A stretch of 60,718 nucleotides of DNA from positions 1-60,718 of the forward strand of contig CAJWKF010000004.1 in NCBI GenBank assembly GCA_913042265.1, written 5' to 3'. Of this stretch, positions 1-60,718 are shown in pieces. The translations under genes were made by a program, and so were the position numbers. The notes under the pieces were generated by a model that had not been told where the DNA came from, did no database searches, and was given only the letters and a program-made list of their open reading frames with translations. Positions within the stretch are counted from its first letter, which is position 1. Each line of letters begins with the position of its first letter. The stretch comes from an uncultured Gammaproteobacteria bacterium (GTDB lineage: Bacteria; Pseudomonadota; Gammaproteobacteria; Nitrosococcales; Methylophagaceae).

Positions 1-344
1 ATCCGCTTTTTTCGTGATGAATTTATGAACTTTGCAAGCAGCCACTTCTTTTTTTAGCAACTCAAAAGTTTATTTATTTCAAAAATTTAAATTCAACACT
101 TGTTTTGAATAATATAACTAGTTACCCACATACTTTCAGGACTGATCATAGTTTTTTTTTCACCCCACATTTCTTAGATTATTTTTAAAAGCACTCTTTT
201 TTTCTTTATCTCTTTTCTTGTTTTAAATACTCCTATTCATTAAAAGCTATAAGTTTGAGTTTTTTTTAGCTAAGCCTAAATCACTGTGATAAGATAAAAA
301 CCCTTAATTGGCTATGACTATAGCTTCAGTGTGGCAATATGAAT

Positions 345-379
345 GTTTTTTAACCTCATATTGTAAGAGGTTAAAAAAC
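345..379 (+). promoter_or_regulatory. Perfect 13-bp inverted repeat in the petA leader, covering the likely Shine-Dalgarno
   Basis: gttttttaacctc (345-357) / gaggttaaaaaac (367-379), 9-nt loop, 5 nt before the petA ATG at 385; gagg SD-like motif lies in the right arm. Confidence 0.6.
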
Positions 380-384
380 TCAAA

Positions 385-981
385 ATGACGAATAAGGTTG
401 ATACCGATAAGCGACGATTTTTGACCAATGCTACGACGGTTGTCGGTAGCATTGGTGCTATAGCCGTCACTATTCCTTTTATCTCATCTTTGTCGCCTAG
501 TGCCAAGGCTCGAGCTGCTGGCGCACCTGTAGAGGTTGATATCAGTAAGCTTGAAATCGGTCAGCTACTGACTATAGAATGGCGAGGTAAACCCGTTTTC
601 GTCTTCCGTCGCTCGGAAGAAACCCTTTCAACACTCGCAAACTTGAAGAGTGAACTGAGGGACCCTCATAGTGAAGAACTTGGTCAACAGCCTGATTACT
701 GCAAAAATGACCTGCGGTCTATTCGGCAAGATTTGATGGTACTTGTCGGTATCTGTACTCATTTAGGCTGCGCGCCTACTTACCGTCCTGAATTGGCTCC
801 TGAAGATTTAGGACCTGACTGGCAGGGTGGATTTTTCTGCCCCTGCCATGGGTCCACGTTTGATCTCGCTGGGCGCGTATACCAGAGTGTTCCTGCTCCT
901 ACAAACTTGGTCGTTCCACCTCATTATTTTATCAATGATAATAAGTTACTCATTGGTAAAGAAAAAATGGAAGCAGCTTAA
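385..981 (+). CDS. petA: Ubiquinol-cytochrome c reductase, Rieske iron-sulfur subunit
   Basis: CTHLGC and CPCHGS cluster motifs, TAT-like N-terminus (DTDKRRFL), followed by cyt b and cyt c1. Confidence 0.97.
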   Translation: MTNKVDTDKRRFLTNATTVVGSIGAIAVTIPFISSLSPSAKARAAGAPVEVDISKLEIGQLLTIEWRGKPVFVFRRSEETLSTLANLKSELRDPHSEELGQQPDYCKNDLRSIRQDLMVLVGICTHLGCAPTYRPELAPEDLGPDWQGGFFCPCHGSTFDLAGRVYQSVPAPTNLVVPPHYFINDNKLLIGKEKMEAA

Positions 982-2192
982 TGCGCTTAATTGAATGGAT
1001 TGATGCCCGCTTTCCAGCAACTAAGTTTGTGAAGGCTCACCTCTCTGAGTACTATGCTCCTCGAAACTTTAATTTTTGGTATTACTTTGGTTTCCTCGCT
1101 CTAATAATTTTAATATTACAGATTGTTACTGGCATCTTTTTGACCATGCATTACAAACCTGACACGGCGCTTGCTTTTGCTTCTGTTGAATATATTATGA
1201 GAGATGTCCCATGGGGATGGCTTATTCGCTATCTTCATTCAACGGGAGCATCCGCTTTTTTTGTAGTTATATATCTCCATATGTTTCGCGGCATACTTTA
1301 CGGCTCTTACAAAGAACCTCGTGAACTAGTTTGGATCTTTGGGATGTTAATTTATTTAACTTTAATGGCTGAAGCCTTCATGGGCTATCTACTTCCTTGG
1401 GGACAAATGTCATTTTGGGGCGCTCAAGTTATTATCTCTTTATTTGGGGCTATACCATATATTGGTGAAGGCTTAGCCTTGTGGATCCGAGGTGATTTTG
1501 TCGTGGCAGATGCAACACTAAACCGCTTTTTTGCCTTTCATGTCATTGCTTTACCCTTAGTATTATTAGCCCTCGTCGTTGCTCATATTACTGCTCTACA
1601 TGAGGTCGGCTCAAATAATCCCGATGGCGTTGATATCAAAAAAACAAAAGATGAGCAAGGTATCCCACTCGACGGGATTGCATTTCACCCTTACTACTCA
1701 TCTAAAGACTTGGTTGGTCTTATCGTCTTTTTGTTTATTTTTTCACTTATTTTATTTTATATGCCTGAGTTCGGCGGATGGTTTTTAGAAAAAGATAACT
1801 TTATCCCAGCCAATCCCCTTCAAACACCTGAACATATTGTACCCTTATGGTATTTTACGCCTTTTTATGCCATCTTACGTGCTGTTCCAGATAAGCTCTT
1901 TGGTGTCATGGCTATGGGTGGTGCAATTGTAGTGCTATTCCTTATCCCTTGGCTGGATCGAAGTCCCGTAAGGTCTATTCGCTACCGAGGTCCATTATTT
2001 CGTATAGCTTTGAGTGTATTTACAATTAGTTTCCTAGCCCTAGGTTACCTTGGTACACAGCCGGCTACAGGCCTCTATACTTCTCTGGCTCAATTCTTTT
2101 CTGTTTTGTATTTTTCTTTTTTCATTTTAATGCCAATATACACCTCATTAGACAAAGACCAACCCGTACCCGAGCGGGTGACGGGGAAATGA
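981..2192 (+). CDS. petB: Cytochrome b subunit of bc1 complex
   Basis: Typical cytochrome b sequence (PLWYFTPFYAILRAVPDK, HYKPDTALAFASVEYIMRDV). Confidence 0.97.
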   Translation: MRLIEWIDARFPATKFVKAHLSEYYAPRNFNFWYYFGFLALIILILQIVTGIFLTMHYKPDTALAFASVEYIMRDVPWGWLIRYLHSTGASAFFVVIYLHMFRGILYGSYKEPRELVWIFGMLIYLTLMAEAFMGYLLPWGQMSFWGAQVIISLFGAIPYIGEGLALWIRGDFVVADATLNRFFAFHVIALPLVLLALVVAHITALHEVGSNNPDGVDIKKTKDEQGIPLDGIAFHPYYSSKDLVGLIVFLFIFSLILFYMPEFGGWFLEKDNFIPANPLQTPEHIVPLWYFTPFYAILRAVPDKLFGVMAMGGAIVVLFLIPWLDRSPVRSIRYRGPLFRIALSVFTISFLALGYLGTQPATGLYTSLAQFFSVLYFSFFILMPIYTSLDKDQPVPERVTGK

Positions 2193-2902
2193 CAAAAGTC
2201 ACTACCACTCTTACTTTTTTACTCGCTTTTTTCACCCTTAACCCTGCTTATGCTGCTTCAGCTCAGTTGCAACTAAAACCAGTTGACATTGATCTCTCTG
2301 ACAAAGCATCTTTGCAGCGCGGCGCCAGAACTTTCATGAACTATTGCTTAACTTGCCATTCTGCGAGTTACATGCGCTATAACCGCATGGGTAGAGATTT
2401 AGGTTTAACAGATGAGCAGGTCAAAGATAGCTTAATGTTTGCCTCCGAAAAGGTTGGAGAAACAATGACTATCGCCATGCGTCCAGATGATGCAAAAAAG
2501 TGGTTTGGGTCTATTCCTCCCGATTTATCCGTTATTTCACGTGCACGTGGTGCAGACTGGCTTTATAGCTACTTCCAAACTTTTTATATAGATAATAAAA
2601 AAGTGATGGGAACAAACAATTCAACTCTTAAAAATGTGGCTATGCCACACGTTCTTTGGCAAGATCAAGGTTATTTACAAAAAGGCACTAATGGTGACTT
2701 AACTCGTCTATCAGATGGTGAGCTTACAAAAGATGAGTACGATGAGATGGCAAGAGATTTAGTGAATTTTTTGGCCTATATTGGTGAGCCATCAAAAATA
2801 CAACGTTTAGCTCTGGGAAAATGGGTGCTAATATACCTCGCACTGTTTTTCTTTGTTGCTTACCCATTAAAAAAAGTTATCTGGGAAGATGTTACTAAAT
2901 AA
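2189..2902 (+). CDS. petC: Cytochrome c1
   Basis: CLTCH haem motif, signal peptide, C-terminal TM anchor; 4-nt overlap with petB. Confidence 0.95.
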   Translation: MTKVTTTLTFLLAFFTLNPAYAASAQLQLKPVDIDLSDKASLQRGARTFMNYCLTCHSASYMRYNRMGRDLGLTDEQVKDSLMFASEKVGETMTIAMRPDDAKKWFGSIPPDLSVISRARGADWLYSYFQTFYIDNKKVMGTNNSTLKNVAMPHVLWQDQGYLQKGTNGDLTRLSDGELTKDEYDEMARDLVNFLAYIGEPSKIQRLALGKWVLIYLALFFFVAYPLKKVIWEDVTK

Positions 2903-2997
2903 GAGTTTAATGTTAGGTGTCTATGCGACCTGCTTTGATAATCCGATTTAGCACCGAGATACACACACAACATCACACTCACAGGAGAAGTATTAAA

Positions 2998-3024
2998 ATG
3001 GCTAATGGCGATCTTAGAATATGA
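2998..3024 (+). other. Putative 8-codon leader ORF (MANGDLRI) whose stop overlaps the sspA start
   Basis: caggagaag SD-like sequence well placed before ATG 2998; TGA at 3022-3024 overlaps ATG at 3021. Confidence 0.4.
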
Positions 3025-3617
3025 TGACTCTTTACTCCGATCCAACTTGTCCCTTATGTCATCGGACTAGGTTTGTTATTCAAGAAAAAGCGTTAGCAGT
3101 TAATATTCTCGATATTACCCAGCAACATTGGCCTGAGGATATTGCAGTTTCTATTCCTTACGGAAAAAGTCCTGTTTTGGTTGAACGAGATCTCATCTTA
3201 TTTGACGCCAATATTATTATTAACTATTTCAATGAACGCTTTTTACAAAACCCTTTAATGCCGACTGACCCTGCCTCTAAAGCACAGGTTCGTTTAATGT
3301 TACATCGAATTGACCTTGATTGGTACGCCTTATGGGAGGCATTAATTGGCAACAAAAAAGGTAAGATGGCTCAGGCAAAACAAACACTTCGTGAGGATCT
3401 CACTATACTTACACCTCTATTCGAGGCCACGCCTTTTTTTATGAGTCAAACGATGTCTCTACTTGATTGTAGTCTTGCACCCTTGCTTTGGCGCCTCCCT
3501 ATGCTCAACATTAAACTCCCCGCTAAAGCGAAAGCTGTCGAGGAGTATGCAGAACGGATTTTTTCTAGGCCTAGTTTTCAAGCGGGCTTAAGTGATAATG
3601 AACGAGCCATGAGATGA
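3021..3617 (+). CDS. sspA: Stringent starvation protein A (GST-fold)
   Basis: MTLYSDPTCPLCHRTRFVIQEK N-terminus, GST fold, followed by sspB. Confidence 0.93.
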   Translation: MMTLYSDPTCPLCHRTRFVIQEKALAVNILDITQQHWPEDIAVSIPYGKSPVLVERDLILFDANIIINYFNERFLQNPLMPTDPASKAQVRLMLHRIDLDWYALWEALIGNKKGKMAQAKQTLREDLTILTPLFEATPFFMSQTMSLLDCSLAPLLWRLPMLNIKLPAKAKAVEEYAERIFSRPSFQAGLSDNERAMR

Positions 3618-4003
3618 TTAAAATGACATCTCAAAAACCTTACCTGATCCGCGCAGTTTATGAATGGTTAATTGATAACGGAGCAACGCCTTACTTACTA
3701 GTTGACACTTCATTCAAAGACGTCATAGTTCCTGAAGCTTTTATCAATGATAGTAAGATTGTCTTAAATATTGCACCAGATGCAGTACAGCACTACGAGG
3801 TTGACAATGAAAATATCCATTTCTCTGCTCGTTTTTCAGGTAAGCGCATGGAGCTCTTTATCCCTATTGAAGCAGTTCTCGGCATTTATGGTAAAGAGAA
3901 TAACCAAGGAATGTTTTTCAGCGAAGAGCAGACCTCCCCTCCTACACTGCCGTCAAACTCTTCTAAAGAAAAAGCCAAGCCTAAATTAATGATCGTTAAA
4001 TAA
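3614..4003 (+). CDS. sspB: ClpXP specificity factor SspB
   Basis: SspB-like (KPYLIRAVYEWLIDNGATPYLLVD), overlaps sspA. Confidence 0.92.
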   Translation: MIKMTSQKPYLIRAVYEWLIDNGATPYLLVDTSFKDVIVPEAFINDSKIVLNIAPDAVQHYEVDNENIHFSARFSGKRMELFIPIEAVLGIYGKENNQGMFFSEEQTSPPTLPSNSSKEKAKPKLMIVK

Positions 4004-4029
4004 CGAGCTCTTCCTATTCAGGCTCGTTA
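4001..4029. terminator. Possible weak bidirectional hairpin between convergent sspB and gltX
   Basis: taacgagc / gctcgtta 8-bp arms, 13-nt loop spanning both stop codons; no strong T-tract. Confidence 0.35.
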
Positions 4030-5423
4030 CTTGCAATCCAGTCTATTGCCTGTGTTATTGCCCCTAATGTTCGTTCACGTCCCAATAGTTCTAATGTGGC
4101 ATCTAAAGGTGGCGAAATTGTTGTACCTGTTACCGCCACTCTTATTGGTTGAGCTACTTTGCCCATTCCTACCTCATTGTCAACAGAGCAGGATTCAATT
4201 TCATCATGAATAGGTGCAGTCTTCCATTCTGGTAAGGCTGATAAACGAAGTAACATATCTGCTAATAGCTCAGCACTTTGGGTAGTCAAGTTTTTCTTCG
4301 CAGCTTTTTTTTCGTAACTTTTAGCTGCGCGATAAAAGAACAGACTATTCGCAGCCATTTCAACCAATGTTTTAACTCGTTCTTGTTGAAGTTTTACAAC
4401 GTCTAGTAATGCTGGACCCTCAGCAAGGTCAATATCTTGTTGCTCCATATGCCAAATTAAATGGTCAACAATGTGTTCCGGCGAGCTAGTTTTAATATAG
4501 TGTTGATTCAGCCATAACAATTTATCTGTATTAAAGCTTGATGCTGCTTTATTGACATCTGTGATATCAAAAAATTCAATCATTTCATCCAAGGAAAATA
4601 TTTCTTGGTCACCATGAGACCACCCTAGCCGCACTAAATAATTTAATAACGCCTCAGGTAAGTAACCCTCATCTCGATATGTCATAACACTAACTGCACC
4701 ATGACGTTTTGAGAGACGCCCGCCATCTGCACCTAAAATCATTGGTACGTGCGAGAAAATAGGTACATCAGAATTCAATGCTTTGAAGATATTGATTTGT
4801 CTTGGCGAGTTATTTAAATGATCATCACCACGAATAACATGCGTTAACTCCATGTCCATATCATCAACTACAACTGTCAGGTTATAAGTTGGTGACCCGT
4901 CGGAACGTGCAATAATCAAGTCATCAAGTTCAGCATTTTGGAAGGTAACTTCACCTTTGATATTGTCTTTTACTGTCACAACACCTTCTGTCGGATTTTT
5001 GAAACGGACAACTGCATCAATACCTTCTTGTTGATCCTTTAAGTGTCGACAGCGTCCATCATAACGCGGTTTTTCTTTATTAGCTCTTTGCTTCTCTCGC
5101 ATTTCATTTAATGATTCTTTGGAACAATAACAATGATAAGCATCGCCTTGTTCAATTAACTGTGCGACTATTTCTTTATATCTGGTCAGGCGATGTGTCT
5201 GATAAAATGGGCCTTCATCATAAGTTAAGCCTAACCAAGACATACCCTCGAAAATGGCATTAACTGAGGCCTCCGTTGAACGCTCAAGATCAGTATCCTC
5301 AATCCTTAAAATAAACTGGCCGCCATGTTTTCTTGCGTATAACCATGAAAAAAGGGCTGTACGGGCACCTCCAACATGTAAATGTCCTGTTGGACTTGGG
5401 GCAAATCGGGTACGAACTGTCAT
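4014..5423 (-). CDS. gltX: Glutamate-tRNA ligase
   Basis: RFAPSPTGHLHVGGARTALF and KRHGA class I aaRS motifs. Confidence 0.97.
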   Translation of the reverse strand: MTVRTRFAPSPTGHLHVGGARTALFSWLYARKHGGQFILRIEDTDLERSTEASVNAIFEGMSWLGLTYDEGPFYQTHRLTRYKEIVAQLIEQGDAYHCYCSKESLNEMREKQRANKEKPRYDGRCRHLKDQQEGIDAVVRFKNPTEGVVTVKDNIKGEVTFQNAELDDLIIARSDGSPTYNLTVVVDDMDMELTHVIRGDDHLNNSPRQINIFKALNSDVPIFSHVPMILGADGGRLSKRHGAVSVMTYRDEGYLPEALLNYLVRLGWSHGDQEIFSLDEMIEFFDITDVNKAASSFNTDKLLWLNQHYIKTSSPEHIVDHLIWHMEQQDIDLAEGPALLDVVKLQQERVKTLVEMAANSLFFYRAAKSYEKKAAKKNLTTQSAELLADMLLRLSALPEWKTAPIHDEIESCSVDNEVGMGKVAQPIRVAVTGTTISPPLDATLELLGRERTLGAITQAIDWIASNEPE

Positions 5424-5739
5424 TATACGGCTCTCAAAATTCTTGACTCAAAGTAATCTCTATTGTAACAGCATGCTAATACTACTTCTTCTTCCAAATT
5501 TCCAGAGAATGAGTAAGCTATAGTTTCAAATCCCTATGTACCTTGATTCAAAAGCATGACCTCTACAAATTAGGTAAGAGCTGAATATCGATACTTTAAT
5601 TGCACCTAAAGCATCCGCTTGAGGTAAGATCAGTGAATATTTGAGTCACAATCACTACCAACAATAATACCCTCAAGAGACAACCAGTATAATGAAAAAT
5701 ATTTTACTAGGCCCTCAGCTATCAAATCACTAGTAAATA

Positions 5740-6771
5740 GTGTCTACCTTGCAAGGTAAATCTCAGCTGACCAACTTTGTTCGAGTCAGTGCCCCAGCTC
5801 GACTGCATTTAGGCTTTCTAGACCTTAATGGTGCTACAGGTAGGAGGTTTGGTAGTATTGGCATGGCAATTGATAGTCACCAAACCATTGTTGAGGCCCA
5901 TTACTCAGAGTCCGAAGCATCTCATGATGCACCAAAACATATACAAAAAAAATTGAAACAACTGATTGATGCATTTTTTAGTGTTTTTTCTAAACAAATC
6001 CCCCTGCCAAAAAAGCATTGTAAGCTAGTCGTTAAAAAACTTATTCCAGAACATGCAGGGTTAGGCTCAGGAACACAACTTGCTCTAGCTGTTGGCACAG
6101 CCCTTTGTAGATTATACAATATCAATGCAGGCACCCACGATATTGCGACCGCACTAGACCGCGGTCTTCGCTCTGGCATCGGCATTGCCACATTTAATCA
6201 GGGTGGTTTCGTAGTTGATGGTGGTTTAGGCTCTTCTTCAGTCACTCCCCCTTTGTTAGCTCACTATACCTATCCTGAAGAATGGCGCATCGTGCTCATT
6301 ATGGAATCTCATAGTAAAGGGCTTCATGGCACAGAAGAATCTAAAGCTTTCAAATCATTAGCACCTTTTCCTATCAGCCAATCTCATGCCATATGCCATC
6401 TCACACTAATGAAACTATTACCCGCTTTGGTTGAGAAAAACATTGATGCTTTCGGACAAGCAATCACTGATATCCAGCACTTAATTGGTGATCACTTCTC
6501 CACTGTTCAAGGCGGCCGCTATACCAGCGACTATGTAGCAACTCTACTCAAGTATGCTAGCAAGCTAGGTTATTCTGGTATAGCACAGACCTCTTGGGGA
6601 CCCACGGGCTGTGTTTTTGTCAGGAATGAAGAAGCTGCAGCATTACTTATAGGTAAATTAAATGATTTTGTTAAGCAACATTTCAAACTAGAAACTGATT
6701 ATAGTATTTTAATGACTAAAGCCAACTCTACTGGAGCTATAGTTGAACTTGGCGTTGGCCAAACACGATAA
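5740..6771 (+). CDS. Beta-ribofuranosylaminobenzene 5'-phosphate synthase-like (GHMP family), H4MPT biosynthesis
   Basis: APARLHLGFLDLNG N-terminus, PEHAGLGSGTQLALAVG GHMP ATP-binding motif, GTG start, adjacent to mtdB. Confidence 0.88.
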   Translation: MSTLQGKSQLTNFVRVSAPARLHLGFLDLNGATGRRFGSIGMAIDSHQTIVEAHYSESEASHDAPKHIQKKLKQLIDAFFSVFSKQIPLPKKHCKLVVKKLIPEHAGLGSGTQLALAVGTALCRLYNINAGTHDIATALDRGLRSGIGIATFNQGGFVVDGGLGSSSVTPPLLAHYTYPEEWRIVLIMESHSKGLHGTEESKAFKSLAPFPISQSHAICHLTLMKLLPALVEKNIDAFGQAITDIQHLIGDHFSTVQGGRYTSDYVATLLKYASKLGYSGIAQTSWGPTGCVFVRNEEAAALLIGKLNDFVKQHFKLETDYSILMTKANSTGAIVELGVGQTR

Positions 6772-6787
6772 ATAATAAGGTAAAGCA

Positions 6788-7693
6788 ATGTCTAAACGTT
6801 CCATCATACATATGTTCACCCCAATGGCTCATACAAGTCCTTTTGATATCAACATGGCCATAGATGCTGGTTATGATATAGCCTTCCCACACCAGAATAT
6901 GCAATTAGCTGAAGTGTCAGGTATGACCCAAGATGCTATCTTTTCTCGTGGACCTACGGGTGTAAAAAAAACAGGCCTTTTTATTGGTGGTCGGGATATT
7001 GGGGTCGCTATGGATATGCTAGATGCTGCTAAAAAAGCGATGGTTTCACCATTTAAAATTTCTGTTTTCGCGGATCCTAGTGGTGCCTTTACTACTGCTG
7101 CATCTTTAGTTGCTTGTGTTGGACACGAACTAAAAAATAAGACTCAACATGGCTTTAAAGGTACAAAAGTAATTGTATTCGGTGGTACTGGACCCGTTGG
7201 CTTTACAACAGCCATAATCGCAGCACAGCAAGGTGCTCATACCACTATTGTTGATTATTCTTCATTAGATACTGCTTTAGAATTTGCTGCAGAAGCGAAA
7301 CGCCGTTTTAACGTGGATTTAGCAGCAACAATAGCCGTATCCGATGAAGACAAAGCTCGACTTATAACCGATGCTGATATTATTTTTTGTACTGCCAAAG
7401 CTGGCATACAAGTCTTAAGTGCTTCAGTTTTATCTAGTGCTAAAAAACTTAAAGTTGCTGGGGATGTTAACGCTGTGCCTCCATTAGGAATTGAAGGTCT
7501 TAAAGTAATGGATTCAGGTGTTCTTCTTACTCACGCAATAAATTCTAAGGGCGCAGTTGCAATAGGAGCTCTCGCGGTAGGGAATGTAAAGTACAATTTA
7601 CAGCATCAACTCTTACGCCAAACTTTAGAAACCAAAACGCCTGTCTACATAGATTTCCGCGGTGCTTATGAATGTGCTAAAGAACTTGTCTAA
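6788..7693 (+). CDS. mtdB: NAD(P)-dependent methylene-tetrahydromethanopterin dehydrogenase
   Basis: MtdB-like N-terminus (IHMFTPMAHTSPFDINMAIDAG), Rossmann VIVFGGTGPVG. Confidence 0.9.
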   Translation: MSKRSIIHMFTPMAHTSPFDINMAIDAGYDIAFPHQNMQLAEVSGMTQDAIFSRGPTGVKKTGLFIGGRDIGVAMDMLDAAKKAMVSPFKISVFADPSGAFTTAASLVACVGHELKNKTQHGFKGTKVIVFGGTGPVGFTTAIIAAQQGAHTTIVDYSSLDTALEFAAEAKRRFNVDLAATIAVSDEDKARLITDADIIFCTAKAGIQVLSASVLSSAKKLKVAGDVNAVPPLGIEGLKVMDSGVLLTHAINSKGAVAIGALAVGNVKYNLQHQLLRQTLETKTPVYIDFRGAYECAKELV

Positions 7694-7707
7694 TTAAGGT
7701 AGGTCCA

Positions 7708-8805
7708 GTGCAAAAGCAAGCAATGCTCATTGTTTCACAAAGTGGACGCTTTCTTGCCCAAATAGCTAATAATTCTGGTTATCCTGTTTGGGTTGCTGAC
7801 TGCTTCGGAGACAGTGACACCTTAAGAGTCGCCTCTCGCTGGTTGCCCATTAACGATATCCACAACCCGTTATCTATTCTTAAAACTCTTCTCACACTCA
7901 GTAATGAAGACCCTTGTACTTTAATTTATGGCACTGGCATTGAATCTTTCCACAGTATTTTAGAGTACCTACCAAAACATATTAAACTACTGGGCAATAG
8001 TCAGCATACAGTGGAAAAAATTAAAAACCCTTCACGATTTTTTAATATCCTTAATAAGGCAAATATTCCATATCCAAAAATAAAGCTAACACCGCCAATA
8101 GAAAAAAAAGGTTGGTTAAAAAAATCAGCTGCTGGCTTCGGAGGTACTCATATTCAGTATTTAACGCCAGGTTCTGAGTACTCAAATACCTATTACCAAG
8201 AGTATATAGATGGCATTAGTGGGTCTGTCTTATTCTTAGCTAATGGGAAGAACAATCGGTTGCTTAGTATTAACCAGCAATTTTTAGTTAACGATCCTGC
8301 TAGTCCCTTCATGCTCGGCGGCATAGCCACACCTTTCATTTTATCCCATCCCCAACAAACTGTGCTTCAGAATATAATTGAATCCTTACTAAATCATATA
8401 AATTTGTATGGCCTAAATAGTCTTGATTTTATCATCAATGAAGCTGGTGACATTCTAGTGTTAGAAGTTAATCCTAGGCCCAGCGCTTCTGCAGAGTTAC
8501 TCACAGAACTACCACAGCTATTCAATTATCACATTAATGCATGTCAAGAAGACCATAGCATTGAAATGACTCCTTACCCTAAAAATAGCTCTACTTATTT
8601 ACATTACATTTTTGCAAGGTACAACACAGTAATTCCTGAAAACATTTCTTGGCCCTCAATGTGTCGTGACATTCCGCTATCCGGTCATTTGATATTAAAA
8701 AAAGCACCACTTTGCACTGCAATTATTGTTAATTCTCAACTCACTTTTACAGAGTCTGGTGATAAGGTACAAAATCACATCCATGATTTGCTGGAACGTC
8801 GTTGA
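7708..8805 (+). CDS. ATP-grasp domain protein associated with H4MPT/C1 genes
   Basis: ATP-grasp features (KKSAAGFGGTHI; LDFIINEAGDILVLEVNPRPS), GTG start, same strand directly after mtdB. Confidence 0.8.
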   Translation: MQKQAMLIVSQSGRFLAQIANNSGYPVWVADCFGDSDTLRVASRWLPINDIHNPLSILKTLLTLSNEDPCTLIYGTGIESFHSILEYLPKHIKLLGNSQHTVEKIKNPSRFFNILNKANIPYPKIKLTPPIEKKGWLKKSAAGFGGTHIQYLTPGSEYSNTYYQEYIDGISGSVLFLANGKNNRLLSINQQFLVNDPASPFMLGGIATPFILSHPQQTVLQNIIESLLNHINLYGLNSLDFIINEAGDILVLEVNPRPSASAELLTELPQLFNYHINACQEDHSIEMTPYPKNSSTYLHYIFARYNTVIPENISWPSMCRDIPLSGHLILKKAPLCTAIIVNSQLTFTESGDKVQNHIHDLLERR

Positions 8806-8979
8806 AGAAAATGCGTATCAGCCCGGCCCCTATCATTTCACAGACAATTTCTCATGTAAATGTTCCATTTTTAAAGCTCTTTTATTGTGGTTTTCTATTC
8901 GTCTACTTCTCTTATAGCGGGTTCATCTAAAGGCTTACAGGTTATCAAAAAAGCGGTTAGTAAATCGAATGAAAAATGC

Positions 8980-9735
8980 TCACTTATTCTTTTCTTTTTT
9001 TAAAATTACTCCTTCAGGTTTATTACCTTCCAACCGAGTCATCTGAATCTCCATCCACTGATAAACATGGTTATTTATATCGGATACTTTTTTCATATTT
9101 TCATCAATTACGATCTTGTTTCCAATTACTACTTTAATCACACCAGGGTATTTGAGGAAACTATGCTTTGGCCAAACTTTACCTGCATTATGGGCAACAG
9201 GAATAATAGAATATCTAGTCTCAGCAGCCAAAAAAGCCCCGCCCATTCCAAATTTACCTATTTTACCTGTCGGTATGCGCGTACCTTCTGGGAAAATAAC
9301 AACCCATGCACCTGAATCAAGTCTTTTTTGACCTTGCTCTACTACCTGATTTAATGCTTTTCTTCCAGCTCTACGATCAATTGCAATCGGCTTCAATGAC
9401 GCTAAGCCCCATCCAAAAAAAGGAATCCATAATAATTCGCGCTTCAGTACCCAAACTTGAGGTGGAAACAGTGCCTGTAATGCTAGTGTTTCCCATGAGG
9501 ACTGATGTTTACACATGATAATGCAAGGTTCGTCAGGAATATTTTCACCGCCCTCTACTTCATAACGTATTCCACAAATCACTTCCAATAACCATAAATT
9601 AAATACTGCCCATTGGCTCACTAACTTATACCGCCACTGAAAAGGAATTGGCCATAAAATTAAAGCAAATATTGAAAAAAAAATAACTGTCAAAACATGC
9701 AAAACTGCAAATAATAATGATCTCGTAAATAGCAT
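8980..9735 (-). CDS. plsC: 1-acyl-sn-glycerol-3-phosphate acyltransferase
   Basis: KHQSSWET (HX4D-like region) and FPEGTR motifs. Confidence 0.88.
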   Translation of the reverse strand: MLFTRSLLFAVLHVLTVIFFSIFALILWPIPFQWRYKLVSQWAVFNLWLLEVICGIRYEVEGGENIPDEPCIIMCKHQSSWETLALQALFPPQVWVLKRELLWIPFFGWGLASLKPIAIDRRAGRKALNQVVEQGQKRLDSGAWVVIFPEGTRIPTGKIGKFGMGGAFLAAETRYSIIPVAHNAGKVWPKHSFLKYPGVIKVVIGNKIVIDENMKKVSDINNHVYQWMEIQMTRLEGNKPEGVILKKEKNK

Positions 9736-10277
9736 TAAAATCTTGTCTCTAACAGAGCGTCTGCCACAGCGGCTAGATCATCATAAACTGCGATATCTAA
9801 AGGTAGATCGGGAGCTGCCAATGTTTTTTCACCTTTACCTGTTTTGACTAGAATAGGTCTAGCACCTGCCTCCTGTGCAGCCTGAAGATCCCTCAGAGAG
9901 TCACCTACAGCTGGTACACCCTTCAAGTCTATTCGCAAACGATTACTTAATTCATTGAAAGCACCAATCTGTGGTTTTCGACAATTACATCTATCTCCAG
10001 GCCCGTGTGGACAATAGATTATAGCTTCTAATTTACCACCTACCTGAGACACCATTCTGCGCATTTTGCTATGAATCCTGCCAAGAGTATCAGCATCGAA
10101 TAGACCTCTAGCAATACCTGATTGATTTGTAATAACTACTACCCGGTAACCCCCATGATTTAATTTAGCAATTGCTTCAAGGCTGCCCTCAATTGGCTCC
10201 CACTCTGAAGGTGACTTGATGAACTGTTCAGAATCATGATTAATAACGCCATCGCGATCTAATATTATCAGTGACAT
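9735..10277 (-). CDS. gmhB: D-glycero-beta-D-manno-heptose-1,7-bisphosphate 7-phosphatase
   Basis: LDRDGVIN HAD motif, CNCRKP zinc loop, VGDS. Confidence 0.92.
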   Translation of the reverse strand: MSLIILDRDGVINHDSEQFIKSPSEWEPIEGSLEAIAKLNHGGYRVVVITNQSGIARGLFDADTLGRIHSKMRRMVSQVGGKLEAIIYCPHGPGDRCNCRKPQIGAFNELSNRLRIDLKGVPAVGDSLRDLQAAQEAGARPILVKTGKGEKTLAAPDLPLDIAVYDDLAAVADALLETRF

Positions 10278-10396
10278 AATCTTTTCTCCAACTAAATGCT
10301 GATACCCAGAGATATGAAGATCAGTTTGATAACTTATTTAATCATTCATTTATCTGTTAAGCAATATCGTAAATTTTCACTGGCCACTACAACACT

Positions 10397-12475
10397 TCAT
10401 GCTTGTAAATATGAAATATCTGCCACTTCTAAAAATAAAGCCCTAGTTTGATTCAGTAAAGCCAATCTATTCTTCCTGATAGCTAAATCATCTGCCATCA
10501 CCATGACTTGATCAAAAAAAGCATCAACTGTATCTCGCATTTCTGATAACTGAGTTAATACACCGGCATAATCTGCTTTTGCTAATAACGGTGCAATTTC
10601 AGCTTTTACTGATATCAATTTATCGGCTAATGCTTGTTCACTCTTCTCAGTCAATAACTGACTATTAATTACCAAAGTATTTTCTGCTACATCATTTTTA
10701 CGTAATATATTGCCAATGCGTTTGTTAGCTGCTGCTAGTGTTCCTGCTTGCTCTAGTTCTCTAAAACCAGCTACCGCTGCTAGTCGCTGCATAAAATCAG
10801 CAGGCTTGGTCGGTTTTGTCGCAAGTACTGCTTCAAAAACATCATTCTGGTAGCCTTGTTCGCCAGCATAGCCACGCAAACGCTCAAATAAATATTGCAG
10901 TACCTGCTCAACAGAGTCTTTTTCAATCGCTATGTCACCTATTCCCTTAAGAGCTTGTTCTAGCATTACCTTCAGATCTAAGTCTAATTTATTTTCAATA
11001 ACAATTCTCAACACTCCTAATGCAGCACGGCGCAAAGCAAAAGGATCTTTCACACCGGATGGTGGCTGCCCAATCGCAAATAAACCTATTAGAGTATCCA
11101 GCTTTTCAGCTAAGCTAAGCGCTTGACCTGTTTTTGTTTTCGGTATCTTATCACCCGCAAAGCGGGGTAAATATTGCTCATCAAGAGCTTCACATACTTC
11201 AGCCTCTTCACCATCGAGTTCGGCATAATAGCGGCCCATGATCCCTTGTAAGTCAGGAAACTCGCCCACCATCTCTGTCACTAAATCGCACTTAGCTAAT
11301 AAGGCCGCTCGTTCTGCTAATTTACTATCACCATTAATCTCTTGAGAAATAACTGTTGCCAGTTGAGCAACACGCTTTGATTTATCATAAACTGTGCCCA
11401 ATTTGTGTTGGAAAACTATGGTTTTTAGTTGAGCATACCGATCTGCTAATGAATGTTTCCGGTCTGTTTCCCAAAAAAATGCCGCATCACTCAACCTCGG
11501 CAAAATAACACGTTCATTACCAGCAATCACCTGCGAAGGATCTTTGCTTTCAATGTTACAAACCGTAATGAAGTATGGCAATAAGACATCATTGTCATCT
11601 CTCACAGCAAAATATTTTTGATGTTCTTCCATCGATGAAATTAATGCTTCAGCCGGCAAATCCAAGAAACGTTTGTCGTATTCTCCAGATAAAGCTACTG
11701 GCCATTCGACTAGTCCCGTGACTTCATTCAATAATGCTTCGTTAACCACTGCCTTGCCACCTAACTTTTCTCCCAATGCTAGTACTTGCTCAAGGATTCT
11801 ATTTTTTCTGACTGACATATCCACGAGTACCTTCCCCTGGCCCTCTAGTTGAGTTACGTAACTCCGTACAGACTCAATTTCAATACCATCCGGGTGATGG
11901 AAGCGATGACCTCGCGAAGTCTTGGATGAAGATACGCCTAATAGGTTAATAGGCACCACATCTTGGCCAAATAAGACAACTAACCAATGTACTGGCCGTA
12001 CAAATTCTCCTGGTAAATCACCCCAACGCATCCGCTTTGCAATCGGTAAGTTCAGCAAAGACTTTTGTAAAATATCACCTATTAAACTATTTGTTTCAGC
12101 GCCTGATTGCTGCTGCTTAAAAACCAGCCACGCACCTTTATCTGTTTCCATTGTTTCAAGCTCATCAACATCTACCCCGCATGATCGGGCAAAGCCTTGC
12201 AAAGCTTTTGTAGCTTGTCCTGATGCATCAAATGCTGCAGATGTAGCCGGTCCACGCCGCTCAATTAAGCGTTCACTTTGCTGCGTTTCTAAATCTTCTA
12301 CAATAACTGCAAGTCGTCTTGGCGCCGCATAGCTTCGAACTGTTTTAAAGCCTAAATTGGCCTCAACTAAGCCTTGTTCGATACTTAACTCAAATGCTTT
12401 TATCAGCTTACCGAGCGCTTTAGGTGGTAACTCTTCTGTGCCAAGTTCAATTAATAGATCTCGAACTTCACTCAT
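10397..12475 (-). CDS. glyS: Glycine-tRNA ligase beta subunit
   Basis: [15 protein letters not shown] start, paired with glyQ. Confidence 0.97.
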
Positions 12476-13410
12476 GACTTCTCCCCTAGCATTTTAGGGT
12501 TAATCAGAGGAAAACCTAATGATTCTCGGCGCTCGTAATATGCTTGGGCCACTGCACGTGCCAGCGTTCTAACTCGCAAGATAAAACGTTGCCTTTCTGT
12601 TACAGAAATCGCCTTGCGCGCATCTAGTAAATTGAACGTGTGTGATGCTTTCAGCACTAATTCATATGCGGGCAAGGGCAAACCTGCTTCAATCATCCGT
12701 GCACTCTCACGCTCGCAGCTATCAAAAGTAGAGAAAAGGCTGTCAACATCTGCATGATCAAAATTATATTCAGACATTTCCACTTCATTTTGTAAAAAAA
12801 TATCACCATAAGTGACTTTACCCATTGTTCCATCTGACCAGATCAAGTCATAAACGCTACTGACACCTTGCAAATACATGGCAATACGCTCTAGACCATA
12901 TGTAATTTCACCTGTCACTGGCCGACATTCAATACCACCTACTTGTTGAAAGTAAGTAAATTGGCTCACTTCCATACCATTGAGCCAAATTTCCCAACCC
13001 AAACCCCATGCACCGAGCGTCGGTGACTCCCAATTATCTTCAACAAACCGGACGTCATGAACAGTTGTATCAAGACCTAACATTTTTAAAGACCCCAAAT
13101 ACAGATCTTGGATATTGGCCGGAGAAGGCTTTAAAACGACTTGGAATTGATAATAATGCTGTAAACGATTTGGGTTTTCACCATAACGACCATCCGTTGG
13201 GCGCCGTGATGGCTGAACATAGGCGGCACTCCAAGGCTCAGGCCCAATAGCACGTAGAAATGTAGCTGGATGAAATGTGCCTGCACCCATTTCCATATCA
13301 TAAGGCTGTAACAATGTGCAGCCTTGCTCTGCCCAATATTTTTGTAGTCTCAATATCAAGTCTTGGAAAGTGTTTGGCGTTTCTGCCATCAGCTCAGCTG
13401 TTGTCATCAT
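12472..13410 (-). CDS. glyQ: Glycine-tRNA ligase alpha subunit
   Basis: [47 protein letters not shown]. Confidence 0.97.
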
Positions 13411-13576
13411 TAGTAAAAATCACAGTCTATTATCAAAAACTTGTCGATTATAGCTAATATTCATCTGCTATGTCCGCTACAGAACTATGAGTTAAATATA
13501 TTTAATAAGAATCAGAACTGTAAAAAATAAAATTCAGGTAAAATTACACAATATCTATGAAACCAGGAAGGTAGCC

Positions 13577-14527
13577 ATGAGTCAATATCGCCTAGGAATT
13601 GTAATGGATTCCATATCAGCCATTAATATCAAAAAAGACAGTAGCTTCGCGATGTTGCTAGCCGCGCAGTCAAAAGGCTGGACACTTTTTTATATGGAAC
13701 AACAAGACTTATTTTTATCCGAAGGTACTGTGTCAGCAACTGTAAAACAGATACAAGTTTTTGATAACATCGACCGTTGGTATCAACTAAAAGATGTAGA
13801 AACCATTAAACTCAGTCACTTAGATGTCGTCCTAATGCGGAAAGATCCCCCATTCGATATGGAATACATTTATAGCACTTACTTATTAGAACAAGCCCAA
13901 GCTGCGGGAGTACTTGTGATTAATAACCCGCAAAGCTTAAGAGATGCCAATGAGAAACTTTTTACAGCATGGTTTCCTGAATGCTGTCCACCGACCCTTG
14001 TCACACCAAAAATAGACCTGTTGCGTGACTTTCAAAAATATCATGGTGATATTATTCTAAAGCCACTCGATGGCATGGGCGGCGCGTCTATTTTTAGAGT
14101 TAATAAAAATGACCATAACACCAGTGTCATTCTTGAAACACTCACCGAAAATGGAGAAAAAACAATCATGGCTCAAAAATTTATCCCTGAAATTGCTGAT
14201 GGTGACAAGCGTATTTTAATGATTAATGGCGAACCCGTTCCTTATGCTCTAGCCCGTATTCCTGCCGACGGAGAGACCCGTGGTAATTTAGCTGCTGGGG
14301 GCCGGTCCGAAGGCCGCCTTCTCACAGACCGTGATGTCTGGATCTGTAAACAAGTTGGTCCTAAATTACGTGAAAAAGGCCTTATATTCGTCGGACTGGA
14401 CGTGATCGGTGATTATTTAACTGAAATAAATGTTACTAGCCCAACCTGTATTAAAGAGTTAGATACAGAGTTTAGTCTTGATATTTCTAGGGACTTAATG
14501 GACTGTATTGAACAACAATTAACATGA
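13577..14527 (+). CDS. gshB: Glutathione synthase
   Basis: GIVMDSISAINIKKDSSFAMLLAAQ; VLMRKDPPFDMEYIYSTYLLE. Confidence 0.96.
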   Translation: MSQYRLGIVMDSISAINIKKDSSFAMLLAAQSKGWTLFYMEQQDLFLSEGTVSATVKQIQVFDNIDRWYQLKDVETIKLSHLDVVLMRKDPPFDMEYIYSTYLLEQAQAAGVLVINNPQSLRDANEKLFTAWFPECCPPTLVTPKIDLLRDFQKYHGDIILKPLDGMGGASIFRVNKNDHNTSVILETLTENGEKTIMAQKFIPEIADGDKRILMINGEPVPYALARIPADGETRGNLAAGGRSEGRLLTDRDVWICKQVGPKLREKGLIFVGLDVIGDYLTEINVTSPTCIKELDTEFSLDISRDLMDCIEQQLT

Positions 14528-15558
14528 AACTGATTACCTCCATCGCTATAAGCTTGGGTTTATTTCTCACAGGATGTAGTGCGGAACAAGGTGTTAAACA
14601 CGCTAAACTTTATGCCTTTGGAACAGAAATAAATATTAGTATTTATGGCGTTGATGATGACACTGCTAACAATACTCTTAGTTCTCTCGAACATAGCTTT
14701 TCTAATGTTAATAAAACTTGGCACGCGTGGCGACCCAGCACACTTAGTCAAATTAACCATGCTATTGCACATCAAGAGTCAATTTCTGTCACACCCGATG
14801 TCTCAGACCTAATTATCCTTGCCCAAACTTTATCTGAGCAAAGCGGCCACTTATTTAATCCAGCAGCTGCCAAACTATTTGAACTTTGGGGTTTCAATCA
14901 AGATGATTGGTTTCGCTCCCGTTTACCACCTTCTCAGGTGGATATTGACGACTGGCTTAATCATAAGCCTACCATGGCAGATATTGTCATTAGAGATGGT
15001 GTACTACATAGCAAAAACTCAAATGTTAAGTTGGGCTTTGGTGCCTTCGTCAAAGGCTTCGCTGTTGATGATGCTATTGCTTCACTACAAAAATTAGGTA
15101 TAAACAATGCTTTAGTCAATATCGGAGGAGATCTACGCGCAATAGGTATGCCCGGTAATCGGCCCTGGGTGGTAGGTATTCGCCATCCAAGGGAAAAAGG
15201 CATGATTGCTTCTATTCCCTTGCAGCACGGTGAATCTGTTTTCACTTCTGGTGATTACGAACGTTTCTTTGAGTTTAAAGGTGCCAGATATCCTCACATT
15301 CTTGATCCACGCACCGGTTGGCCAGCTGACCAAGCTATATCGGTGACTGTCCTCCATAACAATGCTTCTATTGCCGATGCAGCAGCAACAGCTCTGTTCA
15401 TAGCTGGTGATGACTGGCCAAAGGTAGCCAAAGCAATGGGCGTTCTCCATGTTATGCTCATTAAACCTAATGGTGAGGTAGAGCTCAGCCCTGAAATGTA
15501 CCAGCGCATTGAAATCTTAAATGAAAATACACCTAGAATTATTCGGAGCCATGACTAA
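14524..15558 (+). CDS. apbE: FAD:protein FMN transferase lipoprotein
   Basis: Lipobox (FLTGC), LGFGAFVKGFAVD, VNIGGDLRAIG, HILDPRTGWP. Confidence 0.93.
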   Translation: MKLITSIAISLGLFLTGCSAEQGVKHAKLYAFGTEINISIYGVDDDTANNTLSSLEHSFSNVNKTWHAWRPSTLSQINHAIAHQESISVTPDVSDLIILAQTLSEQSGHLFNPAAAKLFELWGFNQDDWFRSRLPPSQVDIDDWLNHKPTMADIVIRDGVLHSKNSNVKLGFGAFVKGFAVDDAIASLQKLGINNALVNIGGDLRAIGMPGNRPWVVGIRHPREKGMIASIPLQHGESVFTSGDYERFFEFKGARYPHILDPRTGWPADQAISVTVLHNNASIADAAATALFIAGDDWPKVAKAMGVLHVMLIKPNGEVELSPEMYQRIEILNENTPRIIRSHD

Positions 15559-15583
15559 ACCTTACTTGTTCTAGTATCATATT

Positions 15584-18403
15584 TTATTGCAAAAGTGGTT
15601 TTAGGTAATGGCCAGTATGAGAGCTTTTGTTATTGGCAACCTCTTCCGGTGTACCTGTGGCAACAATCAGCCCGCCACCTGAACCGCCTTCTGGGCCCAT
15701 ATCAATTAACCAATCAGCTGTTTTTATAACATCCAGATTATGCTCTATCACAATGATGGTATTACCATGATCTCTTAACCTATGAAGTACTTTTAATAAC
15801 TGTTCAATATCAAAAAAGTGAAGCCCTGTAGTTGGCTCATCTAAAATATAAAGTGTTTTCCCAGTATCTCGTTTAGATAATTCTTTTGCTAACTTCACTC
15901 GTTGCGCTTCACCACCTGAGAGTGTAGTGGCATTCTGACCCAACTTTATGTAGGTCAAACCAACATCAATTAACGTGTTTAACTTTTTAGCTACAACAGG
16001 AATATTAGTAAAAAACTCATTTGCCTCTTCAATAGTCATATCCAAGACTTCGCTAATATTTTTACCCTTGTATCTTATATCTAAAGTTTCACGGTTATAA
16101 CGCTTTCCTTTACAAACATCACAAGGCACATAAATATCAGGTAAAAAGTGCATTTCAACTTTAATCAACCCATCACCTTGGCACGCTTCACAGCGACCAC
16201 CTTTGACATTAAAACTAAAACGACCAGGAGTGTAACCTCGGGCTCTCGCTTCTGGTGTATTTGCAAATAACTCTCGTACAGGAGTGAAAATTCCTGTGTA
16301 AGTTGCGGGGTTAGAGCGCGGTGTACGACCAATTGGGCTTTGGTTAATAGCAATGACTTTATCCAATTGGTGCAAACCAATCACCTCATCATAGCTTGCA
16401 GGTTCCTCAGAAGCATTATTCAGGGTTTGGGAAGTTAGTTTTAACAATGTGTCATTAATAAGCGTAGATTTTCCTGAACCCGATACTCCAGTCACGCAAG
16501 TCATCAATCCGATCGGAATATCAACATCTATATGTTGCAAGTTATTGCCCGAAGCACCCCGCAAACTAATCAAATTCTTTTTATCATAGGTTTTACGAAA
16601 TTCTGGTAACGCAATCTTCTTGCGGCCAGATAAATACTGACCTGTCAAAGAATCCTCACTATTAATAATATCTTCAGGCGTACCCTGAGCCACTATCTCA
16701 CCGCCATGCACTCCTGCACCGGGCCCAATATCTACTACATAATCTGCCGCACGAATAGCCTCTTCATCATGCTCCACAACAATCACGCTATTACCCAAAT
16801 CACGGAGCCGAGTCAAAGTCGCTAATAGACGATCATTATCACGTTGGTGTAAGCCAATTGAGGGCTCATCAAGAATATACATCACCCCAACTAATCCAGC
16901 ACCAATTTGGCTCGCCAACCTAATACGCTGAGCCTCGCCACCCGACAAAGTATCAGCGCTTCTAGCCAGTGTTAAATAATCGAGTCCTACATTAACGAGA
17001 AATGTTAGTCTCTCACTTATCTCAGAGACAATTTTACTAGCTATTTCTCCGCGTTTACCGGGTAATGTCAATTGTTCAAAAAACTGTTTAACCTCGCCAA
17101 CAGGCATATTGGCCACTGTAGGTAAATTCGTTTGACCAATAAAAACATGCCGCGATGATTCATTTAATCTTGCGCCATCACAATCTGGACATTCACGCAC
17201 AGTGTGATACTTGGCTAACTCTTCTCGCACACTATTAGATTCAGTTTCATGATAGCGGCGTTGCATGTTAGGTATAACGCCCTCAAATCCATGGCTCCGC
17301 TTGACACTTTTTCCGCGGTCACTTAAGTAATTAAAATCAATTTTTGTTCTGCCACTTCCATATAGCACTACTTTTTTAATTACATCTGGTAACTTTTCAA
17401 AGGGTATATCTAAGTCAAAATCATAATGTGTTGCTAAAGACTTCATCAGCTGAAAATAATATGCATTTCTCCGATCCCAGCCACGAACAGCTCCAGCAGA
17501 TAAACTCATTTCTGGATGGACAACTATACGCTCCGGATCCACGAACTGTTTAATTCCTAAACCATCACAAGTGCCGCATGCCCCTGCCGGGTTATTAAAT
17601 GAAAACATGCGCGGTTCAAGTTCTAAAATTGAATACCCACACGTTGGGCATGAAAAATGAGATGAAAATAGCGTCTCATTATCACTATCGTCCATTGATG
17701 CTACTCGGGCAATACCATCTGCTATTTTCAGCGCTGTCTCAAAGGACTCGGCAAGCCGCTGTTGTATATCTGCTCTCACCTTAAAACGATCAACTACGGC
17801 TTCAATAGTATGTTTTTTGCGTAACTCTAATTCTGGTGGACTCTCTAACTCAATAATCTTTCCATTAACACGTGCCCTAACAAATCCCTGTGCTCTTAAG
17901 TTTTCTAAGACATCTTTATGTTCACCTTTACGATCTTGTACAACCGGTGCCAGTAGCATCATTCTCTCACCTTCCGGCATAGCCAATACAGCATCGACCA
18001 TCTGACTTACTGTTTGTGCTGCTAACGCTTGCTCATGTGTTGGGCAACGTGGTTCTCCAGCCCTAGCAAACAATAATCTCAAGTAATCATAAATTTCTGT
18101 AATTGTACCTACGGTCGAGCGTGGGTTATGTGAAGTAGATTTTTGTTCGATCGAAATTGCTGGTGATAGACCCTCTATGTGGTCGACATCCGGCTTCTCC
18201 ATCATAGATAAAAATTGCCTTGCATAAGCTGATAGTGATTCAACATAGCGCCGTTGTCCTTCAGCATACAAGGTATCAAAAGCTAGAGATGACTTCCCAG
18301 ATCCTGATAAACCAGTGATAACAATCAGCGAGTCACGAGGTAGGTCAATATCGATATTTTTCAAATTATGCGTGCGTGCACCACGAATACTTATACTTTT
18401 CAT
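15584..18403 (-). CDS. uvrA: Excinuclease ABC subunit A
   Basis: Two ABC cassettes with Walker A and LSGGEAQR signatures, zinc-binding CXXC motifs. Confidence 0.98.
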
Positions 18404-18457
18404 TAAGCTTCCGTATAGAATAAGGCCAAACCACTTAATATACCCTTACTCACTACA

Positions 18458-19843
18458 ATGACGCAAAAGCAAAACTCTCTAAACAGCATGACCTCACTTG
18501 AAAAACGCAGTATCACCGGACTAGCTAGTATTTTTGCACTCCGGATGCTCGGCCTGTTTATGATTTTGCCAGTATTCTCTCTAGCGGCCGGGCAATATAG
18601 TGGCTCAACACCATTATTAATTGGCTTAGCTATTGGCGCTTATGGGCTAACCCAGGCCTTATTCCAAATTCCTTTTGGCATGCTCTCTGATAGAATCGGC
18701 CGCAAACGAGTGATTACGGCAGGTTTATTGCTCTTTGCAGCTGGTAGCGTTGTTGCTGCAACAGCGGATAGTATTCAGATGGTCATCCTGGGACGACTAT
18801 TGCAAGGTAGCGGAGCTATCTCTGCAGCTGTAATGGCCCTTACCGCTGATTTAACTCGTGATGAACAACGGACCAAAGCCATGGCCGGTATTGGAATTAG
18901 TATCGGTTTATCCTTCTCTATTGCCTTAGCATCCGGAGCGGCCCTAGAGCAGTGGATAGGGTTATCTGGCATTTTCTGGGCCACGGCCGCTTTTGCTTTA
19001 ATTGGCATTGCCATCCTTCATCTCTGGGTCCCTTCACCGATCCGGCGCACAAGCCATCGAGATATGGAGCCAGTACCCCAGCAATTTACTAAGGTACTAC
19101 GCAATCCTGAGATCATGCGCATGGTATTCAGTATTATGATCCTACATTTACTCTTAACTACCAGCTTTTTTGCATTACCTATTAATTTATTCGAACAGGC
19201 AGGTTTGCCAAGAGATCAACATGCTATGGCCTACTTACCTGTTCTGGTACTAGCCTTTATCGCCATGCTTCCTTTTATTATTATTGCGGAAAAATACAGT
19301 AAGATGAGGCCTGTCTTTATTGGCTCTGTTGTTGTGCTTGGCCTTGTACAAGTTGCATGGGCATTATTCGCTAATTCACTTACTAGTATCTTAATTGGAC
19401 TCTGGTTATTTTTCACAGCTTTTAATATTCTTGAAGCTAGCTTACCCTCATTAATGTCAAAGCTGAGCCCTTTAGAAAATAAGGGAACAGCATTGGGAAT
19501 TTATTCTACAGCCCAATTTTTAGGTGCTTTTATTGGAGGTGCTGCTGGTGGGTTCTTATATGGGGAGTATGGTGCCACAGGTGTTTTTGTAGCTGGTGCA
19601 TGCATCACTGTTGTTTGGTTGATTTTTATTATTCCAATGCGTCAGCCACGACATTTATCAACCCGTATTCTCGAATTAATTAACCTCTCAGAAGACAATG
19701 CTGATGACATTGCCCGACAACTTAATGGAATTAAAGGTGTGGTTGAAACAATGATTGTCACCAAAGAACAAGTCGCTTATGTTAAATTTGTTCCTGAAAA
19801 AATTAATATCAGTGAACTAGATGAATTTAAATATTCACCGTAG
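18458..19843 (+). CDS. MFS transporter with short soluble C-terminal domain
   Basis: GMLSDRIGRKRVI MFS motif, multiple TMs, ~55-aa soluble tail. Confidence 0.85.
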   Translation: MTQKQNSLNSMTSLEKRSITGLASIFALRMLGLFMILPVFSLAAGQYSGSTPLLIGLAIGAYGLTQALFQIPFGMLSDRIGRKRVITAGLLLFAAGSVVAATADSIQMVILGRLLQGSGAISAAVMALTADLTRDEQRTKAMAGIGISIGLSFSIALASGAALEQWIGLSGIFWATAAFALIGIAILHLWVPSPIRRTSHRDMEPVPQQFTKVLRNPEIMRMVFSIMILHLLLTTSFFALPINLFEQAGLPRDQHAMAYLPVLVLAFIAMLPFIIIAEKYSKMRPVFIGSVVVLGLVQVAWALFANSLTSILIGLWLFFTAFNILEASLPSLMSKLSPLENKGTALGIYSTAQFLGAFIGGAAGGFLYGEYGATGVFVAGACITVVWLIFIIPMRQPRHLSTRILELINLSEDNADDIARQLNGIKGVVETMIVTKEQVAYVKFVPEKINISELDEFKYSP

Positions 19844-19884
19844 AATAACTACTTTTACATACAAACAAGATTCAGGAGAAAACT

Positions 19885-20361
19885 ATGTCAGTCAATAAAG
19901 TTATACTTGTCGGAAGACTGGGGGCTGAACCAGAAAGCCGCGCTTTTCCTGATGGTGGATCCATCTGTAACTTACGTTTAGCGACCTCAGAGTCATGGAA
20001 AGACAAACAAACAGGGGAACGTAAGGAGCGTACAGAATGGCATCGCGTTGTTTTGCGAAACCGCTTAGGTGAAGTCGCGCAGCAATACCTTAAGAAAGGC
20101 TCACAAGTCTATATAGAAGGTCGTATCCAAACACGAAAATGGCAAGACCAAAGTGGACAAGATCGTTATTCAACTGAAATCATTGGCGATGGCATGACAA
20201 TGTTAGACAGTCGTGGTGCAGCAAGTAATAACGGTTCTGACCAATCTTCACCCCAGCAGCCTTCAGGAGCGCAACCCCAACCAGCCTCACCCTCGGCAGG
20301 GCCTGATTATGGGTCAGCATCCGGTGGGGCAGATTACTTGGATGATGATATTCCGTTTTAA
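19885..20361 (+). CDS. ssb: Single-stranded DNA-binding protein
   Basis: [18 protein letters not shown] fold, acidic C-terminus DDDIPF. Confidence 0.97.
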
Positions 20362-20397
20362 GATTCACTTAATCGCATAGATAAAGTTTTAAAACAA

Positions 20398-20424
20398 AAC
20401 CCTCTAACTTAAAGAGGGTTTTTT
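20398..20424 (+). terminator. Rho-independent terminator after ssb
   Basis: aaccctct/agagggtt stem followed by T-tract; overlaps the 3' end of ampG. Confidence 0.85.
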
Positions 20425-21950
20425 ATGTCCAAATGTTTATTCGCTAGTACAATAAGTAATAGGACGGGTATACCCATCACTGCTGTGATAAGAAAAAACT
20501 GCTCGTAACCGATATTCTCAACTATTGTGCCTGAATAACCACCTAGTATTTTTGGCAACAAGGTCATTAACGAGCTAAAAATAGCATATTGCATTGCAGT
20601 GAATGAAATATTGGTAAGGCTCGACAAGAAGGCAATAAAAGCAGCACTTGCAAGTCCCGCTGACAAATTATCCGCTGCAATAACCACATAAAGCATTGTA
20701 ATGTCTTGACCTACTTGCGCAAGCAACATAAATAATAAATTAGTTAATGCTGATAGCACAGCTCCTAGAAATAAAATTTTCATCACACCAAAACGTATAG
20801 CAAGTAACCCGCCTAAAAACCCGCCTAAGATGGTCATTCCTAGACCAAAACTTTTTACTACATTCGCAATTACAGGCTTTGTAAACCCCAAGTCCTGATA
20901 AAAAACATTCGTGATGACCCCCAAGACAATATCGGAAATGCGGTATAAACCCACTAGAGCTAATAGTAAAAAAGCGACTGAAAGACCATAGCGATCAAAA
21001 AAGTCTTTCACCGGCGCAATATAGGTTTGAGATACTTGCTGCTGCTGCACTATCCCGAGGGAGACAAATAGCTTTGCGACTATACCTGCAAAAGTTAAAG
21101 CCAAACTAAGACGGCCTAATTCAACAAGAAAGCTCGATAAATTATTATTTCCCAACAAGCTGCTTAAATTTAATTTGGCAGTTTGCGTCAGCTCTCCGCT
21201 GATATAAAAAACTGTAATAAAAGATGCAACAATCACAAAAAATAATGCAAAGAAAGAGACATAGTTTTTTATCGAATGTACCGATTCCTCACTTTCTCTT
21301 TCATGTGGTTCTTTAATTAATAATGTTGTTAGTACCCCAATTAACATAACGGCTGCCATAATCAGATACGTCCACTGCCAGGCTTGATAACTATAAACCT
21401 CATTAGTCGACCCTAGGTAACTTGCAAGGTACAACGCACCGGCACCTGCCAACAACATACCTATTCGATAACCTGCAATATAGCTTGAGGCCATCAAGGT
21501 TTGTAAATCCGTTTCTGCTGACTCAATGCGATAAGCATCAATAACAATATCTTGAGTTGCAGCCCAAAATCCCAAAAATACAGCGGCCCAGGCCATAGCA
21601 GAAAGCGTATCAGTTGCAGGATCAATTAGCGCTACCATGCTAATGGCAAGCATAATCATCAATTGCGACAGTAATAGCCAGGCCCTTCTCCGGCCGAGCA
21701 TTTTTGTTAATAGTGGTAGAGGCAATTTATCCACCAAAGGTGCCCAAACAAATTTAAAGGAATAACCTAATGCAGCCCAACTAAAGTAGGTCACTGCTGA
21801 ACGATCAACACCGGCCTCTCGCAACCACAAGCTAAGCGATGAAAAAATTAATAACAGGGGTATACCAGCAGAAATACCCAGGAATAGCATCGTGATTACC
21901 CTAGGGTGACAGAATGCCTTGATACTTTCAGACCAAGTTTCTACTGCCAT
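20409..21950 (-). CDS. ampG: AmpG-like muropeptide MFS transporter
   Basis: AmpG-like TM protein (RRAWLLLSQL, TQDIVIDAYRIE). Confidence 0.88.
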   Translation of the reverse strand: MAVETWSESIKAFCHPRVITMLFLGISAGIPLLLIFSSLSLWLREAGVDRSAVTYFSWAALGYSFKFVWAPLVDKLPLPLLTKMLGRRRAWLLLSQLMIMLAISMVALIDPATDTLSAMAWAAVFLGFWAATQDIVIDAYRIESAETDLQTLMASSYIAGYRIGMLLAGAGALYLASYLGSTNEVYSYQAWQWTYLIMAAVMLIGVLTTLLIKEPHERESEESVHSIKNYVSFFALFFVIVASFITVFYISGELTQTAKLNLSSLLGNNNLSSFLVELGRLSLALTFAGIVAKLFVSLGIVQQQQVSQTYIAPVKDFFDRYGLSVAFLLLALVGLYRISDIVLGVITNVFYQDLGFTKPVIANVVKSFGLGMTILGGFLGGLLAIRFGVMKILFLGAVLSALTNLLFMLLAQVGQDITMLYVVIAADNLSAGLASAAFIAFLSSLTNISFTAMQYAIFSSLMTLLPKILGGYSGTIVENIGYEQFFLITAVMGIPVLLLIVLANKHLDIKNPL

Positions 21951-22741
21951 TAGACTGACATAACGTAGTCATAATCAATGATTAACGGAGCATGGTCTGA
22001 AAAGCTTTCACCACGATAGATATCCGTTGCTTTTACTTTACCTTTTAAACTTGGCGACAAAATATGATAATCAATACGCCAGCCGACGTTGTTTGCTCTG
22101 GCTTGCCCCCGATTTGACCACCAAGTGTATTGATGTTCGTCTTGCTCTATTTCCCTAAAGGCATCAACAAAACCTAACTCATTAAATAAAGTATCTAGCC
22201 AGGCTCGTTCTTTAGGCAAGAATCCCGAATTTTTTAAATTACCTTTCCAGTTACGAATATCTTGATTTTTATGAGCAATATTCCAATCACCACACAAAAT
22301 ATAATCCCGGCCAGATGCTTTCATTTCAGCCAGCTTTATCATCATGTGCTCCATACAACGATATTTAACTTGCTGGCGCTCTTCTTTAGAAGAACCTGAT
22401 GGCATATAAAGTGAAATAACACTCAAATTGCCAAATATAGCTTCTATATAGCGACCTTCAGAGTCAAATTCCTTGTTACCCATTCCGATGATCACTTCAT
22501 CGGGCTGTTGCCTACAATAGAGAGCTACACCACTGTAACCTTTCTTTTGTGCATCATGATAGAAGCAGTGATAACCTTCTGGATGATATAATGCATCAGA
22601 CAATTGTTCGATTTGCGCTTTGGTTTCTTGAATACAGACAACATTAGGCAATGTTTTTCTAATCCACTCAAAGAAACCTTTTCGACCAGCTGCTCGAATA
22701 CCATTTACATTAGCCGTAACAATTTTCATATTTTTACCCAA
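21950..22741 (-). CDS. xthA: Exodeoxyribonuclease III
   Basis: NVNGIRAAGRKGFFEW, CIQETKA, WRIDYHILSP, SDHAPLIIDY. Confidence 0.93.
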   Translation of the reverse strand: MGKNMKIVTANVNGIRAAGRKGFFEWIRKTLPNVVCIQETKAQIEQLSDALYHPEGYHCFYHDAQKKGYSGVALYCRQQPDEVIIGMGNKEFDSEGRYIEAIFGNLSVISLYMPSGSSKEERQQVKYRCMEHMMIKLAEMKASGRDYILCGDWNIAHKNQDIRNWKGNLKNSGFLPKERAWLDTLFNELGFVDAFREIEQDEHQYTWWSNRGQARANNVGWRIDYHILSPSLKGKVKATDIYRGESFSDHAPLIIDYDYVMSV

Positions 22742-22916
22742 TTAAAGTTTTTTGTTATAGTAACAAGGAATAAGCGTGGAGTCTGGCAAGTTAACACTCT
22801 TCCTGAATACGTCAAAAAAGCTCATGATGCTTCATTGAAAAAGTACTTTACAAATATACTATAAATCAGGATAATGCTCTGTTCTTTACATATAGCTGGT
22901 TTTTAGGAGAAGCACT

Positions 22917-23177
22917 TTGGCAAATTCAGCACAAGCAAAAAAACGGGCTCGTCAAGCGGAAGATAGCCGCCAACGAAATGCAAGCCAACGTTCAGCAATG
23001 CGTACTAGTGTTAAAGCACTTCACAAAGCAATTGATGCTGGTGATAAAGAGCAAGCTACTACTGCTTACCAAGCTGCCGTCCCTATTTTAGATCGCCTAG
23101 CTCGCAAAGGCCTTGTTCACAAAAATGCCGCTGCACGTAGTAAGAGCCGCTTAAACAAAGCTGTTCGTGCTCTTTAA
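22917..23177 (+). CDS. rpsT: 30S ribosomal protein S20, TTG start
   Basis: [25 protein letters not shown]; start codon ttg at 22917. Confidence 0.96.
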
Positions 23178-23200
23178 TATATAAGTGTCTATAGCTTAAT

Positions 23201-23229
23201 AAAAAAACCGACAACATGTCGGTTTTTTT
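23201..23229. terminator. Bidirectional rho-independent terminator after rpsT
   Basis: aaaaaaaccgaca-aca-tgtcggttttttt, perfect 13-bp stem. Confidence 0.93.
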
Positions 23230-23299
23230 ATGCCTAATATTTTAAATACTCAAACTCTGCAAAATATTTTTTGCCAGCTACGTTGATAATTATTAACCT

Positions 23300-24469
23300 A
23301 TGAATTTTGGTGTCCTTGCTCTCTCGTTCTGTAAAGCATTACTCAGCACAGGTAATGTTCTGCTTGTCGCTGTCACTGCCTTAATTGGCCAGACACTCTC
23401 ACCTGACCCTATCTGGTCTACCTTACCAGTAGCATTTCAATTTATTGGTTTAATGTGCGCAACGATCCCAGCATCATTAATCATGAATAAGATTGGCCGT
23501 AAAAATGGGTTTTACTTAGGTAATATGCTTGGTATCGCTGGTGCTTTATTCTGTATCCAAGCACTATATTCCGCTTCTTTTAATTTATTTTGCACGGGAA
23601 CATTTTTCTTAGGCATAGGTATTGGTTTCGGAACCTTGTATCGTTTTGCTGCCGTAGAAATGTGTGAAAAACCTTACCGAGCTAAAGCCATTTCAATCAT
23701 CATGGCAGGTGGCGTACTCGCAGCAATAGCAGGACCTAACCTTGCGATATTTAGTCAGGACATGATTGAAGGTACACCTTTTGTGGGTGCTTTCTGGGGC
23801 CTACTAGTTCTTTATATTGCTGCCATGCTAGTTTTAACCATTGTAAATTTTCCACCTCAAGTTATTCATGCACCAGGCGTTAGGACACGTCCCGTCATTG
23901 AGATTATTTTACAACCTCTTTTTCTCGTTTCCGTCATTGCTGCCATGGTAAGTTATGTAGTGATGAATTTATTAATGACGGCAACACCGTTAGCTATGCA
24001 TCATCACGGTTTTCAATTCGAGCAGTCAGCTTTAGTTATTGAGTTACATGCACTAGGAATGTTTTTACCTGGTTTTTTCACCGGCAATTTAATTAACCGC
24101 TTTGGTACCATTCGAATACTCTTAATTGGGGCCCTTACTATGCTTGTCTGCATCGGAATTAATCTCAACGGCCAGTCTCAGCTACATTTTTCCATAGCTT
24201 TGTTTATGCTTGGGCTTGGTTGGAACTTTATGTTCGTCAGTGCTACCCACCTAGTCGCAGATGCCTATTCAGAGGCTGAAAAACCCAAAGCACAAGCTGC
24301 AAATGAGTTTCTCATTTTTAGTATGGTTACTATATCGGCCCTAGCATCTGGGTGGATGGAAGCTACTTTAGGATGGCACATCATGAACTTGATGTGTATT
24401 CCAGTTGTGTTATTTGCTGTTTTAATCGTGATTTATTTCAGGAAAAAGTTAAATTTAGGCATCGTTTAA
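23300..24469 (+). CDS. MFS transporter
   Basis: Polytopic membrane protein, 12-TM-like, MNKIGRKNGFYLGN loop. Confidence 0.8.
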   Translation: MNFGVLALSFCKALLSTGNVLLVAVTALIGQTLSPDPIWSTLPVAFQFIGLMCATIPASLIMNKIGRKNGFYLGNMLGIAGALFCIQALYSASFNLFCTGTFFLGIGIGFGTLYRFAAVEMCEKPYRAKAISIIMAGGVLAAIAGPNLAIFSQDMIEGTPFVGAFWGLLVLYIAAMLVLTIVNFPPQVIHAPGVRTRPVIEIILQPLFLVSVIAAMVSYVVMNLLMTATPLAMHHHGFQFEQSALVIELHALGMFLPGFFTGNLINRFGTIRILLIGALTMLVCIGINLNGQSQLHFSIALFMLGLGWNFMFVSATHLVADAYSEAEKPKAQAANEFLIFSMVTISALASGWMEATLGWHIMNLMCIPVVLFAVLIVIYFRKKLNLGIV

Positions 24470-24485
24470 ATTTATCAAGTTGAGT

Positions 24486-25616
24486 TTATTTAATCACCAC
24501 CAAATTATCACGGTGAATTAGTTCTGGCTCGTCGACATATCCCAGTACTGATTCAATTTCTTTACTGGCTTTTCCCTGAATTTTTCTAGCTTCATCCATA
24601 TTGTAGTTGACTAGGCCACGGGCAATTTCTTTCCCCGACATATCATGACAAGTCACCAGCTCACCTCTGACAAATTGGCCATGAACTTGTTGAACCCCAA
24701 CAGCTAAAACACTTTGGCCTCCTTGATGTACAGCCTCTACAGCGTCATCATCTAGGGTGATAGTTCCTTTTGGCGTCAAATGGCCAACCAGCCATTGTTG
24801 ACGAGCTGTCATAGGTTCGTTATCAGCCCAAAGTAACGTACCAACAGTCTCACCATTGGCTAAACGTTGTAAGTTGTCTGCTTTTTTACCTGAGAGGATG
24901 ACTGTCGTTGCACCAGAGCCTCCTGCGCGACGCGCCGCAAGTAATTTCGTTGCCATACCCCCTTGACCTAAATCTCCCTTACTTCCGCCAGCCATAACAT
25001 CTAACTCTGAATTACTAGCTGCGGAGGCGGTGATGAACTGCGCTTGACTATTATGACGTGGATCACAATCAAAAAGCCCATCTTGATCTGTCAAGATCAC
25101 CAACACATCTGCTTCAATTAGGTTAGCTGTCATTGCAGCTAAGGTATCATTATCACCAAATCGAATTTCTTCTGTAGCGATAGTGTCATTTTCATTCACC
25201 ACTGGCAGTACACCTAATTCTAATAGGCTGTGCAATGTACTACGTGCGTTTAGATAACGTCCACGTTCCGAAAGATCTGAGTGTGTTAAAAGAATTTGTG
25301 CCGTATGAATTTCATGCTCTTTACAAGCTGCAGAATAAGCCTGGATCAAGCCCATTTGGCCAACGCTGGCTGCCGATTGTAATAGATGTAGGGCATGTGG
25401 ACGCTTTGTCCATCCTAACTGCTCCATTCCAGCTGAAACTGAACCAGATGTAACTAAAACAACATCTTTACCCTGCTCACGTAATTTAGCAATTTCACTA
25501 CTCAACCATTTCACACGCTCAAAATCTAAACCCTCACCCACACGCGTAAGTAAGGCACTGCCTATCTTAATAACCCAACGTTTTGTATCTGCAATTTGTT
25601 GGTGCGTGTTGATCAC
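24486..25616 (-). CDS. proB: Glutamate 5-kinase with PUA domain
   Basis: WVIKIGSALLT, VTSGSVSAGM, NENDTIA, C-terminal PUA. Confidence 0.95.
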   Translation of the reverse strand: MINTHQQIADTKRWVIKIGSALLTRVGEGLDFERVKWLSSEIAKLREQGKDVVLVTSGSVSAGMEQLGWTKRPHALHLLQSAASVGQMGLIQAYSAACKEHEIHTAQILLTHSDLSERGRYLNARSTLHSLLELGVLPVVNENDTIATEEIRFGDNDTLAAMTANLIEADVLVILTDQDGLFDCDPRHNSQAQFITASAASNSELDVMAGGSKGDLGQGGMATKLLAARRAGGSGATTVILSGKKADNLQRLANGETVGTLLWADNEPMTARQQWLVGHLTPKGTITLDDDAVEAVHQGGQSVLAVGVQQVHGQFVRGELVTCHDMSGKEIARGLVNYNMDEARKIQGKASKEIESVLGYVDEPELIHRDNLVVIK

Positions 25617-25619
25617 AAA

Positions 25620-26723
<1,104 letters not shown>

Positions 26724-26774
26724 TTATTCATTCTATGACTCAAAATAGTCATTTTCAATTGTAAAGTCCAGAAA

Positions 26775-26803
26775 CAAAAAAGCCCCGCATTAGCAGGGCT
26801 CTT
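26775..26803 (-). terminator. Rho-independent terminator after rplU-rpmA
   Basis: On minus strand: AGCCCTGC-TAAT-GCGGGGCT followed by TTTTTTG. Confidence 0.85.
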
Positions 26804-26840
26804 TATAATAGTTTACCCTCAGTTGGGCTAACCAAATTTT

Positions 26841-27098
26841 CTAGGCAGCAACAACACTTACAAACATACGGTTTTTCGGGCCTTTTTTTTCAAAAAGTAC
26901 ACGGCCTGCTGCTTTTGCAAATAATGTGTGGTCTTTACCAAGACCTACATTTAACCCTGCATGGTAACGAGTGCCGCGTTGGCGAATAAGAATATTGCCA
27001 CCATCAACCGCTTCTCCACCGTAACGTTTTACGCCAAGACGTTTTGATTCCGAATCACGTCCGTTTCTAGTACTACCACCTGCTTTCTTATGAGCCAT
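26841..27098 (-). CDS. rpmA: 50S ribosomal protein L27
   Basis: [23 protein letters not shown]. Confidence 0.98.
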
Positions 27099-27125
27099 CT
27101 CTATATCCTTGTGTAACGTATAATC

Positions 27126-27449
27126 TTAGGCTGAGATGCCTGTGATTTCGATTTCGGTGAAAGACTGACGATGTCCCATCTGTTTACGATAGTGCTTCCG
27201 ACGATGGAACTTGATAACTTTTACTTTATCTCCACGACCGTTCGCAGCAACAGTCGCGGTGACTTTTGCACCTTTTAGATAAGGTGTGCCAATTTTTACA
27301 TCACCACCCTCACCGACCAATAAGACTTTATCTAGCTCAACCGTATCACCTGCTTCAGCAGATAATTTTTCAATGCGGAGCTTCTCGCCCTCTTGAACTC
27401 GGTACTGTTTACCGCCCGTCGCGACAATAGCGTACATCGCTGTCTCCAA
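27126..27449 (-). CDS. rplU: 50S ribosomal protein L21 (true start probably the internal Met at 27437)
   Basis: [20 protein letters not shown]. Confidence 0.97.
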
Positions 27450-27598
27450 ATAAAATAAGTTATTGCTGGCTAACCCAACAAAAGACCGGCAATTTTAGCG
27501 TCTTTCATGACATAGATCAAACCTTAATCGAAATATTTGCGATCTATTGCCTTGCATGAGAAAGTATCGTCTTTTCAATATCAATATTATAGGCAGAA

Positions 27599-28576
27599 AT
27601 GAGTCCTGTGGATATCCAATCTATTTATAACTTAATAGAAGATGATATGGCTGATGTCGACGTGATGATTCACGCCCGTCTTCAGTCTGACGTTGCACTA
27701 ATCAATCAACTAGGCCACTACATTATCAACAGTGGGGGTAAACGCTTGCGTCCTGCTTTAGTGATTTTAAGTGCTCGCGCATGTGGTTATGAGGGGCAAC
27801 ACTATGCAAACCTCGCCACTATTATCGAATTTATCCATACCGCAACCTTACTACATGATGATGTCGTCGATGGTTCTGAGATGCGACGTGGTAAAGAAAC
27901 TGCAAATACGTTATGGGGCAATGAAGCTAGCGTCTTAGTCGGTGACTTCCTATACACTCGTGCTTTCGAAATGATGGTAGAAATGGATTCGATGCCCTTG
28001 ATGAAGATCTTATCCAGTACCACTAACATTATTGCTGAAGGTGAGGTTTTACAGCTATTAAATTGTAATGACCCCGACACCACCGAAGCTGCTTACCTTC
28101 AAGTTATTCACCATAAAACAGCAAAACTGTTTGAAGCTGCGGGGCAACTGGGTGCCGTTATCAGCAAATCACCTAATTATTTAGAACTGGCTATGGCTAA
28201 GTATGCAATGCATTTAGGCAGTGCATTCCAGTTAGTTGATGACATATTGGATTACTCTGAATCGAGCGAGACTATCGGTAAAAACATTGGTGACGACTTA
28301 GCTGAAGGTAAGCCCACATTACCACTTATTTATGCTATGCAGCATGGTAATGACTCACAAAAACAAATTATCCGCCATGCTATTGAAAATGGTGAACGTG
28401 ATCGTATCGATACAATTATCACCATTATTAAAGAGACCGGCGCGATCGCATACACTAGTCAAGCTGCAAGACAAGAAGTTCAGAATGCCAAAAAAGCAAT
28501 AGAACCCTTGCCTAATTCTGTATACAAAGATGCTCTTCTTTCACTAGCAGATTTTTCTGTTGAACGTCATTATTAA
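27599..28576 (+). CDS. ispB: Polyprenyl (octaprenyl) diphosphate synthase
   Basis: GGKRLRPALV, LLHDDVVD, LVDDILDY motifs; divergent from rplU-rpmA. Confidence 0.94.
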   Translation: MSPVDIQSIYNLIEDDMADVDVMIHARLQSDVALINQLGHYIINSGGKRLRPALVILSARACGYEGQHYANLATIIEFIHTATLLHDDVVDGSEMRRGKETANTLWGNEASVLVGDFLYTRAFEMMVEMDSMPLMKILSSTTNIIAEGEVLQLLNCNDPDTTEAAYLQVIHHKTAKLFEAAGQLGAVISKSPNYLELAMAKYAMHLGSAFQLVDDILDYSESSETIGKNIGDDLAEGKPTLPLIYAMQHGNDSQKQIIRHAIENGERDRIDTIITIIKETGAIAYTSQAARQEVQNAKKAIEPLPNSVYKDALLSLADFSVERHY

Positions 28577-28633
28577 TCGCCAAAACAGTATTGTATAAAA
28601 GTTTTTTCTTTAATCATTTGGTTACTTAACTTT

Positions 28634-28933
28634 ATGTCAGATTTCTATCGATACCATTTATTTTTCTGCACACATGAGCGTAAGAATAAAGCTCATTGCC
28701 AAGAACATGACGCTAGTTCACTTCGCAACTATGCCAAGCAGCGAGTGAAAGACTTAAAACTTAAGAAAGTCCGCATTAACAATTCAGGCTGTTTAAATCG
28801 TTGTGCTCTTGGGCCTATGCTTGTGATCTACCCTGAAGGGGTTTGGTATCAATATCATAATACCAAAGATATTGATGAAATTATTCAAGAACACCTCATT
28901 GAAGGCAGGACTGTAGAAAGACTAAAAAAATGA
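28634..28933 (+). CDS. (2Fe-2S) thioredoxin-like ferredoxin
   Basis: Cys spacing C..C..GCLNRCALGPMLVIYPEGVWY. Confidence 0.85.
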   Translation: MSDFYRYHLFFCTHERKNKAHCQEHDASSLRNYAKQRVKDLKLKKVRINNSGCLNRCALGPMLVIYPEGVWYQYHNTKDIDEIIQEHLIEGRTVERLKK

Positions 28934-29787
28934 CACCAGATCAATACTGCCAAGATAAAACAGCTAAAAGTGGCTCAAGTTTTTACTATAGCTTTTTATT
29001 CTTGTCAGTAAAGCAAAGACAAGCCATTACAGCCTTATATGCTTTTTGTCGTGAAGTTGATGACATTGTCGACAATGCACATGAGATAGACATTGCTCGA
29101 ACCAAACTTGACTGGTGGCGCCAAGAAATTCAACGAACATATCAAGGAACGGCAACCCACCCAGTTGGTAAAGCTCTATACCTTGCTATTACACACTATG
29201 ATCTGCAACAAGAGTACTTCGTAGAAATTATTGATGGGATGGCTATGGATCTCGACCAATTCTCATACTCCGAATTTAAACAACTCGCTTTATATTGTCA
29301 CCGTGTAGCTGTTGCTGTTGCTTTACTCTCTGTCGAAATTTTTGGATATGAAAATAGAACAACTTTAAAATATGCAGAAAATATAGGCATGGCTTTACAG
29401 TTGACTAATATTATTCGAGATATTAGAGAAGATGCTGAGCGAGGAAGACTCTATTTACCACTAGATGAAATGACGAGATTCAATGTCAAGACAGATGACT
29501 TATTGAGCCTAAAAAGTAGCCCTGAACTAATCGAGTTACTTAAATACCAATCCCACCGTGCCAAACAATATTTTCATCAGGCAATGACTTTATTGCCAGA
29601 CGATGATCGCTACAACCAAAGAGCCAGCCTGATTATGGCTAATATTTATCAAGCAACCTTGTCGGAAATTGAAGAGGATGATTTTCAAGTCATGCAATAT
29701 CGCGTATCACTGACACCGCTACGTAAATTTTGGATTGCTTGGACTACAGCCCGCGCTCAAAAACCTTGGAAAAATCCAGCTGCATGA
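28930..29787 (+). CDS. hpnD: Squalene/phytoene synthase family, presqualene diphosphate synthase-like
   Basis: SFYYSFLFLSVKQRQAITALYAFCREVDDIVD; NIIRDIREDAERGRLYLP. Confidence 0.85.
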   Translation: MTPDQYCQDKTAKSGSSFYYSFLFLSVKQRQAITALYAFCREVDDIVDNAHEIDIARTKLDWWRQEIQRTYQGTATHPVGKALYLAITHYDLQQEYFVEIIDGMAMDLDQFSYSEFKQLALYCHRVAVAVALLSVEIFGYENRTTLKYAENIGMALQLTNIIRDIREDAERGRLYLPLDEMTRFNVKTDDLLSLKSSPELIELLKYQSHRAKQYFHQAMTLLPDDDRYNQRASLIMANIYQATLSEIEEDDFQVMQYRVSLTPLRKFWIAWTTARAQKPWKNPAA

Positions 29788-29920
29788 CAACCTTGGTTAT
29801 TTAGAGCATCGGAACAGCCTTCCTGATAACATCACTCTAGATCCCCAAGCAGCTCTTGTTAATATACCCAACACTCTGCTGATATGCTGTTAACCTATTT
29901 CCTCTTTAAAGAAATATAAA

Positions 29921-30148
29921 ATGGATAAACTGATGCTATTAAAGTCTTGGCCAATTATTGTTTTCAGCTCAATATTGATCGCTTGTGATGGCTCTTCATC
30001 ACAACAACCTCATGATGTTGATGCTTTTTCTTCAAATGGCTTACCCACATCACAACGCCAACAGGAAGATAGTGCTGCAGGAGTCAAGTTCGGTAGTAAA
30101 CAAGGATTCAAACCTTTGGCACCACCCGCAACTAAATACAAACCATGA
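29921..30148 (+). CDS. Small putative lipoprotein
   Basis: Signal sequence with lipobox-like SILIAC. Confidence 0.55.
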   Translation: MDKLMLLKSWPIIVFSSILIACDGSSSQQPHDVDAFSSNGLPTSQRQQEDSAAGVKFGSKQGFKPLAPPATKYKP

Positions 30149-30828
30149 GCTCAGCTGCTTTATCAGATAATGTTATTTTGATAACAGGTGCTGCTAATGG
30201 AATAGGTGCGGCAGTTGCCAGAGCTTACGCTGCTGAAGGGGCAACAATTATCCTGCTTGATAAAGATGTGCCAGGACTTGAAAAAACATACGATGCCGTT
30301 GTCATTTCATCCATGAAATCTGCTATTTACCCTCTGGACTTAAAAGGTGCTAGCGTTGATGATTACACTGATTTAGTTAACACTATTGAAACCCAATTCG
30401 GCCGCTTGGATGCCCTTGTTCATTGTGCTGCTACGTTAGGTCAATTAGCCCCAATAGAGCACCAAGATCCAGCAACTTGGTCAGAAACACTTCACATTAA
30501 TCTTACAGCACCGTTTTTGCTGACGAAGGCTTGCTTACCATTACTCAAAAAACAACAACAGGCAACTATTATTTTTACCACTGATCAACATAAAGCTAAG
30601 GCTTATTGGGCAGGTTATGGCATTAGTAAGGCCGGCATCGAAACTTTAGCAAAACAACTCGCCGATGAGCTTGAAACCGAGGGGCGTATTGAAGTTCACT
30701 GCATAGACCCAGGGAAAGTTAAAACAGCATTGTATAGCCGCGCATTCCCTGCTGCAGAGCAGCATCACTTACCCAGTCCGGATGAAGTCACCTCACTCTA
30801 CTTGAGTGCCATAATGAACATCTATTAA
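30145..30828 (+). CDS. Short-chain dehydrogenase/reductase, YciK-like
   Basis: ITGAANGIGAAVARAYAAEGA, YGISKAG. Confidence 0.87.
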   Translation: MSSAALSDNVILITGAANGIGAAVARAYAAEGATIILLDKDVPGLEKTYDAVVISSMKSAIYPLDLKGASVDDYTDLVNTIETQFGRLDALVHCAATLGQLAPIEHQDPATWSETLHINLTAPFLLTKACLPLLKKQQQATIIFTTDQHKAKAYWAGYGISKAGIETLAKQLADELETEGRIEVHCIDPGKVKTALYSRAFPAAEQHHLPSPDEVTSLYLSAIMNIY

Positions 30829-30889
30829 ATCTACTTAATCAGAATGTACTTCTAACGATTTAACTATTCACTTAAATTTATCAAGTAAT

Positions 30890-31774
30890 TTATCTACCTC
30901 TAATCCGAGGTGCTCTTTTTGGTTTACTTGCAGATATACGGCCACCATCTTTAACTTTTGTTTTTTTACTGACTGTTGTTTTCAGTGGCCTCAGTTTTTT
31001 ATCGCGTTGTGCGCGACCGACTGCTGTTGGAACCGATGCTTTTAAGTCAACTTCTTCATATAAAGCTGCAACGTCATCACCCTCAAGCATCATCCAGCGT
31101 CCCATTTTAAGTTGGGATGGAATAATAATAGGTCCATATCGTACACGCATTAAACGGCTTACTTGCACACCCTGGCTTTCCCATAAACGACGAACCTCAC
31201 GATTCCGTCCTTCTTGGATAACAACATGGTACCAATGATTTGCTCCTTCTCCCCCTGCTTCTTGGATATCATTGAATTTAGCCTTACCGTCATCTAACTC
31301 AACGCCATCACGCAGGTTTTGCATAATCTCTGGGCCTACAGCACCTAGAACACGTACAGCATATTCACGATCCATTTCATTAGAAGGATGCATTAGCCGA
31401 TTTGCTAACTCACCATCCGTTGTTAAGATGATTAGGCCACTGGTATTAATATCTAAGCGCCCGACACTGACCCACCGTCCTTCATCTGGCGTTGGTAAAG
31501 ACTGGAAAATTGTCCGGCGACCTTCAGGATCTTTTCGGGTGCAGACTTCACCTACCGGCTTGTTGTATAACAAAACCTGTTGTGGTTTCTGCCAAAGTCG
31601 CTTTGCTGATAATGGCTTATCGTCTAAACGCAAACTATCACCAATTTCAACTTGATCACCTAATTTCGAAATACTACCATTAACAGAAACTTTACCTTCT
31701 TTTATCAATACTTCTAGTTGGCGACGTGAGCCATAACCTGCTCTCGCTAACACTTTTTGAATTCTTTCAGCCAT
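30890..31774 (-). CDS. rluB: 23S rRNA pseudouridine synthase
   Basis: S4 N-terminus, GRLDINTSGLIILTTDGELANRLMHP. Confidence 0.93.
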   Translation of the reverse strand: MAERIQKVLARAGYGSRRQLEVLIKEGKVSVNGSISKLGDQVEIGDSLRLDDKPLSAKRLWQKPQQVLLYNKPVGEVCTRKDPEGRRTIFQSLPTPDEGRWVSVGRLDINTSGLIILTTDGELANRLMHPSNEMDREYAVRVLGAVGPEIMQNLRDGVELDDGKAKFNDIQEAGGEGANHWYHVVIQEGRNREVRRLWESQGVQVSRLMRVRYGPIIIPSQLKMGRWMMLEGDDVAALYEEVDLKASVPTAVGRAQRDKKLRPLKTTVSKKTKVKDGGRISASKPKRAPRIRGR

Positions 31775-31835
31775 TTAAGCGCCTCCCGGCGTGTTGGTGA
31801 GTCATAAGGAAGCTTCCCTTCTGTACTCTATAAAT

Positions 31836-33053
31836 TTATTTATAACTCAAGCCCATTGCGGAACGGACTTCTTCTAATGTATCCCTTGCTACTTCACGAG
31901 CAGCTTCATTACCATCTTCAATAATTCGTCTTACTTCTTCAGGGTGTTTACTCAAGTCATCAGCGCGTTCACGAATCGGTTTTAGTTCTGCAGCAATCGC
32001 ATCGATCAATGGCCCTTTGCAATCTAAACAACCAATACCTGCTGTGCGGCAGCCTTCTTGCACCCATTGCTTTTGATCTTCCGTGGCATATATTTCATGT
32101 AATTGCCAGACAGGACATAAATCCGGGTTACCCGGATCAGTACGACGTACGCGATTAGTATCAGTTGGCATCTTTTTAATTTTTTCAGCCAATGAATCTT
32201 CTGGTTCTCGCAAAGTAATCGTATTGCCATAAGATTTAGACATTTTCTGGCCATCTAAGCCAGGCATTTTGGCTGCTGATGTTAACAAAGCCTTTGGTTC
32301 TGGCAATATTACTTTACCGCCACCTTCTAAAAAACCAAATAATCGTTCAGCATCGCCTAGGGTTAAGTTTTGCTGTTCTTTTAAAAGTGCTCGCGCAGTG
32401 TCTAATGCCTCAGCATCACCCTGCTCTTGATATGCTTTCCTGAGTTGATTATAAAGTTTTGCATTTTTCTTACCCATCTTTTTAATCGCGGCTTCAGCCC
32501 TTACTTCGAAATCTCTTTCACGCCCATAAATATGGTTGAAACGCCTTGCAACTTCTCTTGTCAGTTCAACATGAACAACTTGATCTTCACCAACAGGCAC
32601 TTGGCCTGCGCGATAAGTCAAAATATCTGCACTTTGTAATAATGGATAACCTAAAAAACCATATGTCGATAGATCTTTTTCTTTTAGTTTTTCCTGTTGG
32701 TCCTTGTATGTAGGGACGCGCTCAAGCCAAGACAACGGGGTTATCATAGAGAGTAATAGATGTAACTCAGCATGTTCGGGGACTTTTGACTGTAAAAACA
32801 ATGAGACTGCCGAAGGCTCAATACCAGCCGCAAGCCAGTCTGTTACCATTTCCCATACACTATCTTCGATGACACCACTATCATCATAATGTGTCGTCAA
32901 GGCATGCCAATCTGCCACAAAAAAGAAGCAATCAAATTCGTGTTGCAATTTAATCCAGTTTTTCAATACACCATGATAATGACCAAGGTGAAGCCGTCCT
33001 GTTGGTCGCATACCTGATACGATGCGACTGGACTGCAATGTTACTGTGTCCAA
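31836..33053 (-). CDS. trpS: Tryptophan-tRNA ligase (long form with insert)
   Basis: SGMRPTGRLHLGHYHG, KMSKSYGN. Confidence 0.96.
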   Translation of the reverse strand: MDTVTLQSSRIVSGMRPTGRLHLGHYHGVLKNWIKLQHEFDCFFFVADWHALTTHYDDSGVIEDSVWEMVTDWLAAGIEPSAVSLFLQSKVPEHAELHLLLSMITPLSWLERVPTYKDQQEKLKEKDLSTYGFLGYPLLQSADILTYRAGQVPVGEDQVVHVELTREVARRFNHIYGRERDFEVRAEAAIKKMGKKNAKLYNQLRKAYQEQGDAEALDTARALLKEQQNLTLGDAERLFGFLEGGGKVILPEPKALLTSAAKMPGLDGQKMSKSYGNTITLREPEDSLAEKIKKMPTDTNRVRRTDPGNPDLCPVWQLHEIYATEDQKQWVQEGCRTAGIGCLDCKGPLIDAIAAELKPIRERADDLSKHPEEVRRIIEDGNEAAREVARDTLEEVRSAMGLSYK

Positions 33054-33089
33054 AATATTCTCCTGATCTTATTCACGATCAAATCTAAT

Positions 33090-35055
<1,966 letters not shown>

Positions 35056-35141
35056 TTACGAACTTACATAACTTTCCTAGTTTATTCAGAGTACATCAAC
35101 TACAAACTGCACAAAAATGGCCGTACTTACAATAATTGTAT

Positions 35142-35516
35142 TCATATTTGCTTCCCCAAGACCATCCCCAGCCATGTTGCTAGTAGGCAAAATACAACAC
35201 TCATTATAATATTTAATAACGCTTTAAATGGGTCACCCGCATCGAACAATGCCAATGTTTCAAATGAAAAGGCTGAAAATGTTGTAAATGAACCCAACAG
35301 TCCCACTAACAAACCCATACGCCATTCAGCAGAAACTGCAATACGCTCAATAAATAAAACGAATAGGAAACCTATCAGTAGAGAACCGAGAATATTTACA
35401 GCCAGTGTGCCATATGGGAAGTCTCGCCCTAGTAGTCTATAAATACTATTTGACATGCCAAAACGCAGGACAGCTCCTAATGCACCACCACCTGCAATTG
35501 CTAATAACTGCTGCAC
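35142..35516 (-). CDS. crcB: CrcB/Fluc fluoride exporter
   Basis: GGALGAVLRFGMSN, GLLGSFTTFSAFSFE. Confidence 0.95.
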   Translation of the reverse strand: MQQLLAIAGGGALGAVLRFGMSNSIYRLLGRDFPYGTLAVNILGSLLIGFLFVLFIERIAVSAEWRMGLLVGLLGSFTTFSAFSFETLALFDAGDPFKALLNIIMSVVFCLLATWLGMVLGKQI

Positions 35517-35618
35517 TATTTTATCTCGACCAATTAAATGGGATAGTTTACCTTATTAGCGTCATCGACTAATAACCTATTGCAAGTACGCACTGTTCTT
35601 ATACCTAAGTGATTCATA

Positions 35619-36686
35619 CTATCTTGCTGTAACTAACTCACCACTCGCGTAGCGTTCAGCCATGTCAATAAGTGAAATAGCTTTAATCTTACTACCATGG
35701 CCAGCACTACCGAAGGCTTCATAACGTGCCTGACAAATTCCCTGCATAGCAGTTGTTGATTCCTTCAAAAACTTTCTCGGATCTAAGTTAGTGGCATTTT
35801 TATCTTGCATCAAAAATTGACGAATCGACCCCGTCGATGCCATTCGCAAGTCAGTATCAATGTTTACTTTTCGCACTCCATATTTAATACCTTTTACAAT
35901 CTCATCGACAGGTACACCATAGGTTTGAGCTATATCACCGCCGTTATTATTAATCACCTCTAACCACTCTTGTGGCACTGAACTTGAGCCATGCATCACA
36001 AAATGCACATCAGGTAATCGCTGTTGCAATGTCTTTAAATGACTAATTGCCAGAACCTCTCCGGTGGGAGGCTTAGTAAATTTATAAGCCCCATGACTAG
36101 TGCCAATTGCTACTGCCAATGCATCTACTTGCGTGGCTTTAATAAACTTTGCTGCTTCTTCTGGATCAGTCAACAATTGGCTATGAACTAATTTTTTATC
36201 CGCACCATGCCCCTCTTCTTGACCCATCATTCCCGTTTCAAGGGAGCCCAAGCAACCAATTTCACCTTCCACAGATACACCACAGCTGTGTGCCATTTTG
36301 GTGACGGTACTTGTTACCTCTGCGTTATACTCATATGTTGAAGGTGTTTTCTGATCAGATAACAATGAACCATCCATCATCACTGAACTAAAACCCGACT
36401 GAATAGCGCGAGCGCATATTACCGGCGAAGCTCCATGATCCTGATGCATCACCACTGGAATATGAGGGTAACTTTCTACTGCTGCCAAAATCAAATGGCG
36501 TAAAAAAGACTCTCCAGCATACTGCCGTGCTCCAACGGAGCCTTGCATAATTACTGGGCTGTCAACAGCATCTGCCGCTTGCATAATGGCATGAACTTGC
36601 TCCATATTGCTGACATTAAAAGCAGGTACTGCAAACTGGTTTTCTGCTGCGTAATCAAGTACTTGTCGTAGTGATGCCAATGCCAT
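35619..36686 (-). CDS. fba: Class II fructose-bisphosphate aldolase
   Basis: [38 protein letters not shown]. Confidence 0.96.
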
Positions 36687-36726
36687 AATAGCTTCCTTTT
36701 GAAATGCTCACTATTCTAAAACTATT

Positions 36727-38178
36727 TCAGTCAACTTTAAGTTTAGTCATTTTACCCACACGAATTAATTTGAGCATATCCGTTCCTCCTTTAACTTCAA
36801 AGTCTCCTTTTGTTAGGATAACTATATCACCCTCACTCACAACGCCATTGGCTTGTAATATGTCGATCGCCCTCTCATTTAAAATACCATCGTCGATCAA
36901 CGAAGGCTGAAAATGAACAGGATAGACCCCTCGGTATAAAGTGACTTTACGTCCTGTTTCTTCCGTCGGTGTCAGTGCGAAAATAGGAATGCCCGAACTA
37001 ATACGTGACATCCATAACGGCGTTGAACCTGACTGTGTTAATGCTGCAATAGCTTTTACGTCCAGGTGATTCGCTAAATACATTGCACCCATTGCAATTG
37101 CCTCATCAATCAAATCAAATTGTGAGTCTATCCGATGACTAGACCGACGTATTTCGCTCTGCTGCTCCGCTTTAAGACAAATGCGATCGACGGCTTCAAT
37201 GACAGCAACGGGGTATTTGCCTATAGCTGTTTCCCCTGACAACATCACGGCATCAGTTCCATCTAAAACGGCATTAGCAATATCAAAAACTTCTGCTCGT
37301 GTCGGAATGGCATTTTCTATCATCGATTCCATCATCTGGGTCGCGGTGATGACTGCACGGTTCAGTTGACGTGCGCGCAGAATAATTTTTTTCTGGATAG
37401 GAGGCAGCGCTGCATCGCCGATTTCCACACCTAAATCTCCCCTTGCAACCATAACTGCATCAGACGCATTAATAATTTCATCAATGACCTCGATGGCTTC
37501 AGCTCTTTCTATCTTTGCTATGATCCCAGCTTTTCCACCAGCATCACTGATTAATTGTCTGGCATAGTTAATATCTTCAGCTGAACGTGGAAATGACACA
37601 GCTATGTAATCAGCTTTCATTTTTACCGCAACTTTAATATCAGCCTTATCCTTATCTGTTAAGGCTGCTGCTGATAAGCCTCCACCTTGGCGATTAATAC
37701 CTTTGTTATTGGATAGTGTGCCGCCAATAGTGACTTTACAGAGAATACGCTGGCCTTCAATGCTCTCAACAACCAATACAATCCGGCCATCATCCAACAA
37801 TAAGGTGTCATTAGGATGTACATCCTTAACCAACTGCTTGTAATCAATTCCAACTTGATGCGCATTACCATCATTACTATTTAGCTCAGCATCTAAAGTA
37901 AAATGCTGCCCTTCTTGCAGCATTACCTTTTCATCTTTAAACCGTGCTATACGAATTTTAGGGCCTTGCAAATCAGCCAAAATGCCTACTTGTTTACCCT
38001 GCCGCTTTGCTATTTTTTTGACAGTGTTTGCTAGTTCAATGTGTCCATTGACATCACCATGAGAGAAATTCAACCGGACGACATCTAGCCCTCCTTTAAT
38101 CATTGCTTCTAATACATCTGGCGTATTGGATGCTGGTCCTAAAGTCGCGACAATTTTAGTTCTTCTCAGTGCTACCAT
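36727..38178 (-). CDS. pyk: Pyruvate kinase
   Basis: RRTKIVATLGPAS, MVARGDLGVEIG, ITATQMMESMI. Confidence 0.97.
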   Translation of the reverse strand: MVALRRTKIVATLGPASNTPDVLEAMIKGGLDVVRLNFSHGDVNGHIELANTVKKIAKRQGKQVGILADLQGPKIRIARFKDEKVMLQEGQHFTLDAELNSNDGNAHQVGIDYKQLVKDVHPNDTLLLDDGRIVLVVESIEGQRILCKVTIGGTLSNNKGINRQGGGLSAAALTDKDKADIKVAVKMKADYIAVSFPRSAEDINYARQLISDAGGKAGIIAKIERAEAIEVIDEIINASDAVMVARGDLGVEIGDAALPPIQKKIILRARQLNRAVITATQMMESMIENAIPTRAEVFDIANAVLDGTDAVMLSGETAIGKYPVAVIEAVDRICLKAEQQSEIRRSSHRIDSQFDLIDEAIAMGAMYLANHLDVKAIAALTQSGSTPLWMSRISSGIPIFALTPTEETGRKVTLYRGVYPVHFQPSLIDDGILNERAIDILQANGVVSEGDIVILTKGDFEVKGGTDMLKLIRVGKMTKLKVD

Positions 38179-38195
38179 TATTTACCCTTTTAAAA

Positions 38196-39380
38196 TTAAC
38201 TGCCTCGAGACTCAAGCATGGCTACTGCAGGTAACTCCTTACCCTCTAGAAACTCTAGAAAAGCACCGCCTCCTGTTGAAATATATGACACATCATTACT
38301 GATATTGTATTTGCTCACTGCTGCTAGGGTATCCCCTCCACCTGCAATCGAAAAAGCTTTAGACTCTGCGATTGCCATCGCTATTGCTTTAGTTCCTTCA
38401 CCAAACTGATCAAACTCAAAGACCCCAAGAGGACCATTCCAGACAATAGTACCTGCAGTTTTCAATATCTTTACTAACTCTGCTACTGAAGCAGGCCCAA
38501 TATCAAAAATCATATCATCATCATTGACGTCTGAAGCTGGTTTTAGTGTTGCTACTGCTGTTTCAGAAAATTCTTTACCGCACACGACATCCCTTGGAAC
38601 GGGTATATTGCCCCCCTTCTTTCTCGCTTCAGTAGTCAACTTATTACAGGTTGCTACCAAGTCTGGCTCATATAGAGATTTGCCTACATTGTTACCAGCA
38701 GCGGCAATAAATGTATTAGCTATACCTCCACCTACAATCAATTGATCAACAATTTTTGTTAAAGATTCTAATACCGTTAATTTGGTCGAAACTTTTGATC
38801 CACCCACAATCGCGATCATTGGACGGACCGGATTATCTAATGCTCTACCTAATGCACTTAGTTCAGCGGCCAGCAATGGTCCAGCACATGCGATCGGTGC
38901 ATATTTAGCCACACCATGAGTGGAAGCTTGTGCCCTATGAGCTGTACCAAAAGCATCCATCACGTAGATATCACATAATGCAGCCATTTTCTGCGACAAA
39001 ATATCATCGTCTTCTTTTTCACCTACATTAAATCGCACATTTTCACACAACACGATCTGCTTCACATTCATATCAATGCCGTCTAACCAGCTTTTTTCTA
39101 AATAAACTTCGTGGCCTAATAACGCACTGAGATGTCTTCCAACAGGAGCTAATGAAAAACTTCCATCATATTCACCTTCATTCGGTCGCCCTAGATGTGA
39201 CATCAGCATAACTTTAGCACCTGCTTTTAGTGCCATTTTGATTGTTGGCAATGCAGCTCTAATACGCGTGTCATCCGCTACAGCACCATCTTTAAGTGGC
39301 ACATTTAAATCTTGGCGAATTAGTACCCTTTTGCCGGCCAAATCAAGGTCAACCATATTAATTACCGTCATATGTATCAC
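38196..39380 (-). CDS. pgk: Phosphoglycerate kinase
   Basis: [29 protein letters not shown]. Confidence 0.97.
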
Positions 39381-39538
39381 CTATTTACTATTATTTTCTT
39401 CACACTGCTTGTCGGGATACATATCCCTCATTTAAACAGCCATATCTTGCAGATTAATGAAAAGTACAGAACTAGCGATCAAAAGCTCCTTCAAAGAAAG
39501 TCTTTTTTATTTAACTGCAAATCAATTAATATGAGTTT

Positions 39539-40567
<1,029 letters not shown>

Positions 40568-40623
40568 CTAGAACATTATATGAAGCACTAGTTTTTAATT
40601 GGCTTAAAAGACCTTAACTTTCA

Positions 40624-40661
40624 ATACAAAAATGGCGAGTGCACATCCGCACACTCGCCAT
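40624..40661 (-). terminator. Rho-independent hairpin between tkt and gap
   Basis: Minus strand ATGGCGAGTG-10 nt-CACTCGCCAT followed by TTTTTG. Confidence 0.8.
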
Positions 40662-40699
40662 ATTCACTTAAATATCTATAATTTTAGCCTAGACTAAAC

Positions 40700-42685
40700 T
40701 TACAGTACTTCTTTTACTGTTTTCACAACATTCTCAACTGTGAAACCAAAGTGCTCCATCACTACGCCACCAGGCGCTGACTCACCAAAGGTATCTATAC
40801 CTACGACACCACCTTCTAAACCAACGTATTTACGCCAAAAGTCCGTCACACCAGCTTCAATAGCAACACGTTTAATACCCGGAGTAAGAATGCTATCTTT
40901 ATAAGCTTGATCTTGACGATCAAAAACATTAGTTGATGGCATTGAAACTACACGTGCACTGATTCCAGAGGCAGCAAGAGCTTCTTGTGCTTTTGCTGCA
41001 AGATCTACTTCAGAACCCGTTGCAATCAAGATCACATCGGCAGAACCCTTGGCTTCAGACAATATGTATGCACCTTTACGCATAGCATTAAAATCAGCAG
41101 CATCATGACTACGACCAGGAATACCTTGGCGACTTAATACTAAGCTGGTGGGACCATCCATACGTTCTACAGCAGCTGTCCACGCAACAGCGACTTCTAC
41201 AGAGTCTGCTGGACGCCATACATCCATATTCGGAATATAACGCATTGCAGCAGTATTTTCGATTGGTTGATGCGTAGGACCATCTTCACCTTGACCGATA
41301 GAATCATGGGTCAATACAGCAATGGTACGGATCTTCATCAAGGCTGCCATTCTCAGTGCGCTTTTCGCATAATCAGAGAACATGTGGAATGTACCACCGA
41401 AGGGAATTAAACCTCCATGTAACGTCATACCATTCATTATTGCGAACATACCAAACTCACGCACACCATACGAAATGTAGTTACCCATTTCTTTACCACT
41501 TACGTGTTTAAAACTTGCACAACTTGTAAGATTAGAACCAGTTAGATCCGCAGAACCACCTAAAAACTCAGGTAGGACCGGAGCTAATGCTGTAATTGCA
41601 TTTTGTGATGCTTTCCTAGATGCAACGCTGGCTGCTTTTTCATTGGTTTCAACAATGAACGCATCCGTTGTTTGCTTCCAATTAGCAGGCAATTCACCGG
41701 CCATTCGGCGCTTAAACTCTGCAGCCAACTCTGGGTGAGCATTAGAATATGTATCAAATTTAGCATTCCAAGCAGCTTCTTTATCTGCACCAGATGCTTT
41801 AGCATCCCAACCTTCGTATACATCGGTAGGAATTTCAAATGGTGCAGAGTCCCAGTCTAATTCTTTACGAGTTAATGCAACTTCATCTTCTCCTAATGCA
41901 GCACCATGACAATCGTGGCTGCCAGACTTGTTGGGTGAGCCGAAGCCAATGATTGTCTTACAACAAATCATAGAAGGCTTATCTTTGACACCTTTAGCAG
42001 CAGTAATAGCAGCAGAGATTGCTTTAGGATCGTGTCCATCAACTGATTGTACATGCCAACCATATGATTCGAAGCGTTTTACTGTGTCATCTGTATACCA
42101 GCCATCTATGTGTCCATCTATAGAAATGTTATTGTCATCCCAGAATGCAACCAAATTACCTAGGCCCCATGTTCCTGCTAGTGAACAAGCTTCATGTGAA
42201 ACACCTTCCATTAAGCAACCATCACCTAAAAAGACATAGGTATTGTGGTTAACAATATCATGGCCCGGGCGGTTAAATTGATCTGCCATCAACTTTTCAG
42301 CCATTGCAAAACCGACACCGTTAGTAATACCTTGGCCTAAAGGACCCGTTGTTGTTTCAATACCTGGCGCATAACCATATTCAGGATGTCCGGCACATTG
42401 TGAATGCAGCTGACGGAATGAACTCAATGAAGACATCGGCAAGTCATAACCTGACAAATGTAACAATGAATAGATAAGCATAGAGCCGTGACCGTTAGAT
42501 AGGATAAAACGGTCTCTGTCCGCCCATTCAGGGTTCGTTGGGTTATGGTTCATGTGGTCATTCCACAATACTTCAGCAATATCTGCCATCCCCATTGGTG
42601 CACCCGGGTGACCTGAGCTTGCTTTTTGAACTGCATCCATACTTAAAGCACGGATTGCATTAGCTAAATGTCTACGTGTAGCCAT
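40700..42685 (-). CDS. tkt: Transketolase
   Basis: [37 protein letters not shown]. Confidence 0.97.
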
Positions 42686-42710
42686 CTACGATTCTCCTGT
42701 AAAAAAATAA

Positions 42711-43268
42711 TTATGCTGCTCGCCATTTAATCGAGCAGCCCATACTTGGGATTTGTTGTTCTGGACCGCGACCTGTCTCAGCCACAAGTTTCATAGCTTC
42801 AAATAGATCACGTCTTACGTCTGATGCAGCTGCTAACTTTTTGCTTTCATCAAATCGACCACGGTACTGCAATTCAAGGTTTTTGTTATAACCAAAGAAA
42901 TCAGGGGTACAAATAGCACCAAAATTTTGGGCTACTTGTTGCGTTTCATCAAATAAATACGGAAAAGAAAATTGTTGATGTCGGGCAATAGCTTGCATTT
43001 GTTTAAACGAATCCTGCGGGTATTCTTTAGAGTCATTAGACATAATAGCAACCGTATTGATACCAAACCGCCTCAACTCTTTGGTATCAATAACCAGCCG
43101 GTCCATGATAGCTTTAACATAAGGGCAATGGTTGCAGATGAACATGACTAACAAACCATTTTTTCCATGGCAATCATTAAGCGTCCATATCTTACTATCC
43201 ACTCCCCGCAATGAGAACTCAATGGCGGGCATGCCAAAATCACATACTGGCGTTTCTAAACTAACCAT
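42711..43268 (-). CDS. Thioredoxin-fold (AhpC/TSA-like redoxin) protein
   Basis: CNHCPYVKAIMDRL CXXC motif. Confidence 0.85.
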   Translation of the reverse strand: MVSLETPVCDFGMPAIEFSLRGVDSKIWTLNDCHGKNGLLVMFICNHCPYVKAIMDRLVIDTKELRRFGINTVAIMSNDSKEYPQDSFKQMQAIARHQQFSFPYLFDETQQVAQNFGAICTPDFFGYNKNLELQYRGRFDESKKLAAASDVRRDLFEAMKLVAETGRGPEQQIPSMGCSIKWRAA

Positions 43269-43613
43269 AACTTTTTGCTCAAATCTTGCTATTAATTACG
43301 CTAAACCCAACGTAAAATGCGAGTATAAAATGTTTTTTTTCTAGCTGAATATTCTATCAGGTTAAGCTCTCTAGTGCGATACCTCTGATCGAACTTTAAA
43401 CTCATTATGTTTTTACTCAAACTCCTTTCCTTTTTCTACCTCCCTATCCAATAATAAAACGGTGTTTTTATGATGAAACTTTATATTTGTCCTTCTCAGA
43501 GCTAAAGCGTAAAATTACTTCAGCATATTAATAGCTTATTGTCATACTGTTAATGTTTTTTCTATATCCAAATTTAGCAACACCAAAGATAAAAGGTAAC
43601 TCAACATCAAAAT

Positions 43614-45950
43614 TTGTTGTCATGTTCTACAATGTCATTCAGGTCATCTATTAAAATGAAGTACCTTTATGCGCAGTTTCAATCATTAAAGTTTGCGACA
43701 AAATTATTTCTCATATTTTTGTTACTACTCAGTCTCGGCTTAATTTATACCGATCATCACATACGTCAACAATTTGAAGGTAAACGCTGGGCTGTACCCG
43801 CCAAGGTATACGCTCGGCCACTAGAGCTATATGTTGGCTCACCTATTTCGTCAAACGACTTAAAAGTTGAATTGACTAGATTAGGTTATCAATTTACACC
43901 AGAAGTCGTTAAACCCGGTCAAGCAAATATTTCCAAGACAAGAACTATTATTTATACACGAGGCTTTAAGTTTACTGATAGCTTGGAAACGGCTCAACGA
44001 TTAACTATCCATTACACTGGAACTCAACTCACCAAAATCACCAAGGGTGGAGGCAAAGACCTCTCACTTATAAGGCTAGAACCTGTTCTTATCGGTGGTA
44101 TTTACCCTTTAAACAATGAAGACCGTGAATTGATTCAGCTTAATGAGGCGCCAGAAGCTTTTATTCAGGCTCTTATAGCTATCGAGGATCGTGGTTTTTA
44201 TGAGCACAATGGAATCTCCTTGAGAGGTATTAGCCGCGCTATGTTGGCCAACCTCAAAGCAGGTAGGTTTATTCAAGGCGGTAGTACGCTCACTCAGCAG
44301 TTAATTAAAAACTTCTACCTCACATCTGATCGCACCCTCGCTCGAAAGTTACTAGAAATACCTATGGCCTTGCTGCTAGAGTCCCATTACAGCAAAGCAG
44401 ATATTTTAGAGGCATATCTTAACGAAGTTTACCTAGGCCAAGAAGGAGCAAGGGCTATTCATGGCTTTGGTTTGGCTGCACAGTATTATTTTGCACAACC
44501 TCTGTCAGAACTCAAGTTGCCGCACTTAGCCTTACTTGCGGGCCTAGTTAAAGGCCCATCCTATTATGACCCTCGGCGACAGCCCGAGCGCGCGAAAAAA
44601 AGGCGTAACTTAGTACTTAAAGTACTTTTTGAGCAAGAGGCTATTGATATATTTCAATATGATTCAGCACGCCTTGCTCCATTAGATGTTGTAGAGCAAA
44701 CTAGTCTATCTAAAGGAGCTTACCCAGCTTATTTAGACTTGGTCAGAAGACAGTTAAGACAGGATTACCCAGATGAAGCCTTAAACTCAGAGGGTTTACG
44801 CATCTTTACAAATCTGAATCCTATCGCACAAAACAAGGCTGAAACAGCACTCACTAAAACCATTAGTTCACTTGAAAACACTCATGGTAAATCAATAAAA
44901 GGCTTACAAGGCAGCATGATTGTCACCGACCCCCAAACCGGTGAAGTTATTGCTGTCATTGGCGGACGCCAAACACGTTATCGAGGCTTTAATCGAGCCT
45001 TGGATACGCAACGGCCTATTGGTTCTTTAGTCAAGCCAGCAGTTTACTTAACTGCTATAGAACAGGGCTATAACCTTGTAACTGAACTGGATGATTCTCC
45101 TTTTGAGCTTGATATGCCAAATGGTACAACCTGGCAACCTGAAAACTTTGATCTCAAATCTCGTGATTATGTGCAACTTCATCAAGCACTTGCCCATTCA
45201 TATAATTTATCAACAGCCCGATTAGGTATGTCTTTAGGCCTAGACAATGTAATTGATACTTTAAAACGCCTTGGCGTGGAACGTCCTCTCGCTCCTTATC
45301 CTTCATTATTACTAGGGGCCCAAGGTTTATCACCCCTTGAAGTTGCAAGAATGTATCAAACAATGGCTTCAAATGGTTTTCAAATGCCCCTAAGGGCCAT
45401 AAGGAGAGTCACTGATAGTAGTGGTGATGAACTCTCTCGCTACCCTTTTGAACTAGAGCAAACTATCGACAATAACTCCATTCATCTCTTACAATATATA
45501 CTGCAAGAGACCACTCGAGCAGGCACGGCACGCTCTATTTATTACAGTCTACCTGAGGATATCAATGTCGCAGGGAAAACAGGTACCTCTGATCTGCAAC
45601 GTGATAGTTGGTTTGCAGGGTTCGCTGGTAATCGGCTCGCTGTCGTTTGGTTAGGCCAAGATAATAATATGCCAATGCCGATTACGGGTTCTAGCGGGGC
45701 CTTACGTGCATGGACAAATTATATGGTGAATGAAACACTCGAACCATTCATTGCTGCCACGCCTGAAGATATTGAATATCTTTGGATCGATCAACAAACT
45801 GGTATGCTATCTGATAAAGGGTGTTTCGGTGCACAGCAACTGCCATTTTTGTCAGGCAATAGCCCAACAGAACGTTCTAAATGCGGAATTAGAAAAAGAA
45901 ATGATGCCTTACCTACTGTTGACCGTTGGATCGAGCGCTTGTTTGAATAA
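43614..45950 (+). CDS. mrcB: Penicillin-binding protein 1B (start probably a downstream ATG)
   Basis: Transglycosylase (AIEDRGFYEHNGISLRGI; GGSTLTQQLIKN) and transpeptidase (KTGTS) motifs; annotated start is TTG. Confidence 0.94.
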   Translation: MLSCSTMSFRSSIKMKYLYAQFQSLKFATKLFLIFLLLLSLGLIYTDHHIRQQFEGKRWAVPAKVYARPLELYVGSPISSNDLKVELTRLGYQFTPEVVKPGQANISKTRTIIYTRGFKFTDSLETAQRLTIHYTGTQLTKITKGGGKDLSLIRLEPVLIGGIYPLNNEDRELIQLNEAPEAFIQALIAIEDRGFYEHNGISLRGISRAMLANLKAGRFIQGGSTLTQQLIKNFYLTSDRTLARKLLEIPMALLLESHYSKADILEAYLNEVYLGQEGARAIHGFGLAAQYYFAQPLSELKLPHLALLAGLVKGPSYYDPRRQPERAKKRRNLVLKVLFEQEAIDIFQYDSARLAPLDVVEQTSLSKGAYPAYLDLVRRQLRQDYPDEALNSEGLRIFTNLNPIAQNKAETALTKTISSLENTHGKSIKGLQGSMIVTDPQTGEVIAVIGGRQTRYRGFNRALDTQRPIGSLVKPAVYLTAIEQGYNLVTELDDSPFELDMPNGTTWQPENFDLKSRDYVQLHQALAHSYNLSTARLGMSLGLDNVIDTLKRLGVERPLAPYPSLLLGAQGLSPLEVARMYQTMASNGFQMPLRAIRRVTDSSGDELSRYPFELEQTIDNNSIHLLQYILQETTRAGTARSIYYSLPEDINVAGKTGTSDLQRDSWFAGFAGNRLAVVWLGQDNNMPMPITGSSGALRAWTNYMVNETLEPFIAATPEDIEYLWIDQQTGMLSDKGCFGAQQLPFLSGNSPTERSKCGIRKRNDALPTVDRWIERLFE

Positions 45951-45972
45951 GATATTTTAAAGGATTGTAAGG

Positions 45973-46512
45973 TTGACTCTACTCAATACCTATTACTGGC
46001 ATCAGCCACGGCGCTTAACGTGCTTAGTTTTGATCTTATTTATCAGTGCTTGCGTCTCTACACCCCAGTCTCCTAACGATGTTTCCTCAGCCGAAATAGC
46101 TAAAGCCAAACTTATTGCTGGGTTGGCTAAACAGGCTCAGATCAACAAGCCTATTGTCCCTGTTTCGCCAACGGCTATCGAAGTAGACCTTCAAAATGAT
46201 GCCGTCACCGCTTTACTCGATTCAGCAAAAACAGCTCTTTTGCAAGGTGATTTAAAAGCTGCTCAAACAATTTTGCAGCGGGTCCAAAGGATCGCACCTC
46301 GTGATCCAAATGTTTATTACAAGTTAGCTAGCACCCATCTAGATTTAAAAGACTATAAGCTGGCAGAGCATGTAGCTTTAAAGGGCGTATCGCTTGCACA
46401 AGGCCAAGACTTTCAACTGCGTAAACTCTGGTTAATGATTGCTGATATCCGATTGCAGTCTGGCGATATAATCGCTGCTGAAAAAGCTGAACATACCGCC
46501 AGTCGATATTAA
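45973..46512 (+). CDS. TPR-containing lipoprotein (TTG start in the track)
   Basis: LFISAC lipobox, TPR-like helices. Confidence 0.78.
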   Translation: MTLLNTYYWHQPRRLTCLVLILFISACVSTPQSPNDVSSAEIAKAKLIAGLAKQAQINKPIVPVSPTAIEVDLQNDAVTALLDSAKTALLQGDLKAAQTILQRVQRIAPRDPNVYYKLASTHLDLKDYKLAEHVALKGVSLAQGQDFQLRKLWLMIADIRLQSGDIIAAEKAEHTASRY

Positions 46513-47334
<822 letters not shown>

Positions 47335-47388
47335 TTAGTTATCGTTATATTCACTATTGTAACGTTAAGCAATCTTTAGCATAAAGTA

Positions 47389-48501
47389 TTAATCGAAAAA
47401 CTTTTTGACCCCATCTAGCCATGAACTATGTTTAGGGCTGTGCTTACTACGGCTACCAGCTATAGTTTTATCAAATTCTTGTAATAAGTTTTTTTGTTTT
47501 TTTGATAACTTCACCGGGGTCTCAATAATAACTCGGCAGACTAGGTCACCTATAACACCACTACGAACCGACTTTACTCCCTTGCCTCGTAATCTAAATT
47601 GTTGCCCCGTTTGTGTACCTTCTTGCACTTTTAGACTTGCTTTTCCTGATAGGGTGGGAACCTCAATATCCCCGCCCAGTGCCGCTGATGTAAAACTAAC
47701 CGGCACATCACAAGATAAATTATTATCATCACGTGTAAAGACATCATGATGCTGGACTTGTACTTCGACATAAAGATCTCCCGATCCAGCACCACCATGA
47801 CCAGGCTCCCCCTCACCTGTTAACCTTATACGGTCGCCAGTGTCTACGCCCGCTGGCACCTTAACAGATAAAGTTTTATGCTCTTGAATTTGACCTTCAC
47901 CATTACAATCACCACATGGGGATTTAATTACTTTTCCTGTGCCTCCGCAATGAGGGCAAGGTTGCTGTACTGAAAAGAATCCCTGCTGCATTCGTACTTG
48001 ACCGTGGCCACCACAAGTAGAGCATGATACGGGCTGCGTTCCTGATTTAGCGCCACTACCATCACAGGTTTTACACTCCGTATGAATAGGGATCCGAATT
48101 TTCACTGTTGTTCCAGCTACAGCATCTTCTAGTGATAATTCTAAATGGTAACGTAAGTCAGCACCACGGTAGCTCTGCCTCCCCCCCCCTGATGCACCAA
48201 AAATATCATTAAATACATCTCCGAATACATCACTAAATCCTCCAGCAGCCCCACGCGAACCACCACCCATTGTTTGGTCCACACCCGCATGGCCAAATTG
48301 ATCGTAAGCAGCCCGCTTTTGTGGTTCGGATAGGACTTCGTAGGCTTCTTTTGCCTCTTTAAATTTTTCTTCTGTCCCCGCATCATCGGCATTACGATCT
48401 GGATGATATTTCATTGCCATACGCCGATAGGCTTTTTTAATTTCTACCTCCGTCGCTGTACGTGAAATACTCAATATTTCGTAAAAATCTCGTTTGGCCA
48501 T
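47389..48501 (-). CDS. dnaJ: Chaperone DnaJ
   Basis: J domain with HPD, G/F region, four CXXCXGXG zinc repeats. Confidence 0.98.
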
Positions 48502-48530
48502 TGATGCTATCTACCCAATATTTATAGAAC

Positions 48531-48563
48531 AAAGCAGGCGTAGGGAAAACCTACGCCTGCTTT
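48531..48563 (-). terminator. Strong hairpin between dnaK and dnaJ
   Basis: aaagcaggcgtagg-gaaaa-cctacgcctgcttt, perfect 14-bp stem. Confidence 0.75.
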
Positions 48564-48585
48564 TCAAATCAAACTGTTATGAAGC

Positions 48586-50505
48586 TTATTTTTTATCGTC
48601 GTTAACTTCTTCAAATTCAGCATCAACAACGTCATCAGCACCTGCTTTCGCGTTCCCTTCCTCGGCACCTTCACCAGCGGCTTCTGCATTTTCAGCATAG
48701 GCTTGTTCTGCGAGTTTTTCTGCAGCTTCAGTCAATGAAACTGTTTTCGCTTCAATGACGTCTTTCTCTTCACTATTTAAAGCTTCTTTGAGCTCGGTAA
48801 TAGCTGTTTCAATTTTTACTTTTTCATCTGCATCTAGCTTATCACCTAATTCAGTAATTGATTTTTCGGTGCTGTGCACTAGGTTTTCACCTTGGTTTCG
48901 GGCATCAACCAACTCATGAAACTCACGATCTTCTTCAGCATGAGCCTCAGCATCTTTAACCATTTGCTCAACTTCTTCATCAGATAAACCACTTGATGCT
49001 TTAATTACTATAGATTGCTCTTTACCTGTTGCTTTATCTTTTGCTGATACATTCAAAATACCATTGGCATCAATATCAAATGTCACATCAATTTGTGGCT
49101 GGCCTCGAGGTGCGGATGGAATATCAGACAAATCAAAGCGGCCTAATGATTTATTTGCTGATGCTTTTTCACGTTCACCCTGCATAACATGAATTGTTAC
49201 TGCGGGCTGATTGTCTTCTGCAGTTGAGAATACTTGATTTGCTTTCGTTGGAATCGTGGTATTTTTCTCAACCAGTTTAGTCATCACTCCACCCATAGTC
49301 TCTATTCCTAGACTTAGAGGTGTAACGTCAAGTAACAAGACATCTTTAACATCACCAGCTAAAACAGCTGCTTGAATCGCCGCACCTGAGGCAACTGCTT
49401 CATCAGGATTTACATCTTTACGGGGCTCCTTGCCAAACAAGGCTTCAACTGCTTCCTGAACTTTCGGCATTCTTGTTTGACCACCGACCATTATGACATC
49501 ATCAATCTCAGACAATTCCAAACCAGCATCTTTCAATGCCATTTTACATGGCGCTATACTACGCGTAATCAAATCTTCAACTAAAGATTCTAGTTTAGCT
49601 CTCGTTAGGCGTACTTCCATATGTTTTGGACCAGAAGCATCTGCTGTAACATAAGGTAAGTTAATATCGGTTTGCTGGCTTGATGACAACTCTATTTTTG
49701 CTTTTTCAGCTGCATCTTTCAAGCGTTGTAACGCCAGAGGATCCTTCGATAAGTCAATTCCTTGATCTTTTTTGAATTCATCTACTAAGAAATCCATGAT
49801 GCGTTGGTCAAAGTCTTCACCACCAAGGAAAGTGTCACCGTTAGTCGCCAACACTTCAAATTGGTGTTCACCTTCAATATCAGCAATTTCAATTACTGAC
49901 ACATCAAACGTACCACCACCTAAGTCATAAACGACGATGGTTGAATCACCGCGCTTTTTATCCATGCCGTAGGCCAACGCTGCTGCCGTAGGTTCATTGA
50001 TAATACGCTTAACGTCAAGACCTGCTATTTTACCGGCATCTTTTGTTGCCTGACGTTGTGAGTCATTGAAGTAGGCAGGAACTGTCACAACTGCTTCCGT
50101 CACTTCTTCTCCTAGAAATTCTTCTGCAGTTTTTTTCATTTTCATTAAAACACGTGCAGAAACTTCAGGTGGTGCCATCTTCTTCTTATTCGCTTCAACC
50201 CAGGCATCACCATTATCAGCTTCAGCAATTGTGTAGGGCACCATGCCAATATCTTTCTGGACAACATCATCTTTAAACTTTCTTCCGATTAAACGTTTAA
50301 TAGCAAACAATGTGTTTTTAGGATTAGTGACCGCTTGGCGTTTAGCTGATTGGCCTACCAACACTTCATCATCTTTAGTAAAAGCAACTATTGAAGGAGT
50401 TGTACGATCGCCTTCGCTATTTTCGATAACACGTGATTTTCCATCTTCTAATACTGCTACGCACGAATTAGTCGTTCCTAAGTCAATACCAATAATTTTA
50501 GCCAT
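48586..50505 (-). CDS. dnaK: Chaperone DnaK
   Basis: [18 protein letters not shown], Hsp70 signatures. Confidence 0.99.
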
Positions 50506-50562
50506 CTGTTTAATTCTCCAATATTCTTAAATACGTACTAGTCACACTAGTTGTTGAGTAGT

Positions 50563-50591
50563 AATGTGGGGGTTTAAAAAAAAAATTCAAG
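50563..50591 (-). promoter_or_regulatory. Sigma32-like heat-shock promoter for dnaK
   Basis: Minus strand CTTGAAT-N13-CCCCACAT; spacer contains a T10 tract. Confidence 0.75.
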
Positions 50592-50616
50592 CCCAAGGAC
50601 TACTGAACGATAATTT

Positions 50617-51177
50617 TTATTGTGATACTACAACCATAGCCGGGCGTAATAAGCGACCATTAAATTGGAAACCCATTTGCGCCACAGTGATAATATGATT
50701 TGATTCAAGGCCATCGATAGCTTGCATGGCCATAGCTTGATGCAGATCAGGATCAAAGGCATCACCTTCAGCTGGTCTTACCTCTTCAAGCCCAAATTTA
50801 GCAATAGAAGACAAAAACATTTTCATTGTCATATCTAAACCGTCGCGCACATTCTCCAAGGAAGCTTCTTCGCCTGAAGCAGCATTAGCTCCCAGAGCCA
50901 TGCTGTCATATATGGGTAGTAATTCAGCAACAAACTTATCTAGCGCATGTTTATGAGCATTTTCTAAATCACGTGACTGGCGCCGGCGCAAGTTTTCCAT
51001 ATCTGCCCGAGCAAGGAGTAATTCATTCCAATGTCCATCTGCTTCACTCTTTGCTTCTTCTAATAGTTTTTTCAGCTCTATTTCACTTATAGACGCACTG
51101 TCGCTTGGCATTGCCTCCTCTGTCTGACCTTTTTCAGGATCGTCTGTCGCTATGTTATTAATTTCTTCGTCACTCAT
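50617..51177 (-). CDS. grpE: Nucleotide exchange factor GrpE
   Basis: RADMENLRRRQSRDLENAHKHALDKF. Confidence 0.95.
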   Translation of the reverse strand: MSDEEINNIATDDPEKGQTEEAMPSDSASISEIELKKLLEEAKSEADGHWNELLLARADMENLRRRQSRDLENAHKHALDKFVAELLPIYDSMALGANAASGEEASLENVRDGLDMTMKMFLSSIAKFGLEEVRPAEGDAFDPDLHQAMAMQAIDGLESNHIITVAQMGFQFNGRLLRPAMVVVSQ

Positions 51178-51215
51178 ATTCCTACGCTTCCAAATTACTT
51201 AATGATAAGACAGGT

Positions 51216-51243
51216 ATTTGGGGTCAAAAAAGCTTTTTTCAAG
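51216..51243 (-). promoter_or_regulatory. Sigma32-like heat-shock promoter for grpE
   Basis: Minus strand CTTGAAA-N13-CCCCAAAT. Confidence 0.8.
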
Positions 51244-51285
51244 CATTTGGAGGAATATTTTTGTTAAATTATTTAATTAAACCAA

Positions 51286-52023
51286 TTAACTTGTAACTTT
51301 TAGCCACTGACATTCACCCTTACTAGCTTTATCAAGCAACTCAAGATGCTTTTGATGTTCCTTTAGCTCTAGCTCCGTTGCTTTGATAACTTTTAATCGC
51401 TTACGTTTTTTTCTATCACTTTTATTCTTATCTTTTAGACCCGTTTGTTGCTTCGTCATCTCCTCTCCCGCAAGGGAAAGGCTTACTTGACCGCCTGTCA
51501 TCGCAAGATAAACATCCGCTAAAATTTCAGAATCAAGTAACGCTCCATGTAGCTCACGGTTCGAATTATCAACGTCATAACGACGGCACAAAGCATTCAG
51601 ATTGTTTTTCTGACCGGGATGCTTATCTCTTGCAAGTTTAAGAGTATCTAAGATAGTACAAACAGTATTGATACTTCGAGACTCAGTAGTAATTTTAGTT
51701 AATTCATGGTCTAAAAAGCCAACATCAAATGGGGCGTTATGAATAATTAACTCTGCCCCATCAATAAACTGCATAAAATCCGTCACAATCTCTGCAAATA
51801 GTGGCTTATCTGCTAAGGCCTCGTTAGTTATCCCATGTACTTCCATCGCACCGGCATCAATTTCACGTTCCGGATTAATGTATTGATGAAAAGTTTTACC
51901 TGTCAGTCTCCGGTTAATCAATTCAACGCATCCTATTTCGATAATACGATGACCATCTGAAGTACTTAGCCCTGTTGTTTCGGTATCAAGTACTATTTGT
52001 CGTTTGGTTTTATTATCTGCCAC
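51286..52023 (-). CDS. dnaQ: DNA polymerase III epsilon subunit
   Basis: RQIVLDTETTGLSTSDGHRIIEIGCVE; adjacent to rnhA. Confidence 0.95.
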   Translation of the reverse strand: MADNKTKRQIVLDTETTGLSTSDGHRIIEIGCVELINRRLTGKTFHQYINPEREIDAGAMEVHGITNEALADKPLFAEIVTDFMQFIDGAELIIHNAPFDVGFLDHELTKITTESRSINTVCTILDTLKLARDKHPGQKNNLNALCRRYDVDNSNRELHGALLDSEILADVYLAMTGGQVSLSLAGEEMTKQQTGLKDKNKSDRKKRKRLKVIKATELELKEHQKHLELLDKASKGECQWLKVTS

Positions 52024-52032
52024 GTGATGCCC

Positions 52033-52473
52033 TTATTGATTTACGGCAATGTCACGAGCAGCTACTGCTAATTGATCAGCCCGCTCGTTTTCAACATGCC
52101 CTTGATGACCACGTACCCATTCCCATTCTAATTGGTGTGATTCGGCTGCCCTCTCCAAGCGTTGCCATAAGTCAATATTTTTAACAGGTTTTTTAGCAGC
52201 TGTCTGCCAGTTTCGCTTCTTCCAGCCTGGCAGCCATTCAAGCATACCTTTCATTACATACTGAGAATCGGTAGTTATTTTTACACTACAATCGCGCTGT
52301 AACGCTTCTAAGGCAGCGATTACAGCCATCATTTCCATCCGGTTATTAGTAGTGTCTTTTTCACCACCAGAAAGTTCTTTTTCTATACCTTTAGTACGCA
52401 TAATTGCACCCCAGCCTCCTGGGCCCGGGTTACCACTACAAGCGCCATCGGTATATATTTCAACGTGATCCAT
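52033..52473 (-). CDS. rnhA: Ribonuclease HI
   Basis: [19 protein letters not shown]. Confidence 0.97.
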
Positions 52474-53209
52474 CTATTTTTTCTCTTGTTGCAGGTTTGC
52501 CAACTAAACTCTTTTGGGGGAACCATTTTCCGGCATGCCAACGCCCAGTTACGGGTGTTAATGGTATTGTTCTTTTTGTAGCGACGAGAACTGTTACACC
52601 AGAAAAAATGCGCCAGAACCGTTGGCCGTAAAACTCTAACTTATCAGTTCTATTCAGCCACTTCTCACTTTTAAGCGGCGGTCTAAACATCAACTTTTCT
52701 ATCGAAACAACATCAAAATTTAAAAGTGATAGCCAGTCTTTTATCCGTGATTGGCCAAAAAAAGTACCATGCCATGGTGCCCCTTTTCTTGATGAAAATA
52801 AGCGACGAAGGCCCCACCAGCTCCAAGGATTAAAACAACAGATAATCATCTTTCCATCACCCACTAAAATTCTTTCGGCTTCTCTTAAAACTTGATGAGG
52901 ATCGGATGAAAACTCTAATACATGGCTTAATATCAGGGTATCCAAACTATTAGATTTGAATGGTAATGATTCATTAATACCTTCCACATCAGCTGATCTT
53001 GCCATCCTCTTCCTAAATTTAGGCACGATCATTTCTGGGAACAGGTCATACTCGATACCTACCTGCAGCTGATAATAGCCATTAAAATGACCTGGCTTAT
53101 CGCGGAATAATTGCTTCTCTTGCTTTAAGACACACCGACCCAATGGACTTTCCCACCAGTCTCTCAAAGGATCTACATTGTCATTTTCTGGATCAGTCAT
53201 GGCAATCAC
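52460..53209 (-). CDS. SAM-dependent methyltransferase upstream of rnhA
   Basis: [34 protein letters not shown]; usual rnhA/gloB neighbourhood. Confidence 0.85.
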
Positions 53210-53333
53210 CGTTAAGTACTTATAGTTACTCCAATAATCAAAAAAGCGTTAAAGTATATTATTACTGAATAATTAGTATTCTACTACCAAGGTCTCTCTA
53301 AGTTAACATGCAAATCATATTATTTATTAAGCC

Positions 53334-54110
53334 ATGACAAAGTTTTCAGTTCAAGGAGTGCCCACTCTCAAAGACAATTATGTCTGGCTTATCCGCGCCG
53401 GTAACTCACCCCATGTAATCGTAATTGATCCTGGTGATGAAAAACCAGTGATTGCAGCTATCCAACATCAACAGCTAATTCCTGTCGCAATAATTATTAC
53501 CCATCATCATTATGATCATGTTGATGGTGTTGAACCATTCTTAAAACATTTTCAGGTTCCAGTTTACGGGCCCAGTAATGAATTAATTCCAGCGGTAACA
53601 CACCCGTTAGAGCCGAGCGATAACTTGTCCATCCACAAAGATTTTCCGTCCTGCCAGGTCATCGCAGTACCCGGCCATACTAACGGTCATCTAGCTTATC
53701 TATTCAACGACAGCTTATTTTGTGGAGATACCCTATTTTCAGCAGGATGCGGTCGTCTACTTGGAGGTACATACTCACAGTTATTAACCTCACTCAAATA
53801 CATTTGTTCTCTACCATTAAAAACTAAAATATATTGCGCTCATGAATACACAGCGAATAATTTAAAATTTTCATGCATCATTGAACCAGATAGTATTGAG
53901 ATACAGCAACGGTCAGAATATATTGATAAATTAAGAGCCGAAAATAAAATAACTTTGCCCTCAACGCTTGAAATAGAGCTTGCGACCAACCCTTTTTTAC
54001 GTTGTCGAGAGCCAAGCGTTATCAGAGCTGCTGAGCAATATACCTCTCAAGACTTAGTTAATGAGTTGGCTGTTTTCACTGTACTTAGGCAGTGGAAAGA
54101 TAATTTTTAA
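53334..54110 (+). CDS. gloB: Hydroxyacylglutathione hydrolase (glyoxalase II)
   Basis: THHHYDHVDG, VPGHTNGHLAYL, CGDTLFSAGCGRLLGGT. Confidence 0.95.
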   Translation: MTKFSVQGVPTLKDNYVWLIRAGNSPHVIVIDPGDEKPVIAAIQHQQLIPVAIIITHHHYDHVDGVEPFLKHFQVPVYGPSNELIPAVTHPLEPSDNLSIHKDFPSCQVIAVPGHTNGHLAYLFNDSLFCGDTLFSAGCGRLLGGTYSQLLTSLKYICSLPLKTKIYCAHEYTANNLKFSCIIEPDSIEIQQRSEYIDKLRAENKITLPSTLEIELATNPFLRCREPSVIRAAEQYTSQDLVNELAVFTVLRQWKDNF

Positions 54111-54118
54111 TTTATTCA

Positions 54119-54910
54119 CTATTTCTTATTAATCATCACATGTGGATAAGGAATTGAAATATTATTCTTATCAAATGCCAACTTGATCTGTTCAATCAAT
54201 TCAGATCTCACAGTCCAATAGTCTTCACTTTTCACCCAGGGCCTGACATTAAAATTAACACTACTATCTGCAAGTTCTGCGACAGCAACTTTTGGAGAAG
54301 GCTTTTCTAAAACCAAATCATGTGCAGCTAAAATAGATTCCATTACCTTTTTAGCAGCCAACATATCATCTTCATAGCCTATGCCAAATACCAAATCAAT
54401 ACGGCGTGTCTCACGCGCAGAGTAATTGGTTATTGCTCCAGCATATATTTGACCGTTAGGAACAATAATTTCTCGATTATCGCCTGTTTTCATTATCGTG
54501 CTAAAAATACTAATTTGTTCTATTGCACCAACCACACCACCTGCCTCAATAAAATCACCTAACTTAAACGGACGGAAAATAATCATCATCACGCCTGCCG
54601 CAAAATTTTGTAGTGAATTTTGCAAAGCTAAACCGACCGCCAAGCCGGCCGCACCAATAAGTGCAATTAATGAGGTCGTATCAAAACCTAACTGGTTAAG
54701 TGCTGCCACAAAAATCAATAGCAACAATAGGGCCTTGGCAATTGCACTCAAGAAATTAATTAAAATTTCATCCATACCAGACTTCAGCATCATCTTAGCG
54801 AATAACTCTACTGTCCACTTGACGCCAATACGCCCAAGAAAAATAATTGCTAACGCAATCACCACATTCATCAACGGTGACATTACTGTCACACTTTCAG
54901 TCATGCTCAT
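54119..54910 (-). CDS. mscS: Small-conductance mechanosensitive channel family
   Basis: GAAGLAVGLALQNSLQNFAAGVMMIIFRPFKLGDFIE. Confidence 0.9.
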   Translation of the reverse strand: MSMTESVTVMSPLMNVVIALAIIFLGRIGVKWTVELFAKMMLKSGMDEILINFLSAIAKALLLLLIFVAALNQLGFDTTSLIALIGAAGLAVGLALQNSLQNFAAGVMMIIFRPFKLGDFIEAGGVVGAIEQISIFSTIMKTGDNREIIVPNGQIYAGAITNYSARETRRIDLVFGIGYEDDMLAAKKVMESILAAHDLVLEKPSPKVAVAELADSSVNFNVRPWVKSEDYWTVRSELIEQIKLAFDKNNISIPYPHVMINKK

Positions 54911-54912
54911 AT

Positions 54913-55935
54913 TTAATTATTCCGCTCTATTGAATTGATGATCTCTGCAACCAATGCCGGCCCCTGATAAATAAAACCACTATAGATCTGGACGAGACTC
55001 GCCCCAGCTTCTATCTTTTTCACTGCATCATCACCAGACATAATGCCACCCGCTGCAATGATTGGTAATGTATCCGGTAAGGCTGCACTAAATTGCCGCA
55101 CAATATCTGTTGAATGTTCAAATATAGGCCGACCACTCAAGCCACCCTCTTCCTCAGCATACTTAGCGCCGTTGACTTTATCTCGTACCATACTTGTATT
55201 TGTTGCAATAACAGCATCGATTTCATGATTTACAAAAGCCTCCGCCAGCTCTTGTACTTCAGCTTCCTCTAAATCTGGCGCTACTTTTACTGCCATTGGT
55301 ACATATCGATTATTTTGCTGATTTAAGGCTACTTGTTTATCTTTTAATGCTCCTAACAAGGCTTTCAAGGATTCACCAAACTGCAGCTTTCTTAGTCCTG
55401 GCGTATTGGGGGATGATATATTAATCGTTATATAGTCGGCTTGTGAATAAACTTTTTCTAAACCAATTAAATAATCGCTGACAGCATCTTCAACTGCAGT
55501 ATCAATATTCTTACCTATATTAATACCCACTAGTGCATCAATTTGAGCTGATTTAACTTGTTCTACTAAATAATCAACACCTAAATTATTGAATCCCATC
55601 CTATTAATAATTCCCTCCACTTCTTGCAAACGGAACATCCTGGGTTTTGGATTTCCTGGTTGCGGGCGTGGTGTGACAGTTCCAACTTCAATGAACCCAA
55701 AACCTAGTGCAGACAGAGCCTTTAAATAGTCACCATTTTTATCTAACCCTGCCGCCATACCCACCCTATTTGGGAATTTAAGGCCCATCACTTCAACAGG
55801 AGTAGCTATCGGTGCAGGGTATAACAGTGAGGATAATTTCAAGCTGTCTAACGCTTTTATTCCACCCATACCAATATGATGCGATCTTTCAGCATTAAGT
55901 CGAAATAAAACGGTCCGTAGTAGCTCATACAACAT
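54913..55935 (-). CDS. pyrD: Dihydroorotate dehydrogenase (quinone)
   Basis: FPNRVGMAAGLDKNGDY; INISSPNTPGLR. Confidence 0.96.
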   Translation of the reverse strand: MLYELLRTVLFRLNAERSHHIGMGGIKALDSLKLSSLLYPAPIATPVEVMGLKFPNRVGMAAGLDKNGDYLKALSALGFGFIEVGTVTPRPQPGNPKPRMFRLQEVEGIINRMGFNNLGVDYLVEQVKSAQIDALVGINIGKNIDTAVEDAVSDYLIGLEKVYSQADYITINISSPNTPGLRKLQFGESLKALLGALKDKQVALNQQNNRYVPMAVKVAPDLEEAEVQELAEAFVNHEIDAVIATNTSMVRDKVNGAKYAEEEGGLSGRPIFEHSTDIVRQFSAALPDTLPIIAAGGIMSGDDAVKKIEAGASLVQIYSGFIYQGPALVAEIINSIERNN

Positions 55936-56771
55936 TAGTTCGAGCTCAACTTTATGCTGTATCCACTAAACTTACGAATGTTTAACACCCCTGTATCCAG
56001 AATTAGATATTGGCCTTTAATCCCATGCAATAAGCCGGATATTTCTGGTGTTTTATCAAAGTTTAATGACTTCACTTTTTCGGGGTATTGGTCAATTGGG
56101 TAGCTAATTTCAACCACTTCCTCATCACTTAAGGGCGTAATTTCACCTTCACCAAACCGCTGCTGTAATGCTATTATTTCCGCGTTACATTCTTGCATTA
56201 ATTCTTGCCTAACACCCTTCAAATCAACTGATACTGGCACACCCTTTAACATCTTTCTCCAATCGGTCCTATCTGATACATGCGCTTTAAATGTAACCTC
56301 AACTAGGCCAGATTGATATCGACTTTTGACTCTAAATATTGGTAATGCTTGAGCTGCTCCTTGATCGATCCAACGTGTTGGTATTTGATTTACGCGTGTG
56401 ATGCCTACTTTTACACCCGAACTGTTCGCTAAGTATACAATATGATCTTGCATACAAAACTCTTCACCCCACGAGGGCTCACGGCAAGTACCCGCAGCGT
56501 AATGACAAGTTTCTGGACGCATAATACATAGATCACATTGTGCTAATTTTTGAGCACAAGGAAAACAATAACCGCCACTAAAGCTTTTTTTTGTTAAACG
56601 ATCACAAGCCTGGCAGTGAATTTCACCCATAAAGGCTAAAGAAATATGCTGCCCAAATAGGCTGCTCATATCTTGATGGTCCTCACCAAAAATCATCTCA
56701 TACTTGGCTAGCCCAGACTCATCTGACAGTGACACTGCCATTTTCGATAAGACCCCTTCTATTTCGCTCAC
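55935..56771 (-). CDS. DUF2797-like cysteine-rich protein
   Basis: CXXC array (CQACDR, CFPCAQ, CDLCIM), VYLANSSGVKVGITR. Confidence 0.75.
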   Translation of the reverse strand: MSEIEGVLSKMAVSLSDESGLAKYEMIFGEDHQDMSSLFGQHISLAFMGEIHCQACDRLTKKSFSGGYCFPCAQKLAQCDLCIMRPETCHYAAGTCREPSWGEEFCMQDHIVYLANSSGVKVGITRVNQIPTRWIDQGAAQALPIFRVKSRYQSGLVEVTFKAHVSDRTDWRKMLKGVPVSVDLKGVRQELMQECNAEIIALQQRFGEGEITPLSDEEVVEISYPIDQYPEKVKSLNFDKTPEISGLLHGIKGQYLILDTGVLNIRKFSGYSIKLSSN

Positions 56772-56905
56772 GCTAACACCCCGTTAATATTAGATACCTA
56801 GCTATCTTATCGTATCTAGATTAAGCACGATAATATTGTTCGAAAATTATTGAGAATCACTCATAACATCCGTTTTAACAACATCAAAACATGGTTTTAC
56901 TTAAA

Positions 56906-57763
56906 TTAATCCTCTTTCTCTGCTTCCACTAATCGCTGTTGCCGGTCTTGCTCTTCTTCTATGATTGACTTTATTTCAAGCATCACACCGTCAACATCTG
57001 CAGCTTGAGTATTTTCTGCGTAACGGCCTGTCAGTGTGGTCTCTTGCTGTAACTTACCATTTTCAAATAACGCCCATATTTCTTTGCCATACTGACTCTT
57101 GAGTAGCTCTGGAGCATATTGGCCATAATAACGAGTCATATTGTCCACATCCCGTTTCAACATCGATTGTGCATTGTTATTAGCTGCTGCATCTACTGCT
57201 TGGGGTAGATCGATAATTACAGGCCCATCTTCATCAACTAGGACATTAAACTCAGATAAATCTCCGTGTACTATACCCGCACAAAGCATTCGCATCACAT
57301 AGTGCATAACCACTAAATGATCTGCCCGTGCCTGTTCAGCAGACATAGATATATCGTTAAGACGTGGAGCTACTTCTCCGTTCTCATCGGTGATCAACTC
57401 CATCAATAACACACCATTGAGACAATCATAAGGTTGTGGAACCCGGACACCTACTCCAGCCAAAAGGTAAAGTGCATCCACTTCAGCATTTTGCCATGTT
57501 TCTTCTTGCTGCTTACGCCCAAACTTTGAACCTTTTTCCATTGCCCTACCGCGTCGGCTATTGCGAACTTTTCGACCCTCTTGGTATTCCACTGCTTTTT
57601 TAAAGCTTCGTTTGGCGGCATCTTTATATACTTTGGCACAGCGAATTTCACCACCGCACCTTACAATATAAACATCTGCTTCTTTACCACTCATCAGTCG
57701 ACTCAAGACCTCGTCCACGAGGCCATCATCAACAAGGGGCTGGATTTGTTTAGGTATCTTCAT
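56906..57763 (-). CDS. RIO1-type serine protein kinase
   Basis: SGKEADVYIV, GIVHGDLSEFNVLVDEDGPVIIDLPQAV. Confidence 0.93.
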   Translation of the reverse strand: MKIPKQIQPLVDDGLVDEVLSRLMSGKEADVYIVRCGGEIRCAKVYKDAAKRSFKKAVEYQEGRKVRNSRRGRAMEKGSKFGRKQQEETWQNAEVDALYLLAGVGVRVPQPYDCLNGVLLMELITDENGEVAPRLNDISMSAEQARADHLVVMHYVMRMLCAGIVHGDLSEFNVLVDEDGPVIIDLPQAVDAAANNNAQSMLKRDVDNMTRYYGQYAPELLKSQYGKEIWALFENGKLQQETTLTGRYAENTQAADVDGVMLEIKSIIEEEQDRQQRLVEAEKED

Positions 57764-57895
57764 AGACTATAGATCTTACCACCTAAATCGATTGACTATT
57801 TGATAAGCTCGATATTAATTACTCATACCTTTCTGCTCTTTGTGATAAAAAATACGTTACTTTTAATATCAAACTATATTTATGTTTTTTGTAAT

Positions 57896-59302
57896 TCACT
57901 TCGTACTTAGTGCCTTGAATTCTGCAAGGACTCGCATACGCCCATCCGCTAAGTCAATTATAGGCACCGGGTATTCTTCAGGCCTGTTTTTTATTGGGAA
58001 ATGAATTTCTTTATTACTCAAATGTGACAGTTCTGGCAAATAGTGTCGGATAAACTTTCCTTCCGGATCGAACCTTTCAGACTGCCGGACAGGGTTAAAT
58101 AACCTGAAATAAGGTACGGCATCAGTACCAGTTGAGGCACACCACTGCCAACCTCCATTGTTAGCAGCTAAATCTCCATCAATCAGATGTTTCATAAACC
58201 ATCGCTCGCCTAAGCGCCAATCAATCAATAGATGTTTACTTAAAAACATCGCAGTAATCATTCTTAGGCGGTTATGCATCCAGCCACAACTGAGTAACTG
58301 CCGCATTCCTGCATCAATAATTGGAAAACCAGTTTGCCCCTCTTGCCAAGCTTTCAATTCAGTTTCATTATCTCGCCACTGGATAGTGTCTGTTTTTATT
58401 TTCCATGGCTTATGTTTTGATATTTGTGGGTAATCAATAAGTATATGATTATAAAACTCACGCCATAACAATTCATTCTGCCATACAGTTACGCTATCAG
58501 AACTAGCGCAATAGCTTTCTGTAGCATGCCAACATTGTTTTATCGAAATAACACCGCAGGCTAAATAAGGAGATAGCTGACTGGTGCCAGAAACCGATGG
58601 GATATCTCGGTTATGTTCGTAACTCTGAATATCATTCTTATAGAACTGGCTCAATATAGCAGCCGCTGAGTCCTCGCCTGCGAGCCACATTTTTTGGACA
58701 GTGTTTTCCACAGACACCCAAGACACCTCTGTAAGCTCAAGCTCTTCAGGCATGCGAGCCAGCTTAATAGCCTGTTGTTTTTTGGGTGCTGGTAGCATCA
58801 CCATGGGCTCTTGCATTTGTAGTCTTGCCTGTCTAGCAAAGGGCGTAAAGACTTTGAATGGAGCTCCAACTTTAGTTCGAATACTTTTAGGTATTAGTAG
58901 CAACTGCTCATTATAACTTTGTGCTTGCACATCTATTTGGACACAAGCATCGACGACGTGCCGATCTCTTTTCTGTTCATTCACCGCATATTGCTGATTA
59001 AAATGTAGTTGATTTATATCCCATTGCCGACAGATTGATGTAATTAGCTCTGGGACCTCTTGATAAGTCTGAACCTGAAAAAAATGCAAAGTGATATTGA
59101 GTTCTGCAAGCGAAGTATACAAACACTGTAAGTTTCGTCGCCAAAAATCTATTTTGTTAGCCGCATCATCGTGTAATTGCCACTGCTCTGGTGTTGCGAT
59201 GTATATAGCAATAGTAGATTCGCCGCTTTCACTTGCATAAAACAAGGCTGGATTATCATGCACCCGTAGATCATTACGAAACCAAACTAACTGATTTCTC
59301 AT
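57896..59302 (-). CDS. phrB: Deoxyribodipyrimidine photolyase
   Basis: LVWFRNDLRVHDNPAL; HNRLRMITAMFLSKHLLIDWRLGERWFMKHLIDGDLAANNGGWQW. Confidence 0.96.
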   Translation of the reverse strand: MRNQLVWFRNDLRVHDNPALFYASESGESTIAIYIATPEQWQLHDDAANKIDFWRRNLQCLYTSLAELNITLHFFQVQTYQEVPELITSICRQWDINQLHFNQQYAVNEQKRDRHVVDACVQIDVQAQSYNEQLLLIPKSIRTKVGAPFKVFTPFARQARLQMQEPMVMLPAPKKQQAIKLARMPEELELTEVSWVSVENTVQKMWLAGEDSAAAILSQFYKNDIQSYEHNRDIPSVSGTSQLSPYLACGVISIKQCWHATESYCASSDSVTVWQNELLWREFYNHILIDYPQISKHKPWKIKTDTIQWRDNETELKAWQEGQTGFPIIDAGMRQLLSCGWMHNRLRMITAMFLSKHLLIDWRLGERWFMKHLIDGDLAANNGGWQWCASTGTDAVPYFRLFNPVRQSERFDPEGKFIRHYLPELSHLSNKEIHFPIKNRPEEYPVPIIDLADGRMRVLAEFKALSTK

Positions 59303-60207
59303 TTCTTTGATACCAATCGCTCAGACCATGACTGGTAACAATCTGATTCCCAACATGTAAGTGCATTGCCACCTATGTAGTCAATCTCCATATTTGCAAA
59401 TACTTTCTTATGTATCTCAGCTACAAGACCAATGACAATTAAATCCCTGCCCCATAGAGCCCTAGCTTTAACTAGATGATTAATTTCTCGCGTAACGATT
59501 TTGTTATCACCAAAGATAATTAAGGGTTGTTCTAGTGAATTTCTAAGTCGTGGTAGAGCACTCAAGTCACCCACCTGATTAATGACGTTGATCTGGATAC
59601 CCGACTGTAATAATAAAGCGTAAAACAACCAATAATCCAAAGCAGGCTCTTGATCGTCTAAGTTGACTAGCCAACAATTAGCCCACGACTTTTGCTTATC
59701 AGCACGTAAGGTCATAAGGGTTATCTGCCGCTGCCAACATTGCTGCCAGATCTGCTGCTCTAACTCATAGCCTAATGGCTCACTTTGCCATCGTTCCATC
59801 AGTTGATGCAAAAGTGGTTGGTAAACTTTTTTACACAAACCTTCAAATGGAATTGATTTGTTTAACTTATCGAGAAGTGGGTTCAGACTTCTCTGTTTAA
59901 GACCTATGAGTGTGCTCAACAATTCTTGCTTTACTTCCTGCCACGACTCTTCTTCTGTGTTGACTTGAACCGGCGTTTCAGCAGCAGCTAGTAAATCTGT
60001 AACCTTACTAATTGCCACTCCACGATTTAGCCAACTAACGATCTTCATTATTTCTTGAATATTAGCCTTACTATATAAGCGATGACCTTTTGGTGTTCTT
60101 TTTGGTTTTATGAGTCCATAACGCCGTTCCCAGGCCCTCAATGTTACTGCAGCAACACCTGTTTGTTGGCACACCTCACTTATATTAATTTCATCTTCCG
60201 GTTGCAT
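59299..60207 (-). CDS. litR: MerR-family regulator, LitR/CarH-like
   Basis: MerR HTH (INISEVCQQTGVAAVTLRAWERRYGLIKPKRTPKGHRLYS) plus B12-binding-like C-terminal region; 4-nt overlap with phrB. Confidence 0.8.
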   Translation of the reverse strand: MQPEDEINISEVCQQTGVAAVTLRAWERRYGLIKPKRTPKGHRLYSKANIQEIMKIVSWLNRGVAISKVTDLLAAAETPVQVNTEEESWQEVKQELLSTLIGLKQRSLNPLLDKLNKSIPFEGLCKKVYQPLLHQLMERWQSEPLGYELEQQIWQQCWQRQITLMTLRADKQKSWANCWLVNLDDQEPALDYWLFYALLLQSGIQINVINQVGDLSALPRLRNSLEQPLIIFGDNKIVTREINHLVKARALWGRDLIVIGLVAEIHKKVFANMEIDYIGGNALTCWESDCYQSWSERLVSKK

Positions 60208-60330
60208 TGCGAAGGCTTAAGTCCTAAGGGTAGAGTTTTAATAGTTTTATCGAGACCATCACCATGCGACAGTAACTTATTTCAACTTAGATTCTCAAAT
60301 TTATTAAGGATATAGTAACAACAACCTAGT

Positions 60331-60367
60331 AGTTATACAATATGATTTCTTTGTATAATTACGTATT
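60331..60367. promoter_or_regulatory. Operator-like palindrome, copy 1 (TATACA-N12-TGTATA)
   Basis: agttatacaatatgatttctttgtataattacgtatt; 34/37 identical to copy 2. Confidence 0.8.
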
Positions 60368-60500
60368 ACATATAAGGCTTTTTCAGCATAAGATGTCCAC
60401 TAATTCAAAGTATGTTAATTTAAATAAGCACACAAGTAAGTGTTTAAACGATTGATTTATATGAATAGTTTCATTTCAAAATTTGTAAATTTGCAACAGT

Positions 60501-60542
60501 ATACGTAGTTATACAATATTAAATCTTTGTATAATTACGTAT
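60501..60542. promoter_or_regulatory. Operator-like palindrome, copy 2 (TATACA-N12-TGTATA)
   Basis: ATACGTAGTTATACAA-tattaaatct-TTGTATAATTACGTAT, 16-bp arms with one mismatch. Confidence 0.85.
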
Positions 60543-60675
60543 TTAAAGTGTCAAGGTTATCGAATATGATGGCCACTAGTTCGAAATTTTTCGACTAATA
60601 TAAACGGTGGGTCTCCAACTTATTGAGTTGATTCACAACATATATTAAAACTTATTTTTACGAGGTATTTATACC

Positions 60676-60718
60676 ATGAAAAAGCTTTTAATTAACATCC
60701 GGTACTGGCTAGCACCTG
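60676..60718 (+). CDS. Start of a gene truncated by the window edge (MKKLLINIRYWLAP...), product unknown
   Basis: ATG preceded by a gagg SD-like motif, open to the window end, downstream of the operator. Confidence 0.45.
   Translation, partial: MKKLLINIRYWLAP

Follow-up and report, generated by a model that had tools for sequence, protein, structure and literature searches.

The DNA analysed here (the window, 60,718 bp) is the entire contig C4 of an assembly (G000) of 1,183,704 bases in 97 contigs that is 84% complete. A gene for a LitR-like MerR regulator of 302 aa is located on the reverse strand near the right end of the window (59299..60207; PF13411 4.7e-16; CarH model 2.2e-18, below the cutoff of that model). 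The reverse-strand phrB gene (57896..59302) encodes a CPD-type deoxyribodipyrimidine photolyase (NF007955 525.6 bits, cutoff 506) and overlaps litR by 4 bp, as in an operon. A divergent gene for an AlkB-like membrane di-iron hydroxylase starts on the forward strand at the same start as in G019 and is truncated where the contig stops (60676..60718).

The window covers just the first 43 nt of the AlkB-like gene, and the features of its product were read from the copy in G019 (FRAM18_bin228, a marine MAG from Fram Strait). G019 is the nearest relative, with a LitR 82% identical to that of the window. The G019 product of 393 aa matched FA_desaturase (PF00487, 3.3e-25) and the solved alkane 1-monooxygenases (8sbb at 9e-27, and also 8f6t). 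The product has the FA_desaturase-type di-iron fold together with NYMEHYGL, an instance of the AlkB motif NYxEHYG. The next gene in G019 encodes a 2Fe-2S/FAD reductase. The AlkB-like paralogues of G019 are 98% identical. Assemblies break inside such near-identical paralogues (the ends of C4 and C53 in G000, C1 in G013, C12 and C21 in G012) and the AlkB-like copy number in MAGs is therefore underestimated.

A remnant of the rudS 5' end (TudS+DUF1722) is located on the reverse strand between the first palindrome and the MerR gene (60262..60297). It corresponds by alignment to nt 1-36 of G019 rudS and has stop codons in the matching frame, while the rest of the gene has been deleted. Most relatives have rudS, whose product is a tRNA 4-thiouridine desulfidase (PMC11417400), between the site and litR. 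The RudS of G019 (L047 5864-6670) has an internal deletion of 46 residues that removed SPSCG of the desulfidase domain. The full RudS of 314 aa is kept in other LitR genomes.

Twin putative operators and predicted promoters

The intergenic stretch of 468 bp contains two copies of a palindrome. Copy 1 (60331-60367) reads AGTTATACAATATGATTTCTTTGTATAATTACGTATT and copy 2 (60507-60543) reads AGTTATACAATATTAAATCTTTGTATAATTACGTATT. Re-reading of the sequence confirmed the description in the initial annotation: both copies are equal at 34 of 37 positions with all three differences in the central spacer, both have perfect 8-bp arms, and the arms of copy 2 extend to 16 bp with one mismatch (60501-60516, ATACGTAGTTATACAA, against 60527-60542). 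Both unstranded operators have the form TTATACAA-N10-TTGTATAA. Operator 1 spans 60333..60358 (24-base core 60334-60357) and operator 2 spans 60509..60534 (24-base core 60510-60533). Operator 2 exhibits a symmetric extension with TACGTA on either side (60501-60542).

Given the base composition, chance alone would yield about 0.25 exact 12-base dyads per 1.18-Mb genome and about 0.0003 within the 468-bp stretch, and about 0.002 copies of the 16-base dyad genome-wide. The genome scan for TATACA-N12-TGTATA that had been proposed with the first description found the motif to be rare. Three perfect matches were found in the 1.18-Mb assembly (none for the reversed-pattern control), two of them at the litR locus and the third at C53:417-440, between the start of a second AlkB-like gene and norD/norQ-like genes. 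The scan allowing two mismatches gave 53 matches vs 69 for the control, which is background, and the pattern is therefore informative only where a site matches exactly or nearly so. In G000 and G019, the relaxed pattern TACAA-N10-TTGTA gave, besides the known sites, background only. The relaxed matches that were rejected are C4:10388 (overlaps the 3' end of a glyS-like gene), those on C6 and C42 (coding), and C25:3523 (nadK/ndk intergenic, without outer symmetry).

The repeated unit extends beyond the 37-bp repeats that had been noted earlier. Local alignment of 60277..60425 (copy 1 of the module, unstranded) with 60457..60605 (copy 2, unstranded) scored 104, compared to a maximum of 68 in 200 shuffles. 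The whole promoter-operator module of about 150 bp is thus duplicated in tandem, and therefore the two near-identical palindromes share one orientation between the divergent genes. The module is also duplicated in G019 with a nearly equal offset (176 bp in the window genome, 179 bp in G019), and G019 contains a 24-mer identical to the core of operator 1. The duplication predates the split of the window genome from G019.

The predicted leftward litR-phr promoter (60312..60340, reverse strand) has its -35 element TTGTAT (60335-60340) inside operator 1 and, at 17-bp spacing, the -10 element TACTAT (60312-60317) with an extended TG. Two rightward promoters are predicted on the forward strand, both with 17-bp spacing. 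P1 (60366..60394; -35 TTACAT 60366-60371, -10 TAAGAT 60389-60394) lies directly right of operator 1 and TACGTA (60360-60365). P2 (60542..60570; -35 TTTAAA 60542-60547, -10 TATGAT 60565-60570) lies directly right of operator 2 and TACGTA (60536-60541). Both window copies are of the rightward type, and the leftward -10 element is present at copy 1 alone.

Both geometries are conserved. In 14 of 15 loci, counting 13 of the 14 in the genus and the one in G384 (another family), the operator arm (TTGTAT or TTGTAC) forms the leftward -35 element and an extended -10 element follows at exactly 17 bp. The extended -10 element has the form TGn-TAnnnT (TGG-TAATCT in G384), and the litR locus of G013 is the sole misfit. 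The rightward alkB/norD-type sites have a TAnnnT -10 element at offset 38 from the start of TTGTAT (10 of 11) or 39 (1 of 11). Their -35 element is weak and TT-rich, at offset 15 from the arm start, straight after the conserved TACGTA. A clear promoter fit was not found for the site at the GST-like gene of G019.

TACGTA beside the operator arm (60536-60541 and 60502-60507 in the window) was observed at all alkB/norD-type sites, where it forms a GTAT direct repeat 10 bp from the arm. It is possibly a third or fourth half-site for a tetramer. An ECF sigma reading (TGATC-N18-CGTAT) of the conserved TACGTATT flank was rejected by hand, as the window copies have no correctly spaced TGATC.

The operator arm is also the leftward -35 element and therefore a bound regulator should block the leftward promoter. 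The operator centre at the rightward promoters lies at about -55, just upstream of the -35 element, a position that would suit an activator or a repressor.

Distribution of the dyad among related genomes

The 29 genomes of the genus contain 22 sites matching TRTACAA-N10-TTGTAYA, compared to 2 matches of the reversed-pattern control. Every one of the 14 genomes with a gene for the LitR-like MerR has the dyad, and the 15 genomes without LitR have none. All 14 LitR genomes keep the dyad at the litR locus, where it is intergenic every time. Most of the 22 sites represent this one inherited locus, so the co-occurrence does not amount to 29 independent tests. The independent evidence consists of six distal sites vs a background of about two.

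At the litR locus, the site always has rudS or litR-phr to one side and the divergent gene to the other, while the neighbours vary. The divergent gene is alkB-like in G000, G019, G011, and G012, and probably also in G003 and G013. Eight LitR genomes of the genus have a divergent SDR gene and no alkB-like gene there, and in several genomes hemH comes after the SDR gene. The whole arrangement is also present in G384 (LitR 53%). The arms of the genus sites are conserved and the spacer is variable, while the -35/-10 elements remain in register.

The distal sites comprise an orthologous pair at the alkB2/norD-like promoters of G000 (C53) and G019, a site at an alkB-like gene of G013, a site at the same place of the rrmJ-ftsH gap in G012 and G013, and the site at the GST-like gene of G019. 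The ftsH sites exhibit 18-bp spacing and a TATGCT -10 element in both genomes. The rrmJ-ftsH dyads are located at L076 7381 and L079 7452 with an extended -10 promoter (G013, G012). These sites suggest that ftsH may be a target of light or photodamage in the G012/G013 species.

The genes divergent to the second AlkB-like gene encode a norD/CbbO-like VWA protein and a CbbQ/NorQ-like AAA+ protein (L004 (C53) 534-3457; L077 7080-10003), and one operator is common to both sides. The two proteins perhaps work as a pair that loads metal into the di-iron enzyme. In many relatives (L053, L054, L055, L056, L057, L058, L051, and L144), the SDR gene that diverges from rudS-litR-phr is followed by hemH (ferrochelatase), a placement that suggests porphyrin removal within the same response.

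Classification of the regulator and search for a light sensor

The initial annotation had given T(G/A)TACA-N12-TGTA(C/T)A as the site of class II LitR in Pseudomonas. This is the footprinted PplR1/PmlR2 site (PMC9758184), both window sites fit it, and they lie at the regulator's own photolyase operon. The class II regulons (P. putida PplR1-3, P. mendocina PmlR1/2; PMC9758184) have in common with the window system the operator consensus, paired sites at the promoter with one site on the -35 element, litR beside phrB, a furan-fatty-acid cluster (in relatives), and a MerR without a functional B12 domain. The class II label itself is not supported for the window LitR, judged by the B12-binding_2 domain, the LOV partner, and phylogeny. 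Unlike class II Pseudomonas, the window system has no detectable short-LOV anti-repressor or Pfam B12-binding_2 domain and falls on a separate tree branch. It also differs in the operator upstream of the rightward -35 element, in the alkB-like, norD-like, and ftsH promoters as targets, and in the loss of rudS from the window genome.

The best solved-structure matches of the LitR DNA-binding domain are CarH/LitR (5c8d, 3whp), and the PDB matches to CarH cover this domain alone. No B12 domain was found in the window LitR above the Pfam cutoff, and PF02607 (B12-binding_2), the four-helix domain that class II LitRs keep although they lack the second B12 domain, had no match at E<=1. The same domain scored 0.0086 in G019 LitR (16.7 bits, cutoff 23) and 2e-5 in the Pseudomonas-like G201a. 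The MerR-type DNA-binding domain is common to CarH and the class I LitRs (Thermus, Myxococcus, Bacillus), unlike which the window LitR lacks W-x9-E-H and the ExHxxG histidine. Based on the adenosylcobalamin-contact residues named in PMC11796333 (helical-bundle W, E, and H, and a Rossmann-domain His), all 15 clade members keep the W, have Q/K/L/I and Q/S in place of E-H, and miss the second His. The contact residues are retained in 13 B12-type relatives.

The tree included the window clade, Pseudomonas-like G201 (so called by gene content only), B12-type LitRs, and sequences from Aeromonas and Vibrionaceae. Within it, the window clade groups with the RudS-linked MerR of Vibrionaceae at 98/93, apart from G201a/b, a grouping that carries moderate weight because the branches are long. 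The Vibrionaceae operon (V. cholerae VCA0056-0057, PMC5241685; Salinivibrio, Photobacterium) resembles the window system in the gene order rudS-merR-phrB, the upstream dyads, and the lack of a B12 domain and of a recognised sensor. Salinivibrio has two perfect TGTACA-N12-TGTACA copies, 50 bp apart, upstream of the rudS-merR-phr operon. An upstream dyad is also present in the Pseudomonas-like G201. The differences are an identity of about 33-39% over aligned parts, the N11 spacers in V. campbellii and Photobacterium, and, in Salinivibrio and Photobacterium, furan-fatty-acid genes after phr in the same direction with no alkB-like gene seen adjoining. The half-site spacing upstream of rudS (L191, L192, L188, and L189) is 12 except in Aeromonas (13) and in V. 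campbellii and at a single Photobacterium site (11 each).

Class IV comprises the Vibrio LitRs without a B12 domain, whose function has been described as unknown (PMC9758184). The tree and the operon order agree with Vibrionaceae and the B12 residues are absent, which makes class IV (Vibrio type) a better guess than class II, from a comparison and a tree built without the published class IV set. The mode of action is clearer than the class and is most likely that of a self-controlling LitR operator repressing litR-phr.

All components of the known system are present in G201: the site, RudS, LitR, and Phr, plus another LitR next to a short LOV protein. The latter is 66% identical to PpSB1-LOV and was detected as the control of the sensor search. 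No protein with the LOV motif [ND]CRFLQ was found by motif scan in the LitR-carrying genomes of the genus. LOV-like proteins at E<=1e-5 were not found in G000 (84% complete), G013, and G019 (both 99% complete). The similarity search serves as a screen, and the motif scan is independent of its query. Two LOV matches were rejected as sensors, one in G001 (not in PAS context) and one in G010 (a PAS-GGDEF protein with NPRILQ, in which the Cys is absent). BLUF was not found in most LitR genomes, including the nearly complete G019 and G013. It is present in G010, G015, and G024 only, and thus does not track LitR.

Proposed mechanism and its alternatives

The two palindromes are well supported by their sequence and distribution as a genuine LitR-family operator pair with a regulon. 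The sites overlap the conserved litR-phr promoter and therefore autoregulation is the natural reading, so that this part of the autoregulated light-response regulon proposed in the initial annotation stands. The light part would follow from gene content and homologues.

The palindromes are probably the operators of the adjacent LitR-like MerR, which would repress litR-phrB until a light or photo-oxidative signal arrives, with the alkB-like gene in the same regulon. The regulator would bind operator 1 over the -35 element of the leftward promoter, most likely keep the photolyase operon to which it belongs repressed in darkness or without stress, and be released on the signal. The duplicated operator module lies just upstream of the -35 elements of P1 and P2, tandem promoters that would drive the divergent AlkB-like gene, and this position would place that gene in the same regulon. 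The sequence comparisons themselves show the sites, their conservation and co-occurrence with LitR, their position on conserved promoter elements, the duplication, and the rudS loss. We infer binding by the LitR protein, repression at litR-phr, the sign of control at alkB, and light as the signal.

It is possible, though on balance doubtful, that the LitR-like protein binds these operators in response to a metabolic or oxidative cue (singlet oxygen, porphyrin, an alkane or fatty-acid signal), with the photolyase as one stress gene among others and no direct role of light. The lack of B12-contact residues in LitR, of LOV-motif proteins in the LitR genomes and of BLUF in most of them, and the hemH in the divergent operon of several relatives would all suit such a cue. 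The blue-light response of V. cholerae requires both ChrR and the phr-linked MerR, is normal in cryptochrome/photolyase mutants, and has no other recognised photoreceptor (PMC5241685), which is also in line with an indirect cue. However, photolyase, RudS, and furan-fatty-acid genes of such clusters are light-linked in relatives (PMC9758184, PMC11417400), and a LOV-independent light sensor may reside in the C-terminal domain of LitR. An unlikely further reading is that LitR without cobalamin or LOV reads light, or photochemical by-products, by an undescribed route in a marine lineage and acts from one operator module with opposite signs, repressing rudS-litR-phr (operator as the -35 element) and activating the alkB-like gene (operator just upstream of it). 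If true, DNA photorepair and the hydroxylation of hydrocarbons or lipids would be coupled across the light cycle.

Control by another regulator of the AlkB genes, such as a FixJ-like response regulator on C53, with the nearness to litR incidental, is improbable. Many sites are flanked by alkB-like genes and a PAS histidine kinase/LuxR-type regulator pair is located near the third site on C53, but the site persists between rudS-litR-phr and SDR in the eight LitR genomes without an alkB-like gene there, the alkB-like genes of the LitR-less G016 and G017 carry no site, and the dyad matches the footprinted LitR consensus. Mobile-element leftovers, RNA hairpins or terminators, or an assembly artefact can practically be dismissed as the source of the paired repeats: they are direct repeats in a duplicated segment at a contig end, beside an AlkB-like gene where the assembly breaks, but the independent high-contiguity G019 has the same duplication, single copies are conserved elsewhere without duplication, and the arms are conserved against a variable spacer with the promoter elements in register.

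The operator, the repeated sites, and the operon logic are those of LitR regulons. The new elements are a marine LitR branch without LOV and B12, a duplicated module with two promoter geometries, and alkB-like, norD-like, and ftsH targets, all predictions as to function. With these findings, the LitR operator code known from Pseudomonas also covers Vibrionaceae and an uncultured genus of marine Gammaproteobacteria, and there is a predictable DNA target for a LitR branch that has been described as of unknown function. In addition to Vibrio, the genus is a second lineage with such a regulator but no recognised photoreceptor. An alkane-hydroxylase-like enzyme, norD/norQ-like genes, and ftsH are predicted to be tied to the photolyase regulon.
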